The notes beneath the pieces were generated by a model that was given only the letters and a program-made list of their open reading frames with translations, did not search any database and was not told the DNA's origin. This document shows positions 1-64,000 of a DNA stretch of 64,000 bases, one piece after another; within the stretch, counting starts at the first letter, position 1; the number at the start of each line of letters is the position of its first letter. The position numbers and the translations under genes were made by a program. The stretch is from assembly GCF_007752135.1 (NCBI RefSeq), contig NZ_CP036298.1:5394001-5458000 (forward strand). Direction: 5' to 3'. Origin of the DNA: Aureliella helgolandensis (GTDB lineage Bacteria; Planctomycetota; Planctomycetia; Pirellulales; Pirellulaceae).

Positions 1-933
1 ACTTTGCAAGTCACCGAATCGGGTGCCGGGGCGGACGGCGGTGACTTGGTGCAAGTCTTAGTAGGTGTGGATGACGACATCGTCATTAACGTGGATACCA
101 GCGACACGGATGCTAATGATATCGTCTCCATCGACTTGTCGGCCAATACGGTTGCCGTGGATTCAATCTTCGCGGCGCTGGGTGGCGGCGACAATTCAAT
201 CAGCCTCGACGGCGGCACCATCAGCGGAAGCCTTGTCGTCAAGGCCGCGGAAGGGAACGACAGCGTTTACGTGGCTGCCGACGCTACCATCGAACAGAAC
301 ATCGAACTGTCGCTTGGAGACGGGGACAATACGATCGCCGTCGGCGGTGACATTGGCAACAACGTCGCCATCATCAATGGAGACGGCGACGACACTGTAG
401 CATTTGGTGAGCAATCGGTCGTCTCAGGGGGTGTTCGAATCGGTCTGGGTGAAGGTCAGAATTCTGTAGAAATCGCCGCCGAAATCGCTAGGGACTTGAA
501 CCTGCAAGGCGGCGTCGATGACGACACCGTAAGCATCCTTGCCGAGGCTATTGTTGCAGGAAACGTATCCGTATCACTGGGCGACGGCGATAACACGCTA
601 ACCGTTGACGGAACGATCGAAGGCGAACTTTTGGAGACGCCCGACCTGCAGGCTCTCAGCGAAGGAGAAGCTGGTCGTCAAAAGCAGATAGATAGGCACA
701 TGGGACCGCCCCCTGCTATAGAAACAGGCAGTGATTCATTCCATGCTTTCCCCGCGATTGACAGTGACGAAGAGACCGACGACGAAGCGGACTCGGTTGA
801 GAGCCTAGCCAGTGACGCGTTGGAACAAGCAGAACTCGCTGCCTTCGTCGGGGAAGGCGTTGTGGCCGCTGATCGAACAGAACCATCATCGCCGAGGGGG
901 CAGCGCGGCCACGGCAGAACTGTTCAAACGTAA
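1..933 (+). CDS. 3' part of an acidic, Gly/Asp-rich repeat protein (5' end outside window)
   Basis: The frame is open to the left edge and ends in TAA at 931-933, so at least 310 C-terminal residues are seen and no start can be assigned. Residues ~55-205 are made of ~20-35-residue imperfect repeats around a GDGDNT/GGGDNS-like core followed by a short beta-strand (V/I-rich), with many Asp/Gly. This pattern is typical of secreted beta-helix or RTX-like Ca-binding repeat proteins; that structural reading is inference. The last ~100 residues are low-complexity and acidic (Glu/Asp/Ser) and end in a Gly/Arg-rich tail unlike the rest, which could reflect a late frameshift. No catalytic motif is visible. 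Probably a cell-surface protein like the two giant dockerin proteins further on, but no dockerin is seen here. Confidence 0.6.
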
Positions 934-1038
934 TTTCGCCTTGCCTGCCTAAGAAACTCGCGTTTTACGCTTTACTTAGTTTTGTAGTGAAAACTAAGGC
1001 CCGACTACCTACGGTATGACGCATGAGATATAGCATGA

Positions 1039-1098
1039 GCCACACTGCATGATGACAAGGCGGCCGTGAAAGTGATCGACTTTGGAGTTGCCAAAGCA
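1039..1098 (+). pseudogene. Remnant of a Ser/Thr kinase (DFG segment) upstream of and in frame with the next kinase
   Basis: After an in-frame TGA at 1036-1038 the frame reads a short segment (ATLHDDKAAV) and then KVIDFGVAKAM, the subdomain VII metal-binding DFG segment of planctomycete Ser/Thr kinases. Ten residues (KVIDFGVAKA) are identical to the DFG segment of the complete kinase at 28783-32967. Nothing else of that kinase is present upstream, so this is a scrap left by recombination that happens to run in frame into the next gene. Confidence 0.6.
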
Positions 1099-2634
1099 AT
1101 GAACGACGACCTAATTTTAGAAAACTCGATGCCGTTTGACTCTCAACCAATCGTAGTTTCGCCCCAGCGACACGCCTTGGACCAGGCGATTCTGGATTTG
1201 CCGCCTCCAGGTCTTTTGGCGAACTTCAGGTGGCAGTTCAACGAATCGTCGCGCAAGTTGCTTCACCTGCGTCTGCTCATAGCGCTGACGTCAATGCTTT
1301 GCGTACTTTTGACGCTCAAGATTGTTGGCATGGTTTTTGCCGGCACAACATTTAACGAATTTCTCCTGCGGATGTCTACAGCCGTCGTGCTGGTTGGCGT
1401 AGGAGCAGTTCTCTATCAAACTCCCCAAGCCTCAATACGAAAATTACGAGTTCTAGAGTCCGTTGGCGCATTTGCCGTTGTCGTCGATGTTGTTTGGGTT
1501 CTGGTTGCTGAGACCCGAGGAGCAATCGCTACAGGGGGATTGGAATCGTTGCCAGCTACCTTCATAACGATCAGTTTTGCGGTCTCAATTTTCATCGCAA
1601 TTTATGGCATGTTCATTCCAAGCGACTGGCGTCGAACTGCGATCATCACCTGCTCTTTTGCATTGATTCCCGCGATCACGGTGATTGTTCTACGACTGTT
1701 CAATCCGTCCTTACAACACCTTGAGGGGTTCCCTGGTTTCACAGCTCCGGTACTAACGATGGTGATGGCGATCGCCGCAACTCAAGCCACTCGCGTCGTG
1801 AATCAAATGCGTCTGGAAGTCGAAACGGCCAAGCTGTATGGGCAGTACCAATTGCTGGAAAAGATCGGCCAAGGAGGGAGGGGGACAGTTTACAAGGCCA
1901 AACATCGATTGCTGAAACGACCTGCGGCCATCAAACTGATTCGAAGCGAAATCGCTAGTGAATCAACGGCAATTGCTTCGTTTGAACATGAAGTCCAACT
2001 CTATGCTCAGTTAACTCACTGGAATTCCGTCCAAATCTATGACTATGGGCAAACTGACAATGGTGATTTCTACTATGTGATGGAATATCTCGAAGGCGAA
2101 ACCTTACTCGAACGGATCCGTCGTCTTGGGAAACTGACGAACGAAGAAACCGTGAACTTCATTGGCCAGGTTTGTGATGGCTTGCAGGAAGCTCACTTGA
2201 AGGGCATGGTCCATCGCGATATCAAGCCTGAAAACATATTCCTGGCCAACAACATGGGGCAGCCAAACGTCGTAAAGATACTGGATTTTGGCTTGGCGGC
2301 GCTGAAGAGCGAAACCGACCGACTTCATATGGTTAGCGGCAGCCCCTCCTATATGTCCCCCGAACAAATCAATGCGAAAACACTCGACGAACGCAGCGAC
2401 ATCTACGCTCTTGGCTGTGTTATCTACGAGTGCCTATCAGGCCAATGTCTTTTCATTGGCGATTCGATCAACGATTTATTTGCTCAGCATCTACATCAGG
2501 AACCATCACTCGAAGGCCTGCCTGAATCCGCAAGAGCCTTTCGCGACATTATTTTCGAGTGTATTGAGAAGGACCCCAGAAGCCGTTTCATGAACGTGGC
2601 AACGTTGAAACAGATGCTACGAAGTTGCGTGTGA
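1066..2634 (+). CDS. Membrane-anchored Ser/Thr protein kinase (Hanks/PknB type) with N-terminal transmembrane block
   Basis: Predicted to phosphorylate Ser/Thr on unknown partners at the inner membrane. Residues ~80-225 hold about four to five hydrophobic segments; the kinase domain fills ~260-520. Visible motifs: Gly loop GQGGRGTV (an Arg where Met is usual), ATP-binding Lys in AAIKLI, catalytic loop HRDIKPEN, DFGLA, activation segment end GSPSYMSPEQ, and DERSDIYALG. The architecture is reversed relative to most PknB-like kinases, with membrane segments before the catalytic domain. The GTG at 1066 lies inside a kinase scrap; ATG 1099 or ATG 1129 may be the true start, since the stretch from about PFDSQPIVV onward looks native. 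No partner gene is adjacent; the next gene is convergent. Confidence 0.85.
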   Translation: MKVIDFGVAKAMNDDLILENSMPFDSQPIVVSPQRHALDQAILDLPPPGLLANFRWQFNESSRKLLHLRLLIALTSMLCVLLTLKIVGMVFAGTTFNEFLLRMSTAVVLVGVGAVLYQTPQASIRKLRVLESVGAFAVVVDVVWVLVAETRGAIATGGLESLPATFITISFAVSIFIAIYGMFIPSDWRRTAIITCSFALIPAITVIVLRLFNPSLQHLEGFPGFTAPVLTMVMAIAATQATRVVNQMRLEVETAKLYGQYQLLEKIGQGGRGTVYKAKHRLLKRPAAIKLIRSEIASESTAIASFEHEVQLYAQLTHWNSVQIYDYGQTDNGDFYYVMEYLEGETLLERIRRLGKLTNEETVNFIGQVCDGLQEAHLKGMVHRDIKPENIFLANNMGQPNVVKILDFGLAALKSETDRLHMVSGSPSYMSPEQINAKTLDERSDIYALGCVIYECLSGQCLFIGDSINDLFAQHLHQEPSLEGLPESARAFRDIIFECIEKDPRSRFMNVATLKQMLRSCV

Positions 2635-2685
2635 CTCGATTATTTATGACGACCGTTCTGCTGTGGAGCGATTCGTTGAAGCTTC

Positions 2686-3420
2686 TTAGTTTGACATTCC
2701 GCCGTCGGCGCGGATGTGTTGTCCAGTAATCCACTTTCCATCGCTGCCCGCCAAAAAAGAGACAACGGATGCAATGTCCTCCGGCGTGCCCAAGCGACCG
2801 AATGCGGATAAGTCGACGAACTCTTGCTTTTTTGCCTCGTCGCTGTCGTCAAACATTCCAGGGCTGGTCGCGCCTGGCCGGACGCTATTGACCGTGATAT
2901 TTCGCTTACCCACTTCGTTTGACAATGAGCTCAGCATAGCATCGACGGCGGCTTTAGTGGCTGAGTAGATTCCAGTGCCTTGGCGAGGTCGCTCGGCAAG
3001 TTGTGATGAGGTGAATATGATTCGGCCGTTGTCTCGGACCGTTCGTGCGGCCTCACGAAGAGTCAGAAATGCTCCTCGAACGTTGACAGCGATCAGTTTT
3101 TCAAAGTCTGCCAATTCGACATCAGCAATCGGCCCAAAACCGGATGTGCCCGCATTCGCGACTACGATGTCGACTCCGCCGAAACGCGAGACAACTTTGG
3201 CAAACAAGCTGGCGACGTCAGCTTCTTCAGCAACATTCGCACTCGCGATTATTGCCCTTCCTCCCGACGCTTGGATTTCGGCGCACACCCTGACGGCAGA
3301 GTCTTTATCAGTGCCATAGTGAACTGCCACATTGAAGCCGTCCGCCGCAAGTCTGCGGCAGATTCCATTGCCAATTCCGCCCGAACCGCCGGTCACGATC
3401 GCCGTCCTTTTTTCATTCAT
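2686..3420 (-). CDS. SDR-family NAD(P)-dependent oxidoreductase (FabG-like)
   Basis: A 244-residue classical short-chain dehydrogenase/reductase: Rossmann dinucleotide motif TGGSGGIG at residues 11-18, NAG motif near 89, catalytic Ser in FTSSQ and the YSATK (Tyr/Lys) active site, and the usual C-terminal ITGQHIRADGG. The length matches the 240-260 residue norm. The substrate cannot be told; it is related to 3-oxoacyl-ACP reductases and glucose dehydrogenases. The ATG at 3420 is preceded by a G-rich stretch. It heads a run of minus-strand genes (DoxX-like, peroxiredoxin-like, YHYH) lying upstream of it in reading direction, with an 84-bp gap to the DoxX-like gene. Confidence 0.9.
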   Translation of the reverse strand: MNEKRTAIVTGGSGGIGNGICRRLAADGFNVAVHYGTDKDSAVRVCAEIQASGGRAIIASANVAEEADVASLFAKVVSRFGGVDIVVANAGTSGFGPIADVELADFEKLIAVNVRGAFLTLREAARTVRDNGRIIFTSSQLAERPRQGTGIYSATKAAVDAMLSSLSNEVGKRNITVNSVRPGATSPGMFDDSDEAKKQEFVDLSAFGRLGTPEDIASVVSFLAGSDGKWITGQHIRADGGMSN

Positions 3421-3504
3421 CGCTATGTCGTTTGCCCCCTAAAAGTTCTCGAGTCAGTCATCACATCAACCGTCCATCCATAGCCTGCTCACAGAACTCT
3501 CGGT

Positions 3505-3987
3505 TTACGCCACCTGTTGCGACGCGTTAGGCTGCACACGCGGTCTTCGGCATCCATCAACGGTATAAGTGTCGAATTCTCGTAACAACCAGAGTGTAAT
3601 ACATGCGGACAGCATTGGAATTGCGGCGAAGAACAACAAGTGTGGGTAGGTCCACGGGTCGATGTAAGCACTCCATGAACTGAAAGTGGAAATCGCGTGC
3701 AGACCGAGGATAATTCCGTACGACCATGTCCGAAATGCTCCCACCAGAAATACGAGCAGAATGACCATTTGCACGCCGCCAACGACATAGGCGAGTAGCT
3801 CACTCAGCTCAGAAATTCCGTAAAACTTTTTGAAAACCGCCGCCGCGTGTTCAGGGTTAATGAACTTGTCGATCGTCCACATCACAAAGACGCTGAAGAT
3901 CCCCACTCGAATCAATAGCAGACTCCATGCCAGCCGAGTTCGAGCACGTTCATTCAGGGGTTGTTCTGGTTGTTGAAGATCTGACAT
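3505..3987 (-). CDS. DoxX-like four-helix membrane protein
   Basis: 160 residues with four hydrophobic segments (~22-40, 60-82, 86-105, 115-135), the layout of the DoxX/MauE-like family of small integral membrane proteins, which are often linked to redox or thiol metabolism. A recognisable N-terminal RLAWSLLLIRVGIF segment and a charged loop (DKFINPEH) follow the family style. The ATG at 3987 has an AGGAA Shine-Dalgarno sequence five bases upstream. It is 68 bp downstream of a peroxiredoxin-like gene on the same strand, so an oxidative-stress context is plausible. Family assignment is by pattern only. Confidence 0.7.
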   Translation of the reverse strand: MSDLQQPEQPLNERARTRLAWSLLLIRVGIFSVFVMWTIDKFINPEHAAAVFKKFYGISELSELLAYVVGGVQMVILLVFLVGAFRTWSYGIILGLHAISTFSSWSAYIDPWTYPHLLFFAAIPMLSACITLWLLREFDTYTVDGCRRPRVQPNASQQVA

Positions 3988-4055
3988 ATCAGTTCCTGTG
4001 TTGGTTTAGCATTGCTGGATTGCTGGATTGCCAACTGTGTGAACCATCGAGTTCC

Positions 4056-4796
4056 CTACCGAGTGGTGATTGCCTGGACAGCAGTGATTACATTCGATGG
4101 TTCCGCTCGAATTTTGTAATCTGCGTCCAGAAATGCGTAGACAATTTTTCCGGATTGATCGACCACGTAGGTCGCAGAGAGCGGCAACTCGAGTTGATCG
4201 TTACCGTTGAATTCTTTTAGCCTGCCACTAGCGCGATACATCGGAGCGATTGGCGCCGGCAATTCGAAAACAATTCCATACTTCTTGGCCAATTCGAGGT
4301 TTGCATCGTGCAGTGCGACGATGCTCAGGTCATTTGCCTCGGCCGTCTCTTTTGCTCTCTCGGGTAGTTCAGGCGTCAACACGACAAGCCTTGCACCTGT
4401 ATTCTCGATTTTGTCGAGGTTCTGCTGCATCTTCCGAAGCTGGATGCTGCAATAGGGACACCAGCCGCCGCGATACCACATTAAGACAACAGGCCCTTCC
4501 TTCCAGAGTTCACTCAGGGTGATGGTATTGCCTTTCCAATCCTTCAGTTGGTTATCAACGGCCGTGTCGCCCACTTGCTTGGCTGACTTCTCAATGCCGG
4601 TAGCACGCACCAAGTCGATTCCTTTTTGGAATGCTGCGACTCGATCTGCCGAACCGAGTTTGGCGTTTTGGGCCGACTTGTCAGCGAGGAGTTGGGAGAG
4701 CGTTTTTGCGGTTTCTGATTCTTGTGACATCGCGGAGGTGATGAGAGAGTTCGAAGCGAAAAGGAACAGTAGGACGAGGTGGATGGTGCGATTCAC
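4056..4796 (-). CDS. Exported peroxiredoxin-like (AhpC/TSA) thiol oxidoreductase
   Basis: 246 residues: a signal peptide (residues 1-23, ending SAMSQ), a helical stretch, then a thioredoxin-fold AhpC/TSA domain (~70-240). The active site is GGWCPYCSIQL, a CxxC variant of the peroxiredoxin-like family, which reduces peroxides or acts as thiol-disulfide oxidoreductase; its exact activity is not determined. The start is GTG at 4796 with only a weak ribosome site. It lies between the YHYH gene and the DoxX-like gene, all minus strand with gaps of 106 and 68 bp, suggesting a small envelope redox operon. Confidence 0.85.
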   Translation of the reverse strand: MNRTIHLVLLFLFASNSLITSAMSQESETAKTLSQLLADKSAQNAKLGSADRVAAFQKGIDLVRATGIEKSAKQVGDTAVDNQLKDWKGNTITLSELWKEGPVVLMWYRGGWCPYCSIQLRKMQQNLDKIENTGARLVVLTPELPERAKETAEANDLSIVALHDANLELAKKYGIVFELPAPIAPMYRASGRLKEFNGNDQLELPLSATYVVDQSGKIVYAFLDADYKIRAEPSNVITAVQAITTR

Positions 4797-4902
4797 GCTA
4801 ATTCCGGGGCTAAATAGAGGGAGATGTTATTAGCTGGAAGATGAGGCCGACTACCGCAGGGGCAATGAGTCGTATACAGCGGATACCCCCATGAGCCCAT
4901 TC

Positions 4903-6114
4903 TTATTGAGGACGTCCGCCAGCACGATTGCCTCTTATTCCGGGAAGTTCGCCGCGCTGCAACTGTCGTAGCTGATCTTTCGTCAGGATGCTTTGCAGTC
5001 GTTCATCAACCAACGTTTGCAGGGCAGCCAGTTGCTCGGTTTGGCTCTCGCTCAAGTTTAAGGACTCCTGAACAAACCAAGGTAGCACTTCGCCTGGCCT
5101 TGGTGGTCCGCCAGGGCCCAAGCCAGGTCCGCCCCTTCCGCTAGGTCTGGCCCATCCACCAGGACCGCCTTGACCTTGTGGTCCGGCCGCCATCTGACCA
5201 CCGGTGCCACCTGGTCTGGGGCCGTGCCGAAAATCATTCGACGGGGTTCCGCGATAGTTACGCGGCACGACCGGCCATTGTTCTGTCATAAAGTATGCGT
5301 AAGTGCCCTCGGGAAACTCCGGTGTAAAACATTGACGTCCATTACATTCGTCCAAGTCACCGCTGCCGGCAACGAATTCATAATCGCGAACGAACGTGCC
5401 GTCGTACTTGCCGCCTGGCGCGTCGCCGCCGGGACGATTCCCCTCTTTGAGTTGATAGCTTGAGGTGAGTTTCTGTACGCGCGAAGACGCATCATCGGGT
5501 TTGCTGTAACCATAAACCGCGTATATCGGAAATCCGTCGGCAGCCCAACCAACCAATGGCGAATGCTTGCCCGATTCCACTCGGATGCTGTCGATCAACC
5601 CTGTCGGCAACCCGTGGTAGTGATACTTGCCAGTGGGTTGAACATGAGCGTGCGAGACGTCGATGCCAAGTGCAATCGCGCCGGACAATGGTTCGTACTG
5701 CCAGCCAGGTTCGCCGGCAAAGAACTCAGCAGCCCCTGGATCAAACGGCACTCCGTTGACCGCCACGCCAAACTCACCGTGCATCGGCGTGATCCTATCC
5801 GCAACCTCCGGCCTCGCCGGTACGCGGTACTCGTGTTTCTGTGCAGAGATTCGATTGGGATTGCCGCGATTCGGGAAAGTGCCCGTTTTGTGATTGGGGA
5901 TCCCATTGGATCGAATCACCCGATCGTCTCCGATGACTTCGATGGTGACTTCATTTTTAATCTCTGGCGTGGACGTTGCCGGCAGGAGCTCCAACACACC
6001 CCTCTGTGTGACGCTATGCATCCGAGGCGGGGGTGGCAGTTGTGCGATCGCGAAAAGCGAAATGCCTGACACCACTGCGATAGTGCAGGTCGCCACAAGC
6101 GATTTCTTCTTCAT
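4903..6114 (-). CDS. Secreted YHYH-domain protein
   Basis: 403 residues. A signal peptide (1-24, ...SLFAIAQL) is followed by a YHYH domain (~75-300) carrying the name-giving GKYHYHGLP motif, a preceding DVSHAHVQP, and DLDECNGRQC. The C-terminal ~100 residues are a Gly/Pro-rich linker and then a helical tail (ESQTEQLAALQTL...) of the kind seen in planctomycete Spy/LTXXQ-like proteins. YHYH proteins are widespread but of unknown function; the His cluster suggests metal binding (inference). ATG 6114 is preceded by AGGAATCC. First gene of the minus-strand run toward 2686. Confidence 0.85.
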   Translation of the reverse strand: MKKKSLVATCTIAVVSGISLFAIAQLPPPPRMHSVTQRGVLELLPATSTPEIKNEVTIEVIGDDRVIRSNGIPNHKTGTFPNRGNPNRISAQKHEYRVPARPEVADRITPMHGEFGVAVNGVPFDPGAAEFFAGEPGWQYEPLSGAIALGIDVSHAHVQPTGKYHYHGLPTGLIDSIRVESGKHSPLVGWAADGFPIYAVYGYSKPDDASSRVQKLTSSYQLKEGNRPGGDAPGGKYDGTFVRDYEFVAGSGDLDECNGRQCFTPEFPEGTYAYFMTEQWPVVPRNYRGTPSNDFRHGPRPGGTGGQMAAGPQGQGGPGGWARPSGRGGPGLGPGGPPRPGEVLPWFVQESLNLSESQTEQLAALQTLVDERLQSILTKDQLRQLQRGELPGIRGNRAGGRPQ

Positions 6115-6135
6115 CAGAGGATTCCTATGGGTAAA

Positions 6136-6247
6136 CGGGCTGTTGATTTAATGGCGACTTGAATTCTAACGCGGAGGTAGCGTCCCGAATTGCCCTATAG
6201 CAGCAACCATCGACCCTTACGCTCGCAGCGGGTGACTCAACAGCCCG
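6136..6247 (-). mobile_element. Short inverted-repeat element, family 1, copy 1 (112 bp)
   Basis: Bounded by CGGGCTGTTGA and its exact complement TCAACAGCCCG (the match extends one base further each side, giving 12-bp perfect ends at 6135-6248). The interior, read on the minus strand, matches copies at 13003-13118 and 19869-19984 over most of its length, including a shared GGGACGCTACCTCCGCG-type core. No coding capacity. Sits in the divergent region between the YHYH gene and the CotH protein gene. Flanking tetranucleotides (TAAA/TAGG) are not identical. Confidence 0.8.
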
Positions 6248-6289
6248 TAGGAGCCGGGCGAGTTCCGTTGACATTACATGCGTCGTGGC

Positions 6290-6328
6290 AGCCCTTACAG
6301 GGCCAAAAGATCGCTGAAGGGCTTTTTT
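6290..6328 (+). terminator. Rho-independent-like hairpin with competing upstream stem
   Basis: AGCCCTT (6290-6296) pairs with AAGGGCT (6317-6323) and is followed by a run of six T. A second, mutually exclusive stem GCCCT-TAC-AGGGC (6291-6303) shares the left arm. It lies ~100 bp before the start of the 1802-residue protein, so it may end leader transcripts or act as an attenuator; no ligand-binding motif is recognised. Confidence 0.4.
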
Positions 6329-6424
6329 CCGTATGTTTATTGCACTTGTGTGGCCCTTCTCACGTAGCGGCAACGCATGATCTCACACAACAGTTGCTTT
6401 TGTTAATGAAAAATTGAGGTCATC

Positions 6425-9400
6425 GTGACAGATAGCTGGTTTTCCTCCGAAAAACGACGTAAAACCCTCCAAGCGAGTAAATTCCGCCGTCTTCTGCGTG
6501 TGGAGTTGTTCGAGCAGCGGATGATGTTGCACGGGGATGCACTGGTCGGTCTCAACACGATGACCGACATGGATGAATTGTCCATGTCAGCAGACTTGTT
6601 CGCTGGTTCGACGAGCACATCTTCCGCAGCATTGAGTGCCGAAGGCGAAGCGATCGCCGAGGGCGAATCCGCTTGGACGCACGCCATAGTCGCCGATGAC
6701 GCGGCGGCGTTCTTCGACGACAGCTTCGTTCATGAAGTTTCGATCACTTTTGAGAACACCGATTGGTATGACGTTCTGTTCGAGTCGCACGCCAACGACA
6801 CTGCCGATCCGTACTTCGCCGCCGACGTGACTATCGATGGCGTCACGATGGAAAACGTAGGCGTTCGCTTCAAAGGTAATTCGTCATTCACCGGTACCGG
6901 TATCAAAAAGTCGCTAAAAATTGACTTCGACGAGTTTGATGAAACCAACGATAGCCTGACGTATCTCGGTTTGAAAAAACTCAACCTGAACAACAACTAC
7001 AACGACCCGGCAATGCTGCGGGAAAAGTTGCTCTATGACTTTGCGTCGAACTTCGTCGAAGGTGCCAGCCGAGCAGTCCATACCAACGTCACGATCAATG
7101 GTGAATTGTATGGCCTCTATACCGCCGTCGAGCAGGTTGACAAAACCTATGTGCAAACGCGGTTTGGCAGTGACGAAGATGGCAATCTCTTCAAAGGCGC
7201 AACAGCGGATGAAGAAAATGGAGATCCCAATGCCGATTTTGGATCGGACTTGACATACTTGGGTGATGATCCAGTCGCCTACGAAACCAATTATCAACTC
7301 AAAACCAACGAGACGGTGAATGACTATTCCGACTTAGTTGAGTTCATCGACGTCCTCAATAACACGTCCGCCGCAGACTTGCCTGCGGCGATCGAACCGT
7401 TGTTGGATGTCGATGATTCGTTGGCATCGCTTGCGATTAACAATCTGTTTGCGAACCTCGATTCGTACAACGGATCGGCTCACAATTACTATTTGTATGA
7501 CCGTGATGACACCGGGCAATTCACGCACATCCTGTGGGACGCGAATGAATCCTTCGGACGGTTTAGCCTATTCACCACGCCGGGCGAAGACCTGCAGGAA
7601 CTCGATCCGTTCTGGCTGCCAGTTGCGACGACTGGTGGACCCGGCGGTGGTGGACCCGGCGGTGGTGGACCAGGCGGTGGTGGACCGGGCGGCACTGTAA
7701 CTGAGGAGTCACGCCCCTTAATGGAAAACCTGTGGGCAGTCGACGAGTATAGCAAGGACTACCTGCGCGACTTGGCGGAAATGCTTCGCAATGGATTCGA
7801 TATCACTTCGGCGACCGCTCGAATCAGCGAATTGGCCAATGTGATTCGCGTCGACGTGACGGCGGATCCCAACAAGCAGTACACAACGGCACAGTTTGAA
7901 CAAAACCTGACTAGCGACATCACAAGTGGAATGGGAACGATCTACGGCTTGACTTCGTTCATTGAAACTCGTGCACTGTACCTCGACGCCGAGTTGGACA
8001 CGTATGCTTCGGCGTCCGATCTGCGCCTCAACGAATTGATGACGGTCAACGTAGCGACGGTCCAAGACCAATCGGGCGATTTTGATCCGTGGGTCGAAGT
8101 CTACAACTTCGGTCCCGGTTTGGTAGATGTTTCGGGGTTGTACCTCACCGACGATGTTGCTGATCTGACGAAGTGGTCGATTCCATCGGAAAACCTCGAT
8201 GACGGCGAGTTTCTAACGCTGTGGATCGACGGCGAAACCAGCGAAGGCACCAACCATGCAAGTTTCGCGCTCAGTGCAACTGGCGGCACGCTTCAATTGA
8301 CCGACGGTGTCACAGTGATCGACACCGTTACCTACGCTGCGATGGCTGGTGATACTTCGTTGGCCCGTGTTCCCGATGGCGATGGCGACTTTGAGACGAC
8401 CGACCAACCCACGTTTGGCGTTGAGAATCTGGCCAGCGTTGTCGTTGTCGATCCGGTCACACCCGTAGTGCTGTACATCAATGAATTCATGGCCGACAAC
8501 GATTCCGTAGTAGAAGACCCCGACGAAGCGGGTGCGTTTGAGGACTGGGTTGAAATCTACAATCCCGGCACTGAAGCGATCGACTTGAGTGGAATGTCGA
8601 TGACCGACGATTTGGCTGACCCGACTCAGTGGCAGTTCGCTTCCGGAACGATCATTGCCGCCGGCGGCTACTTGATTGTGTGGGCCGATGGCGACACCGA
8701 TCAAGGGGACAACCATGCAACTTTCAAACTGTCCACCGGCGGAGAAGAAATCGGGTTGTACCACACCGACGGCACCACCCTGATCGACTCGGTCGTATTC
8801 GGTGCCCAAGTGACCGATATTTCGTCGGGACGTTTCCCCGACGGCAGCGACACGTTCGTTTCGATGACGACGCCGACCCCAGGTGCAACCAACGTCACGA
8901 CCATTACGAACGTCGCGCCAACCGCCGACGCAGGTGGACCTTACAGCGGGCTGATCGATGGTACGATTGCGCTAACCGCAGCCGAATCAACTGACAGCGA
9001 CGGTTCGATCGTCTCGTACGCTTGGGACCTGAACAATGACGGCCAATACGACGACGCCACCGGGGTGACCGCTTCGTTCACCTCAACCACCACGGGGGTA
9101 TTCACCGTCGGCGTGCAAGTCACCGACGATGATGGAGCCACGGGCGCCAGCAGTGCAACTGTGACCGTTACATCCGTTGCCGTCACACCCGTGGTGCTGT
9201 ACATCAATGAGTTCATGGCCGACAATGACACCACGATCGAAGATTCCGATGGGGTGGGGGAGTTTGACGACTGGATTGAACTTTACAACCCTGGCACAGA
9301 AGTCATCGACCTGGGCGGCATGTACCTGACCGACGATTTGGCCGACCCGACTCAGTGGCAGTTCACTTCCGGAACCATAATTGCCGCAGGCGGCTACTTG

Positions 9401-11833
9401 ATCGTGTGGGCTGATGGCGACACCGACCAAGGTGACAATCATGCGACCTTCAAACTATCCACTGGCGGTGAAGCCATTGGTCTGTACAACACCGACGGCA
9501 CCACCCTGATCGACTCGGTCGTATTCGACGCCCAAGTGACCGACATTTCGTCTGGACGTTTCCCCGACGGCAGCGACACGTTCGTTTCGATGACGACGCC
9601 AACGCCAGGTGCAACCAACGTCACGACCATCATGAACCTCGCGCCAACCGCGGACGCAGGTGGTCCCTACAGCGGACTGGTCGATGGCACGATCACGCTA
9701 ACCGCAACCGGATCAACAGACAGCGATGGTACGATCGCCTCGTTCGCTTGGGACCTGGATAACGATGGTCAGTACGACGACGCCACTGGGGTAACGGCTT
9801 CGTTCACGTCAACCACAGCGGGGACTTTCACCGTCGGCGTGCAAGTCACCGACGATGACGGAGCCACGGGCGCCAGCAGTGCAACTGTGACCGTTACATC
9901 CGTTGCCGTCACCCCCGTGGTGCTGTACATCAATGAGTTCATGGCCGACAATGACACCACGATCGAAGATCCCGATGGGGCGGGGGAGTTTGACGACTGG
10001 ATTGAACTTTACAACCCTGGCACAGAAATCATCGACCTGGGCGGCATGTACCTGACCGACGATTTGGCCGACCCGACTCAGTGGCAGTTCACTTCCGGAA
10101 CCATAATTGCCGCAGGCGGCTACTTGATCGTGTGGGCCGATGGCGACACCGACCAAGGTGACAATCATGCGACCTTCAAACTATCCACTGGCGGTGAAGC
10201 CATTGGTCTGTACAACACCGACGGCACCACCCTGATCGACTCGGTCGTTTTCGACGCCCAAGTGACCGACATTTCGTCTGGACGTTTCCCCGACGGCAGC
10301 GACACGTTCGTTTCGATGACGACGCCAACGCCAGCTGCAACCAACGTCACGTCCATCACGAACCTCGCGCCAACCGCGGACGCAGGTGGCCCCTACAGCG
10401 GACTGGTCGATGGCACGATCACCCTAACCGCAACCGGATCAACGGACAGCGATGGTACGATCGCCTCGTTCGCTTGGGACCTGGATAACGATGATCAGTA
10501 CGACGACGCCACTGGGGTAACGGCTTCGTTCACGTCAACCACAGCGGGGACTTTCACCGTTGGCGTGCAAGTCACCGACGACGACGGAGCGACCGGTGTT
10601 AGCGCAGCAACGATCATCGTCTCGACGTCACCGGCCACATCGGGTTTGGTCGTGTTTCAATCTGCTGGATCGACCTCGGTCAATGAGTACGGAACCAGCG
10701 ATCTCGTCACGGTGTCTTTGGCCAGTCAACCGACAGCGAACGTCACCGTTGCTGTCTCCAGCAGCGACACCGGCGAGGTTTCCTTGAGTACAAGCTCGCT
10801 GACGTTTACTCCAGGCAACTGGGACGTTGCTCAAACGTTCACCGTCACAGGCGTGTCCGATGGAAATGTCGACGGTGATCAATCAGTTAAGGTGACGCTC
10901 ACGGTATCGAGTCAAGACGCCGATTATGCAGCGATTGCGAATTCGGATATCCTCGTTACCAACCAGGACACAGACACCACGCCTGAGATTCCAGCTCGGA
11001 TTTACACACCCAATGTTGTGGTTCGTCCTCACGTGATTACGGCCAGTAGTGTGCGAACCGCGATTCTGTTTGTTGCACACGCCAGCGGTACGATAACGAT
11101 CACGCCCATTGGCACTGCGTCAGTGAGTGAAACCATCCGCTTGGTGGATGGTGATGTCCAACAAATCAGCGAATACGTAGACGGTATCGCCCAAGCCACG
11201 GTGAATGCTGGAGGTACGTACGCGATCATATTTGAAGCGCAAACCAGCGACCGGATTTACTCCGTTCGCTCGACTGCGGGAACCGACGCTTTCAGGCTGA
11301 CAGCGACGACGAATTTCTTGCTCCCCACGGACACCAACGGGGACAGCCAAACCACACCACTCGATGCATTGCTTGTCATTAATCAACTCAACCAAGATTC
11401 GGTTGCAGAAGGCGAATTTGTAGCGAACGCATCACTATTGGATGTCAACGGAGACGGATGGATCTCCCCTATGGATGCGTTGCTCGTTATCAATGAATTG
11501 AATCGTCGCCAGGACGCCGAATCCGAAAGTATGGCCGAAGGAGAATCAGTGAGCGAAGACGCAATTGCTGCGTCCTTGCATTCGGACTTGTCGTCAAGTC
11601 CTGTCGATGGAACCATTGAATCAGAAACCATAATTTTGAATGAACCAGAGGCAGAGATGCTCGTTGCCAAGTTTGGCTCCACCACTCCCGACTCGGGTCA
11701 CAATTTCATGGGAAATTTAGTGGACGATGCTGTCAACGACCTGTTTGGCGACGACGCAGATCGTAACGCAAAGGACACATTTTCCGACCTGCAACTTTTG
11801 GCTGACGATGTTTTCGATCTGAGTTGGGTGTGA
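6425..11833 (+). CDS. Giant secreted CotH / lamin-tail / PKD / dockerin protein
   Basis: 1802 residues. The N-terminus is Arg/Lys-rich followed by FEQRMMLHGD, the planctomycete export motif. Domains in order: CotH-like kinase fold (~100-500) with RFKGNSSFTG, LNLNNNYNDPAMLRE and LWDANESFG, interrupted by a Gly/Pro linker (three GGPGGG units near nt 7637-7690); a first lamin-tail domain (~535-670); three tandem lamin-tail plus PKD units (nt 8461-10638); a Calx-beta/cadherin-like domain (~1400-1500); and a C-terminal dockerin pair (DTNGDSQTTPLDALLVIN and DVNGDGWISPMDALLVIN) with an acidic tail. CotH proteins of spores are atypical kinases; here an extracellular structural or adhesive role is inferred. 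GTG start at 6425 with GAGGT five bases upstream; a hairpin lies in the leader. Confidence 0.9.
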   Translation: MTDSWFSSEKRRKTLQASKFRRLLRVELFEQRMMLHGDALVGLNTMTDMDELSMSADLFAGSTSTSSAALSAEGEAIAEGESAWTHAIVADDAAAFFDDSFVHEVSITFENTDWYDVLFESHANDTADPYFAADVTIDGVTMENVGVRFKGNSSFTGTGIKKSLKIDFDEFDETNDSLTYLGLKKLNLNNNYNDPAMLREKLLYDFASNFVEGASRAVHTNVTINGELYGLYTAVEQVDKTYVQTRFGSDEDGNLFKGATADEENGDPNADFGSDLTYLGDDPVAYETNYQLKTNETVNDYSDLVEFIDVLNNTSAADLPAAIEPLLDVDDSLASLAINNLFANLDSYNGSAHNYYLYDRDDTGQFTHILWDANESFGRFSLFTTPGEDLQELDPFWLPVATTGGPGGGGPGGGGPGGGGPGGTVTEESRPLMENLWAVDEYSKDYLRDLAEMLRNGFDITSATARISELANVIRVDVTADPNKQYTTAQFEQNLTSDITSGMGTIYGLTSFIETRALYLDAELDTYASASDLRLNELMTVNVATVQDQSGDFDPWVEVYNFGPGLVDVSGLYLTDDVADLTKWSIPSENLDDGEFLTLWIDGETSEGTNHASFALSATGGTLQLTDGVTVIDTVTYAAMAGDTSLARVPDGDGDFETTDQPTFGVENLASVVVVDPVTPVVLYINEFMADNDSVVEDPDEAGAFEDWVEIYNPGTEAIDLSGMSMTDDLADPTQWQFASGTIIAAGGYLIVWADGDTDQGDNHATFKLSTGGEEIGLYHTDGTTLIDSVVFGAQVTDISSGRFPDGSDTFVSMTTPTPGATNVTTITNVAPTADAGGPYSGLIDGTIALTAAESTDSDGSIVSYAWDLNNDGQYDDATGVTASFTSTTTGVFTVGVQVTDDDGATGASSATVTVTSVAVTPVVLYINEFMADNDTTIEDSDGVGEFDDWIELYNPGTEVIDLGGMYLTDDLADPTQWQFTSGTIIAAGGYLIVWADGDTDQGDNHATFKLSTGGEAIGLYNTDGTTLIDSVVFDAQVTDISSGRFPDGSDTFVSMTTPTPGATNVTTIMNLAPTADAGGPYSGLVDGTITLTATGSTDSDGTIASFAWDLDNDGQYDDATGVTASFTSTTAGTFTVGVQVTDDDGATGASSATVTVTSVAVTPVVLYINEFMADNDTTIEDPDGAGEFDDWIELYNPGTEIIDLGGMYLTDDLADPTQWQFTSGTIIAAGGYLIVWADGDTDQGDNHATFKLSTGGEAIGLYNTDGTTLIDSVVFDAQVTDISSGRFPDGSDTFVSMTTPTPAATNVTSITNLAPTADAGGPYSGLVDGTITLTATGSTDSDGTIASFAWDLDNDDQYDDATGVTASFTSTTAGTFTVGVQVTDDDGATGVSAATIIVSTSPATSGLVVFQSAGSTSVNEYGTSDLVTVSLASQPTANVTVAVSSSDTGEVSLSTSSLTFTPGNWDVAQTFTVTGVSDGNVDGDQSVKVTLTVSSQDADYAAIANSDILVTNQDTDTTPEIPARIYTPNVVVRPHVITASSVRTAILFVAHASGTITITPIGTASVSETIRLVDGDVQQISEYVDGIAQATVNAGGTYAIIFEAQTSDRIYSVRSTAGTDAFRLTATTNFLLPTDTNGDSQTTPLDALLVINQLNQDSVAEGEFVANASLLDVNGDGWISPMDALLVINELNRRQDAESESMAEGESVSEDAIAASLHSDLSSSPVDGTIESETIILNEPEAEMLVAKFGSTTPDSGHNFMGNLVDDAVNDLFGDDADRNAKDTFSDLQLLADDVFDLSWV
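8461..10638 (+). repeat. Three tandem 726-bp coding repeats (lamin-tail + PKD)
   Basis: The same start (CTGTACATCAATGA) recurs at 8471, 9197 and 9923, an exact 726-bp (242-residue) period. Each unit encodes a lamin-tail domain (INEFMADND ... DQGDNHATFKLS) and a PKD domain (PTADAGGPYSG ... VTDDDGATG). Units 2 and 3 differ at only scattered bases; unit 1 is more diverged. The near identity at DNA level, including third positions, points to recent duplication or gene conversion. Confidence 0.95.
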
Positions 11834-11907
11834 CCACAAGCGAAGGAGGACGGTCCCAACGCAACTCGTGTCGAGTTCCACGAACATGAGAAGAAGCTAA
11901 AATTCAG

Positions 11908-12251
11908 GTAACCGTTCGCGGTTGTCTGCGACTCAAACCTGAAGCAACGGTTGAGGCTGCCTGATGGGGAGGAAGGTGGTGAACGAACGGATGAAATGCT
12001 TCGCAGTGGTGAGCTTGCTTGGTATTACTCCTCGCCGTTGAGTTTGGCTGAGGGCGAGTATGGTGCAGCAGAGAAGGTTGTTGGCAGGAAAATGTTGGCA
12101 GGAAGATAGCCAGAGCAACCATCTTCCTGCCCCCCATCTTCATGTCAACACGTCCACCTGGATGCTTCGTAACCGTTCACCGTTGTCTGCGACTTAAATC
12201 TGAAGCATCTGTTGAAATTGTTAGTGGATAAGGAAGGTCGTGAACGGTTAC
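11908..12251 (+). mobile_element. Inverted-repeat element, family 2, copy A (344 bp)
   Basis: Ends GTAACCGTTCGCG and CGTGAACGGTTAC are inverted repeats (one mismatch). Inside, a ~85-bp segment at the left end is directly repeated at the right end (12169-12251), and the middle has a hairpin formed by GGCAGGAAGAT / ATCTTCCTGCC. The same structure recurs at 48049, 48640 and 49243. No plausible coding frame. It lies downstream of the giant CotH gene. Confidence 0.8.
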
Positions 12252-12576
12252 GTCATTTGTTTGTAGATACTATTTCGCGATGGAACGTCAGCGTCATGCA
12301 CGAACGAATTGCACAAAATCGTTGGAACCTGTGCTCTGCAATCAAAAACGAGTATGAACGCGGCGACAGAACCAGTCGCGAGTAGCCTCACAGAAAGCGA
12401 AAGAAGACGCCAGGCGTGCCCCAATTACACCTCGCCACGCATTAACAACGCAAAATTGCAAAACAAAGGAAAACGTTGCAAAGATAGGGTTCACGGCGTA
12501 AACTGCAACTGGTGAGCAAGGCCACGGATGCGTCATAGCCGCTACGCGCACGAGAATCTTCGGTCAGAAATCAAAC

Positions 12577-12930
12577 ATGAACCCAATCATCCTCCTGTTC
12601 ATCGCAGTAGCTGCCTTGATGCTGGTAGTCTTAATAGCATTTTTCATGTTTTTTTTCAGACCTTGGCTGCAGTGCTTTCTGAGCGGCGCGCCAATTAGAG
12701 CGTTTGATGTTGTGGGGATGCGGCTGCGCCGGTCACCAGCGCAATTGATATGCGAACAGCGAATCCGCGCGAGCTACGTCGACACGCAGCTAACGGTGGC
12801 CGAATTGGAGAAGGCGCATCTGCAAGGAGTCGACATTGTCAGAGCGGTCGACGCACTCTGTCTCGCGAAGCAAACTGGTGTCGATGTCCGCTGGGAAGAT
12901 TTGGTCGCGACCGATTTGGCGGTTCGATAA
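12577..12930 (+). CDS. Short FloA-like (bacterial flotillin-like) protein
   Basis: 117 residues. The N-terminus is one transmembrane segment (~3-28), followed by a conserved FloA/UPF0365 stretch: the WLQCFLSGAPIRAFDVVGMRLR region, RIRASYVDTQLTVAELEKAHLQG and VDALCLAKQTGVDVRWED..ATDLA. FloA proteins (~330 residues) organise membrane microdomains; here only the N-terminal third is present, stopping just after ATDLAVR. It may be a truncated paralogue or a genuine short form. The ATG at 12577 is preceded by a poor ribosome site (CAGAAATCAAAC). It borders a rearranged stretch with a family-1 repeat element 73 bp downstream. Confidence 0.7.
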   Translation: MNPIILLFIAVAALMLVVLIAFFMFFFRPWLQCFLSGAPIRAFDVVGMRLRRSPAQLICEQRIRASYVDTQLTVAELEKAHLQGVDIVRAVDALCLAKQTGVDVRWEDLVATDLAVR

Positions 12931-13002
12931 TCCACCGTCTTCCGCTCACAAATTACAGACTACCACGTGGTCATATTGGCTCCTGCCCCCTTAAAGCGGC
13001 TC

Positions 13003-13118
13003 CGAGCTGATGAAATAGTAACGCGCTGCCTGAGCGAGGACAGATGGTTGCCGCTACAGGTCAATTTGGGACGCTACCTCCGCCTTAAAATTCAAATCGC
13101 TATTCAATGCACATCCCG
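13003..13118 (+). mobile_element. Short inverted-repeat element, family 1, copy 2 (116 bp, degraded ends)
   Basis: Matches copy 3 (19869-19984) over its length with scattered substitutions: shared AAATAGTAAC near the left end, then GTTGCCGCTAC, TTTGGGACGC, ACCTCCGC and TTAAAATTCAAAT. The terminal octamers are decayed to CGAGCTGA and ACATCCCG. Abuts the 3' end of the broken glycosyltransferase. Confidence 0.7.
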
Positions 13119-13617
13119 TTGCGGCAAGGGCGTAGTTAGCGATTGTATACAAGATTTTGTAACCGGCCTTAAACGCACCTTAAATCGCACCACTAATTTT
13201 GCTCTTACCAATGCGACAGCGATAGGGCACCGGAATCTCAAGCGTCCGCATCTTCTGTTGCGTCGCCTTGATCTGCATCTCGACGGTCCAGCCAAAGCTG
13301 GTGTCTTTCATCTGCAGTCGATTGACTTTATCCAACCGAATCGCACGAAGGGGCCCGAGATCGGTATATTGCTCGCCCCAAATAGTTCGCATGAGGTAAC
13401 GAGCGAGCTTATTGCCTAGCACACTCTGCAACGGCATCGCGCCAGGCTCGCGTTTACCGAGCAATCGCGAACCAAGTACGAAATCAGCTTCCCCACGGTG
13501 AAGAGGCATTACCAGTTCGGGTAGTATTTCAGGATGATCACTGTAGTCAGCATCCAAGAAGACGACGTACCGAATTGGCTGGCGAATGGCTACGTTGTCC
13601 GACGAGGATTCGCTAAC
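13119..13617 (-). pseudogene. Broken family 2 glycosyltransferase (dolichol-phosphate-mannose-synthase-like)
   Basis: Read on the minus strand from 13617: RYVVFLDADYSDHPEILPEL, then FVLGSRLLGKREPGAMP, YTDLGPLRAIR and GKSKISGAI, which is the catalytic and C-terminal half of a GT2 glycosyltransferase that would transfer sugar to a lipid or protein acceptor. The N-terminal half is missing where a truncated IS256-family copy begins at 13617. An in-frame TAA at 13180-13182 then interrupts the C-terminus; after it the frame continues with GAFKAGYKILYTIANYAL, the expected membrane tail. Two independent lesions show the gene is dead. Confidence 0.8.
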
Positions 13618-14514
13618 GTGATCTGTCGGGACATACGTGGTGCATTCTGATGCTCGACGGTATCCGGCTAAGCTCAGACCAGACGGCAGTGGTTGCTCTC
13701 GGCATTGATTCTGAAGGCTGCAAGCATGTGCTCGACTTTGCGCTGGGCAGTAGTGAAAATGCCGTTGTATCCAATGAATTGCTGGCTCGCTTGGCCCGTC
13801 GCGGCTTTACTTGCTCGCTGCGCTTACTGGCTGTCCTGGATGGCAGCGACGTGCTTCGCAAAGCGGTCAAGGAGCACTTCCCCGACTCGGTCATCCAACG
13901 CTGCTTAGTTCACAAGGAACGCAACATCCGTGGCAAGCTATCGAAGCGTCATACGGGTGAACTCGCTCGACTGTTTAGACGACTCCGTAGCGTGCAGGGC
14001 TATACCGCCGCACAAGAGGTCGTCGACGAGCTAGAGGCATTCCTTGAGCCACTCAATGCCGAAGCGTGTAAGAGCCTTCATGAGGCCGGTGAGGACCTGC
14101 TAGCCCTACACCGACTCGAAGTGCCAAACACGCTCCATCGTTCACTGCTAAGCACCAACGCGATTGAGAACTCCTTCCTGAACACGCGTCGCCGCTTGGG
14201 GCGTGTAACACGATTCCGAGCTGACACGGATCAGGCGAGTCGCTGGCTGTCGTACGCACTGCTTGAGGCCGAAAAGGGGTTCCATCGAATCAGCGGCCAC
14301 AAGCAACTACCTACGCTGATTGCCGCCCTAGCGAGAGAACACGAGTCTACACCAACAAAGCCGCCGTCGGGGCCCGTGCCGTCGCCTACGGCTCCGGCAA
14401 CGGAACGGGCCCCATCACTTTAGTTCCACCACCTGTTTGATCCTTAAGACCTTTTCCAGTACCCTTTAGCCAGCGAGACCACTACCAGTTTTTACAACGC
14501 AGGGGACATCCCGC
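13617..14514 (+). mobile_element. IS256-family element copy 1, 5'-truncated
   Basis: Nearly identical to the right ~890 bp of the copy at 35048-36520, from the CGTGATCTGTCGG join at 13617 to the right terminus near ACATCCC at ~14514. The left end and about the first 160 codons of the transposase are missing, so it cannot move by itself. The join falls within the glycosyltransferase remnant. Confidence 0.85.
13619..14423 (+). pseudogene. IS256 (Mutator)-family transposase, C-terminal ~265 residues
   Basis: Frame open from the truncation point to the stop at 14423; the first internal ATG is at 13650. It contains the first catalytic Asp in the MLDGIRLSSDQ region, the DGSDVLRKAVKEHFPD segment with the second Asp, the QRCLVHKERN motif typical of Mutator/IS256 transposases, and STNAIENSF with the catalytic Glu. 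The ALGSSENAVV segment is intact here, unlike the copy at 35.7 kb, which lost one G at this point. Without its N-terminal DNA-binding part it should be inactive. Confidence 0.85.
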
Positions 14515-15362
14515 TTCCATAGATGGCTTAGAACAAGACTCCGAATGGCAGGCAGCGGCGTACGGGTTCTCTGACAAGCACGTTTCCAATCGCCCCATCG
14601 ATGAACTCAAGCACCAGAATGGTCACGGAGTCAGGATGCGAATTGTAGTCGATGACGTTTCTGGATAGTCCAAGCAAAGAACTTGCTGAGCGAATTACCT
14701 AGCTGGTCACGCCCATCCGCACGGTCTCCCGCTGCATTGCTCTCGGCTACATGAATGCCAGAGGCGTAACTTTAAGCTTTTCCCGGCTACTGACTTCTAT
14801 GTACCGCAGCTCGATATTACCGACTGACACCATACCCATGAATTGCCGGCTCAAACATGTGCTGAGTCTTTTGAACGCATGCTTGCGTTGAAACGAACAG
14901 AGCTGTGAATTTCACCTTACAGTTCACCCTCAGCAGCAACCGGACCGCACGAGAAATCAACGGAGTTTGGGGAGATGTCTGATGCTGCTTGCGAGGGAGC
15001 AAGCACTAGATGGTCTTACAATCTATTGAAAGTCCTTTCGTATTAGCTGCGGTGGACAGTCAAAGATGTCTTGCATCGGTGGCCACGGATTTAAATGTTT
15101 CGACAGACTCGACCAATAGCAATGTTGAGCTAAAGGGGTAGAAAATGTATGGCAACCTATCCGTCGTGGTAACGTCAACCTACATCCGCCACCGACTTGC
15201 TTCTACAATACCCCGTCGGGTAGCTGGCCGTTCAGCCCCCCTGTGCCAACCAAGTCACAGTGGCGTCATGCCGCCGCCCGACTGACTTCCGTTCAGATAG
15301 CAAGGTGTGCGCAAATGCTCAGCTGACTTCAATGCGTTACCACTACGCACCTAGATTTTGGA
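14515..15362. other. 848 bp without a recognisable gene
   Basis: Between the IS256 remnant and the hypothetical gene at 15363. Open frames are all short and none shows coding-like composition or a known motif on either strand. Probably decayed accessory DNA. Confidence 0.5.
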
Positions 15363-16049
15363 TTAGCGGTCACAGGACCACCATTCCAACAACGACGTAG
15401 GCCAGTACGCATGCGGAAGAGGCATGGTGAAGTGCGGCTGTTGCGCTTCGACAACAATTGGCAGCAGCGACTGGCATAGAACTCCATTCGGCAAATGGCT
15501 GCGTCGGAAAAGCGTAGTCGACACGAAAAATGTACCGCAAGGTGCTATTCTATCCGGTACCTGCTTACCTACGACTCGTGTTGTTTCTGCGTCTAAGTAG
15601 TCAGCCCAGGGTTGCAGTTCACTATCAAGCTCAGAGGCGTATCTTAGCCCGGCAAGTGCGACCGCAACGCGTTCCAACTGGCTAGGTGGGGGCTCGACGC
15701 TATCGTCGAGCGAGAACACAAGTTCGCCTGCACGATCGTAAGTATAAGAATCGACCGATGGGGCGGGCAAGTAGAGTTCGTCATTGGCCTGTATCACATG
15801 CCCCCAGACAATCTTGCCTTTGCTGAAGAGTCGCCGAAGTGTTCGATTCTGAACCAATTTAGCTAACGCATCCCCCCAGCGTAACTTTGTTACCCATGGC
15901 GGATTCACTAAAAGCATCTGCTCGGTGGCTGCATCGAAGTATCGAGGAGACTCACCGAACGTAACTCGACACTCTTTTAGCCACCGATCCCATTGCCTCG
16001 TCGGGATTTCATCGAAGAATTGATCAATTATTCCGTTGTGCATCTTCAT
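15363..16049 (-). CDS. Hypothetical protein, coupled to upstream lipoprotein gene
   Basis: 228 residues, soluble, not recognised. Composition is normal for a globular protein (Trp-rich: WDRW, WWSCDR; an acidic central part), no signal peptide and no membrane segment. The start (ATG 16049, or the next ATG two codons on) lies inside the 3' end of the 16024-17295 gene, a 26-bp overlap in another frame, so the two are probably translationally coupled and may work together. Confidence 0.6.
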   Translation of the reverse strand: MKMHNGIIDQFFDEIPTRQWDRWLKECRVTFGESPRYFDAATEQMLLVNPPWVTKLRWGDALAKLVQNRTLRRLFSKGKIVWGHVIQANDELYLPAPSVDSYTYDRAGELVFSLDDSVEPPPSQLERVAVALAGLRYASELDSELQPWADYLDAETTRVVGKQVPDRIAPCGTFFVSTTLFRRSHLPNGVLCQSLLPIVVEAQQPHFTMPLPHAYWPTSLLEWWSCDR

Positions 16050-17295
16050 CCGCGATTATCAAGTCTTGTCGCAGCATTTTGTAGGTAAAGGACTGCCACT
16101 TATCCCAATTGCAGGTAATCGTCTCGTCGTCATTAACAGCGACAACGGTAACAAATTCCCAACGCCCCGCGTAGCAAGCTTGCAACTTCATCCCCACCCT
16201 CACTTTAGTATCGGCAGCAACCAAGGCGTGACCATTTGGAATAGGGATATCGATCTTGTAACGTTTCAGTGAGTACTGGGTCGACGGCGACTTTGCAGCG
16301 ACCTCCGTCGCATTTTGGTTCGCTACGATTAAGTCTTCTCGCATCATCTTGTAGGTGTAAGTTGGGAAGCTGTCCCAATTGCAGGTAATCGTTCCATCAT
16401 CATTCGTTGCGACGACCGTAACTGTCGACCACTTACGTGCATAGCAAGCTTTTAGCTTGGTTCCAACTTCAATCACAGTTTCAGGGCCAACGATGCTGTA
16501 GTCAGTTGGAACGGGAATATTGATTGCATATCGTTTGAGCGAATACTCCTTTGGTTTTGACTCGGCCTTAGGCCGCCCAAGATTCGCCGCAGCCTCGCGC
16601 CGAGACATGCTTGGGCGCTCGGCCGGCTTTGCTACCGTTTCAGGTAAGTGAGGGACAGCGGTCGCTGTTTCTTCTACGCTAGTCGGCTGCTCCGCTTGAT
16701 ACGCTTCGAGCGTCTGCTGAATGGCGATTAAAGCTTGTCGTTCGTTATTCCCCGCGCCCTGTTTGACCACGTCGCCATTCTTTTGCGTGAAGACCAAGTA
16801 AGTCTTGATCCGGCCTACAACGTTGGTTTCCTCGCGTAGCTCAACCGAAGCTAAGCCAGCGAAAGGGATCACCAGCTCTTTGCCGCCAGTTTGAGAATAG
16901 GTGGATGCCATTTCAACGCGGTCCGGCCAGACTGTGACATGCAGCTTGTTGGGAAAAAGTAACGATATCGCAGCAAGAAATAATCCGATGAAACCCATCA
17001 TTCCACCGAACAGCCCCAATCCCACGCGCTGAGCAACTGAAAGTTTTTCGCCCGGCTTGGCTCTCCGATTCTTGGGCTTTCGGTCAGGCAGGATGCTTCC
17101 AGCAATTGCCACAATCCCTAGACCGATTAATCCGAGCCCCAGCAGGGTGCGAATGATCGTTCCAACCGCTGAAGTTTGAAAGACTTTGGCATCGCCCTCG
17201 ATTATGCGCATCTCGGTACAGCCCGAACATGCAAGAACCGCAACGGTGAGAGACCAGAAAAGAATTCCACGCATAATCCGAACCTGTGAACTCAT
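16024..17295 (-). CDS. Membrane lipoprotein with two C-terminal SH3/Tudor-like repeats
   Basis: 423 residues. A signal peptide ends in a lipobox (VLACSGC), then two hydrophobic segments (~45-68 and ~90-115), a domain resembling a membrane-proximal PH-like fold (~115-200), a Pro/Ala/Glu linker, and two ~76-residue repeats (~249-325 and ~337-413). Each repeat reads YSLKRYxIxIPxP ... VGxKLxACYAxxW ... VTVVAxNDDxTITCNWD ... TYKMxRxDLI, which resembles small beta-barrel SH3/Tudor/SHD1-type modules. Function unknown; anchoring at the membrane with a binding role is inference. The downstream gene overlaps its end by 26 bp. Confidence 0.7.
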   Translation of the reverse strand: MSSQVRIMRGILFWSLTVAVLACSGCTEMRIIEGDAKVFQTSAVGTIIRTLLGLGLIGLGIVAIAGSILPDRKPKNRRAKPGEKLSVAQRVGLGLFGGMMGFIGLFLAAISLLFPNKLHVTVWPDRVEMASTYSQTGGKELVIPFAGLASVELREETNVVGRIKTYLVFTQKNGDVVKQGAGNNERQALIAIQQTLEAYQAEQPTSVEETATAVPHLPETVAKPAERPSMSRREAAANLGRPKAESKPKEYSLKRYAINIPVPTDYSIVGPETVIEVGTKLKACYARKWSTVTVVATNDDGTITCNWDSFPTYTYKMMREDLIVANQNATEVAAKSPSTQYSLKRYKIDIPIPNGHALVAADTKVRVGMKLQACYAGRWEFVTVVAVNDDETITCNWDKWQSFTYKMLRQDLIIADEDAQRNN

Positions 17296-18188
17296 TTGCG
17301 AAGGCTAGAAGCCGCATTCCGACCATGTTTCTTGGGCAAAGAACAAACCGGTTATGCTGCTAATTTTCCGAAGTTGGGGCAGTCTATCAGATGCCAACGA
17401 GGAAATGCAACCGCTTCAAAGGGACTTGAATTACAGAGTGGAAGAGATGCTACGCTGGGCTCAGTTGTTTCGACTCCCGCATAGGCCGAGACGTCGTCCC
17501 CTTACTCACTTAAACCGTTCCGCTAACCATCAATCTGCCAGCGAATGGTAATTGAGCCGCACGCTCTCATCTAGAAGTCCTTGCTTGGCACTCATCTTCG
17601 AGCTCTGCAACAACTTTGGCATCACCAATCATTTCGTTGCGGGAAGAGCGGAAAGATAGGTCAGCTGGCAGATAACGTACTGATATTCCGCCCCACGACG
17701 CCCTTGCAAGTCTCATCTTCAGCCGCAAAAGGCCTTGCAAATCGGAATGCCGCTGCTCGGTCTTCGCTGGCGCAAATCAGTATTCGTCGTTGGTACACCC
17801 AAAAACACGGGTTTGTAAAGGTGCAACTGCTCGAAATCCGTTTCTCTACGACTATGGAGTCACCAAGCTCAAGAGCAGCAACCGTTTCAACACGTTACAC
17901 AGCTGAAGTTGCAGCATCTTGGGGTCTGTTCTCGACGTCCAACATATCGCGACCGGTGCAGACGAAAGCTGCTTTGGATTGCCAAGAGAGTTGTTGCTGG
18001 GGAGGCAGTGGTCCTGTATTGAGACCTCAAATTGAGGTACGATCGGATTTAGGCGCAGGTGGCCGAACAGTCCGACCACGCATTGCATTGGATTGGATTT
18101 TCGATGGCTCGTTAAGCTTGCGACATGGAACCAGACAATAACATCCTTTAGTGCCAGCTTTCGGTCGGAAACTAGTGAGACTCCAGAC
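17296..18188. other. 893 bp without a convincing gene
   Basis: Several overlapping open frames exist on both strands (the longest, 17581-18141 on the plus strand, has 186 codons), but none has a ribosome site, consistent composition or a family motif. Treated as intergenic or decayed DNA upstream of the DUF2200 gene. Confidence 0.45.
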
Positions 18189-18554
18189 ATGAAGAACGCA
18201 AAAAGTCACGACGAGAAAATTGCGGAATTGACATTCGCTGCCGTATACCCACACTACGTTACCAAAGTTGAAAGGAAAGGCCGCACTTCAGAGGAACTGC
18301 ATCAAGTAATCACCTGGTTGACAGGGTTTGACGAACAAAAAATGCAAAGCCTTATTCAAGAGGCGGCTACTTTCGAACAGTTCTTCAAGGACGCAACGAT
18401 TAACCCTAATGCGCATCTCATCACGGGTGTAATCTGCGGTTATCGAGTGGAATTGATTGAGACACCACTTACGCAGCAAGTCCGATATTTGGACAAGCTA
18501 GTTGATGAGCTGGCGAAAGGACGCAAGATGGAAAAGATCTTACGCGCCGAGTAG
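18189..18554 (+). CDS. DUF2200-family protein
   Basis: 121 residues, full length for this compact cytoplasmic family. Conserved blocks: HDEKIAELTFAAVYPHYV, KVERKGRTSEELHQVITWLTG, NPNAHLITGVICGYRVE and the C-terminal RYLDKLVDELAKGRKMEKIL. Function is unknown throughout the family. The frame is open upstream to 18093, but the homologous part begins at ATG 18189, so this start is chosen. Its 3' end overlaps tail to tail with a broken minus-strand gene. Confidence 0.9.
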   Translation: MKNAKSHDEKIAELTFAAVYPHYVTKVERKGRTSEELHQVITWLTGFDEQKMQSLIQEAATFEQFFKDATINPNAHLITGVICGYRVELIETPLTQQVRYLDKLVDELAKGRKMEKILRAE

Positions 18555-18766
18555 ATTGAGTTCGAGCAATTTGCTGAAATGGGTTGCCGCCTGATTTTCA
18601 AAAAACAAGCGAGGCTGGTTGGCAATCGGGGCCGGATCCGAGGAGTGAGGCCAACAATACGAATTGGCTGATCGAAGTCTTCTTCAATGGTGAGCGTCCG
18701 CATTGCCTCCATCATCTCTAGACGCTTTGTTGGCTGAATCGCAAAGATCACATCAGGTTCAACGAT
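18540..18766 (-). pseudogene. Frameshifted coding remnant, family not recognised
   Basis: On the minus strand a coding-like segment (VEPDVIFAIQPTKRLEMMEA, continuing IEEDFDQPIRIVGLTPRIRP) runs to about 18615, then a change of frame is needed to continue into PRLFFENQAATHFSKLLELN and a TAA at 18540-18542. Neither half has a start. The mixed hydrophobic/charged pattern looks like real protein, so this is read as the 3' end of a lost gene whose 5' end is gone beyond ~18766. It overlaps the DUF2200 stop by 15 bp. Confidence 0.4.
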
Positions 18767-19380
18767 ATGGCTGTGTCATCACTGACTTCCGACGTTTACG
18801 GCAAGCCAGTGTTGCGTTTTATGGACGAGCTCCAAGGACGATTGCCGAATGAACCAGAGGCAGCGGTGCCGAAGTCTTCCGGGCTTTGTACCCGACCGTC
18901 CGACATGCTCCAGTGCCTTGACTGACTCGTCTAGGAATGCCTCACATGGGTTGGACTTCGGCTATCTCCTCTTCCGCCTCTTCGCAAAAAATCAGCTGAA
19001 TCTGCCCAGCTGAAGGCTGAATGCCTGAAGTTGAACAGCCGTGCCGACGCAGGCTTGCTTAAAGTCAGCGAACGCCTTCACGGCAATGCTCGGCTATTCA
19101 TTACCAAATGATAGGAGTCTCTAGTACTCGGCAACTAGTACTCGATCTACTGGTTTGCCATGCGGGGTGTCCCCAAGCAGTTTCGCTTTTGTCACCTACG
19201 ATACTGAAGTCGCCGGTTGCGGCAGAGCAGGGGGGCCCATTTCGATCCCCCGCAAAATCTCCCCCCGGAGCGCTCGTATTCCGAAATGCAACCATGGCTA
19301 AACGCCACTTTGCTCCTTGATTCGATCTAGCTTGCCCGCAATCTTGCGTGCAGTGCAGTGCACTGCCGACGCATCAAGTA
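18767..19380. other. ~610 bp without a recognisable gene
   Basis: Short frames only, with no motifs, ribosome sites or repeats recognised. Lies between two broken genes and is probably decayed coding DNA. Confidence 0.45.
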
Positions 19381-20210
19381 AGAAAATTGCTGTTGAAACA
19401 TTTCGGACTAGTTTGCCCTGCGACCACAGGCCATCTCAATACGATCCTTCCCCTAGGAAAAGAGCTTCGAAACCGTAGGCACCAGGTCACGCTGTATGGA
19501 AAACTCGATGCCGAGAAAGCGGTAGCGGATGCGGAGCTCGGGTACGTCGCAATCGGGGAAATCGAATTTCCGGTTGGAAGTATGACGACTGTGTTGAAGA
19601 ATCTCGGTCAACTTCAGGGGCGTGCGGCATTGGCTTACACGGTCCAATTGTTCAACGAAAATGCCAGTGTCTTTTTGCGAGATGGTCCCGAGGTTTTGCG
19701 TCGAACGGGCGTCGATGGTTTGATCGTTGACCAAGCGACTCCCGAAGCCGGTTCGGTGGCTGATTATCTCGGAATCCCGTTCGTGAACCTATGTAGCGCT
19801 GTCCTACTCAACCGTGACGATCTCGTTCCATCACCCTTTACTTCCTGGAAGTACAACCCGTCGCTCTTCGGGCTGTCCAAATAGTAACCCGCTACGTGAG
19901 CAAGGAAAGATCGTTGCCGCTACAAGGCAGTTTGGGACGCAACCTCCGCGTTAAAATTCAAATTGCTATTAAATCAACAGCCCGTCTTGGGGCGGGTACG
20001 GAATCGAATCGGCTACGGAGTCTCAGGTCGACTATTAAGGCCAGTCATGCGCACGATTGACGATCATCGCAAACGGTGGAAACTGCCGGTGCATGGTGCC
20101 GCGAACGATCGGTTTCTCATCTCAAGCTCGCCGATACACCGAATCACTTCCACTCAGCCACTCCTTCCCCGCCCTCAATACTCGTTCCTGCGCCAGCGTT
20201 CCATCGTCAA
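19381..20210 (+). pseudogene. UGT-like (macrolide-type, GT1) glycosyltransferase interrupted by a 116-bp element
   Basis: First part (19381-19868) encodes KHFGLVCPATTGHLNTILPL and on through GVDGLIVDQATPEAGSVADY and IPFVNLCSAVLLNRDD, the N-terminal Rossmann half of a UDP-sugar glycosyltransferase. A family-1 element occupies 19869-19984. Directly after it the same protein resumes (GRVRNRIGYGVSGRLLRPVM ... HRKRWKLPVH) in frame. A later frameshift near 20105 (continuing SHLKLADTPNHF) precedes loss of all further similarity by ~20210. The native start seems lost too, so the gene was decaying. The second, nucleotide-sugar-binding domain is absent. Confidence 0.8.
19869..19984 (+). mobile_element. 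Short inverted-repeat element, family 1, copy 3 (116 bp), inserted in a glycosyltransferase gene
   Basis: Ends CGGGCTGT (19869-19876) and ACAGCCCG (19977-19984), flanked on both sides by TCTT (19865-19868 and 19985-19988). Removing the element and one TCTT joins SLL to GRVRNRIGYG in the same frame, giving an uninterrupted glycosyltransferase. This is direct evidence that the family moves and makes a 4-bp target duplication. Same length as copy 2 and related throughout. Confidence 0.8.
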
Positions 20211-20529
20211 TGCAAGAATTCTCAAGGGCACTTTGTTTCCCCCGCGTCAAGCTCTGCGGAATGCAATTTCGCAGCGTTCTTTCGCTCTTTATCAAATATC
20301 GTAAGTGTCATGCTGGGGGTCCCCCTTTGGGCGGGCTTGGCGCTGCGTGTCCCCTTCTTTTCTGGCTGATGCTCGGTAATTGGCAAATGCAAAACAAGGA
20401 AATTCCCAAAATATCTGTCCAGCCTGTCGATAGTGGACGATCTCGCTCGACTAACAGCCAGCAACTACGGTTCAAATGGTCCGAGTCTCAGCTCACTAGC
20501 CTACGCAATACAAGTGAAGGAATAGCCCA
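20211..20529. other. ~320 bp without a recognisable gene
   Basis: Follows the last recognisable piece of the broken glycosyltransferase. Nothing further of that family and no other motif was seen; a ribosome site for the VOC gene (GAAGGAA) lies at its end. Confidence 0.45.
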
Positions 20530-20937
20530 ATGTCCAAAATGATCTTCGTCAATCTTCCAGTGTCTAATCTTAAAACCTCCATGGCCTTCTATGAGGCACT
20601 TGGTTTTCAGAACAATCCGCAGTTCACGGATGAAACGGCGGCGTGTATGGTTTGGAGCGAAGCGATTCATGTGATGTTACTCACTCACGACAAATGGCGA
20701 ACCTTCACCGGTCGCCCCATTCCACCCATCACATCGAGTGAAGTAATGTTGTGCCTATCGTGCGATAGTCGCGAGGCCGTCGAAAGCTTGAATGAGGTCG
20801 CGGGAAAGAGTGGTGGCACCGCCGACATCAATCCGCAGCAGGATTATGGGTTCATGTACAATCGCAACCTGGCCGATCCTGATGGACACGTTTGGGAAAT
20901 GATGTGGATGGACATGTCGGCTATGCCCGCTGAGTAA
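20530..20937 (+). CDS. VOC-family (glyoxalase-like) protein
   Basis: 135 residues, a full-length vicinal-oxygen-chelate domain of two beta-alpha-beta-beta-beta modules. Recognisable parts: the IFVNLPVSNLKTSMAFYEAL start with ALGF, and the C-terminal RNLADPDGHVWEMMWMD, which carries the usual metal-binding Glu near the end. Similar proteins include bleomycin-resistance-like and PhnB-like members; the substrate cannot be told. ATG at 20530 preceded by GAAGGAA at about eight bases. A single intact gene inside a decayed neighbourhood. Confidence 0.9.
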   Translation: MSKMIFVNLPVSNLKTSMAFYEALGFQNNPQFTDETAACMVWSEAIHVMLLTHDKWRTFTGRPIPPITSSEVMLCLSCDSREAVESLNEVAGKSGGTADINPQQDYGFMYNRNLADPDGHVWEMMWMDMSAMPAE

Positions 20938-21089
20938 GCGACTTACTGCGAGCATTGCATCAGCGTCTCGAATGTTCTTAACGACGTGCTCTAGCAAATG
21001 TCGTTTGCGGCTCTTGCTAGACAAGTTCTTTCGCCATTTGGGGCCAATGGCCTTTCATCACTCATGGGGCAGGTTTGGGGAGCGCGCCA

Positions 21090-21338
21090 GTCGTATCTGA
21101 AGCATGCGAAGGCTGCAAAGACTAGTCATGCCCGAATATTTTCCCCTGCGATTGTTTCTGTTAGGACACGGAAATGGTTGACATCCATCCCGATGAGTGT
21201 GGTGACTGTGAAGTTTATATTCCTGAGTGTCCCGTCGAAGCGATTTTCTAGGAAGATAAGGTGCCGGAGCCGGGGCTGCATTATATTGGAACCAATGCCA
21301 AGCGTTCGAAGGCATGCCCCTCAGGACAACTCAAATAG
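21090..21338 (+). pseudogene. fdxA: Dead ferredoxin gene (FdxA-like, 7Fe/8Fe type)
   Basis: One frame reads VVSEACEGCKD, stop, SCPNIFPCDCFC, stop, DTEMVDIHPDECGDC, IPECPVEAIF, stop (TAG 21249-21251), EDKVPEPGLHYIGTNAKRSK and ends at 21338. The Cys spacing and the PDECxDC..xxECPVEAI block are those of FdxA-type ferredoxins. At least three nonsense codons and several lost cysteines show decay by point mutation without loss of frame. The DUF2809 gene starts just after it. Confidence 0.75.
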
Positions 21339-21352
21339 GAAGCCCCCACCGA

Positions 21353-21766
21353 TTGAATAGTACCCGACTCCTTTACTTCGTTGCGGCAATGCCAGTCGTG
21401 CTTGCAGGCCTAGCTTCACGCAAGTATCGAGGGCACCTGCCGCCGTTCCTGGCCGAGTATGCCGGTGACACGCTGTGGGCATTGATGCTGTACTTGTTGA
21501 TAAGTACGTTGTTAGCCAGAAGCCCAATTCGAATACGGGTGTCGATCTCGCTGGCTCTCGCTTTCTCGGTGGAAACCAGCCAGCTCTACCACGCACCTTG
21601 GCTCGACTCGATTCGCCAGACCACGCTGGGTGGCCTAGTGCTGGGCTTCGGATTTCTCTGGTCCGATCTCGTCTGCTACTCCATCGGCATCGCGCTCGGA
21701 GCCGTCACAGAATGGGGGATCGTCCGCGTTACGGGCCCCAAATTGGAGAATTTATCGAGCGATTAA
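21353..21766 (+). CDS. DUF2809-family membrane protein
   Basis: About 137 residues with four hydrophobic segments. The family signature GLASRKYRGHLPPFLAEYAGDTLWALMLY is followed by RVSISLALAFSVETSQLYHAPWLD, close to the DUF2809 consensus. Function unknown. The frame extends to an ATG at 21314 inside the ferredoxin remnant; TTG at 21353, ten bases after an AGGAAG, starts right before the conserved part and is preferred, but either is possible. Confidence 0.8.
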   Translation: MNSTRLLYFVAAMPVVLAGLASRKYRGHLPPFLAEYAGDTLWALMLYLLISTLLARSPIRIRVSISLALAFSVETSQLYHAPWLDSIRQTTLGGLVLGFGFLWSDLVCYSIGIALGAVTEWGIVRVTGPKLENLSSD

Positions 21767-22128
21767 GATTCGCAACCAACGTGTGAAATCAACCCCACCT
21801 CGGGAAACGGAGAGCTGAGGATCCGGAGAACACGGCTCGCGTTTCTGTCGTGGCCCGCAAGCTCTCTTTCCTTGCCGAAATCTCTTTTCATGCCGAAATA
21901 ATTGAGACGGCGTGCCACACAGAAAAGCTCCTCAATATTGCGTAGAAACGAAAAACGCAGGGCGTCCATCTCGCGTGATCCTGCGTCAACTCTCCGGTAC
22001 TCTTTCGGCAGAAAAACCAAGGGCTCCCGTACTGCCTCCTCTTCCTATCCATTCTTTCATTTGGAAATTGCGCAATCACGATGAATACAAGTGAAATGCC
22101 TACCTTTTCAGTGTCGCTCCGGTAAAAC
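21767..22128. other. ~360 bp without a convincing gene
   Basis: Two minus-strand frames (to 22020 and to 22151) have charged, protein-like stretches that could be two halves of one frameshifted remnant, but no family is recognised and the case is weak. Confidence 0.35.
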
Positions 22129-22647
22129 TCATGTTGTGGAATGTACTGCAAAGAGTGAGCCGTCTATTGCACTCGATGTCTCGAAATTTGAGGACAATTT
22201 CATCCCGTAGATTGTCCGATTCAATTTGCAGATCGTTACCGCTTTCCGATCGTTACCGCGGTTGATAGCAGAATCGCCCCACGCATGCCATCGTTCATGC
22301 AGGCACGTAAGGAAGCTAGGTTCATCAACCTGAAATGTCCCCCCAACACCGTTCGGATTTTGCAACGCGTGTATTGTAGCCGCTGTTAGAGGGGATATAG
22401 CGCTGCATGCTGATCGAGTCATGTTACTGGAGGCAGCATACTGAAATTCAGCGAAGCGGGTTGCCTGAATCTTCCTCGTCACGGCGGTCCAGGCGGGAAT
22501 AATTGCGACGATTGCAAGCCCTGATACGGCGAAGAATGCTACCGCGTGCCGGAAACGTACCAGCGGTGCAGCAAGTGTAACGACGACGAGAATCGCCAAG
22601 ATTGCGGCAAGGACAGTTTTGACAGGTAGAACGACTGGTAAGAACAT
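22129..22647 (-). CDS. Hypothetical membrane protein
   Basis: 172 residues. Two hydrophobic segments at ~8-30 and ~35-55 are followed by a soluble C-terminal part (~60-172) with two or three Cys and a HERWHAWGD segment. No family recognised. The start at ATG 22647 has no clear ribosome site. The strong hydrophobic N-terminus and lack of competing frames make a real gene likely; function unknown. Confidence 0.5.
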   Translation of the reverse strand: MFLPVVLPVKTVLAAILAILVVVTLAAPLVRFRHAVAFFAVSGLAIVAIIPAWTAVTRKIQATRFAEFQYAASSNMTRSACSAISPLTAATIHALQNPNGVGGTFQVDEPSFLTCLHERWHAWGDSAINRGNDRKAVTICKLNRTIYGMKLSSNFETSSAIDGSLFAVHSTT

Positions 22648-22734
22648 AGAGGTTTAAAAAGCAGATCAGCCGCCATCACTTGGCACCGGAAAATGATTGG
22701 TTAGCAAAGTGCTGACCTGCCTGGCATGGTTCTG

Positions 22735-23292
22735 TCACATTTCTAGTGGCGGCGTCAGTTCTACGGCCATTGCCCAATCCCGATTATATCGTGGGCGCAT
22801 TTCGAGTACGCGAGTCGGTGCCAGATTGTCGCTGCAAATTATTGGCCGTTGTTGATCGTCTCTTAGTCCGATTCGAAATATCGTTTTGGCGAATTGTAGT
22901 CCGTCCACGGGATCAAGTGCGACGTCAATTTCGAAAGGAGCAATCCCGTGACTGTCTATCCACGTCACTCCGAGGAGCTTGATGCGGTCACTCGCTGCCT
23001 GCGAGATTTCAAGATGGATTACGCCATCGGACCACCAGCGGTGAAGGCTTTTGGGGCCGTACATGATACATTCGCAAACGTACCATTCGAGAAGATCGGC
23101 AATTTCACGCTCGACGATTTGGCGACTCGCGGCCAATGACACTTGAGTTGTAAGCCAACGACGCAATGCTAGCACTAGTCTTGTTTCAATCGACCACCTT
23201 GAGGGTCTGTTTGTAGGGTGATTGCAGACAGGAACCTCAGCGTGAAAGAGTGGCGAAATTAACACCATTCCGAGACATGACGCGTTCTGCAA
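22735..23292 (-). CDS. Hypothetical protein
   Basis: 185 residues, soluble, not recognised. The central and C-terminal part (~85-165: GVIHLEISQAASDRIKLLGV, TWIDSHGIAPFEIDVALDP, FRIGLRDD) has alternating beta-strand-like composition typical of a genuine domain. The first ~30 residues look less native, so an internal start is possible. It lies 87 bp upstream, in reading direction, of the hypothetical membrane protein on the same strand. Confidence 0.5.
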   Translation of the reverse strand: MQNASCLGMVLISPLFHAEVPVCNHPTNRPSRWSIETRLVLALRRWLTTQVSLAASRQIVEREIADLLEWYVCECIMYGPKSLHRWWSDGVIHLEISQAASDRIKLLGVTWIDSHGIAPFEIDVALDPVDGLQFAKTIFRIGLRDDQQRPIICSDNLAPTRVLEMRPRYNRDWAMAVELTPPLEM

Positions 23293-23358
23293 AGTTCAGC
23301 CGCTATCGAAACTGGCGTGTAATGCTTGGTTTCCGTATGACAGCCAGGTCAGCGGCTT

Positions 23359-23523
23359 TCATTCATAGTCCTCTTTGAACGCTTCGTGCATAGAAGAATT
23401 TTCATCGGGATGGTCGCGCCAGTATAGCTTCCATTGTCGCTCTTGGTGTTCCCTGCGTTCTCGTTCAAGGATCGTTTCATCGGAATCAAGGAGTCCATTA
23501 ACCAGCCCCTTAGCAACGACCAG
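23359..23523 (-). other. Possible small or truncated coding sequence
   Basis: A minus-strand frame from a stop at ~23524 to TGA 23359-23361 reads GLVNGLLDSDETILERERRE and then WKLYWRDHPDENSSMHEAFK, a strongly protein-like, charged C-terminus, but there is no ATG/GTG/TTG in the frame before the coding-like part. Likely the 3' remnant of a lost gene. Confidence 0.3.
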
Positions 23524-23627
23524 TGTTCAGAGCCACATATTTCCGCGCATCGATTTAGCAAGCCTTAAACTCCGTGGGGAGAAACCGCCCAGTGGTGACT
23601 GGACTTGGCGGACTAAGCGTCAGCCAG

Positions 23628-23873
23628 TCAGGAATTATCGTTATCGGATGGACTCACTGGCGGGACGTTACGATCAACCTCAGAGGCATCGGCTAAATTC
23701 GCATGTGCGATTCTTGCCTTATGAAAAAGCGTCACAGTGAAATACGCGCATACTGCAGTCGCGCCCACGCCGACGGTGAATTTTGTGATTCCGCGCGCTC
23801 CGGAAAGCTCGCTGATTCCGTTCCACCAGGCTGCCCCAAACAAATCGGCGCATCCTGTAGATTGCTGGCTCAT
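23628..23873 (-). CDS. Small hypothetical single-span membrane protein
   Basis: 81 residues with one hydrophobic segment (~28-50, GITKFTVGVGATAVCAYFTV) and a polar Ser/Asp-rich C-terminus. No ribosome site is visible before the ATG and no family is recognised. It lies just upstream of the downstream end of the large minus-strand gene at 23972, in the same orientation. Kept as tentative. Confidence 0.3.
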   Translation of the reverse strand: MSQQSTGCADLFGAAWWNGISELSGARGITKFTVGVGATAVCAYFTVTLFHKARIAHANLADASEVDRNVPPVSPSDNDNS

Positions 23874-23971
23874 ACTTGTACATATAGCGGAATATTTACC
23901 TAATGAACTGACGCACTCGGTTTGACTTCGATTTTGCCTGCATCAGGCCGGAGCATTGTGGTGAATGGTCG

Positions 23972-26900
23972 CTACGCTTGTATAAAACCAAAGATAGTCT
24001 CTTCTTCGTCATCCTCCAGATCACCGAAGTAGCCGTCGATTGCTTGAGCATCGCTTAAGTTGGAAACTGAAGCTGCAGCGTTCGCGTTCAAGCGGTTGAT
24101 GACTAGCAGAGCGTCGATGGGGGAGACGTGGCCATCGCCGTTGGTGTCCCGCGCCATGTCGCCTTCTTCTGTCGACTCTGAGTTCAGCAGGTTGATTACT
24201 TGAAGAGCATCGCTCGGTGAGATGTAGCCATCCCCATTAACGTCCAGCGGATCGTAAACAGTGATTTGCGGAGTCGCGTGTAAGCTAGCTTCCCCCTCAC
24301 CGGTTGGGCCACCAATCACAAAGTAGGCAACTTGCTCGGTCGTGTGATTGCGCTCTGAATCGCGCATTTGATCTTCATCGATCGACAGGGCAATGGTACC
24401 GCCGCTCGCAGACAGTGGATTGCTGCCCATTAAGGCTGCCCAGCCGCCATCGGTGCCGTCCATACCAGCCGTGCTCATGACGGCTGTCGAAGCACCTGCA
24501 GGAGTCGCTGCTGAGTACTGAAACGTGCCATTGCCCACGCCACGGATTGTGTCTGAGCCAACGCCAGCAGTAAACGCCTGTCCATCGATCAAGCCACCAT
24601 TTGTCGACTCGATCACAAAGTAGCCAAGCGTCTCCCTGACGCGTGCTGCATCCGTGTCTTCGCCAACGTGCTTACCGATATTCAGCGAGCTCGAATTCGC
24701 AGGACTCGTGCGTCTGTTGCTACTGGACCAGAAGACGGACCAATCTTCGTCGTTGGTCGACATGACCTGACCAACAACGACGGGACTAGTGTAGCTCTGC
24801 TGGTAACCTTGTGAACCAATTTTCCAGCCGTCTGCTTTGCCACTGGTTGTTGAGGCATCGACCCTAACTGCTTCTACTTTATATTCGCCCGGCACATCGT
24901 AGACGCCCTCTTCCATGGCGACAAAATGCACGCCACCGCTAAAAGGAGTTGCTCCAGCATTGTCGACGCGGACATCGAACGACGACGCTGTGACGTTGCT
25001 GATCCGTACAACGCCAGGACCGGAGCCCGTGTTGTAACGAGGCGTGGCAACAATCACGGCTGAGTTGTAGTTCTTGGCCAAATTGACCGTTTGCCAACCG
25101 CTGGTGACACTGCTGATATTGCCGTGCGACAAATTTGGGCCACGGGCAACCATACGAACGTCCAAGCCAACTGTAACCAGTCCACTGCTGCCGCCGAAGG
25201 CATCAATGGCCTGATAGGTAAAACTATCGCTGCCAACGAATCCAGCGTCAGGGGTATACGCAAATGAGCCGTCTGCATTGAGAGTCAGTGCACCTGAGCT
25301 TGGACCTGCTACGACGATAGCAGTTAGTGGGTCTCCGTCAATGTCGGTGTCGTTCGCCAGTACGCCGGGAGCATCAATCGTTAGCGTGGTGTCTTGATCC
25401 TGCGAGTAACTATCGACAGTCGCGAATGGGGCATCATTCACGAGCGTGACCGCTACATCAACAGTAGCTGTCGAGGCATTTCCCTTGGTGTCCACGATCG
25501 TGTACGCAAAACTATCGCTGCCGTTGAAGTTGGCCGCAGGCGTGTACTGAATTTGACCACCCACGATGGCTGCCACGCCGTTGGCCGGCTGGTTGATGGA
25601 TTGGATGCTAAGAGTATCACCGTCTGGATCGCTATCATTAGAAAGGACGCTGAGCAGAAGTGAAACATCTTCTGCAGTGACTGCAGTATCGTCGTTCGCT
25701 GCTGGTGGATCGTTTTGCTCCACGACAGTCACTTGGACGTTCGAGGTTGAAATCCCACCATAGCCATCCGTGATGGAATAGCTGAATTGATCGCTTCCGA
25801 AGAAGCCGGTTGCGGGCGAGTATGTCAGCGTGTTGTTCGCATGGATGGTAACCGTGCCATTGCTGCCGTCGCTTATTGAACGGACGCTTAGTGTATCGCC
25901 ATCAACGTCAGAGTCATTCTCTATCACGCTAAATGTGACGGGCGTGTCTTCGGAAGTTGTCACCAAGTCATCGACGCTAACTGGCGCGTCATTGACGGAA
26001 TTGATGGTCACATCAACACTTGCTGTTGCTAAATCGCCAGCTGTGTCGGTGACTGTGTAAGTGAAGCTATCGGAACCGTTGAAGTTGGCTGTGGGAGTGT
26101 ACTGCACTTGCCCGCCAACGATCACGATTGCTCCGAAAGTGGGCTGAGTCACCGAAGCAATGCTAAAAGCATCCCCGTCAGGGTCCGAGTCGTTGGCTAA
26201 CACGTTGATCAAGACTGCTTGATCTTCGCTCGTTAGGCCACTGTCGTTGTTCGCCACCGGTGGCTGATTGGAGTCGTTCTGCAGCAGGCCAACTAAACGA
26301 ACATTATCAACGTTTGCATCCTCGCTAGAGCTACTTACTTTTGCAGAGAAACGAAAGCGGAAGTCTTCCACAAAATACTTGTCTGCCAACTCGAGATCAT
26401 GCGTAAGCCAGGTGTTCTCAGGATCGGAGTTTCCATACAGGAAACCGCCCGGAGCGGCTGCCCAGGCTTGACCGTCGAATAGATCAACGCGAAGATACTC
26501 GCCACGATCAAAACCGCTCTCGATCAACCAATCGAAACTGAGCGTTGCCACCGCTACGCTGGACAAGTCGATCGGTTGCGAGACGGTCAGCGTAGCGTCG
26601 TTGGCATACCCATCGACCTCGGCCGAGTATTTGCCGTCAGTGGCACGCTGCCTCGAACGAAACCAGTCGTTCTGGTAGTCTTCTACCCATTTGCCGTTCC
26701 ACGTCCCAACTTCGAATGAATCTTCGAATAACACGACTTCTTGAAATACCTCGAAGCTGACCGTTGTTGGTTCGCTGTTAAGCTCTCCATCGCTGATACG
26801 GTAGGTCAAACTGTCATTGCCAACGAAGCCCGGATTCGGTGTGAAGGAGAAGGAACCGTCTAAGCTAATCTGAATCGTGCCATGACTTGGCGGCGCGAGC

Positions 26901-28549
26901 AATTCTATCGAGACAGTGTCGCCGTCGGGATCAAGATCGTTAGCTAACAGCCCCTCAGCGGCAGGAACTTGTAACGTACGATTGGGAAGCAAATACTGGT
27001 CGGCAAGGGAGACGGGCGCGGAGTTCCCGCCGCCGGTACCTTCCGAGATGTCGATAACGGCGACATAGCCATCATCGTCGCCCGCGCTGTGGATGCCTCC
27101 CACCGCCGGGATCGTTGCCGATTCTTCGAACGAGCCAGCAATCACGAGCATCCCATCGGGGCGATGCGCAAGCCCCCTCACCTTGTCATACCTAGTCCCG
27201 CCATATTTGCGAACGAACGTGGGATTTAGCTGCGGATCCAACTTGGCAACGAAACCATCCTGCGCTCCGTCGGTAGTAGAAGTCAGGGATTCACCAGCAA
27301 TTTCAATGGTGTCGGAAAAATAGCCACCAATGAAAACGCCATCGCCAGTAGCCTCCACTGACGAAATAATGGCTACCGAATTGTCATCACCGATGCCAAT
27401 CGATTGTTGTAAGTTGCCGGCAAGGTCCAATGAAAAAACAAAATCGTCACCGAGAAGAGCGCTGCCGGTTCCGTCTGCTTGGTCAATCCCCAGGTCGCCA
27501 ATGAGATACAAATTGTCGCCATGGTGAGATAAGTATCCAGCGTACTGATTCATCGGCAATTCGTACTGGCGAGCGAACTCCACGTCAAAGGTCGTTGTCA
27601 ACGCGGCGAGAAAAATATTCCGACTTTGAGGGTTGGAAGCGATCACCGTCCCGTCCAGGGAAAGATCTCCATCGAACCCAACTGAAACGTATAAACGCCA
27701 CGCTGCGGGATCTTGCCCAGGGTTGACAAGCTCTAGGACGGGGCTTCCCAGGTAACCGCTGTTCAGTTGGTGGTAACCGAGAACTTGCCCATCGCTTGCA
27801 ACTTTCACGATCGCCCGCGAATCGCCAACAGGTAGTGCGGGTACGGTTTGGTTACCGATTGTCCCACCTTCCCGCATGATCTGGCTAAGATAGACGTTGC
27901 CTAACGGATCGACTGCTAGAGAGTCGTCGTCCAGCTTTCCGGTTTCGGTCAGCCCGAATCCTTTGACCCACTCAAAGTCACCGGATGTAGCATCGAGTCG
28001 CAAAAGGAATGATCCAAGCCCGCTGCCGATTTGGTGGACGGTACTGTTCGTGGTTGCGTCGTCGGGGTCGAAATCCCATAAATCATAGAAGTTGCCTGTG
28101 ACATAGACTCCGCCAGCGGCGACTTGCACATCTGCCGGTATCGCGTTTTGTGCACCCGGTTCGCTTCCATCCTGCCCCTTAGCGACTTGACTCCACAACA
28201 AGTTGCCAGCCGAGTCAAACTTTGTAATAGCCAGCCCATAGCCAGTTAGTGGCACACTGGCTAGATCTCGGTTGTCCGCATAGGTTGCATCAGGATCCAG
28301 GTCAATGGAACCTTCGAATCGCGACACGGCATAGACATTGTTGTTCTCGTCGGTTGCGACTTCGGCAGCGTAGTCGAATCCGGAATCACCAAACGGCTTG
28401 CCCCACCCCATGTCCGCTGCCAGCAGGAGTCTGCCTTCCAATGTCTCACAGAGCACTTTTCGTCGATGGCCCCTTAGCTCCTTTCGGAGCGTCGCTTTGC
28501 AATTCAATTTGCGAGAGGTCTTGTCCCAAATCCGCCGTAGAATCGCCAT
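23972..28549 (-). CDS. Giant secreted beta-propeller / cadherin-like / dockerin protein
   Basis: 1525 residues. Basic N-terminus with the export motif ETLEGRLLLAAD; residues ~45-510 repeat SBBP-like propeller motifs (ITKFDSAGNLLW, GSFLLRLDATSGDFEWVKGF, DGFVAKLDPQLN); a cadherin-like/VCBS domain follows (~512-605), then a jelly-roll-like domain (~606-765, VLFEDSFEVGTWNGKW), four more cadherin-like repeats (~768-1145, each with SEDxxVxxxVLxNDSDxDGD and NFNGSDSFxYTV), a domain with the H-type-lectin-like GWQTVNLAKNYNSAVIVA, and a C-terminal dockerin (DVNGDGYISPSDALQVIN, DTNGDGHVSPIDALLVIN). Surface adhesion or scaffold role inferred. It follows a kinase and ECF sigma gene on the same strand, 233 bp away. 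Confidence 0.9.
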   Translation of the reverse strand: MAILRRIWDKTSRKLNCKATLRKELRGHRRKVLCETLEGRLLLAADMGWGKPFGDSGFDYAAEVATDENNNVYAVSRFEGSIDLDPDATYADNRDLASVPLTGYGLAITKFDSAGNLLWSQVAKGQDGSEPGAQNAIPADVQVAAGGVYVTGNFYDLWDFDPDDATTNSTVHQIGSGLGSFLLRLDATSGDFEWVKGFGLTETGKLDDDSLAVDPLGNVYLSQIMREGGTIGNQTVPALPVGDSRAIVKVASDGQVLGYHQLNSGYLGSPVLELVNPGQDPAAWRLYVSVGFDGDLSLDGTVIASNPQSRNIFLAALTTTFDVEFARQYELPMNQYAGYLSHHGDNLYLIGDLGIDQADGTGSALLGDDFVFSLDLAGNLQQSIGIGDDNSVAIISSVEATGDGVFIGGYFSDTIEIAGESLTSTTDGAQDGFVAKLDPQLNPTFVRKYGGTRYDKVRGLAHRPDGMLVIAGSFEESATIPAVGGIHSAGDDDGYVAVIDISEGTGGGNSAPVSLADQYLLPNRTLQVPAAEGLLANDLDPDGDTVSIELLAPPSHGTIQISLDGSFSFTPNPGFVGNDSLTYRISDGELNSEPTTVSFEVFQEVVLFEDSFEVGTWNGKWVEDYQNDWFRSRQRATDGKYSAEVDGYANDATLTVSQPIDLSSVAVATLSFDWLIESGFDRGEYLRVDLFDGQAWAAAPGGFLYGNSDPENTWLTHDLELADKYFVEDFRFRFSAKVSSSSEDANVDNVRLVGLLQNDSNQPPVANNDSGLTSEDQAVLINVLANDSDPDGDAFSIASVTQPTFGAIVIVGGQVQYTPTANFNGSDSFTYTVTDTAGDLATASVDVTINSVNDAPVSVDDLVTTSEDTPVTFSVIENDSDVDGDTLSVRSISDGSNGTVTIHANNTLTYSPATGFFGSDQFSYSITDGYGGISTSNVQVTVVEQNDPPAANDDTAVTAEDVSLLLSVLSNDSDPDGDTLSIQSINQPANGVAAIVGGQIQYTPAANFNGSDSFAYTIVDTKGNASTATVDVAVTLVNDAPFATVDSYSQDQDTTLTIDAPGVLANDTDIDGDPLTAIVVAGPSSGALTLNADGSFAYTPDAGFVGSDSFTYQAIDAFGGSSGLVTVGLDVRMVARGPNLSHGNISSVTSGWQTVNLAKNYNSAVIVATPRYNTGSGPGVVRISNVTASSFDVRVDNAGATPFSGGVHFVAMEEGVYDVPGEYKVEAVRVDASTTSGKADGWKIGSQGYQQSYTSPVVVGQVMSTNDEDWSVFWSSSNRRTSPANSSSLNIGKHVGEDTDAARVRETLGYFVIESTNGGLIDGQAFTAGVGSDTIRGVGNGTFQYSAATPAGASTAVMSTAGMDGTDGGWAALMGSNPLSASGGTIALSIDEDQMRDSERNHTTEQVAYFVIGGPTGEGEASLHATPQITVYDPLDVNGDGYISPSDALQVINLLNSESTEEGDMARDTNGDGHVSPIDALLVINRLNANAAASVSNLSDAQAIDGYFGDLEDDEEETIFGFIQA

Positions 28550-28782
28550 GCTTTACTCCAAGTATTTCTTAGTGTTCTAGGCAGAGGCATAAACCGCACC
28601 TGCGACCTCCGCGTTCTGCCCGAATCGTGGGTAGCTTGGTCGCTACAGATAGTCCCGCACTAAATTGAAGAGCGGGTCGCCAAGCCGAAAAGAAATTTAG
28701 GGAATATGATCCTGCGAGGGGAAAAACGCTGCTGCCGGCCGCATCTTAGACCAGAGTTCCACGCCCGCACTCCAGGAAGCGT

Positions 28783-31700
28783 CTAATTGGCGTCAATGAG
28801 TTGTTGAGCTTCGGAAACAACATGCTCGAAGTTAGGCAGATTTTCTTGCTCCATGGAATCTGCTAAGTTGGCCACAGATTCTTCTCGATTGCCCAATTGC
28901 CAATGGGCCATGGCAATGAACAGCTTTAATGGAGCCTGGGCATCGCCTTTCGCCTCGAGGGCTTTTGTCACGGTAGCGATCGCATCCTCAAAGTTCCCGT
29001 TGCGGTACTGAGCCATGCCCAAGGTAGCTAGCAAATAGGCATCGACATTGCCTGAGTAGGCCTGAAGGGCCGTCCGTGCAAGCTGCAGGGCTTTCTCTGG
29101 GTCTCGCAGATCTTCCCTTCGCGCGTTGGAAAGCACACGGGCAAGATGTTGATGTGCCTCGAACCGGCCAGGGTCCCGTTCGATCGATCGTTCAAGCAAG
29201 TCGATCACTTCTGCCTCATCGATCGCATCATTGGGGAGAAAGTACCACAGTATCTTTGCCAACCCCAAAAATGTAGTCGCAGGCACATGATTGACATCTG
29301 AGCCAGGGACATCCAACTTGATTGCTTGCCGGTAGGCTTCTACTGCAGCTTTATGTCGCCCTAGGTGATGTAGAACCTGAGCTTCGGCGGCTCGGACGCC
29401 AGGAAGGCCAGTGTCTAGGCGAACCGCTTCTTGAATAACCTCGTGAGCAGTTTCTGGATCGCCGGCAATGCCAAGATAGACGCACAGAGTCATTAGCATC
29501 CTGGCTCGTAGGACGGGATCTTCCAAGCCATTGGGATCTGGAGCCCTCGATTTCTGCCAATAAGATTTGGCATTCGCAGTGTCTCCCTTAGAAGCGTTCC
29601 GGATTGCATGAACAAGGTCGGCCTGCGCGTTCAATCTCTTCATCTGTACAGTCGAACCTGCGACGTTTTGAGCTCCGTTGCTTTCTGACTCTGCCTGCAA
29701 TAGGCTCGCTTCCTGCCAGCCCGAAGTTTCGTCCAGCCCCCAGACGCCGAATTGTTTCAAGCGGGATTCGATGGCCTCCAAATTCCAAATATTTGTCTGG
29801 CCGTTCGACAAGGCCACCGCCAAACGCTTTCCATCACCAGAAAAACACGCCCTGGTTACGGTTGATTGCTCTCTAGGTAGACTGTACTGCACCCGTCCAG
29901 ACTCAAGATCGACTAGGCTCAATCGATCCGTCTCGGTATGGACGCACGCGAGCATTCGTTTCGTCGACACGGATAGCATCCCATCCGAAGTCAACTCCGG
30001 ACTCGTGCGTCGAATAGTATCCAGGCGAGTCCGACGAAGCACCTTGCCGGTTGGCCAATCCATCACCGCCAAGTCGGCATTCGCGTCCAGGAAAACAAGC
30101 TCTTCGCCACCGTCTATAAACTCCAAACTCGGATAGCCATATCGAGCGGTGCTAATCTTGGTGAGCCGGCTTTCCCCCAGCGTCCAGCGAAAGATCGTCG
30201 CTGATGGCCGCGGCTTGTCCCAGCACAGAATCGCGGCTTCAGTGCCAGAGGGATGGATCACCAATCCAGCAACGCGTCGGGCAGCAACTCTGAATACGTC
30301 ATTTGGCATAATCCTTAGACCTTCGGCGTCGCGACTAACGCTATAGGTTTGAAGCAGCCCACTGTTTTCCCAAACTCCTGGAGAATAGCCCCATCCCGCC
30401 GCGACCAGTTGACTATCGTCAGGTGTGAATGCGGCTGCAAAAGCCGAGTAATTGGTATAGAACTGAGATATCTTCTCACGGTCCTGATTGAGGACATAGC
30501 TTTCCCCCAAAGAATGCAATACCGTTAGCCGACCGTCGCCGCTGACCGCAATACGCTTGACAGCCCCAGTCTTGACCGAGTCACTCTTAAGTTCGCCACT
30601 CTCGGTGTCGAGTGTCAGCAGTTGCTCATCTTCTGATGCGATCTGCAGAGTCTGATCATCGCGCGACCAGCGCATGTCCGCGACCCCAGAAGCCGTTCCA
30701 GCGAGCGTCAACTTTTCTGGCGTCACACCAAACGACCAGGCCAATACCTCTCTACGCAGCTTCTGATCACCACTCCTTTTCGCATCAGAATACTGGACGC
30801 AAATTACCCGCTTGCCACTTTCGTCGAAGTAACCGTGCCTGATTTGTGAAACCGATAGCGACGCGATGCGTTTGCAATCCTCAATGGACCAAAGCTCAAC
30901 TCCCTTTCCATACTGTGTAGCTACGAACATCGGCAGTTTGGGATGGAAGTGGATATGCGAATAGCGATTGCCTCCGATGCGGACTTGTGTTGTACAATCG
31001 GGCAACGACCAAACGGCGAAACCATCGTATCCGGCGGCTCCGATGTATTTCTGATTGGTGGAGAATGCTATCTGGTCTGGTGTGGAAACTCTCAGGTCAA
31101 GGTTGCCGATCAAGGACGGCGCCGGATCCGCTTGCTCGAAAACGTTGATATCATAGTCAGATGACAACCTGTCGGGTTGATGCACGCTTGATGTAAAATA
31201 GCGTTTGCCCTTCCTTGGAGAGGTCGGGTTTTCGGCGTGATACTCGGGAACTTCTTCCGGCTCCAAGGATAAGAGTTGGTTGCCAAGCGGATCCCCCATC
31301 CCTTCCATCAGAATTCCACGCACTCGGAGACGGATCTCCTCGTTGCCGTCGACGGCCATTGCCTCTTTGAGCAATGGGTCAACCGTTTCGCGATAGCCGA
31401 CGGCGCCCGCCTCTTGTCGCGCACTAGCCTGTTCGACCAGAGCCTGAGCAAGCCGGACATTTGCCTTTTCCATCCGGTTCTTGGCATCATCGGCTAGTTG
31501 ATTTGCGTCGAGTCGTTGTTGTTCCTTGACGACCAAGAATTCCATTCGTTCGCTTGCCAACTTCTTCTGGCCAAACGCAAAGACAACTGCACCAATCGAA
31601 ATCGTGAGCAGAGCCATGAGTGCGGCTGCTGTCATAGCGAAGGCAATCCGATGGCGACGAATCGCCTTGGACATTCGATAACGCAAAGTCGGCGGGCAGG

Positions 31701-32967
31701 CCAGAACTGAACTACCGGCAAGAAATCTGTCGATATCCTCGGCAAACTCACTAGCAAATTGGTATCGGCGTCGACGATCCTTCGCCAGCGCCTTCAAAAC
31801 AACCCAATCAAGCTCTCCACTGATGAGTTTGAGCTCACGGGTTTCATATCGACGCTGGTCTACGACTGTTGGATCGTCACTTGCGCGCAGCGTGCTTACA
31901 CGGAAGCTCGGACGCGGAGGCTCCGATTCACAGACCAGTGCACGGAATTCCTGGATACCTTTTTCAGCAAGTGTCTCGCGAGTAAACGGTGTTTCGCCAG
32001 TGAGGAGCTCGTACAACAGAACGCCAAGTGAGTAGATATCACTGCGTGTATCGACGTCTTGTTCACTGAGCTGGATCTGCTCAGGGCTCATATAAAGTGG
32101 CGTGCCAATCATCTGACCAAAGGCGGTGTAGATTGTCGCGTCCGTCAATTGGCTGTGCAGCGCCTTGGCAACTCCAAAATCAATGACCTTCGCGATAGGC
32201 TGGTCGTCCCGTATGGTAACCAATACGTTGGACGGCTTAATATCCCGGTGGATAATCCCCTTGATGTGTGCATGTTGCACCGCCATGCACGTGTCGCGGA
32301 AAATTTTCAGCCGTGACGCCATTGGCATCCGTTGGCTGGTGCAAAAAGTCGTAATGGGGATGCCACGGATCAGCTCCATCACAAAATAGGGTCGGCCGTC
32401 TTCTGTGGCACCACCATCGAGCACTTTAGCGACATTGGGGTGATCCATCATCGCCAGCGCTTGGCGTTCAGCTTCAAATCGCGCCAGCACCTCTTTAGAC
32501 CCCATCCCAGGTTTGACAACTTTGATGGCAACTTTGCGACGCACCGGCTCGATCTGTTCGGCAACGTACACGACGCCAAAGCCGCCTTCGCCGAGAATTT
32601 CGCGAATGCGATACCGCTCACCAGGGATTCGGACCTTAGCGTAAGCAATCGAAGGCTCTTGGCCTGACTTGAGTGTAGGATCGAGCTGAGGAGCATTCTG
32701 GCGGCGTAGCTCAGAGGAAATCTTGTTTCGCAAACCGTCAGAAGCGCTCGGACCATCAAGTCCGCCATGATTGTCTGCGAGCAATTCGAGTGAAGCTGCG
32801 GCGCTTCGAATCCTGTCAGCGTATTCGGGGTACCGCGCGCAAGCATCCTCGATATCCGGGCGTCCATTCGCCAGCACTTGTTCGACGAAATCATCAATGA
32901 TCGAATCAATGATTCTCTCGGCGGTTTCATTGGCATTTGCTAGTTTTTGATCGTCATCCGAATGCAT
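28783..32967 (-). CDS. Transmembrane Ser/Thr protein kinase with WD40 and TPR domains
   Basis: 1394 residues from ATG 32967, chosen because AAAGAAG precedes it and the frame further upstream overlaps the sigma factor gene. Residues ~1-90 form the helical region common before such kinases; the kinase domain (~118-400) shows GEGGFGVVY, AIKVVKPG, HRDIKPSNVLV, KVIDFGVAKAL, GTPLYMSPEQ and DTRSDIYSLG. One transmembrane segment (~450-475, FAMTAAALMALLTISIG), a coiled coil, a WD40-like propeller (~590-1090) and TPR repeats (~1160-1390) follow. It lies 28 bp downstream of an ECF sigma gene, the classic planctomycete pairing in which the kinase is thought to control the sigma factor. Confidence 0.92.
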   Translation of the reverse strand: MHSDDDQKLANANETAERIIDSIIDDFVEQVLANGRPDIEDACARYPEYADRIRSAAASLELLADNHGGLDGPSASDGLRNKISSELRRQNAPQLDPTLKSGQEPSIAYAKVRIPGERYRIREILGEGGFGVVYVAEQIEPVRRKVAIKVVKPGMGSKEVLARFEAERQALAMMDHPNVAKVLDGGATEDGRPYFVMELIRGIPITTFCTSQRMPMASRLKIFRDTCMAVQHAHIKGIIHRDIKPSNVLVTIRDDQPIAKVIDFGVAKALHSQLTDATIYTAFGQMIGTPLYMSPEQIQLSEQDVDTRSDIYSLGVLLYELLTGETPFTRETLAEKGIQEFRALVCESEPPRPSFRVSTLRASDDPTVVDQRRYETRELKLISGELDWVVLKALAKDRRRRYQFASEFAEDIDRFLAGSSVLACPPTLRYRMSKAIRRHRIAFAMTAAALMALLTISIGAVVFAFGQKKLASERMEFLVVKEQQRLDANQLADDAKNRMEKANVRLAQALVEQASARQEAGAVGYRETVDPLLKEAMAVDGNEEIRLRVRGILMEGMGDPLGNQLLSLEPEEVPEYHAENPTSPRKGKRYFTSSVHQPDRLSSDYDINVFEQADPAPSLIGNLDLRVSTPDQIAFSTNQKYIGAAGYDGFAVWSLPDCTTQVRIGGNRYSHIHFHPKLPMFVATQYGKGVELWSIEDCKRIASLSVSQIRHGYFDESGKRVICVQYSDAKRSGDQKLRREVLAWSFGVTPEKLTLAGTASGVADMRWSRDDQTLQIASEDEQLLTLDTESGELKSDSVKTGAVKRIAVSGDGRLTVLHSLGESYVLNQDREKISQFYTNYSAFAAAFTPDDSQLVAAGWGYSPGVWENSGLLQTYSVSRDAEGLRIMPNDVFRVAARRVAGLVIHPSGTEAAILCWDKPRPSATIFRWTLGESRLTKISTARYGYPSLEFIDGGEELVFLDANADLAVMDWPTGKVLRRTRLDTIRRTSPELTSDGMLSVSTKRMLACVHTETDRLSLVDLESGRVQYSLPREQSTVTRACFSGDGKRLAVALSNGQTNIWNLEAIESRLKQFGVWGLDETSGWQEASLLQAESESNGAQNVAGSTVQMKRLNAQADLVHAIRNASKGDTANAKSYWQKSRAPDPNGLEDPVLRARMLMTLCVYLGIAGDPETAHEVIQEAVRLDTGLPGVRAAEAQVLHHLGRHKAAVEAYRQAIKLDVPGSDVNHVPATTFLGLAKILWYFLPNDAIDEAEVIDLLERSIERDPGRFEAHQHLARVLSNARREDLRDPEKALQLARTALQAYSGNVDAYLLATLGMAQYRNGNFEDAIATVTKALEAKGDAQAPLKLFIAMAHWQLGNREESVANLADSMEQENLPNFEHVVSEAQQLIDAN

Positions 32968-32995
32968 AGTGCACTTCTTTGCTATGGGACCAACG

Positions 32996-33637
32996 CTATT
33001 GGCTTTGCCCTTTATCAACCTGCTCATACAGCTCAGCAAAATCGGCCAAGGCTCTACGTTGTCTTGATTTCGCGGCCTCAGTCGACGTGCCTAGTATTTC
33101 CGCACATCGCCGCATTTCATGTCGCTCAATGAATCTTAACACGATGATCTCCCGAGCTTTTGAGTTGAGCCGGTCGAGTGTCTGACGAACCCTTGTTGTG
33201 CTTTCCTCTTTGATTGCAAGTTGAGAGGGGCTATCTAGCCCCCCGGGCACAAGCCGGATCAGCTGGCTCACTGACGCATCCGTCGCTGCTAAGTGTTGTT
33301 CGCGATACACGTTTCGCTTCTCAGCTCCACGATGCATTCGGTGCGCGTCGATAACACGCTCGCGTGCAATCTCACGCAACCAAGGAAATAGTGCGATCTC
33401 GGGTATTTCCGACTTATTTTTAAGCTTCTTGACCGCGACCATCCAGGTTTCCTGTACCAGATCCGATTCGCTAACCCGCCTAGCAACGAGTGGGTCTAGG
33501 TACGAACTAACGATTCTGTTCAGCGGCTGCGCATAGCGAACGCACAGACTTGCAAGCGCACCATCGTCGCCACCGAGATACCGCCTTAGTAACGAGGAAT
33601 CGGAATCTTCGCAGTTATTCTGGTCGCTCGAGTCCAT
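32996..33637 (-). CDS. ECF-type RNA polymerase sigma factor
   Basis: 213 residues, sigma-70 region 2 (~20-90: YLGGDDGALASLCVRYAQPL, DLVQETWMVAVKKL, FPWLREIARERVIDAHR) and region 4 (~140-205: RVRQTLDRLNSKAREIIVLR, RCAEILGTSTEAAKSRQRRA). This is the planctomycete ECF group that is encoded next to Ser/Thr kinases. It directs transcription of a small regulon; which genes is not known, though the large secreted protein downstream is a candidate. It is the first gene of a three-gene minus-strand module, the kinase following after 28 bp. Confidence 0.9.
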   Translation of the reverse strand: MDSSDQNNCEDSDSSLLRRYLGGDDGALASLCVRYAQPLNRIVSSYLDPLVARRVSESDLVQETWMVAVKKLKNKSEIPEIALFPWLREIARERVIDAHRMHRGAEKRNVYREQHLAATDASVSQLIRLVPGGLDSPSQLAIKEESTTRVRQTLDRLNSKAREIIVLRFIERHEMRRCAEILGTSTEAAKSRQRRALADFAELYEQVDKGQSQ

Positions 33638-34268
33638 AGTTTGCTGCTTGCAAGAACGAAAAAGAGGCCTTAGTTATATCCCGTAAGCCTTTCTCCCGCG
33701 GGTCTCAAGAAAACAAAGAATTATTGAACTCCATTCGATCTTGCCAAACATTGGACGATCCACGGTCTCGAAGACTCCTCCGAATCGACCAGCGTTGTCG
33801 CAGACCGCAGCAGTTGCGTTATGAATTCGATAACAAAATTTCCCCAATCATTTCCAATGCTCCCAGGCAGCGGTTCGCCCCCTAGCAGGCCGCGGCATTG
33901 GCGCAATCAGCCCCATTCCCATTCGCGATCTGTCCGATCTCAATGGCCCTTGACGGTTACGACACGGTGCTGGAATTGCAGCGGCCACGGCAGCGGATCG
34001 GCAGCCCCCTGGGAGCTCTGGTTGCTGAAGTAGTTGAGGCTGCCCCCAAGCTCCGACATCATCTCAGATTTAGATAGTTGACGCTTCAATATTCGTCACA
34101 CGGTCGTCACCAATCGTTTATCCGGTGAACCTTCTTCAATTTCGGCTGGGGCCCTACAACCAGTTCGCAGGGTTGCGTGCTCCAGCAAGAACTCTAGGAT
34201 CTTGTCTACTGGGGCTGAACAATGTGACTCCTGAACTGTCGTTTCAACACACCCGCAAGGAATGAATA
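33638..34268. other. ~630 bp without a confirmed gene
   Basis: Upstream region of the divergent ECF module and the 34269 gene. A plus-strand stretch at ~33885-34076 has coding-like pieces in two frames (GIGAISPIPIRDLSDLNG, then MALDGYDTVLELQRPRQRIG and GALVAEVVEAAPKLR), suggesting a frameshifted remnant, but no family is recognised. Confidence 0.4.
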
Positions 34269-34814
34269 ATGCAACGAATACTATCGATCACACTGGTTTG
34301 GTTGGCTGCCTCCTCGGCCATGGCGCAGCAATACTCAGACATCAAGCTGAATCCAGGTGAACGAATTATTGCAATCAATGGAGTGCCATACACCGGAGGG
34401 GTCGTAACAGCGGCCGCCACTGCGACGAGCGGCTCAGGCGTGACGGACAGCAGCTTGCACGAGAACGAAGCCACGAATATCGTTGGCCAACTGGTTCAAA
34501 CTGGACAGCCGTTCAGCCATACGCCTGGTGCGACGGCGTTGCAAAAAGCAAACTACGAACGACGGCTCCAAAGACAGGGGCCACTGCTGCCTGACCCTCA
34601 ACTGCAACAGCTAGCATTGGAGAAGGCAACCATTGCTGCCCAACGTCGCCATAAGAATCATATTGGCGGATCGCTGGGTGGGGCAAGTTGTGAAGGCGTG
34701 GCCCACACTGCAGGACGATTTCTCGCTTGCTGCCTGGACAAACCTGGCACTCATGGCGGGGCTGCGATGGTGCAGGGTGCCGATGGGTGGTACTGCTGCC
34801 TGCTGGTCAGATAG
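34269..34814 (+). CDS. Small secreted hypothetical protein
   Basis: 181 residues. Signal peptide (1-19, SSAMAQQ), a low-complexity middle (~20-115), and a ~55-residue C-terminal domain beginning GGSLGGASCEGVA with a cluster of Cys and ending QGADGWYCCLLVR. A similar C-terminal arrangement is, from memory, found in other small secreted planctomycete proteins of unknown function; I could not check this. ATG 34269 is preceded by CAAGGAATGA. Downstream, 234 bp later, is the IS256-family element. Confidence 0.65.
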   Translation: MQRILSITLVWLAASSAMAQQYSDIKLNPGERIIAINGVPYTGGVVTAAATATSGSGVTDSSLHENEATNIVGQLVQTGQPFSHTPGATALQKANYERRLQRQGPLLPDPQLQQLALEKATIAAQRRHKNHIGGSLGGASCEGVAHTAGRFLACCLDKPGTHGGAAMVQGADGWYCCLLVR

Positions 34815-35047
34815 CCATCGATCGCTGCGCTGTCGTAGCATTGCCTGTGACTCTAGACTTCACGATTTGGAACAATTGTAAAAAGGTGCTGACGAGTCGC
34901 TGGCAATCTAGGCAATTTTCCGCAACCAGATTCCGGACACCGAAGCGAACCTGCTTGTTAACCCGATTCGTCCGGGAGAGCAGAGAGCGTGAGCATTTTG
35001 GGCTAGATTGGGTCCAAGTCGACGGATGGGTGGCGTGGCAAAATCGT

Positions 35048-36520
35048 GGAAGCGTCCGAATCGTTGTTAAAAGTTGAAAGGTGGTCTCCCAGAAGGCAAT
35101 ATATTGCCTTCTGCATTTTCCAATTTACGTCGGTTACCGCCGACGGGGAGACCACCATGACTGAATCTAGTTTGTTGCGCGAGCTTGGGCAAGTTTCGAA
35201 CGCTGAAGTTGGCGAAGTGTTTCGCGAATTCTTACGGGGCTCGATCGTGAAGATGGCCTGTGAGGTAATGGCTGCCGAAGTGGCTGAACTGTGCGGCCCA
35301 AAGCATGCCCCGAGCGATTGTCGGACCTATCGAGCTGGTAGCGCCGCGGGCCGCATCTTGGTCGAAGGGGAACGGGAGTCGGTGACGCGTCCGCGAGTTC
35401 GCGAGCGTCAGGAGGCGGGTGGAAGCCGCGAAGTGGAGCTGATCAGCTACGCCTCCGCCAACGATCCTGAGCAGCTGGAGAAGGCTGTAATTCAAGCGTT
35501 GATGTCTGGGGTAAGCACTCGTCAGATGTCTGTAGTGAAGCCGAAGTCGCCAGGCGTAAGCCGCTCGAGCGTCTCGCGTCTATGGCAAGAGGCGGGAACA
35601 CGATTGATCGACGAGCTACGCAGCCGTGATCTGTCGGGGCATACGTGGTGCATTCTGATGCTCGATGGTATCCGGCTAAGCTCAGACCAGACGGCAGTGG
35701 TTGCTCTCGGTATTGATTCTGAAGGCTGCAAGCATGTGCTCGACTTTGCGCTGGCAGTAGTGAAAATGCCGTTGTATCCAATGAATTGCTGGCTCGCTTG
35801 GCCCGTCGCGGCTTTACTTGCTCGCAGCGATTACTGGCAGTCCTGGATGGCAGCGATGTGCTTCGCAAAGCGGTCAAGGAGCACTTCCCCGACTCGGTCA
35901 TCCAACGCTGCTTAGTTCACAAGGAACGCAACATTCGTGGCAAGCTATCGAAGCGTCATACGGGTGAACTCGCTCGGCTGTTTAGACGACTCCGTAGCGT
36001 GCAGGGTTATACCGCCGCACAAGAGGTCGTCGGCGAGCTAGAGGCATTCCTTGAGCCTCTCAATGCCGAAGCGTTTAAGAGCCTTCATGAGGCCGGTGAG
36101 GACCTGCTAGCCCTTCACCGACTCGAAGTGCCAAACACGCTCCATCGTTCACTGCTAAGTACCAACGCGATTGAGAACTCCTTCCTGAACACGCGTCGCC
36201 GCTTGGGGCGTGTAACACGATTCCGAGCCGACACGGATCAGGCGAGTCGCTGGCTGTCCTACGCACTGCTTGAGGCCGAAAAGGGGTTCCATCGAATCAG
36301 CGGCCACAAGGAACTACCTAAGCTGATTGCCGCCCTAGCGAGAGAACACGCGGCTACACCAACAAAGCCGCCGTCGGGGCCCGTGCCGTCGCCTACGGCT
36401 CCGGCGACGGCACGGGCCCCATCACTTTAGTTCCATCACCTGTTTGATCCTTAAGACCTTTTCCAGTACCCTTTAGCCAGCGAGACCACCAACAGTTTTA
36501 ACAACGCAAGGGACATCCCC
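35048..36520 (+). mobile_element. IS256-family insertion sequence copy 2, near full length (~1473 bp)
   Basis: The left end (GGAAGCGTCC ... CGTTGTTAAAAG ... GGTGGTCTCCC from 35048) is an imperfect inverted repeat of the right end (GCGAGACCACC ... GTTTTAACAACGC ... GGACATCCCC to 36520). Between them lies one transposase frame, interrupted by a frameshift. The copy at 13617-14514 matches its right part. No identical 8-9 bp target duplication is seen at the borders. The right end cuts into a minus-strand membrane protein gene. Confidence 0.85.
35157..36430 (+). pseudogene. IS256 (Mutator)-family transposase, frameshifted
   Basis: Starts at ATG 35157 (MTESSLLRELGQVSNAEVGE) after a GGGGAGACCACC leader and reads to ALAVVKMPLYPMN, where the sequence CTGGCAG (around 35752) has lost one G relative to CTGGGCAG in copy 1. 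The right frame then continues from ~35756 through ARLARRGFTCS, DGSDVLRKAVKEHFPDS, QRCLVHKERN and STNAIENSF to the stop at 36428-36430. About 425 residues would result from a repaired frame, within the normal IS256 range. Not active as written unless the frame is changed during expression. Confidence 0.85.
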
Positions 36521-37123
36521 AAAACAAATGACTAAAGTGATTGCAAAGCGATGGCGTTGGCATATGGGCTTGGCAGCCAATCGCTTCAAATGCCGTAGAA
36601 AATATCGAAATATAACTACTGCGAAAATGAAGCCAAGAATGTTGACGACAAGAAAGAAGAGAAGGAGCCCAATTGGCATTCCAGGCGCCATAACGGGCTT
36701 TCGAGTTGTAGTCCAATTGACGATTGCATTTAGATAATTGCGGGCGGTATGGAAAAATTGTACCCCGGCAGCAGGTGCAGTACTGCTCCATAAAAACCAA
36801 CCTCGACAGATTGGAAACTGCACGGATAGAAACCACCCAGCGTTGGCAACGCTACCCACGGACTTGTAATGTTTTTTAGATCCCTGCCGAACAAGGTCAA
36901 AAAAACAACGGACTGGCGGCCACCCACGATATCGGAAACACTGAGGCACAGAAATCACAGAGTTTTTCGACTCAATGTTGCAAGACTTTGCCATCATCCG
37001 GTGGTGGCGATGAGCGAGAAGTGTCATGATTAGGATGAATAAAAACTCGAAAGCGAACCCTCTGAATGAGCTAGATACCGTTAGAAGATGGCTCTGAAGT
37101 ATCACCTGGGCGAGAACAGACAT
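36473..37123 (-). CDS. Hypothetical membrane protein, 3' end replaced by the IS right terminus
   Basis: The frame gives 216 residues. The convincing part is ~130-205 (TARNYLNAIVNWTTTRKPVM, then a long hydrophobic segment GLLLFFLVVNILGFIFAVVI and HLKRLAAKPICQRH). The last ~13 residues (VPCVVKTVGGLAG) are translated from the IS256 right end, so the native C-terminus is gone. The N-terminal half is less convincing and may contain frame errors. No family recognised; probably an inactivated gene. Confidence 0.4.
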   Translation of the reverse strand: MSVLAQVILQSHLLTVSSSFRGFAFEFLFILIMTLLAHRHHRMMAKSCNIESKNSVISVPQCFRYRGWPPVRCFFDLVRQGSKKHYKSVGSVANAGWFLSVQFPICRGWFLWSSTAPAAGVQFFHTARNYLNAIVNWTTTRKPVMAPGMPIGLLLFFLVVNILGFIFAVVIFRYFLRHLKRLAAKPICQRHRFAITLVICFGDVPCVVKTVGGLAG

Positions 37124-37136
37124 CTCGATTGATTGC

Positions 37137-37330
37137 GAAGCTCTGACGAAGGACTTTCCTCAGTATGCCGACGAGCTGGCGAGTTTTCTCGAAGATCGCC
37201 CTATTGCTGCCCGTCCGGTCGGATTCTTCACTCGAACGATCCAGTGGATTCGCAGACGGCCCGTGCGGGCAGCGACGCTGACAATCGCGTTGCTGGCCAC
37301 GACGATACTCCGCGAAGAGATTGACTGGAG
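37137..37330 (+). pseudogene. Remnant of a membrane Ser/Thr kinase (juxtamembrane segment)
   Basis: Frame reads EALTKDFPQYADELASFLED, then RPIAARPVGFFTRTIQWIRR and RPVRAATLTIALLATTI. This is the segment that links the kinase domain to the transmembrane helix in planctomycete kinases (compare DRFLAGSSVLACPP and the following helix in the gene at 28783). Kinase domain and WD40 part are both absent. The next gene starts 28 bp after. Confidence 0.6.
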
Positions 37331-37357
37331 ACATAGTAATTTTAATAGGAGTTGCGT

Positions 37358-38899
37358 TTGAGCCAGAAGGATCCATATGTCGCGAAACGAGCGATCGGCT
37401 ACACGCTTGCGGGGGCACTAGCTGGTGCATTTGCGGGAGCATTTTTTGGCGAAAATGTAAGGTACTGGGTTGAGAGACTCGTCGAAATACCTTGGTTACC
37501 AACCGATCGCCTCGCATATGCCATCATCGGAAGTCAACTGTTCGGTATCCTGGGTTTGATTCGGGCAATCAAGCAAGGACGAGCTTTGGAGATCCGGCAT
37601 GAACTGGCCGAAAACTTGGACCTGCAATTCAAAGCTCGTCTTCCTGGTTCCATCATGGATGATCTTGCGCGACTTTTCGATTCGTATGAAGTCTCGGATT
37701 TCAGGAATGCGTATATCGGCTCTCATCACGGTTTTAATTTCATGGTCATCGAGGGGGTCAGGGAAAGAGATGACTTGCCACAATTAGCTGCAATTGTAGG
37801 CGTCGCATGGTGTGGGGCTCTGCATTTCCCCCGATGCATCGTCTTGCCTAAGCAATCCCAATCGTGGCTAGATTGGGTTAAAAACGGACTTATAAAGAAT
37901 GCGTTCGGTACAAAAGAAATTGAATGCAATGTCGTACCCCAATTCGCGAGCCGCTATCGTGTCTTGGGACAGCGTAGTGAAGCGATCCAAACTCTTCTAA
38001 GCGCATCTCTTCAAAGGTTGTTGCTAACCTCCGATGACTGGCAATTTCGAGCTGGTGATGCCTGCCTCGTATTGTGGCAACCTAATCGCAAGTCGCTTGA
38101 CGAGATAAGCGTTCGCCAGTGGCGGCAACACCTGCATGCTGTAATTGAAGCAGTCAATGAATCGATTCAACCATTCAGGATGGTAGACGATCGTGTAGCT
38201 GAGCTTCACACGCGTGGTACGCTTGAGTGCACTGCTGGCACCGAAGCAACGTCCGCTAGCGGTCCATTGATTGCGCCCGAAATTATCACCGGAGAACCCT
38301 TCGAGCTATCGGCTGCAAACAACACGAATTTCGAACTTCGTCGGAATCCGTCAGCGACCGACGGCGATGTCTTGTTGCGATACTTTCGGTCAAAGCCTCC
38401 GCGGCGCTGTTCGTTGAGACATCGATTTCTGCTTGGGTTGTCAGGAGCTTTTCCTGCTATGATTGGCCTATTCTTCTGCCTAGGCTCAGTTCCACTCCTT
38501 TACTTAGGTGTTAGAGAGATCGCGGCAAGGGGGCAATTCTTACCTTTTCTCTTCGCAAGTATTTTACTCATGGTTGGGACGACTAGCTGGGAATTGTCGA
38601 TGGCCTTCAGTCGCATGACGAAAAGGCTCTTTAAGCGAGGACTCTACGCTGAAGCCGAAGTGTTGAGTATCGAAAAGTCGTCCAACTTGTTCACCAACCA
38701 TCCAAACATCATCAGGCTACGCTACGCTTATGGCATCGAGAAAATTGTCGGTGAAGTCCATTTGGCAGAACACGAACTGAAGAAATTGTTAGTGGCGATC
38801 GAGACGACACCGAGCGTTCCGCTGTTGTTTGACCCTCGAAAGCCACAACGATGCTTGATTCGCCAACAAGTTTTACATGCGTTTGGACTACGTCATTAA
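37358..38899 (+). CDS. Hypothetical membrane protein with DUF3592-like C-terminus
   Basis: 513 residues from TTG 37358, six bases after AGGAG (a TTG at 37352 is the alternative but has no spacing). Residues ~12-30 form a Gly/Ala-rich hydrophobic segment (TLAGALAGAFAGAFFG); ~60-330 is a soluble region; two hydrophobic segments at ~350-410 precede a C-terminal domain (~425-500: GLYAEAEVLSIEKSS, IIRLRYAYGIEKIVGEVHL, VPLLFDPRKPQRCLI) like the DUF3592 fold. Function unknown. It stands alone between a kinase remnant and transposase stubs. Confidence 0.7.
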   Translation: MSQKDPYVAKRAIGYTLAGALAGAFAGAFFGENVRYWVERLVEIPWLPTDRLAYAIIGSQLFGILGLIRAIKQGRALEIRHELAENLDLQFKARLPGSIMDDLARLFDSYEVSDFRNAYIGSHHGFNFMVIEGVRERDDLPQLAAIVGVAWCGALHFPRCIVLPKQSQSWLDWVKNGLIKNAFGTKEIECNVVPQFASRYRVLGQRSEAIQTLLSASLQRLLLTSDDWQFRAGDACLVLWQPNRKSLDEISVRQWRQHLHAVIEAVNESIQPFRMVDDRVAELHTRGTLECTAGTEATSASGPLIAPEIITGEPFELSAANNTNFELRRNPSATDGDVLLRYFRSKPPRRCSLRHRFLLGLSGAFPAMIGLFFCLGSVPLLYLGVREIAARGQFLPFLFASILLMVGTTSWELSMAFSRMTKRLFKRGLYAEAEVLSIEKSSNLFTNHPNIIRLRYAYGIEKIVGEVHLAEHELKKLLVAIETTPSVPLLFDPRKPQRCLIRQQVLHAFGLRH

Positions 38900-39029
38900 T
38901 ACGTTGGATGAAGTGAATGCAAATGAGTCTACGTTGTCTTCGCCGCTGTGAGCGTTCTGTGAAGTACATCTTGACGTTGGGTTTAGTTTGGAGGGATTTG
39001 TTTCCTCTGAATTGAATTGGAGAGTCGAG

Positions 39030-39110
39030 ATGACTAAGGCGAATAGGCCGTCTGAATTGGAAGAATTCTGGCGATTGGTGGTAAATGAGCAGCAGGCAAG
39101 TGCGCATTGA
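39030..39110 (+). pseudogene. 5' stub of an IS66-type accessory protein (TnpA-like)
   Basis: ATG 39030 after a GGAGAG ribosome site encodes MTKANRPSELEEFWRLVVNE and then QQASAH and a stop, 26 residues. The PSELxEFWR..V..xQQAS pattern is the start of IS66-family TnpA proteins, which continue SGLSxRxFCxxxxL. Only this stub remains; the element was broken here. Confidence 0.5.
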
Positions 39111-39179
39111 CTCACGGTTTGGGTTACCGAACTGCTATCGTTGCCTCATTGGAAATGTTACCCAAATGAGGACCGATCG

Positions 39180-39566
39180 ATGGACAGAAATCAAAGAACA
39201 AGCCTTGCAATTGCGTTGCGACAGCGATACCAAGAGTCAAGGAAGGCAGAGAAATCTAGCATCCTTGACGAATTCGTAGCCGTTACAGGTTTTCACCGAA
39301 AGTACGCAACCCGAGTCCTGCTCGATCCTGCAGCCGAAATCGTACCTGCGCGGTCTGTTGCATACAAAAAAGTTTATGACGAAGCCGTCAAAGAGACTTT
39401 GATTGTACTTGGGAAAGCCTCGGATCGGATCTGCGGAAAACGCCTCAAAGCAATCATTCCGGTCTTGCTTGCCTCGTTGGAAGGCCACAATCGACTGAAG
39501 CTAGATGCTGAAGTACGTGAGCGTGTGTTAGCATCCGTGTCCGTGTCTCACTACGTGTTTATGTGA
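39180..39566 (+). pseudogene. N-terminal fragment of an integrase-type IS transposase
   Basis: From ATG 39180: RQRYQESRKAEKSSILDEFV, AVTGFHRKYATRVLL, AVKETLIVLGKASDRICGKR, then LKAIIPVLLASLEGH and RLKLDAEVRERVL. This is the N-terminal helix-turn-helix region of a family of ~400-residue integrase-core transposases (ASDRICGKRLK block). The catalytic domain is missing; similarity stops near 39530 and the frame ends at 39566. It starts 69 bp after the IS66 stub, so two different elements were broken at the same spot. Confidence 0.7.
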
Positions 39567-39949
39567 TTGAGATGCTTCGACTCTTGAGTTCTTCCATTAT
39601 TTTTGGAACTAATAACATCAGTCCATCGTTGTTAGCAGTCGTTTTTACGACAACTGTCTTTCTAAGATCCACCGAGGTCGGCAGCAAAGACAGTGGTTTC
39701 CACTGAGGCCGCGATGGCGTTGGTTCTTACGCATGGCACATGACGATCCAGAGATTGCAGACACACATCGCGAGAAGGAGATTTTTCATCTGGGATTTCC
39801 TTTTGGTTGAAATTAGAATGCGGTGATGCATACGACATCCAAGTCCCGGATTAGACAATCCTCTCCAGATTCGCATACGTCACGTCTCCAGTCCCTCATT
39901 ATGTCACATCCCCTGTTGATACACTGGAGTGTTCTGTGCAACTCGGGAG
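39567..39949. other. ~380 bp without a recognisable gene
   Basis: Follows the transposase stub. No motif, repeat or ribosome site was recognised; the remainder of the transposase is not found here. Confidence 0.45.
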
Positions 39950-40255
39950 CTATTTTGCAATACAATGAGTTCCGTGCGTTACTGCACCACCAGCGCGCAG
40001 AGCAGCCGCGACCATCACGGCCTCAGCGATTTCTTCATCTGTATTGCCCGCTAGTTTCGCCCGTTTGGTGTGAATCTCAATGCAGTATGCGCATTGAGTA
40101 GTCAACGCAACGGCAACAGCTATCAGTTCCTTGGTTTTGGCAGAAACCTTGCCGTCGGCGAGCGCGGCTTTGTCGAATGCTACAAATGCCTCCCATGCAT
40201 CCGGGGCTAATTCGGCGTATTTGTTGAGCTGCTGCATCTGTTGCATATCATACAT
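39950..40255 (-). CDS. Carboxymuconolactone decarboxylase / AhpD-family protein
   Basis: 101 residues. The AhpD-like core has the redox motif CAYCIEIH (CxxC with the following His) at ~56-63, preceded by KTKELIAVAVALTT and followed by EEIAEAVMVAAALRAGGAVT. Such small helical proteins are alkylhydroperoxidase-like or decarboxylase-related; this one has the peroxidase-type CxxC. Length is normal (100-150) at the short end; the C-terminus ends HGTHCIAK. ATG 40255 is used; a second Met two codons later is possible. Confidence 0.9.
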   Translation of the reverse strand: MYDMQQMQQLNKYAELAPDAWEAFVAFDKAALADGKVSAKTKELIAVAVALTTQCAYCIEIHTKRAKLAGNTDEEIAEAVMVAAALRAGGAVTHGTHCIAK

Positions 40256-41936
40256 GGAATTAGTTCTCGTGATCGAGTTGAGGTCTTAAATGCTTGTGTT
40301 AAGCGGGATAACAACTTGGTTACTACAGACAGCTTCGCGTTGTCAGCTAATTCTGTCGAATATCACTCAGCAGAACTGGCTGTTTGTGCAATCTGACTCA
40401 GAGAGTCTAAGTCCCTGTGAGCATCAAGTTGATGCTTTTGAGTTCAGCGGCTGCGATCAGCCAGGTCCGGCTGAAAGCAAAGTCTGCAGGTATTGGAAAT
40501 CGATTATACCGTTTGGATCTCGCCCCATGGCGTCCACAGTTGGAGATTCTAGGTGCATCGAGCACTGTAAAGCATCATAGGTCTGTGTCCGTACACAGTT
40601 GCCTTGAATTGCATGGCGATCAACCAACGAGGCTCTCTGACCGACCAACTCAGCGGCGATCAGGACTCTCCGCTGTTTCATTACAGTTGGACTCTCGCGA
40701 AGTTAGTTCCGGCGAGCGGTTTGCAACAAACCTACAAATACTCAACGATCATCTGCAGGGCTTAATCTGCCCCTCTGGCATGTTGGTTTCGTACCTAGGC
40801 TCGTTCCCCTCGGTGACCAGTTGGCAACCGCTTCAAATTAATTTGCAGCCAATACGTTGGAATCCGAGAAGCAGTCGTTTACCTCGGTCACTGCTATTTT
40901 CGTGGGTGACCGTCCGCATTTCCCTCAAACTGTCCTCGATTATCCACCCCCTCGAACGCGATTCCATCGGGATGCAGCTGTCGGCATCCAGCAATTCGCA
41001 AGAAGTCCACCCGCGGGTGGCGCTTAGATTTCAGCTTACCGGCAGCTACACCACCTGGACGACGCTGGAAGCACCGTTTAGTCCGCTGCCTTACCGACCA
41101 CTTTGCTCAGCATAGCCCGCAGGCGGGCATCACCAAAGCGGCAAATCTCGGGCAACCTGGTGACCTCTTGAAATCTGCTGGAATCACTTCACTGGTGAAT
41201 CCCTAAGCATTCGCCTGCTGTGGATTGATCCGGCTTGGCTGATTGGTGTTACTGCCTCGCAGTGTTTACCCCACATCCCTCCCCGCCACGCCCCCCTCTT
41301 CATAACCATTCTCTGTTTTGCAAATTACGAAAACACCATGAGCACCAGGGTTTAGCGATTCCGAGTCCCGTTCGGTCCTCTAGAGCGGACGCTACGCTTT
41401 ACTGAAAACTGGACAAAGAAGTGGGGGGTTGAGAAGTTCTCACATTGACGCCTGAGCATCGGTTGACGGCGCCGCAGTCCTGCTAGGGAACAAGTATAGT
41501 GACGGGCTAGCTACTCACTGAATGCATGCTGACACCAGTCCCGCTCGAGAGAACTGCCCCCTGGTGGGCGCCAACGATGCTGACGATTCTCATGCCCCAG
41601 GCAGCATAACTCTGGCGCCACCCTCGTCGTCCCATTGCAGTCGAGTTGCGAACTCCAATGGCCCGCGTATGCTCTTCGGTTTAGCGGGGTACAAAAACCT
41701 CGCCACTTCGATCATTCCAAGATTTGCAAGGGATCAGCAGACCAAGATGGCAGCCATCATTCATCCGCTTCTTGCACTCCAGGCCTCCCTCTCTCGACAG
41801 GAACTTGCTCGACAAATACTGAGCTTAAAGCCCAGAACCGAATTTTGCGAAGTTACTTAGCTTCTACTCAGGCGGGAGTTACACCCGCTAGCCATTCAAA
41901 CATCTCCAGTTCGATTCTTGCATATCTCGGTTCTGC
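40256..41936. other. ~1.7 kb without a recognisable gene
   Basis: The longest open frame (40417-41115, plus strand) has Ser/Leu-rich, non-native composition and no motif; other frames are shorter. No repeat of the two element families and no RNA gene was recognised. The longest empty stretch in the window; probably decayed accessory DNA. Confidence 0.45.
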
Positions 41937-42545
41937 CTATTCGTCATTGCTGTGTGACGTGACACGTTCTCGAGGTGGCGGCCCAATCAGGACGGCCACA
42001 TAAGCCAGCGGCGTTTCACCTGGAATCGCCTTTCTTTTTCCGCGAGCAGAATAAGGCAGCACCGGCTCAACGGTTCGAGTGCCAGGTTCATCCACCAGCG
42101 TGACCTTCGCCTCGTGCCCCCCGCCTGGATCCCAGCCACCAACGAGAACCAACACGCGGCCATCTTTGCGTTCAGGAAGGTCGCCGCTAACAGGGCAAAA
42201 GCCACTAGAGTTCTTGCCGACAAGACTACCACTCCAGACGCGATTGTCGACTTCATCGTCCTCAAGCAGTCCGTCACAAACAGGCACCCAGTCTGTGACA
42301 GCGAAATACTCGGACTCGCCCAGTTCTTTGAGTTGCTCTGCAACCCAGGACTCGACGACTGGTCCATCCTGCTTCGGAGTGCGAGTGGTGTCCGGCATGA
42401 TCACCTTGACGAACACCTGATTGAATCGCTGCCGCGCGATCGATGCTGGCGTTGGATTCTGGGCGGGTAGCTCAGCAGCAAAAGTCGTGAGTGTGTAGAG
42501 AACCAACAGTAGGGCGAGGATAGGACATCTCATTCTGTACCTCAC
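41937..42545 (-). CDS. Secreted hypothetical protein
   Basis: 202 residues with a clear signal peptide (1-24, LLLVLYTLTTFAAELPA). The mature part is hydrophilic with a GFCPVSGDLPERKDGRVLVL segment and a GGWDPGGGHEAKVTLVDEPG segment; no family recognised. Composition and codon pattern look genuine. Another secreted protein gene lies 103 bp upstream on the same strand, so the two may be co-transcribed. Confidence 0.6.
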   Translation of the reverse strand: MRYRMRCPILALLLVLYTLTTFAAELPAQNPTPASIARQRFNQVFVKVIMPDTTRTPKQDGPVVESWVAEQLKELGESEYFAVTDWVPVCDGLLEDDEVDNRVWSGSLVGKNSSGFCPVSGDLPERKDGRVLVLVGGWDPGGGHEAKVTLVDEPGTRTVEPVLPYSARGKRKAIPGETPLAYVAVLIGPPPRERVTSHSNDE

Positions 42546-42648
42546 AATGTGTCAGTCTGACAGAATTTTGGCAGAACGGTAGAAATCAAGCAGTCGCCGC
42601 GCATGATTTCCAATTGGTAAAGCACCCTTTCGGCGACTTGCATGCATT

Positions 42649-43179
42649 TCACGGTTCTGTTTCGGTTCCGCGCAAATGCCTGACCGATGTAACAAAATTT
42701 GGTCCGTGATACCACTGGATCTTATGTATGAACGCTGTATTCAAAACGAAGCGGCGTGGCTGATCCCCGACCGTTTCCAGCAGGATGTAGTCATTACCAA
42801 GGTACACAATTTTGTGTAGTGAACCTATAGTCGTACCAACCTCAATTTTCGGATCTCCGTACCGCGTGCCCGACGGCAACTCTGATTTCTTTGTTCTAAG
42901 TTGATCTGCAAATCCCTTCAGCGAGGCGTTCGCCTTGGCAGCGACATCAGGATGTTTTTCGAACAGTTCCTTCTGGGTAAGCGTCGCGACATCGTGTTCC
43001 AATTCAAACTGATCGCTAGTGAGTATCGTTAAATCGCAGATATTAGTTTCATTGTGTGAAACCAGCCCAACGCGTGTATTTGCAGTGAGAAATCCCAGAA
43101 GTTTTTCCGGGTGCTCCTCGCTTAAGCCGATACTTGCGATCGATTGCAGAAGAAACAGGGCTGTCAGGTATCGCGTCAT
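42649..43179 (-). CDS. Secreted hypothetical protein
   Basis: 176 residues with a short signal peptide (1-20, FLLQSIASIGLSEE). The mature protein has beta-rich segments (LVSHNETNICDLTILTSDQ; IGSLHKIVYLGNDYILLETV) and a Lys/Glu-rich helix between. Not recognised. A third minus-strand gene (43320) lies upstream with a 140-bp gap. Confidence 0.55.
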   Translation of the reverse strand: MTRYLTALFLLQSIASIGLSEEHPEKLLGFLTANTRVGLVSHNETNICDLTILTSDQFELEHDVATLTQKELFEKHPDVAAKANASLKGFADQLRTKKSELPSGTRYGDPKIEVGTTIGSLHKIVYLGNDYILLETVGDQPRRFVLNTAFIHKIQWYHGPNFVTSVRHLRGTETEP

Positions 43180-43319
43180 AAATGATCAACTCCGAACTTT
43201 GAGGAAGGACTCAAGAAACAGAACGACCACCGTAACCGGGCGGCGGTGACAGACTTGCAAGAAATCAAAAAACCAACCACCGCCGATCCGGTTCACGGTA
43301 TGGTTATCCGCCGTCTTGA

Positions 43320-43757
43320 TCAAGCAACCCGAACGACACGTTCAATCGCGTCCAGTGCAAGTGAGTCAAACTGCCCCGCACCAGGAAAGCGTTGTCGTTG
43401 GATAGCAATTTCGAGTAAAGGTTTTGCGTTGACGTCGATCGTTCCCTCGTCCATGAGTTGGCCGAGTCCAGTTGCGATGATTGTGGCATCAAGCGTAAAG
43501 CTATCCCAATTTTCCGATTCGTAGGCGAGTGAATAATCGGAGAGTTGGCCGTTCAAAATCCAGTCGAAGCAATCCGTTAGTGAGGCACTGGGGTTTTCGT
43601 CTCGCCAGCAACGCCATTCGTAGTAGGCATCGCTACCTTCGTCGCTCCCGAACGGAGTGGACTCGTCAACGCAATCCCAAAACAGTGGTTCGGCCATCAG
43701 TTCGCGAGCACGCGGATGTGCGGTCTCTGGTTCATTAAACGGGTCGTGTTCGGCCAT
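43320..43757 (-). CDS. Conserved-looking hypothetical protein
   Basis: 145 residues, acidic, soluble. It starts MAEHDPFNEPETAHPRAREL, with Trp/Tyr-rich SDAYYEWRCWRDENP and a C-terminal TLDATIIATGLGQLMDEGTI segment. From memory, similar uncharacterised proteins with this start occur in other Gram-negative bacteria, but no function is known. Start ATG 43757 chosen because the conserved-looking part begins at once. Confidence 0.65.
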   Translation of the reverse strand: MAEHDPFNEPETAHPRARELMAEPLFWDCVDESTPFGSDEGSDAYYEWRCWRDENPSASLTDCFDWILNGQLSDYSLAYESENWDSFTLDATIIATGLGQLMDEGTIDVNAKPLLEIAIQRQRFPGAGQFDSLALDAIERVVRVA

Positions 43758-44389
43758 GATTTCTTCAGTCGGATAACGAATAGCAATCTATCCCAATTGG
43801 GAGCACAGCGAGCACGGAGGGATAGATTGTCCGTTGAGCTGAGACGCTTCGCTCGACAGGTGCTATGCGAATCATATTGAGCTGGCGTCTGAGGAAAGTC
43901 AGTTTAGCCTAGTCAGAGATGGCTTGGCAAGCAGTTTGTTGAGCAGAATGGAGACGCATCGAGAGGCGGATAGACAACAGGATCTTGCCGTTGATCTACC
44001 CAGCTTGAAGAAAAGATCCTCGGCGCTCCCGCGACGCGACACTTGCAATTGCCTTCCAGTATGCACACACCTTGGGCAGGAGCCGACAGTAACCAAATTT
44101 CGGAGCTCAATACCGATCAGGGCAGGGCAGCTACTTGGTACCTCTCATCCTCGCTTCCTGTCTGTGTACGTTCAAACTGCCTGCTACCGGACAACCTGCA
44201 ACACTCGATACTGGGGTTCTGAGCTAGCGCTTCCCCAGGTGGTAGTTCCCCCCACTTGTCCTCAACTCATTTCCAGTGCGCACGGCGAGTACTTTGGAAT
44301 CTCTCAAGTTTAGGTCAAGGTTTGTGTTCATCGGTTGCCACGAGTTTCCTCTTTGTGGTGTCACTAAATTACGGCCATACTCAGTTGTA
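43758..44389. other. ~630 bp without a recognisable gene
   Basis: Between a hypothetical gene and the group II intron remnant. Short frames only; no motif or repeat recognised. Confidence 0.45.
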
Positions 44390-44404
44390 CATGCGCCCCC
44401 TCTC

Positions 44405-44439
44405 AGAACCTGACTAGCCCCGTTAAAGCATCCGGCTCC
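44405..44439 (-). ncRNA. Group II intron domain V-like hairpin
   Basis: Minus strand begins GAGCCGGATGCTTTAACGGG and ends GTCAGGTTCTGAGA, matching the GAGCCG..GUxxGGUUC plan of the catalytic domain V and its position ~50 bases after the maturase frame. The loop side shows mismatches, consistent with decay. Confidence 0.5.
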
Positions 44440-44486
44440 CAGCTAACACCTGACACCAGCTTCTCACACACTGCGGCTCAATGCAA

Positions 44487-45047
44487 TCAAGTCCGTGATC
44501 CGGCCAGGAAGTGCAACGGGTTGCGATCCAAGAACAGGCGGTACTTCGGCCAACTGAGCACAGAGCCCTTGTGGCTCCAGCGACGCATCCGGCGAAGGCC
44601 AAGACGACGTGCGACTTCACGGTACTTCAGCAACCAACGCCAGTGATCATTGACATTATAGTACTGATAGTGACCACTGAGTTTCGCATTGAGCGTCGGC
44701 CAGACTGGGGCCATCGGAGTCGTCAGGTTCTCACGGAACCATTCTTTCAGCGAAGCGACCTTCTGTCCGAACTTCTTCGTAGCAGTTTTCCTTTTCAGCT
44801 TGAACTTGCCTGAGCGACTTCTGCCGCAGTAGTCTGTCAAAACCAGGAAGTCGAAAGTGCTCGGAGCCCCTTCACCCAACTGCTGGCAGTCGCAGTGAGC
44901 AAAGCGGCCGAAACGAATCAGTCTCGTCTTCTCCTGTGCAACTTCTAACGAGTACTTGGCCAAACGCTTGACCAACATTTCTTGAAAGCATTTCGCATCG
45001 TCGGCGCGTTCAAACGCGAACACGCTATCGTCCGCATATCGAATCAA
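44487..45047 (-). pseudogene. Group II intron reverse transcriptase/maturase, C-terminal fragment
   Basis: 186 residues. It begins at LIRYADDSVFAFE, carrying the reverse-transcriptase YADD catalytic motif, and continues with KYSLEVAQEKTRLIRFGRF, FDFLVLTDYCGRSRSGKFKL and the maturase/GIIM region (LKEWFRENLT, LNAKLSGHYQYYNV, WLLKYREVARRL). Full proteins are ~420-600 residues; fingers and most of the palm are missing. Not functional alone. Confidence 0.85.
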
Positions 45048-45089
45048 CTAAGCTTCGCCTCTGAGCCTATCCTTTAAACTATTGCGAGG

Positions 45090-47285
45090 TCAGTGGTCAT
45101 TGCCTGCCGGCACAGTCGAGCCTGGGTACGGGACAGCCTGCCCTGAATCTTTCACAATCGGCATTTGAGCTTCCACAGAGGCCATGTATTTACCGAGTTC
45201 TGTGGCAAGTCGCTCTCGCACATCCGTTTGCTTTTCCGCCAGGTTGTTGCGTTCTCCCAAGTCCTCGGCCAAGTTGAACAACTCGTATTGTTGCGATTCG
45301 TGGTAGTAGATCAGCTTCCAGGCGCCCAGCCGGATGGCGCTGGAGGGGCCGATGCCGGGTCCCTTGGGCCCCCAGTTGTTTGGAAAGTGCCAGATCAGTG
45401 GACGGTCCTCGCGAGACTCGTCCTGTTCGCCTCGCAGTAGGTTTACGAAGCTGCGGCCGTCGACTGCGTCACCAACCTGCTCAGCGTGCTGGATACCGGC
45501 CATTTCCAGTACCGTGGTGAAGAAGTCCTCAATGATCACGGGCTGCTGGCAAACGGAACCGGCTGAGGTGACGCCAGGCCAGGCAACGATCATCGGCACA
45601 CGGACGCCACCTTCGTGCGCTGAGCCTTTGCCACTGGAAAGTGGTTTGTTGTGCGTGTGAGGTTTTCCGCCGCGACCGTGTGCACTCAACCCGCCGTTGT
45701 CGGACATGAACAACACGATCGTCTCGTCGGCCAGACCATGCCGTTCGACGTTGGCCAGGATGTCGCCCAGCGACTTATCCATCCCTTCAACCATGGCGGC
45801 GTACATAGCTTCCGCATCATCGAGGCCAGCATCACGATACTTTTGGTAGAACCGGGAATCGGCGGCAAATGGGACATGCACGGCGTAATGGGACATGTAG
45901 AGGAAGAACGGTTTACCGTCCGCGACGGCCTCGTCAACTGCCTTGTTGGCCTCAATCGTGAGAGCCTCCGTCAGGAAAATGTCCTTGCCGTGGTAACTCT
46001 CCAAGTTGGGCACGTCCCAAACGCGATCTGCGTTCCTCCATGCCGCGCTAAAGTTTTGCTTTCCAAGGAAGCTGCCGGGTCCACCCGCCGCGTGGCCAGC
46101 GATGTTGACATTGAAGCCGACGTTACGTGGATCGCTTGCGGGCGTCCCAATCGCTCCGAAGTGTGCCTTCCCGACATGGATCGTCCGGTAACCGACTTCC
46201 TGCAAGAACGCTGGGAGAGCTTTTGCAGGGACAGTACGTTCGATTCCCGGCTGGGGACTGAGGCCATTAACATTCCATTGTGGGAAATCGAGTTTCGCAT
46301 GTCCTCGATCGTTGCTGGCGTTTTTTCTAAGTGTCCAGTTCGTGACACGATGCCGAGCAGCATTGAGTCCCGTCATTAGGCTGATACGCGTCGGTGAACA
46401 GACACTGCACGCATACGCCTGTGTGAACTTCATGCCAGCCTTGGCAAGTTGCTCCATGTGCGGCGTGCGGTAGCGCCGGTTGAAGTCAGTGACTTCCGTA
46501 TGGAACGGCACCGAGGTGTCTTGCCAGCCCATATCATCTACGAGAAACAGCACGATGTTCGGCTGTTTGTTTTGCGGTCGAATGTGACCTGCGACAGCCT
46601 TTGCGATTGCCAGGTAACCTTCGGCGTTGGGATGCACACCGTCACCCTCACTGAGCAGTTCCGGGCGGTCCCGAAGAACTGCGTTGAGTTCCAGCAGTGA
46701 AACGTCTTGATCAGCGTGCTTCGTGGCCAGCTTGCGAACGCGATTGCACAGTTCTTGCAGGCGAGGTTTCCGTTCTGACAGATCAGCCACGCGTTTCTCG
46801 GACAGTCCCGGTGTGGTGAGAACCATCGCAGTTGGCGTGCAAAGTACGATTCGTGACTTCGACGGCAACTCGGCCAGCGTCTTGATCAACTCCGAGTAAT
46901 CGTTGTCGAAGCGTTCGATTTGCTCCCAGTTATTCCGGCTACCACCAACCGTATCGTTCGTCCCCAGGGAAATGATCGCGATGTGTGGCTCAAACTTTTT
47001 GACGGCATCCAGATTGGTCCAAATTTTCGGCCGACCAGTCTTGATCAGTGTCGCCCCACCGATGCCGAAGTTGCGGACTTCAAAGTTGTAGCCCAGGAGT
47101 TCCTGCAAGCGAGCCGGGTAGGATTCGGCCTTTGCATCGACCCGCGCTCCTGCCGTGATGCTGTCACCCAGGCAGGCCACACGAATCAGTGAAGTCTCCT
47201 CAGCCAGCGCCGCGGTCTGTACGATAACGCAGATTACGAACGCTGCGAGGAGCCGATAAATAGGGCGGTCAAATTTGAATATCAT
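45090..47285 (-). CDS. Secreted SGNH (GDSL) hydrolase-sulfatase fusion
   Basis: 731 residues: signal peptide (1-28); SGNH hydrolase domain (~33-232) with block I CLGDSITAG, block III SLGTNDT and block V DGVHPNAEGY, complete for Ser-His catalysis; then a type I sulfatase domain (~238-720) starting QPNIVLFLVDDMGW. The sulfatase signature CSPTR has its catalytic Cys at residue 296, the residue converted to formylglycine; GKAHFG and FMSDNGG follow. An ester (probably acetyl) hydrolase joined to a sulfatase suggests removal of two substituents from one glycan in the periplasm. A broken acetylesterase gene lies 37 bp upstream on the same strand. Confidence 0.92.
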   Translation of the reverse strand: MIFKFDRPIYRLLAAFVICVIVQTAALAEETSLIRVACLGDSITAGARVDAKAESYPARLQELLGYNFEVRNFGIGGATLIKTGRPKIWTNLDAVKKFEPHIAIISLGTNDTVGGSRNNWEQIERFDNDYSELIKTLAELPSKSRIVLCTPTAMVLTTPGLSEKRVADLSERKPRLQELCNRVRKLATKHADQDVSLLELNAVLRDRPELLSEGDGVHPNAEGYLAIAKAVAGHIRPQNKQPNIVLFLVDDMGWQDTSVPFHTEVTDFNRRYRTPHMEQLAKAGMKFTQAYACSVCSPTRISLMTGLNAARHRVTNWTLRKNASNDRGHAKLDFPQWNVNGLSPQPGIERTVPAKALPAFLQEVGYRTIHVGKAHFGAIGTPASDPRNVGFNVNIAGHAAGGPGSFLGKQNFSAAWRNADRVWDVPNLESYHGKDIFLTEALTIEANKAVDEAVADGKPFFLYMSHYAVHVPFAADSRFYQKYRDAGLDDAEAMYAAMVEGMDKSLGDILANVERHGLADETIVLFMSDNGGLSAHGRGGKPHTHNKPLSSGKGSAHEGGVRVPMIVAWPGVTSAGSVCQQPVIIEDFFTTVLEMAGIQHAEQVGDAVDGRSFVNLLRGEQDESREDRPLIWHFPNNWGPKGPGIGPSSAIRLGAWKLIYYHESQQYELFNLAEDLGERNNLAEKQTDVRERLATELGKYMASVEAQMPIVKDSGQAVPYPGSTVPAGNDH

Positions 47286-47322
47286 GGTATGGTCGATTCA
47301 TTGTCATTGATTTTGAGCCCGG

Positions 47323-47945
47323 CTACCGCTTCGCTTGTTCTTCCCTGACTTCGAGGATGGCCTTCGCCAATGCCCCCCATGAGTGCGAAGGTTTTGGCGC
47401 ACCCGAGGTAATGATAACCGGCATTGGATGCACCACGGGCACGGAGGGCAACTTCTTCCGGGTTCACCAGCTCCGCCTCGTACTATCGCAGGTAATCTCG
47501 CTGCTGCTCCTTCGACATCGAACCATCGGCGCTGGCGGCGTTCTTGTTCTCCGTTCTCAACAGATACTTGCCCTTGTCGCCGCTGACGGCGAGCTGGGCC
47601 TCGGCGACGATCTTGTGCTGCCCTGACAATTTCCATCCGTCGAAGCCGATCGTGGCAATGACAAACGGAGCCTTTTGCGCCTCAAACTTTTTCCGCAGCG
47701 TCTTGATGAGGTGGACGAGGTTCTGCTCATACCGGCTCGCGTACGGCTCGCCGCCTTCTTTGTGGCCTTGCCACCACCCGAAACCGGCGATTTCGTAGCC
47801 GCGGCCTTTCCATTGAGGAAACTCTTTGTCGAAATTGTTCAGTACCTCGTGGGCCGCATTGAAGCAGTCATCGTACTGCTTGCCGGCGTACCAGTTGATC
47901 CGCTCAAGCTTTGCGCCTTTCACAGTAGATTCAGGCGGCCGGTCA
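47323..47945 (-). pseudogene. Broken sialate O-acetylesterase-like (SASA/DUF303) gene
   Basis: Minus strand reads GAKLERINWYAGKQYDDC, YEIAGFGWWQGHKEGGEP (the FGWWQG region of SASA-type carbohydrate acetylesterases), then FVIATIGFDGW. An in-frame TAG at 47483-47485 interrupts YLR-stop-YEAELVNPEEVA; the frame continues with SNAGYHYLGCAKTFALMG, where a one-base slip in a run of G (~47385) is needed to read on to ALAKAILEVREEQAKR and the stop at 47323. The N-terminal half, with the catalytic Ser, is absent beyond ~47945. Once part of a glycan-deacetylating operon with the fusion gene downstream. Confidence 0.75.
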
Positions 47946-48048
47946 CCTAGTCTATTCTATCGTAAGCATCAGGGCCAATCGACATGGTTGCACCAATTCA
48001 ATGGCTCATCGAAATGAAGCGTGCTGCTGGGCGAGACATAGATCTGAT

Positions 48049-48390
48049 GTAGCCGTTCACGGTTGTCTGCAACTTAAGCTCAAACCTGAAGCAATGGTTC
48101 AAGCTGTCTGGTGGATGAGGAAGGTCGCGAACGACCGACTAAATGCTTCGCAGCGGTGAGCTTGCTTAGTACTACTCCGCGCTGTTGAGTTTGGTTGGGG
48201 GCAAGTCGGGTGCAGCAGAGAATGTTGTTGGCAGGGATATCGCCAGAGCAATTCATCTTCCTGCCCCCATCTTCCTGTCAAAACGTCCGCCTGGATGCTT
48301 CGAAACCGTCCGCCGTTGTCAGCGACCTACACTCCAACCTGAAGCTATGGTTGAAATTGTAAGTCGATAAGGAAGGTCGTGAACAGTTAC
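48049..48390 (+). mobile_element. Inverted-repeat element, family 2, copy B (342 bp)
   Basis: GTAGCCGTTCACG at the left, CGTGAACAGTTAC at the right. Same internal order as copy A: ~86-bp left repeat, core with GGGTGCAGCAGAGAATGTTG and a GATGGGGGCAGGAAGATG-type hairpin arm, and ~88-bp right repeat. First of a tandem array. Confidence 0.8.
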
Positions 48391-48639
48391 TTTTTCTTTT
48401 CGCATATTTGGCTTCTTTCGCGGTTATCTATCCTGGGACTAGGGAAGTTCAGGGGGGGGGGCGAATGACATTTGTCTGCGCAAGTTTTGATTTGCTTGAG
48501 CTTGCTTGTGGGAGTGTTGGTCAGGCGCAGTGTGACCGGCTGGCCAGCAGGACAGCCGATTAACAACCGCGAAAGACACGAAAGAAGCGAAAGGAGGGGG
48601 CTGGAAGTGAGGCCAGAGTTTGGTCTCGCGCCTTAGGTT
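48391..48639 (+). repeat. Array spacer 1 (249 bp)
   Basis: Nearly identical to 48996-49242. It starts with TTTTTCTTTTCGCATATTTGG and contains TTCTTTCGCGGTT near its left end, complementary to AACCGCGAAAG...GAAAGAAG near its right end. A run of nine G lies at ~48454. Together with the preceding element it forms a ~591-bp tandem unit. Confidence 0.8.
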
Positions 48640-48995
48640 GTAACCGTTCACGGTTGTCTGCAAATTAAGCTCCAACCTGAAGCAATGGTTCAAGCTGCCT
48701 GGTGGCTGAGGAAGGTCGCGAACGATCGACTAAATGCTTCGCAGCGGTGAGCTTGCTTAGTACTACTCCGCGCTGTTGAGTTTGGTTGGGGGCGAGTCGG
48801 GTGCAGCAGAGAATGTTGTTGGCAGGAAAATGTTGGCAGGGATATCGCCAGAGCAATTCATCTTCCTGCCCCCATCTTCCTGTCAAAACGTCCGCCTGGA
48901 TGCTTCGAAACCGTTCGCCGTTGTCAGCGACCTACACTCCAACCCGAAGCTATGGTTGAAATTGTAAGTCGATAAGGAAGGTCGTGAACGGTTAC
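48640..48995 (+). mobile_element. Inverted-repeat element, family 2, copy C (356 bp)
   Basis: The best preserved copy: GTAACCGTTCACG at the left and its perfect complement CGTGAACGGTTAC at the right. Contains an extra AAAATGTTGGCAGG segment in the core compared with copy B, as copies A and D do. Confidence 0.85.
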
Positions 48996-49242
48996 TTTTT
49001 CTTTTCGCATATTTGGCGTCTTTCGCGGTTATCTTTCCTGAGACTGGGGAAGGTTCAGGGGGGGCGAGTGATATTGGTCTGTGCAAGTTTTGATTTGCTT
49101 GAGCTTGCTTGTGGGAGTGTTGGTCAGGCGCAGTGTGACCGACTGGCCAACAGGACAGCCGATTAACAACCGCGAAATACACGAAAGAAGCGAAAGGAGG
49201 GGGCTGGAAGTGAGGCCAGAGTTTCGTCTCGCGCCTTAGGTT
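48996..49242 (+). repeat. Array spacer 2 (247 bp)
   Basis: Second copy of the 48391-48639 spacer, differing by scattered substitutions and a shorter G run. Ends GCGCCTTAGGTT as spacer 1 does, directly against the next element. Confidence 0.8.
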
Positions 49243-49459
49243 GTAACCGTTCACGGTTGTCTGCAAATTAAGCTCCAACCTGAAGCAATGGTTCAAGCTG
49301 CCTGGTGGCTGAGGAAGGTCGCGAACGACCGACTAAATGCTTCGCAGCGGTGAGCTTGCTTAGTACTACTTCGCGCTGTTGAGTTTGGTTGGGGGCGAGT
49401 CGGGTGCAGCAGAGAATGTTGTTGGCAGGAAAATGTTGGCAGGAAAATAGCCAGAGCAA
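49243..49459 (+). mobile_element. Inverted-repeat element, family 2, copy D, right end lost (217 bp)
   Basis: Follows copy C closely from GTAACCGTTCACG to ATAGCCAGAGCAA, then similarity stops and DNA leading to a glycoside hydrolase remnant begins. The right direct repeat and right terminus are missing, so the array ended in a deletion. Confidence 0.75.
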
Positions 49460-49602
49460 GATCATCGCTTTTTGCAACCGGACTCGCCACTGCTGAAAAT
49501 ACTGCCGGAATCTCTGCTGAGAACAATGCTGAGAACACAAACTCCCTGGGCATCCACGAAGGTCACAGCCACGTTCAATCCGATGCGCAGTGCAGGGCTG
49601 GG

Positions 49603-49851
49603 CTGATCTATCCTTTGGCGATCTTTCTCATCTGCGCCGAAAAGCATAGCAACTTCCGTATTCATGAAGGTTACTCAGCCAACGAAAACGATCGCTGGAT
49701 GCGTTGGTTTCCCAAATACGATCGCCCGCCGGGACCGCCGTTCGGCCCGGCAATGAAGAACGGTTTTCGCTATTATCGAGCGTTTGAATACCCTTCGGTG
49801 GAATTGGACATCAAGAACCGAACCGCCAACATCCAGTGGAAACACCGATGA
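49603..49851 (+). pseudogene. C-terminal remnant of a glycoside hydrolase-like protein
   Basis: Frame reads LIYPLAIFLICAEKHSNFRI, then WMRWFPKYDRPPGPPFGPAM, FRYYRAFEYPSVELDI and a stop. It matches in layout the C-terminus of the intact protein at 58087-59325 (YFMYSWGW..., YPEFAKPLGPPKG, WEFTRDFEHASVWVN), so it is the tail of a second member of that family. The rest of the gene, toward the truncated repeat array, is gone. Confidence 0.55.
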
Positions 49852-50114
49852 ACAGACAAGTGCCAGTGATGCGGATCGCGATCTTGCTTCTTCTCGGTGG
49901 TTTGCTGTGAGATACATATGCTGCGTAAGACCCGGTCGACGCCTCAACGACACCAGCAACACCAAAGTAATCGACCGGCGGACGGCGGTTTGGGCATGGC
50001 ACGGAACTTTTCGCGAAACGATCGTTTCGACGACGCATATCCACTAGACTAGGACCCTGACAATGTGAGTCCCCGACGGGGCAGCGTCCGAACAACTATC
50101 GACAGGGAATACCA

Positions 50115-50990
50115 ATGCATGCTTGGGAACGAACAATTACCGTACTGCTGGCACTGAGTCTACTGCTACCGCTGGGCGGTATCGCGAGGGCAGATGATCA
50201 GAACAAGCCGCATGCGGTTATTGTCGTCGGCACATTGCACTATTCGCCTGAGTTGACGATGCCGGTCTTTGCGGAGGAACTCGAGCGTTTTGGATTTCGG
50301 ACAACCGTCATCATGGGCGAGGGCAATCCGGAGAAGAAAACCGAGAACGTCTTGCCAGGAATCGAAGCACTCGCCGATGCGGATGTTGCGATCTTCTTTA
50401 TGCGATTTCTCAACTTGCCGGACAAAGAGTGGCAGCCGATTGAAGACTACCTCACATCAGGAAGACCCGTCATCGGACTTCGCACGGCCAATCACGCGAT
50501 TCGATTTCCCAAGGATCACCCTCGCGCCGCATGGAACGATGGCTTCGGTCGCCGTGCATTGGGAACGCCGTACATTGTACATCAAACGAGCGAAACCAAA
50601 ATCAGTGTCGTGGCGAAACATCGCAAGCACCCAGTGATGACAAATGTTACCAAGACGAACTGGGAGTCGCTGGGAACGCTCTATCTAACCCGGCTCGAAG
50701 GCGGTGTTGTTCCACTGGTGATCGGGACCGGCGAAGGCAAACCACGATTGCTGGAGAAATCGTTTGGCCCAATCATGGTCAACGAGTCCGAGTCTGATAT
50801 CGTTGCTTGGGCTTGGGAAAACGAATGGGGCGGGAAGGTGTTCGGGACAACCTTCGGACATCCCGGTGACTTTGCTGAGGAGTCGTTTGTACGGATGCTG
50901 GTCAACGGAACGTGTTGGGCCGTCGATCATCCACTACCTTCCGCTGATGACAGAATCACGACGTGGAAGATCGGACGAGTTGATAAATAG
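50115..50990 (+). CDS. ThuA-like domain protein (secreted)
   Basis: 291 residues: signal peptide (1-26, ...GGIARADD) and a ThuA/glutamine-amidotransferase-like fold (~30-280). Visible: HAVIVVGTLHYSPELTMPVF, DVAIFFMRFLNLPDKEWQPI, RPVIGLRTANHAI and GKVFGTTFGHPGDFAEESFV. ThuA proteins are tied to trehalose and other sugar use, and in planctomycetes they accompany dehydrogenase and sulfatase genes; the reaction is not settled. ATG 50115 after CAGGGAATACC. First gene of the co-directional run to the right edge, 52 bp before the next. Confidence 0.88.
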   Translation: MHAWERTITVLLALSLLLPLGGIARADDQNKPHAVIVVGTLHYSPELTMPVFAEELERFGFRTTVIMGEGNPEKKTENVLPGIEALADADVAIFFMRFLNLPDKEWQPIEDYLTSGRPVIGLRTANHAIRFPKDHPRAAWNDGFGRRALGTPYIVHQTSETKISVVAKHRKHPVMTNVTKTNWESLGTLYLTRLEGGVVPLVIGTGEGKPRLLEKSFGPIMVNESESDIVAWAWENEWGGKVFGTTFGHPGDFAEESFVRMLVNGTCWAVDHPLPSADDRITTWKIGRVDK

Positions 50991-51042
50991 TCAAACAACT
51001 GATTGACACCGGGTTTCCATTTGAGCCACTGGAAAAACGTAT

Positions 51043-52296
51043 ATGCGAATATCGATGAAAAACAAATTACCCGTGATGTTTCTTATTTTCTGGATTACTA
51101 CAACCGCGGTTCTTGCGGGGGCACCAGTGCAACCTGGAGATAGAATCGCGATTGTGGGCAATACGTTTGCGGATCAGTTGCGGATTCACGGCTATTTGGA
51201 AACGTTGCTTTTGCAGTACACAGCTGACAAGCCAGTTTCGATTCGCAATTTGGGTTGGGGCGGAGACATGCTGACCGCTCGCGATCGGCCCACTAATTTT
51301 CCATCGGAAGAAGAAACGCTGACTGCGCATCGGACTGACGTCATCATCGCCTGTTTCGGTCTGGGCGAATCGTTTGCTGGTGAAGAACGAATCGCCGCCT
51401 TCAAGAGCGACTTGCAGGCCTTCATCGCCTCGCATGCGGGAAAGAAGTACAACGGAAAATCGGAAGTGCGACTGGTTTTGGTCTCGCCGATCGCTTACGA
51501 GGATCTTGGTGACATCACTCCAGCGAAAGAAAAGCGAAATCGCGAGTTGGCGGCTTATACGCGAGCGATGGGCGAAGTGGCCTCCGATGCCCACGTGCCC
51601 TTTGTCGATTTGTACACGCCGTCACTTTACTTGATGAACGACCCCACTGGGCCAAACTTAACTACCAATGGCATTCATCTCAATCGTTATGGCTACTGGG
51701 CGATGGGCAAGTCGTTCTTCGATCAGCTCACCGTAAGCAACCAAATGCATGGCCATGAACCATGGCGGCTGGCTATCGATGCCGAAGCGGCGACCGCATC
51801 GGCTCGCGGCGTTAAGATTTCCGAAGTGGAAACGTCGGACACCGCTGTTATCTTCATGGTCACCGAAACATCTACGCCCAGTCTACCGCCTCCAACAGAC
51901 CAGCCCTTGCCGCCACAAATGCAGTTTAATCGCGATACGCTTCGCGTCGAAAGGCTCAAGCCGGGAATGTATCAGCTCGCAGTCGACGATCAACGCGTCG
52001 CTTCAGCAACAGCAGAAGTCTGGGCTGCGGGAGTACCGATTGATTCTTCGCCGGCCCATCACGCGGCCGAGAAACTCCGCGCTGCGATCAATGATAAGAA
52101 TCTTCAGTTTACGTATAGCTGGAAAGCGCTCAACCAAGTTCACATCGTCGGCGAGCGCAGAACGTCGCCAAGTGGCAAGGAGCTTCCGCGTGAAGTGATC
52201 GAATCTAGTGAACTCGCCAACCAGCGAGATTCAACGCTGCACAGGGCAATCGAACTTAAGGCACGACGGTGGCGGATCTCGCGTATCGAGAAATAA
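51043..52296 (+). CDS. Secreted SGNH/GDSL-like hydrolase with altered catalytic blocks
   Basis: 417 residues; signal peptide (1-25). The SGNH fold spans ~30-235: block I is DRIAIVGNTFADQL where GDS would be expected, block II RNLGWGGDML, block III FGLGESF instead of GxND, block V TTNGIHLNRYGYW. Thus the usual nucleophilic Ser is not in place (Thr instead), a variant that to my knowledge recurs in planctomycete paralogues. The C-terminal ~170 residues form a beta-rich extension. Likely a carbohydrate esterase or a binding protein derived from one. Gaps of 52 and 75 bp to its neighbours. Confidence 0.85.
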   Translation: MRISMKNKLPVMFLIFWITTTAVLAGAPVQPGDRIAIVGNTFADQLRIHGYLETLLLQYTADKPVSIRNLGWGGDMLTARDRPTNFPSEEETLTAHRTDVIIACFGLGESFAGEERIAAFKSDLQAFIASHAGKKYNGKSEVRLVLVSPIAYEDLGDITPAKEKRNRELAAYTRAMGEVASDAHVPFVDLYTPSLYLMNDPTGPNLTTNGIHLNRYGYWAMGKSFFDQLTVSNQMHGHEPWRLAIDAEAATASARGVKISEVETSDTAVIFMVTETSTPSLPPPTDQPLPPQMQFNRDTLRVERLKPGMYQLAVDDQRVASATAEVWAAGVPIDSSPAHHAAEKLRAAINDKNLQFTYSWKALNQVHIVGERRTSPSGKELPREVIESSELANQRDSTLHRAIELKARRWRISRIEK

Positions 52297-52371
52297 ACCT
52301 CCCTTCGCGATAACCTTTTCGCGGCCGACCAATGCTGCTTGATACGCGGATATTTATTAGAGTAGAAAATT

Positions 52372-55300
52372 ATGAAACCACGAGTCTTTCGCTTTCTGAT
52401 TCTTGAATTGGCAATGGCTGCCTTCCTTGCCGGAGCAGCGTCAGCGCAGGATTCTTCTGGAATCAAGAACTTGCAAGATGCTGACATTGATCTGATGAAC
52501 AATCATGATCCTGCGTCGGAGCTTGAGAACTTTGAATTGCTTTCTGGCTATCAGGTCAATCTGTTTGCGTCGGATCCGATGCTGGCGAATCCCGTGCACA
52601 TGCACTGGGATTCTAAAGGCAGGCTGTGGGTCGCGTGCTCCTGGGCGTATCCCCAACTTAAGCCGGGCGAAGTCGCCAATGATAAGATCATCATTTTGGA
52701 AGATACCAACGGTGATGGTGCGGCGGATAAATCCACTGTGTTTGCTGACGGTCTCTATCTGCCCACCGGACTCGAATTTGCCAACGGTGGCTGCTATGTG
52801 GCCCAGTCGCCCGATGTGTTCTTTTTGAAAGACACCGATGGCGACGATGTTGCGGACGTCAAAGAACTGGCGTTGACGGGTTTCGGAATTGAAGACAGTC
52901 ATCATTCCATCAGCGCTTGGCGTCGTGGCCCCGGCGGGTGGCTCTACTTTCAGGAAGGGATCTTTCTGCACGCCCAAGTGGAAACGCAGCACGGCGTCGT
53001 CCGCAACTTCAACGGTGGCGTCTTCCAGTTCAATCCTCGCAGTCAGGAATTGCGGATGTTCTGCCGGGGCACTGGCGGAAATCCTTGGGGGCACGTCTTT
53101 GATCGCTGGGGACAGTCCTTCATGGTCAACAATCCTAGGATCATGTATCTTTCTCCCGCCACGGGTAACAGTGGAGAATCCGTTCGGATTCAGCCTCTGA
53201 TCAGTACGGAGAAGCAGTGTGGAGGCGACCTTGCCACGGGCACCCACGTCGGCGATGACATCCGTGGTCAGTTGCTGACTTGTCGGTTCAAGAGTCGCAC
53301 GGTTGTGCGCTACGAGTTCGTCGAAGACGGTGCCGGTTTTAATGCTAGTGTGCTCCCGCCGTTGATCAGTTCCGTGCATCCGAACTTCCGCCCAGTCGAC
53401 GTGAAGATCGGACCTGATGGAGCTGTGTACGTGGCCGACTGGTACAACTCAATCATCAATCACGCCCAACATGACTTCCGCGACCCGCGGCGTGATCATG
53501 ACCACGGGCGCATTTGGCGAATCACGCATAAAGAACGTCCCCTAGTTCAAAAACCGCAGCTTGATGGTGCTTCGATTCAGTCGTTGGTCAACGAGCTCTC
53601 CAGCCCTCAAGATTGGAATCGTCACCAGGCACGCAAGGAACTCAGTGAAAGAGATCCCGCGCAGGTCCTGCGCACGCTCGAAGCATGGGTGGAAACGCTC
53701 AGCGACGATGATCCTGATCATGACCATCATCTGGTCGAAGCCATGTGGGCCTGCCAGAACGCTGGCCGCGTAAGTGAAAAAATCCTCAACCGAGTGATGG
53801 CGGCTGAAGATGGCCACGCTCGTTCAGCGGGAGCGCGTTTGATCCGCTATTGGCACGAGGAACTGACGGAGCCGATTCAGTGGATTGCCAAAGCGTCAGC
53901 CGATTCCTTCCCGCGGACTCGGATGGAAGCAGTGCTTTCGGCCGGTTTCATCCCACGGGCCGAAGCGTTCGTGGCGGCCTTGAACGCGCTGGACAGTCCT
54001 GCTGATCCGATGGTGGATCAAGCTCTAACGCAAACGACCAAGGCGCTCAAACCCTACTGGCAACCGGCCATGGAAAGTGGTGCTCTGCAGTTCGCAAAAC
54101 AGTCTCACCGCGAGTTTGCCCAGCGTGGTATGGGGATTGGTTTGGAAGACCGGCTCGCTAATTTCCTGCAGCAAACGTCCCCGGTCAGCAAGGAAATCGC
54201 GGAGCTTCAGTCGCTCTTGTTAAAGTCAGGTACAGCACCCGAAGTGACGATGGTCCTTCGTGCTTTTGCCAGGGAGCGGGGAGTCAAATCGTCCGAGGCC
54301 AAGATCGCTTTGCTCGAGACGCTCGAGCGGATGGCGGCATCGCGTTGGCCTGGCTCAATCAAACGTAGCGCGCGTGGTCTACGGCGACTGCTCAGCAACG
54401 AAGATGACACGATCGCCGTGCTCGCAGCCAACAATCTTGGTGCTTGGGGGGTTGCCGGTGATGAAGAACTCGCAGCCATGCGGAGCGGTAACCACAGTGC
54501 TGCAGTCAGCGCAGCTTTGGCAATTGCTCTGTCCCAGACGAATGGAAAACGCTACGCATCTCAGTTAAAAGACCTTGCAACAAGCGGTGATCTAACGACT
54601 CGCTACGCGGCTGTCATTGGATTGGTTCATGCTGATCTTGAAGCTGGAGCAGAGCTTGCCGCTCGAATTCTTGCCGAAGACCCCAGCGAATCTGATCCAA
54701 TCACTCTCGTCAGATCTTTCTTAAATCAAAAAGACGGGGCCCAGCACCTGAGCGATGCATTGCAGAATAACAAGGTACATCCAGCGGTGGTTGCCAGTGT
54801 CAGCCAATTCCATCGCCACACCGGCTTGCTTCCTGACTCCTTGGCAAAGCGCTTCCGGTCGAATGCATCGAGTGCTCTCAGTGCTGAACTGCTCGCAGAG
54901 AACATCGACGCGCTCACGGCTGACGTGGAAAGGCTGGGCGATCCCGCCCGCGGTGAGATGATTTACCGTCGCTGGGATGTTGCTTGCACGCGGTGCCACG
55001 CGGTTGGGTCCGCTGGCCCCGAGATCGGTCCGAATCTGGTCGCCGTGGGCGGTGCAGCCACGACGAAGTACATGGTGCAGTCAATTCTGAAGCCCAACGC
55101 TGCAATCGCAGAGCACTACGAGACAAAGACGTTCCTGCTTGAAAGTAGTACCGTTCAGACGGGCATCGTCGTTTTTCGAAATGAAACGGAAGTCGTCGTG
55201 CGTGATTCTGCCAATCCCGAAAAGGAAGTGCGGTTGGCCGTCGCAGAAATTGAAGCGGAGGTCCCAGCCAAGTCCTTGATGCCCGCGGGCTTAGCAGACC

Positions 55301-55770
55301 AACTGCAAAGTCGTGGCGAGTTTCTAGACCTCGCAAAGTTCGTATCGCTACTCGGAAAACCGGGCCCTTACGCAAACGATGAGACGCCCGTCGTTCGTAA
55401 GTGGCGTGTCGTCGAAGCACCCGCAATTGGTGCGCTCCCAGCTGAGCACTCAAGCTGGCAACCCGCCTACAGCAAGGTTAATGGTGAGTTGCCCATCGAA
55501 GACCTGCCACTGGCGGACCGTGTATTCGCACGCGGCTTCGTCAACATATTAGTGCCGGGTATGATGAAACTTGAAATCAACCAACTCAATGCACTGGATC
55601 TATGGATTGACGCCGTCCCCGTCACCGACCTCGGGGCCGCGATCAAGTTGGAACGAGGCCGCCACACGCTGAAATTTGCAATTCATAGAAGCAAACGCGA
55701 TACTGGTTTGCGTGTCGAATTAAAACCCGCAGACGACGTCGTTAGATTTAAACTAGAAGGCGGCCCGTAA
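52372..55770 (+). CDS. PVC-type membrane-bound dehydrogenase with HEAT repeats and C-terminal haem c domain
   Basis: 1132 residues: signal peptide (1-25); beta-propeller dehydrogenase-like domain typical of PVC bacteria (~45-390: LLSGYQVNLFASDPML, KIIILEDTNGDGAADK, GNPWGHVFDRWGQSF, GPDGAVYVADWYNSIINHAQ); HEAT-like alpha repeats (~400-840); cytochrome c-like domain with CTRCH at residues 872-876, haem c ligand; and a C-terminal beta-rich domain (~1010-1132). Redox enzyme of the periplasm with an unknown, possibly sugar, substrate; the haem would pass electrons onward. Genes of this kind sit with sulfatases in many planctomycetes. Confidence 0.92.
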   Translation: MKPRVFRFLILELAMAAFLAGAASAQDSSGIKNLQDADIDLMNNHDPASELENFELLSGYQVNLFASDPMLANPVHMHWDSKGRLWVACSWAYPQLKPGEVANDKIIILEDTNGDGAADKSTVFADGLYLPTGLEFANGGCYVAQSPDVFFLKDTDGDDVADVKELALTGFGIEDSHHSISAWRRGPGGWLYFQEGIFLHAQVETQHGVVRNFNGGVFQFNPRSQELRMFCRGTGGNPWGHVFDRWGQSFMVNNPRIMYLSPATGNSGESVRIQPLISTEKQCGGDLATGTHVGDDIRGQLLTCRFKSRTVVRYEFVEDGAGFNASVLPPLISSVHPNFRPVDVKIGPDGAVYVADWYNSIINHAQHDFRDPRRDHDHGRIWRITHKERPLVQKPQLDGASIQSLVNELSSPQDWNRHQARKELSERDPAQVLRTLEAWVETLSDDDPDHDHHLVEAMWACQNAGRVSEKILNRVMAAEDGHARSAGARLIRYWHEELTEPIQWIAKASADSFPRTRMEAVLSAGFIPRAEAFVAALNALDSPADPMVDQALTQTTKALKPYWQPAMESGALQFAKQSHREFAQRGMGIGLEDRLANFLQQTSPVSKEIAELQSLLLKSGTAPEVTMVLRAFARERGVKSSEAKIALLETLERMAASRWPGSIKRSARGLRRLLSNEDDTIAVLAANNLGAWGVAGDEELAAMRSGNHSAAVSAALAIALSQTNGKRYASQLKDLATSGDLTTRYAAVIGLVHADLEAGAELAARILAEDPSESDPITLVRSFLNQKDGAQHLSDALQNNKVHPAVVASVSQFHRHTGLLPDSLAKRFRSNASSALSAELLAENIDALTADVERLGDPARGEMIYRRWDVACTRCHAVGSAGPEIGPNLVAVGGAATTKYMVQSILKPNAAIAEHYETKTFLLESSTVQTGIVVFRNETEVVVRDSANPEKEVRLAVAEIEAEVPAKSLMPAGLADQLQSRGEFLDLAKFVSLLGKPGPYANDETPVVRKWRVVEAPAIGALPAEHSSWQPAYSKVNGELPIEDLPLADRVFARGFVNILVPGMMKLEINQLNALDLWIDAVPVTDLGAAIKLERGRHTLKFAIHRSKRDTGLRVELKPADDVVRFKLEGGP

Positions 55771-55900
55771 CGGAGCTTGCCTGGTAGAACAGTCGTCTGA
55801 GCGGTCAATATGTCCCCAGGACTTCGATTCGATGAAATCTCAACTCTCAATCTGCGTGGTTTTGCTCGGCAGTATTTGGGACCAACGAAACGAAGAAATA

Positions 55901-58051
55901 ATGATAAGAACATGGGTCTGCTCGCTGATTCTGTTAATCGCAAGCATAGGCAGCGCTGCGGAAACGGAAGCGGATTTCTATGTTTCCGTGGACGGTTCCG
56001 ATAGTTGGTCCGGTATGCTGGCTGCACCAAATGCACAGAAAAGCGACGGGCCCTTCGCGACACTCGAGCGGGCGCGTGACGCGGTGCGGGAATTGAAGAA
56101 GCAGAATACGACGGATCTCGTTGTCCTGATCCGTGAGGGAACCTATCAACTAACCAACACCATTGTCTTCGGCCTGGGAGATTCAGGAGTCGGCACATCG
56201 ACCATTACCTACGCAGCTTACCCGGGCGAAACACCCATGTTCAGCTCCGGACGGGCAATCCAAGGCTGGGAACCAGTGGCAGGCGGGCTCCCGGGCTTGC
56301 CGGAGTCTGCGCAAGGGAACGTGCTGGTCGCGAAAACTTCGGCTCGGTTCTTAACGCTCTATGATGCTGACGGAAGGTTGCCACGCGCACGGTCGGAGCG
56401 TTTCGTTCCGAAGGGCAGCGCGACAGAACTCCGTTTTCCTAAGGGGCAATTGAAAAACTGGCCGAATGTGGAGGATGTTGAAATCCTGGTCCGCCCCACG
56501 CGGCTTTGGACGATGAATGTCTTGCCACTAGTGTCGGTCGATGAAGAAGCAGGTGTTGCTCGCACAGCTATTCCAGCGACGTATGGAATGAACAAAATCG
56601 GTTGCTGGGTTGAGAACGTCCTGGAGGAACTCGACGAACCAGGCGAATGGGCGCTCAACACCAAAGACGGAAAGGTTTATCTTTGGCCTCGATCCTCCTG
56701 GCACGAAGGCAAGCCGACTGTGATGGCTCCTCAATTGATCGAATACATTCGAGTCGAAGGGACGATCGACAAAGAGGGCCCCAAAGATATTCCCGTTCGC
56801 AACCTGTGCTTTCGCGGTATCACGTTCCAGCATGGGGAGCGTTATACGCTGGCTGCCGACGATGCCGGCTTACAGCATGACTGGGATATGTTCGACAAAG
56901 ACAACGCGCTCGTTCGACTTCGCGGCGCCGAGAACTGCGCCATCGAGCAGTGCCATTTTCTTCATAGCGGAAGCGGCGCGATACGCGTGGATCTGCATGG
57001 GCAAAACAACAAGATCACCGGAAACCATATCGCACACATGGGCGGAGGTGGCGTTCTGCTTTGCGGCTACGGCCCCGGCACCAAGGACGTGAACAAGAAC
57101 AATCTCGTCTACAACAACGCTATTCATCACGTCGGAGAGATCTACTGGCAGTCACCCGGGATCTACATTTGTCAGAGCGGCGAAAACCGCGTGGCGAACA
57201 ACTTGATTTACCACACCAACTATACGGGGCTGATCGTCTCGGGAATTATCCACCGCTTTATCACGCGAGGGAATAAACGCGAATCGCAGCGTACCATCCG
57301 CTGGCATGAACTCGCCGGCTTGCCGAAGAACCCAGAGCCAGACGACGTTCGCCCGTTTCTACACACGCGCAACAACCTGATCGAATGCAACGAGATCCAT
57401 CATGCGATGAAAATTCTGGGTGACGGCAACGGGATCTACGTGCGCGGTGCTGGACCAGGCAACGTCATTCGTCGAAACTACATCCACCACTTGGTGTCCG
57501 TGATAAATGGGCAAAGCGCGATTCGGACCGACGGCGGACAAAAGGACACACTCATCGCAGAAAACCTGATCTACAAATGCAAGTCGCAAGGCGTGACGTT
57601 GAAGCTGAACAACCGCTTCGAAAACAATATCGTCGCCGACGTCATCGCACCCCGCGGAATCTATCTGAAGATCGTCGAAGGACCGATGCAGGGCGCGAGC
57701 AACAAGCGGAACATCTATTATTCGCCACTCGCAGATTGCACCTTCATCTCCGAACCGGGAGGGGGAACAGGAAACGTCGGCGAGGATCGACGAGGCCGCG
57801 TCCCAGCACGGATGAAGGACATCGATTCCGACAACAACATCTACTTTTGCAAGTCGGACACCAGCCTCGGCGACAAGACATTGGAAAAACTCCAACGTGA
57901 TGGCGTCGACGGGAGCAGTCTAACCGTGGATCCGATGTTCGTTGATCCTGAGCACGGTGACTTCCGATTCAAACCCGGATCTCCCGCGTTGAAACTGGGC
58001 ATCACTCCCTTCGACACGACTAAGGTCGGTTTAGTTTCCGACGCCAAATAA
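55901..58051 (+). CDS. Secreted right-handed parallel beta-helix protein
   Basis: 716 residues from ATG 55901, chosen because it gives a clean signal peptide (MIRTWVCSLILLIASIGSAA); the frame is open to 55832 upstream. The mature start (ADFYVSVDGSDSWSGMLAAP, FATLERARDAVREL) is that of beta-helix polysaccharide-processing proteins; residues ~300-640 hold the coils (ENCAIEQCHFLHSGSGAIRV, NNKITGNHIAHMGGGGVLL, NRVANNLIYHTNYTGLIVSG, NVIRRNYIHHLVSV). Polysaccharide lyase or glycosidase activity is likely but no catalytic residues can be named. Part of the operon-like run, 35 bp before the next gene. Confidence 0.88.
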   Translation: MIRTWVCSLILLIASIGSAAETEADFYVSVDGSDSWSGMLAAPNAQKSDGPFATLERARDAVRELKKQNTTDLVVLIREGTYQLTNTIVFGLGDSGVGTSTITYAAYPGETPMFSSGRAIQGWEPVAGGLPGLPESAQGNVLVAKTSARFLTLYDADGRLPRARSERFVPKGSATELRFPKGQLKNWPNVEDVEILVRPTRLWTMNVLPLVSVDEEAGVARTAIPATYGMNKIGCWVENVLEELDEPGEWALNTKDGKVYLWPRSSWHEGKPTVMAPQLIEYIRVEGTIDKEGPKDIPVRNLCFRGITFQHGERYTLAADDAGLQHDWDMFDKDNALVRLRGAENCAIEQCHFLHSGSGAIRVDLHGQNNKITGNHIAHMGGGGVLLCGYGPGTKDVNKNNLVYNNAIHHVGEIYWQSPGIYICQSGENRVANNLIYHTNYTGLIVSGIIHRFITRGNKRESQRTIRWHELAGLPKNPEPDDVRPFLHTRNNLIECNEIHHAMKILGDGNGIYVRGAGPGNVIRRNYIHHLVSVINGQSAIRTDGGQKDTLIAENLIYKCKSQGVTLKLNNRFENNIVADVIAPRGIYLKIVEGPMQGASNKRNIYYSPLADCTFISEPGGGTGNVGEDRRGRVPARMKDIDSDNNIYFCKSDTSLGDKTLEKLQRDGVDGSSLTVDPMFVDPEHGDFRFKPGSPALKLGITPFDTTKVGLVSDAK

Positions 58052-58086
58052 CGAACAACAACTATTAACCAATCGGACGAAACTCT

Positions 58087-59325
58087 ATGAACGAACGACG
58101 GTTATCATCGTGTTCAAGCAGGATGGTTGTTCCCTGGCTTGGGTTGTCCTTTGTCATTGCGCTGCTGCAAGCAAGTTTGGCGTTGGCGATTGAGCCGCAG
58201 GGCGTCTCGACAACTGCGAGTCAGGACGAGCGTTCTTTGCAGATCAGTGACGGAAGTCGCTTTGTGCCCAAAGACTTTTACCCTGAATTCAGCTGGGAAA
58301 CCACACCACTCTATTACATGTTTGGAGACAAGAACCGTGTGCTTCGTCCGGAACAAGTACGTTTCATTGCCGAGCGAACGGGTTTTCTGTGCATTGAAAA
58401 GTCACATGGAATGGAAGAGCTGGGGGCCGCTGAACTGGGTGCCAAGCATGAAGCGGCAGCGTTTAAAAAGATAAAATCCAGCGTAAAGGTGTTGTTTTAC
58501 TTCAACGCCGCCTATGCCTGGCCATACACCTCGTACAACCGAGATTTCACCAAGCAACGCATCGACGCACATCCCGAGCTTAAGAAGTTTCTGATCCCCC
58601 ACCCGCAGACCGGACGGCTGGCCGATCAATACGGTGCGTATTGCTTTGACGTATTAAATTCCGAGTTCCGTGATTGGTGGGTAGAGACGGTTGCTAAGGG
58701 CGTCGAAGAATCCGGATGCGACGGCACTTTCATTGATCAGATGCACGGCAATGTCAAGCTTCGACCAGACAAAGGGCCGGAGATCGCAGTGGCCATGGGC
58801 CAGATGATGGCCGCGCTCAAACAGCGTTTGGGGGCTGACAAAATTTTGCTCGCCAACAACGCCTACAGTTCCGACGCCAAACATGTTTACCCTGTCAGCG
58901 ACGCGGTCATGTTTGAAAACTATGCGACAGTGAAGTCCAGCAAGGAAAGCTTGCTGGCCGAGTGGGCGCATATGCTGAGAAATGCTCAGGAGGGGAAAAT
59001 CTCTGTTTTTCGCCTTGGGGTTGAAGGGACGGGCCGAAGAAACCTGAAGCCGAATATGCCGAAGCTTTCCCAGGAGAAGGCGGAGTTCGCTCTGGCTTGC
59101 TATCTTATCGGCGCGCAGCCTTACTCGTATTTCATGTACAGTTGGGGGTGGAAGTTGTCATCCGGTGCGCTTGTTGACTATCCCGAATTTGCAAAACCAC
59201 TCGGCCCGCCCAAGGGCGCTTACAATCGCACTACTCCCGATGGCTGGGAATTCACCCGCGATTTCGAACACGCAAGCGTTTGGGTCAATACTGAATCCAG
59301 ACAAGCCAAGATCACCTGGCGATAG
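58087..59325 (+). CDS. Putative glycoside hydrolase (TIM-barrel, uncharacterised family)
   Basis: 412 residues; N-terminal signal segment (~12-35, VVPWLGLSFVIALLQASLAL). Barrel-like blocks: ERTGFLCIEKSHGMEEL, VKVLFYFNAAYAWPYTSYNR, FDVLNSEFRDWWVETVAKG, DGTFIDQMHGNVKLRPDKGP, KILLANNAYSSDAK and VMFENYA, with acidic residues at the strand ends (D in FIDQ, E in MFENY) as in putative glycosidases such as the GHL15 type. The C-terminus resembles the remnant at 49603-49851. Assignment to a GH family is tentative. Gaps of 35 and 18 bp to neighbours. Confidence 0.75.
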   Translation: MNERRLSSCSSRMVVPWLGLSFVIALLQASLALAIEPQGVSTTASQDERSLQISDGSRFVPKDFYPEFSWETTPLYYMFGDKNRVLRPEQVRFIAERTGFLCIEKSHGMEELGAAELGAKHEAAAFKKIKSSVKVLFYFNAAYAWPYTSYNRDFTKQRIDAHPELKKFLIPHPQTGRLADQYGAYCFDVLNSEFRDWWVETVAKGVEESGCDGTFIDQMHGNVKLRPDKGPEIAVAMGQMMAALKQRLGADKILLANNAYSSDAKHVYPVSDAVMFENYATVKSSKESLLAEWAHMLRNAQEGKISVFRLGVEGTGRRNLKPNMPKLSQEKAEFALACYLIGAQPYSYFMYSWGWKLSSGALVDYPEFAKPLGPPKGAYNRTTPDGWEFTRDFEHASVWVNTESRQAKITWR

Positions 59326-59343
59326 CCGATCAAGGAAACACAA

Positions 59344-60813
59344 ATGAATCAAAGAACCACAGCCAGCCTGCTCACGACAATGGCCCTGTTCGTGACCACT
59401 TTCTCGCATGCAGGTGATCCTGCAGACGCAGTCGTGGATGATAACGCTTCGACATCCGCCAAGGTTTTCAATATCAAGAGCTTCGGCGCCGTCGGTGATG
59501 GCGTTGCGATGGAGACGCAGGCAATCCAAGATTCCATCGATGCGTGTCACGATGCAGGCGGCGGGGTCGTTCGCGTGCCTGCCGGACATTTTCAGTTTGG
59601 CACGATCGTGTTGAAGAGCAACGTCACGCTATCGCTCGACCATGGGGCCAGCCTGCTGGGCAGCGCCGACAAGGACGACTACACAACCGAAGGCCTGGAT
59701 GACCCGCGGGAGGGCGGGCCACACTGTCTGATTTATGCCCATGGCGCAACCAATGTTGCCATAGAAGGTCTGGGCATTATCGATGCCCGAGGGACTGCAG
59801 AGAATTTCCCGAGAGACAGATCGCGTGGTAAGAACCGAGGGCTTCGTCCACGTCTGCTGCGAATGGACAATTGCGATGGACTGAGTTTTTCCGGAGTCAC
59901 CTGGAAGCGTCCAGCATTCTGGGGATTGCACCTCGTCGACTGCAAGCACATTCATTTTGACTCGGTGAAGATCCAGTTTCGCAACAACAATTTCAATAAT
60001 GACGGTCTCGATTTAGACGGATGCGAAAATGTACTGATCGAAAACTGCGATATAGATTCCGGGGACGATGCGATCTGTTTGAAAAGCTCGAAAAATCCAT
60101 GTCGGAATATTGTGGTGCGACGATGCAAAGTATCCAGCAACACGGCTGCCCTGAAACTCGGCACGTCGTCGCGTGGCGGCTTTATCGATGTGGAAGTCAC
60201 CAACTGCTATTTCTATGACTGCCCGATGGGCGCGATCAAACTACAGTCAGTCGACGGAGGGCGTTTGGAGAATATTGCCATCTCACGCATCACTATGAAA
60301 GATGTTGGGAGTCCGATCTTCATCCGATTGGGCGATCGGGGAAGTACCTTCAGCAAGGATGAAAAAGAGAAACCACCCGTCGGAACACTGAAGAACATTC
60401 GCATCAGTGAGATCGTTGCGGAGGTTACGATCGAGGACCGGGAGAAAGCGACGCGGGCCGCTTACAAAAACATCAAAGCCGAAGATGCTCCGGGAATCAC
60501 CGACAAAGAGAAGTCGAAAGCCGGTCCGATCATGATCACGGGAATTCCCGGTCACTACGTCGAAAACGTCCGCTTGCAGAACGTGACGATTTCGTTCCCT
60601 GGTCACGGCACAACGGAAGATGCTCAGCGCCCGGTCGCAGAGGATACCGATCGCTATCCAGAGCAGTACTTCTTTGGCGTGTTGCCATCCTGGGGAGCCT
60701 ACATTCGGCATGCGAAGAACATTGAGTTCGTGAACGTGAACTTGGAAACACGGGGACCGGATGAGAGGAAGCAAATCTGCCTAGAGGATGTTGAAGGTTT
60801 TGTTGAACGGTGA
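59344..60813 (+). CDS. Secreted GH28-family (polygalacturonase-like) glycoside hydrolase
   Basis: 489 residues: signal peptide (1-24), then a parallel beta-helix of the GH28 type. It begins [20 protein letters not shown]; the catalytic area has [10 protein letters not shown] (first Asp pattern) and [12 protein letters not shown] (the Asp pair). The usual GHG and RIK positions read [14 protein letters not shown] and [11 protein letters not shown], so the classic His is not at its place, a variant of subfamilies acting on modified galacturonans or other sugars. Hydrolysis of alpha-linked uronic or galactose-type polymers is inferred. Follows the preceding gene by 18 bp. Confidence 0.9.
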
Positions 60814-60868
60814 TCCATTGCAGTTTATGAACCACTCCTTGGAACCAGCTCCTAATGGACGCAAGAGA

Positions 60869-61849
60869 ATGAGAATCCAAACGATCGTTGCCATCCTGAT
60901 TGCTGTTGCGTCAACCAGCGGAATAACAGCTCAAGAAACACAGCGCCGCAGCAGGGTATCGCGAGCGGCCGAGGGAGCCAAATACCTGGAGACCGGCGGA
61001 GAACGCAAGCTGGAAGTTGTCTACAAAAAAATCTCCGGCAGAGAGCTCAAGCTGGACCTGTATTATCCGCTCGCCAAGCGTGCCGAAAAGTGGCCGGTGA
61101 TTGTTTTTACTCACGGTGGAGGATGGGCCGCAGGTAATCGGTACAAGGCAGCCAGTGGATCTTTTGCGATCGTTTTTGAACAGTTGATTAAGGAAGGTTT
61201 CGCGGTAGCGCCCGTGACCTACCGATTGGCAAAAAAAGACAGCAATGTGGCGATGCGTGATTGCGTCATCGATTGCAAAGACGCCATCCGCTATTTGGCA
61301 AACAACAGTGACAGGTTAGGGATTGATCCTATGCGGATTTGTGTGATGGGAGATTCTGCAGGCGGCCATATCGCGCAGATGCTCCTGCTGGCGTCGCCTG
61401 AACAATTGCGGGGAGATCCAGCGCTTGCCGAAGTCCCCTACCGAATGGTTGCCGGTGTCTCTTGGTATGGCCCGTGTGATTTTGAAAAGGTGGAACTGTT
61501 CAACTACGATAATCAAGCGGACTTCAAGGATCGGTTTGCAGCCCGCATTTCCGGCTCAGATTCAGGGCCGACAGAAAAATTGGCTCGTTATCGCGAAGTC
61601 AGCCCGATCAACTACCTCAGCAAAAACAGCCCGCCACTGCTAATGATTCAGGGTGACAAAGATACGACCATTCCGGTCAAGCATGCGTACTATATGAAGC
61701 AGAAAGCGAACGAAGTTGATGCACCGGTTGAGATCATGATCATCAAGAACTCTGGGCACAACTGGCGTAAGGTCAACGCAGAAATCGATCCCTCGCGGGA
61801 AGAGATTGTCGAGCGTACGGTGCAATTCTTTCTGCAAAACAATCGGTAG
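60869..61849 (+). CDS. Secreted alpha/beta-hydrolase (carboxylesterase, BD-FAE-like)
   Basis: 326 residues from ATG 60869, which gives the signal peptide [20 protein letters not shown]; the frame is open to 60788, overlapping the GH28 stop, and ATG 60827 is an alternative. The alpha/beta-hydrolase core has the oxyanion motif HGGGWAAG, nucleophile elbow [19 protein letters not shown] with the catalytic Asp, and NSGHNW with the catalytic His. Related enzymes remove acetyl or feruloyl groups from plant and algal polysaccharides, fitting its neighbours. Next gene begins 34 bp later. Confidence 0.9.
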
Positions 61850-61883
61850 CTTGGTTCGCCAGGATTCATTACTCACCGAGTCA

Positions 61884-63260
61884 ATGCAAATGTACAAATC
61901 CCGAATCTCACTCTTGCTGCTCGTCAGCCTATTGGCACCGAAGCCACTGCTTGCCGAAACAAAGGCATCCAAACCAAATGTTGTGGTCTTCTTAGCCGAC
62001 GACATGGGTTGGGGTGATTCGGCGACTTATGGACATCCGTTGATCAAGACTCCCAACCTCGACAAGCTGGCCTCGCAGGGTGTGAAGTTCACGCAGTGCT
62101 ATTCGGCCTGCGGTGTTTGCTCGCCGTCGCGATCAGCGATTCTGACCGGGCGGACTCCGTATCGCAACGGAGTTTACCGGCACCTCTCCGGCCTTCACGA
62201 AGCTCACCTGCGGCGCAGCGAGATTACTTATCCCAATCTGTTGAAGACGATCGGCTATGAGACCTGCCACGTGGGCAAATGGCATCTCAACTCAAGGCCG
62301 CAGTTTAATACGTCGGAATATCCGCAGCCGGGCGATCATGGGTACGACTATTGGATGGCAACGCATAACAACGCCGACCCGAGCCATAAAAACCCCAGCA
62401 ACTTCTTCCGTAATGGAAAGTCGGTTGGAGAGCTCACCGGTTTCTCAGCACAATTGGTTGCCGCCGAAGCGGCCCGATGGCTGAGCGATGTACGCGATAA
62501 GTCGAAACCATTTGCGATCTCCGTTTGGTTCCATGAGCCCCACGCGCCGATCGCAACGGATCCGAAGTTCAGCGAGTTGTACGGCGGACACGCGAACAGC
62601 AAGTACATGGGCAACATCACGCAACTCGATCACGCGCTTGGTCAGCTGATGCAGACGTTGGACAAAGAGGGCGTGAGCGACAATACATTACTAATCTTCA
62701 CGTCGGATAATGGTCCCGTCGCAAACTTTGGAGGCACCACTGGCGGGCTGCGAGGCGGCAAACGCAGCGATCACGAGGGTGGCATTCGCGTACCCGGTAT
62801 CGCGCGTTGGCCGGGGCATATCAAAGCTGGAACGGTAAGCGACGTCCCGGTCATCGGCACGGATATCTTTGCCACAGTACTGGACATTACCGGCATTCCG
62901 CTCCCGAAGGATCGCACGATCGACGGCGTCAGCATGCTGCCCGCGTTTGAGGGTCAGCCCGTTCAAAGAAAGGTTCCGCTATTCTGGCGGACGCACGTTT
63001 CACCGCCGGGTGACCGCGTCGCACTTCGTATCGGCGACTGGAAACTGGTTGGCGATGAAACGCTGACGAATTTTCAATTGTACGAAATTCAAAAAGACTG
63101 GAAGGAAGAATACGACCTCGCCGCCACCATGCCGGAAAAGACAGAAGCGATGAAGAAAGAGCTGTTCGATGTCTGGAAAGCAATCGAGGATGAAGGCCCT
63201 GATGAGTGGTGGAAGAGTGAGCGGCAAAAACCTGTTCAAGGCGGAACGGTGAACTATTGA
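61884..63260 (+). CDS. Secreted type I sulfatase
   Basis: 458 residues from ATG 61884, which gives a signal peptide (YKSRISLLLLVSLLAPKPLL, cleavage near AET). The sulfatase domain starts KPNVVVFLADDMGWGD (metal-binding Asp pair), with CSPSR at residues 79-83 (Cys79 is the formylglycine precursor), the following SAILTGR, GKWHL, and FTSDNGP with metal ligands. It hydrolyses sulfate esters, presumably on the same glycan as the GH28 and esterase genes. The family needs a formylglycine-generating enzyme, not seen in the window. 14 bp before the next sulfatase. Confidence 0.93.
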   Translation: MQMYKSRISLLLLVSLLAPKPLLAETKASKPNVVVFLADDMGWGDSATYGHPLIKTPNLDKLASQGVKFTQCYSACGVCSPSRSAILTGRTPYRNGVYRHLSGLHEAHLRRSEITYPNLLKTIGYETCHVGKWHLNSRPQFNTSEYPQPGDHGYDYWMATHNNADPSHKNPSNFFRNGKSVGELTGFSAQLVAAEAARWLSDVRDKSKPFAISVWFHEPHAPIATDPKFSELYGGHANSKYMGNITQLDHALGQLMQTLDKEGVSDNTLLIFTSDNGPVANFGGTTGGLRGGKRSDHEGGIRVPGIARWPGHIKAGTVSDVPVIGTDIFATVLDITGIPLPKDRTIDGVSMLPAFEGQPVQRKVPLFWRTHVSPPGDRVALRIGDWKLVGDETLTNFQLYEIQKDWKEEYDLAATMPEKTEAMKKELFDVWKAIEDEGPDEWWKSERQKPVQGGTVNY

Positions 63261-63274
63261 AAGATGGTAAGAAC

Positions 63275-64000
63275 ATGAACCTGACGTGTAAACGACTGAT
63301 ACGAACCGGGCTCTGTCTGGCTTCACTCCTGTTGACGACCGGCAGGCTTGCGGACGCTGCTGATCGTCCCAATATCATCTACTTGATGCTGGACGAGTGG
63401 GGCTATTTCGAGTCCGGTCACATGGGGCATTCGGAACTGCTCACGCCGAACATCGACCGATTTGCCACCGAGGGCACGCGTTTTACGAACGCCTACGCTG
63501 GCGCCCCCGTGTGTGGCCCCACCCGCTGCGTGTTGCTGACGGGGTTGCACACCGGTCACACATCGATGCGCGTCAATGACGGGTTCTCGCCAATTCGCGA
63601 GGACGAACCGACACTTGCAAGCATGCTCAGCAAGCAAGGCTATGCGACGGGTGGCTTCGGCAAATGGGGCATTGGCGGACGCGGAACTTCCGGCGTTCCA
63701 GAAAAGCATGGCTTCGATGAATTCTTCGGCTACTACGACCAGGTCCACGCCCACACGTTTTATCCTCAGTATCTCATTCGCAACAGTCGCGAAGTGCCAT
63801 TGAAGGGCAACCCGGGCGACAGCTTTTACGAAGGCGAAACACACGCTCAAATTGAAATCTTCAAGGAATCGCTGCGATTCATTCGCGAAAACAAGGACCA
63901 GCCGTTTTTCTGCTACCTGCCATGGACACCGCCGCATGGACTGTGGGCCATCGATGACGACGACCCTTCCTGGCAGTTGTTCAAAGACAAGCCGTGGACT
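63275..64000 (+). CDS. Secreted type I sulfatase, cut by the window edge
   Basis: The first 242 residues; the frame is open at 64000. ATG 63275 begins a signal peptide (~1-29, TGLCLASLLLTTGRLADAAD), followed by RPNIIYLMLDEWGYFESGHM (a single Asp-Glu pair where most have DD) and CGPTR at residues 80-84, with catalytic Cys80. Further blocks are LTGLHTGHTSMRVN, GGFGKWGIGGRG, GFDEFFGYYDQVHAH and FFCYLPWTPPHG. It belongs to a subgroup of arylsulfatases different from the preceding one, suggesting a different sulfate position. Last visible member of the operon-like run. Confidence 0.92.
   Translation, partial: MNLTCKRLIRTGLCLASLLLTTGRLADAADRPNIIYLMLDEWGYFESGHMGHSELLTPNIDRFATEGTRFTNAYAGAPVCGPTRCVLLTGLHTGHTSMRVNDGFSPIREDEPTLASMLSKQGYATGGFGKWGIGGRGTSGVPEKHGFDEFFGYYDQVHAHTFYPQYLIRNSREVPLKGNPGDSFYEGETHAQIEIFKESLRFIRENKDQPFFCYLPWTPPHGLWAIDDDDPSWQLFKDKPWT

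What the first reader, a model, noticed from the sequence alone, without database searches (positions are those of the whole stretch)
19865..19988. A 116-bp inverted-repeat element interrupts a glycosyltransferase gene with a 4-bp duplication
The element has CGGGCTGT/ACAGCCCG ends, is flanked by TCTT on both sides, and deleting it plus one TCTT joins SLL to GRVRNRIGYG in frame, restoring a UGT-like protein. This is direct evidence that a tiny non-coding element (three copies in 64 kb) has been mobile. It has no transposase and none in the window shares its ends, so some other enzyme must move it.
Basis: partly seen in the sequence, partly recalled or inferred. Interest (0 to 1): 0.72.

Follow-up and report, generated by a model that had tools for sequence, protein, structure and literature searches.

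The report
Palindrome-targeting mini-transposon in a planctomycete
A 116-bp stretch of DNA with no genes of its own has spread widely through a planctomycete's chromosome, landing in the middle of one symmetric type of sequence that it also carries inside itself, and one copy has split a glycosyltransferase gene whose uninterrupted versions exist in two named relatives.

Summary
Window 19869-19984 is a 116-bp element flanked by TCTT. Aporhodopirellula aestuarii and Rhodopirellula sallentina have the same glycosyltransferase site with one TCTT and no insert. "Restoring" goes too far: the window gene also lacks its 3' half.

The element is one of at least 111 near-full-length copies in 1.02 Mb held of the 8.44-Mb genome. 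Of 110 with readable flanks, 59 have an exact 4-bp direct repeat (shuffled mean 7.3). It is a type II MITE. It targets CCCnnnGC-(4 bp duplicated)-GCnnnGGG and carries such a site inside, so copies nest.

None of the 100 exact 15-bp ends in this genome bounds a transposase element of its own; some copies hold a foreign IS1182 or intron. The same ends, mostly at 116-119 bp over diverged interiors, occur in other genera of the family and not in 213 sampled genomes outside it. Fifteen IS5/IS1182-type insertion sequences elsewhere in the family share its end type (11-13 of 15 bases), with YTAR flanks repeated exactly in 8 of 15. Such a transposase acting in trans is the best, untested, mechanism.

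Its REP-like motif also receives the resident IS1182 (15 of 17 copies) and a group II intron (two copies).

The parts
19865..19868 (.). Left copy of the duplicated 4-bp target TCTT
   Evidence: one TCTT in the empty sites of L140 and L141
19869..19984 (+). 116-bp non-autonomous element (MITE) inserted in the glycosyltransferase gene
   Evidence: Profile hit 110.5 bits, exact 4-bp duplication; nearest other copy 96.6% identical
19869..19876 (+). Left terminal inverted repeat CGGGCTGT (common form in the family CGGGCTGTTGAAATA)
19970..19984 (-). Right terminal inverted repeat, exact CGGGCTGTTGATTTA on the minus strand
   Evidence: Listed as G000:C1:5413970-5413984:-
19886..19905 (+). Internal REP-like motif (AACCCGCTACGTGAGCAAGG; common form AACCCGCYGCGTGAGCAAGG). 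In other copies it is the site of self-insertion, IS1182 insertion and group II intron insertion
19985..19988 (.). Right copy of the duplicated TCTT
19384..19868 (+). 5' part of the interrupted glycosyltransferase gene; protein 83% (A. aestuarii) and 67% (R. sallentina) identical
19989..20115 (+). Continuation of the gene after the insert; homology to the relatives stops here (3' half lost)
   Evidence: alignment ends at base 1115 of the query, window 20115
6136..6247 (-). Second copy, 112 bp, perfect 11-bp ends
13003..13118 (+). Third, degenerate copy (ends CGAGCTGATGA / TGCACATCCCG)

Best explanation
[quoted passage not shown] Shown: 11- to 15-bp terminal inverted repeats, near-constant length, many copies, 4-bp target duplications, empty sites in two relatives, and no transposase gene. 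Shown: it inserts at the centre of a dyad-symmetric target, CCCnnnGC-4bp-GCnnnGGG, and carries a version of that target inside itself, so copies insert into copies. Inferred: a DDE transposase of the IS5/IS1182 type, supplied in trans, binds both ends and joins the element across a 4-bp stagger. Insertion sequences of this type elsewhere in the family have the same kind of ends. No such element with these ends was found in this genome, so the source is either lost or an enzyme whose own ends differ.
For: Copies and ends. Duplications: 59 of 110, 43 of 80 in the first set. Empty sites in two named species. Target: of 34 exact-duplication sites outside the REP-like motif, 31 carry at least 2 of 4 half-motifs, against 0.88% of 20,000 random positions. 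Nesting: 25 of 59 lie in the REP-like motif. IS partner type: 15 elements with ends CAGSSYGYTGAWWWW, whose better end equals the better-fitting MITE end at 11 to 13 of 15 bases; 12 of 15 was reached by 5e-6, and 11 by 1.6e-4, of random 15-mers (the ends were located with a pattern modelled on those found without it). Same MITE ends in other genera: 15 of 18 candidates are 116-119 bp long.
Against: No autonomous element with these ends was seen in this genome, nor by intersecting the listed ends with DDE_Tnp_1 genes in seven relatives (the list of ends stopped within G138 and showed none of G128). The flanks of the 15 IS elements are identical over 4 bp in only 8 of 15 and differ at one base in 7; the TA core agrees in 15 of 15, so a shorter IS duplication is not excluded. 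They are YTAR, while only 3 of 34 non-nested MITE duplications here are (all TTAA). First bases differ (CGG against CAG). 51 of 110 copies lack an exact duplication (24 match at 3 of 4 bases, 27 at fewer).
Confidence: 0.65

Rival explanations
1. The resident 17-copy IS1182 (444-codon open frame, 1532 bp) moves the element in trans, or as a composite with its own copy inside.
For: It is abundant and its copies are nearly identical. Its end TAGGCTGTGAATTTT equals the MITE end at 10 of 15 bases (hand count). It lands in the same REP-like motif in 15 of 17 copies, 8 of 17 inside recognisable copies of the element (read), which leaves composites of 1651 bp with MITE ends outside and an IS1182 within (for example at 3554655, 7303704, 7676784, 8064236).
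Against: Its duplication is 3 bp (GCY, exact in 15 of 17), not 4, and it lands on another part of the motif. Its lineage is that of L252 (64% identical; ends GAGGCTGTGAA) rather than of the CAG-ended group. Relatives G013, G106, G127 and G128 carry the MITE ends and had no NF033551 match.
Confidence: 0.14
2. A conserved, domesticated transposase without inverted repeats of its own serves these elements across the family.
For: The same ends and length occur in several genera while no element bounded by them was found to carry its own transposase.
Against: No candidate enzyme was identified. Only 8 of 149 family genomes, own included, had a perfect pair, and none of 6 other same-genus genomes, which fits patchy mobile elements better than a resident enzyme.
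Confidence: 0.14
3. The repeats are REP/REPIN-like structures spread by a RAYT (Y1) transposase.
For: REP-like interior motif with 249 copies (control 0); 49 of 62 interior-only matches lack both ends.
Against: Terminal inverted repeats with exact 4-bp duplications are not what Y1 enzymes make (established knowledge). Linkage to Y1 genes was not searched.
Confidence: 0.03
4. A fixed structural part of the gene family, or a sequencing artefact.
For: None found.
Against: Two relatives lack it; many copies elsewhere with their own duplications.
Confidence: 0.01

Closest known systems
Type II MITEs of prokaryotes (review PMC10969869, passages seen)
   Same: Small, no transposase gene, inverted repeats, target duplications, many copies; likeness to autonomous elements confined to the ends
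   Different: Dyad-symmetric target, own target carried inside, and one end type at near-constant length in several genera over diverged interiors
IS5/IS1182-type insertion sequences with CAGSSYGYTGAWWWW ends in the same family (L243, L245-L249, L251, L253, L255-L259, L264, L271)
   Same: End type (11 to 13 of 15 bases on the better end); YTAR flanks, identical over 4 bp in 8 of 15
   Different: They are 1.37-1.50 kb with a transposase frame (one stop inside in L253 and L257); flanks are YTAR; first bases CAG rather than CGG
IS1272 of the IS1182 family (PMC5678879, passages seen)
   Same: Targets inverted-repeat sequences
   Different: Its authors describe replacement of the stem-loop; here 4 bp are duplicated, and complementarity across the target is no more than base composition predicts
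IS elements that insert into REP sequences (PMC1525189, abstract seen)
   Same: Repetitive palindromes as insertion hot spots
   Different: Here the hot spot also lies inside a MITE and is used by three unlike kinds of mobile element
GTAG/CGTC-tagged REPs and RAYTs (PMC3733652, abstract start and passages seen)
   Same: Short palindromic repeats, also reported from Planctomycetes
   Different: This element has inverted-repeat ends and 4-bp duplications

Membership tests
Prokaryotic MITE | Short (about 50-500 bp), no transposase gene | tested here: met
   116 bp; too short for a transposase, and the frames listed across it belong to the interrupted gene or run through it
Prokaryotic MITE | Terminal inverted repeats | tested here: met
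   60 perfect pairs, control 0
Prokaryotic MITE | Target-site duplication of fixed length | tested here: met
   Exact repeats in 110 copies: 59 at 4 bp; 4 at 2 bp, 2 at 3 bp, 1 at 5 bp, 0 at 6-9 bp
Prokaryotic MITE | Empty sites showing past insertion | tested here: met
   Two named species
Prokaryotic MITE | Cognate autonomous element with matching ends | tested here: inconclusive
   None with identical ends found; related end type in 15 IS elements
Non-autonomous derivative of the CAG-ended IS5/IS1182-type group | Ends CAGSSYGYTGAWWWW | tested here: inconclusive
   Up to 13 of 15 bases equal, second base G instead of A; one relative copy, L090, begins CAGGCTGTTGATTTA
Non-autonomous derivative of the CAG-ended IS5/IS1182-type group | YTAR target duplication | tested here: not met
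   Only 3 of 34 non-nested duplications in this genome are YTAR; CTAG in the 2 of 7 other-genus copies that have an exact duplication (L081, L090)
Derivative of the resident IS1182 (17 copies) | 3-bp duplication GCY and ends TAGGCTGTGAA | tested here: not met
REP/REPIN moved by RAYT | No target duplication | tested here: not met
   4-bp duplication in 59 of 110
REP/REPIN moved by RAYT | Linked Y1 transposase | not tested
   No search for Y1 genes beside copies was made
Known structured RNA | Rfam match | tested here: not met
   0 matches up to E = 1 in window 19700-20200

The most novel reading that the evidence does not exclude
A family-wide 'end cassette': one pair of transposase-recognised ends at a near-fixed spacing of about 116-119 bp, under which interiors turn over freely, including host REP-like repeats that themselves serve as landing pads for the cassette, an IS1182 and a group II intron. 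The cassette is served by a trans-acting, possibly domesticated, transposase rather than by an autonomous parent of its own.
Probability: 0.12. Interest if true: 0.7.

Novelty: new variant of a known kind. Interest (0 to 1): 0.42.

Why it matters
It gives a naturally replicated set of insertions with a sharp target rule, usable to study how a DDE transposase reads a symmetric target, and it shows one short motif acting as a hub for three kinds of mobile DNA. It also accounts for many small repeats in this genome. The literature searches made here showed no description of it in their listings; this does not prove that none exists.

Tried and rejected
IS1380 as partner: ends CCCGGATATTGCATCC, flanks CTAG; the neighbouring MITE in G138 is a separate insertion with its own CTAG repeat. 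The 470-aa, 445-aa and 501-aa transposase elements of the genome: their ends (GGTGTCSGACAC, CTTAGTTCGAC, TAGTGTCCGTCCGG) do not match. A 1.18-kb element with perfect ends (2341060-2342242) has no transposase-like frame, only repeats of about 241 bp. IMG/VR: 25 stretches hold the 15-mer; 4 of 25 (L223, L227, L228, L237) had any end-like partner with 2 mismatches, one of them (L223, 125 bp) near the usual spacing and judged chance; the frames of L228 do not look like a transposase. Rfam on the element and on the two intron loci: nothing. Folding as DNA: weak for this copy (z -1.4), -1.8 and -2.6 for two other copies of this genome, -2.2 to -8.2 for five copies of relatives, 4 of 5 at -5.5 or below. 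A cruciform target: complementarity across the dyad equals composition expectation. My early idea that interiors in other genera are wholly unrelated was weakened: the profile of the present element matches 11 of the 38 relatives' loci at E up to 1e-3, and copies of G128 and G138 keep about 0.60 interior identity, at or slightly above the shuffled maximum.

Full report
What was checked. The window is G000:C1:5394001-5458000 of an 8.44-Mb one-contig genome. Window 19869-19984 is a 116-bp sequence with ends CGGGCTGT and ACAGCCCG between two TCTT. The window holds two further copies, at 6136-6247 and, degenerate, at 13003-13118; neither has an exact 4-bp repeat.

It is an insertion. A search with the 5' piece of the interrupted gene (161 residues) returned three named loci: Aporhodopirellula aestuarii ICT_H3.1 (83% identical), Rhodopirellula sallentina SM41 (67%) and, for 40 residues only, R. 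rubra CECT 8075. The first two have one TCTT at the site, no insert, and frames of 426 and 423 codons. The R. rubra gene is itself broken. In the window, homology ends 127 bases after the insert (20115), so the gene has also lost its 3' half; removing the element would not restore a full protein. These are names of relatives; the record of the window's own organism was not shown by the tool.

Copies. CGGGCTGTTGA occurs 222 times in the genome (reversed control 15); 60 perfect pairs have 80-110 bases between their ends (control 0). A profile from 48 perfect copies, searched over 1,017,357 held bases chosen mainly around such ends, gives 263 matches, of which 111 cover nearly the whole model. 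These numbers are lower bounds for the genome. Four copies are identical to another copy, and 41 of 110 are at least 97% identical to one, which suggests recent movement.

Duplication and target. One of the 111 copies lay at a segment edge and was dropped. Of the other 110, 59 have an exact 4-bp direct repeat, against 7.3 on average (maximum 15) when right flanks are shuffled; exact repeats at other lengths number 4 (2 bp), 2 (3 bp), 1 (5 bp) and 0 (6-9 bp). Of the 51 without, 24 match at 3 of 4 bases and 27 at fewer. Of the 59, 25 lie in the REP-like motif AACCCGCYGCGTGAGCAAGG, often recognisably inside another copy. The other 34 show, symmetrised and in percent, C66 C74 C79 nnn G65 C87 - T62 n n A62 - GC nnn GGG; 31 of 34 have at least two of the four half-motifs CCC, GC, GC, GGG, against 0.88% of random positions. 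A few of these 34 (duplications TCAC, TGAC) may still be variants of the REP-like site. Bases at mirror positions are complementary no more often than column composition predicts, so the target looks like a symmetric sequence read by a dimer rather than a paired stem.

No autonomous parent seen here. The genome has 100 CGGGCTGTTGATTTA ends, all in held sequence. Of these, 79 have a partner end (up to 3 mismatches) at the usual spacing; 20 more match the element's profile but are truncated, nested, hold another insertion or, in one case (622001), run into the edge of held sequence; one bounds a 1.18-kb element of tandem repeats. None bounds a transposase element of its own. Some bound composites in which a whole IS1182, with its own ends, or a group II intron lies inside a copy. 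An element with both ends of the CGGGCTGTTGAAATA form was not excluded genome-wide. PF01609 in this genome found 45 matches; the main groups have other ends, a 117-codon fragment (L196) is unrelated to the IS5/IS1182-type proteins compared, and for the single 461-codon gene (L217) no ends were determined.

Distribution. In 149 family genomes, own included, 8 have at least one perfect pair; the 6 other same-genus genomes have none. In a phylum sample of 216 genomes only the own genome matched; 213 of the 216 are outside the family. In 313 kb, taken from same-genus genomes and the three named loci, the profile found nothing. R. sallentina carries one CGGGCTGTTGATTTA end upstream of the gene, beside CCCGACGC-GCAA, with an interior start like that of G115 copies. 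In seven relatives the 15-mer end occurs 2 to 59 times each, against 0 for the control. Of 18 element candidates read there (up to 2 mismatches per 11-bp end, 95-140 bp; two share one start), 15 are 116-119 bp long. Interiors are at or near shuffled identity to the present one, with weak residual similarity in G128 and G138. Of 7 stricter copies, 2 have an exact duplication, CTAG in both.

Likely enzyme. A profile of three IS1182-like transposases matched in 42 of 241 family genomes (in many genomes only seven candidates were scored). Of 30 loci examined, 15 gave ends of the form CAGSSYGYTGAWWWW with YTAR flanks (located there with a pattern modelled on the ends seen). The flanks are identical over 4 bp in 8 of 15 and differ at one base in 7; the central TA agrees in all 15. 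The best, L248 from G424, has CAGCCTGTTGATTTA against CGGGCTGTTGATTTA (13 of 15). L251 has CAGGCTGCTGAAAAA against the other MITE end (12 of 15). By NCBIfam the G115 protein of this group scores above cut-off as IS5 (IS5_4) and below cut-off as IS1182. This makes an IS5/IS1182-type DDE transposase acting in trans the best mechanism. It is an inference: the duplications here are rarely YTAR, the IS duplication could be shorter than 4 bp, and no enzyme was tested.

A shared landing site. The resident IS1182 (NF033551) has 17 copies of 1532 bp with ends TAGGCTGTGAAT and TAGGCTGTGAAG. By reading, 15 of 17 lie in AACCCGC-GCY-GCGTSAGCAAGG or a close variant, 8 of 17 inside recognisable copies of the present element, with an exact 3-bp repeat in 15 of 17. 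A group II intron reverse transcriptase (TIGR04416, 385 bits) lies in two copies of the element (3937844 and 6518872) at the same motif; by eye the two host copies belong to different sequence subtypes, so the insertions look independent. Its ends fit group II introns (GTGCG..AC, recalled), but no Rfam model matched. The motif occurs 249 times in the genome (control 0).

Interior. Of 263 profile matches, 62 are interior only, and 49 of these have neither end within 3 mismatches. The interior is therefore related to repeats without ends. Whether the ends captured a host repeat, or those repeats are decayed elements, is open.

Literature. Listings were seen, passages of PMC3733652, PMC5678879 and PMC10969869, and the abstract and outline of PMC1525189. 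REPs as IS targets, and IS1182-family members that target inverted repeats, are known from these. A MITE with this target rule and these ends was not among what I saw.

Noticed in passing
L147 (G000:C1:3937500-3941550) and L157 (G000:C1:6515180-6519200): A group II intron-like insertion of about 2.1 kb with a 404-aa reverse transcriptase/maturase sits at the same motif in two different copies of the element.
   Followed up: partly
L110, L114, L117, L120, L122-L134: A 17-copy IS1182 (1532 bp) lies in AACCCGC-GCY-GCGTSAGCAAGG or a close variant in 15 of 17 copies, with an exact 3-bp repeat in 15 of 17.
   Followed up: partly
L009 (G000:C1:2341060-2342242): A 1.18-kb element with perfect MITE ends holds several tandem repeats of about 241 bp and no transposase-like frame.
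   Followed up: partly
G000:C1:620337-621937, 1887485-1888514, 2365386-2365762: The REP-like motif occurs in regular arrays with periods of about 226, 202 and 119 bp.
   Followed up: no
window 13617-14512 and 35625-36519: Two stretches of 0.9 kb at least 95% alike; one keeps a 257-aa frame that looks like an IS256-type transposase (by eye, not scanned).
   Followed up: no
G000:C1 segments starting 2903200 (bases 2825-4405) and 3678300 (bases 15369-16958), i.e. L046 and L050: Two copies of a 389-aa gene that looks like a Y1/RAYT-type transposase (by eye, not scanned), bordered by another repeat (GGTGCCATCCACT).
   Followed up: no
L183-L193: An 11-copy, 470-aa transposase element; several copies are flanked by terminator-like GGCCGTTCCGGCTTTT sequences.
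   Followed up: no
L141:2581: R. sallentina carries an end of this type next to CCCGACGC, upstream of the same glycosyltransferase gene.
   Followed up: partly
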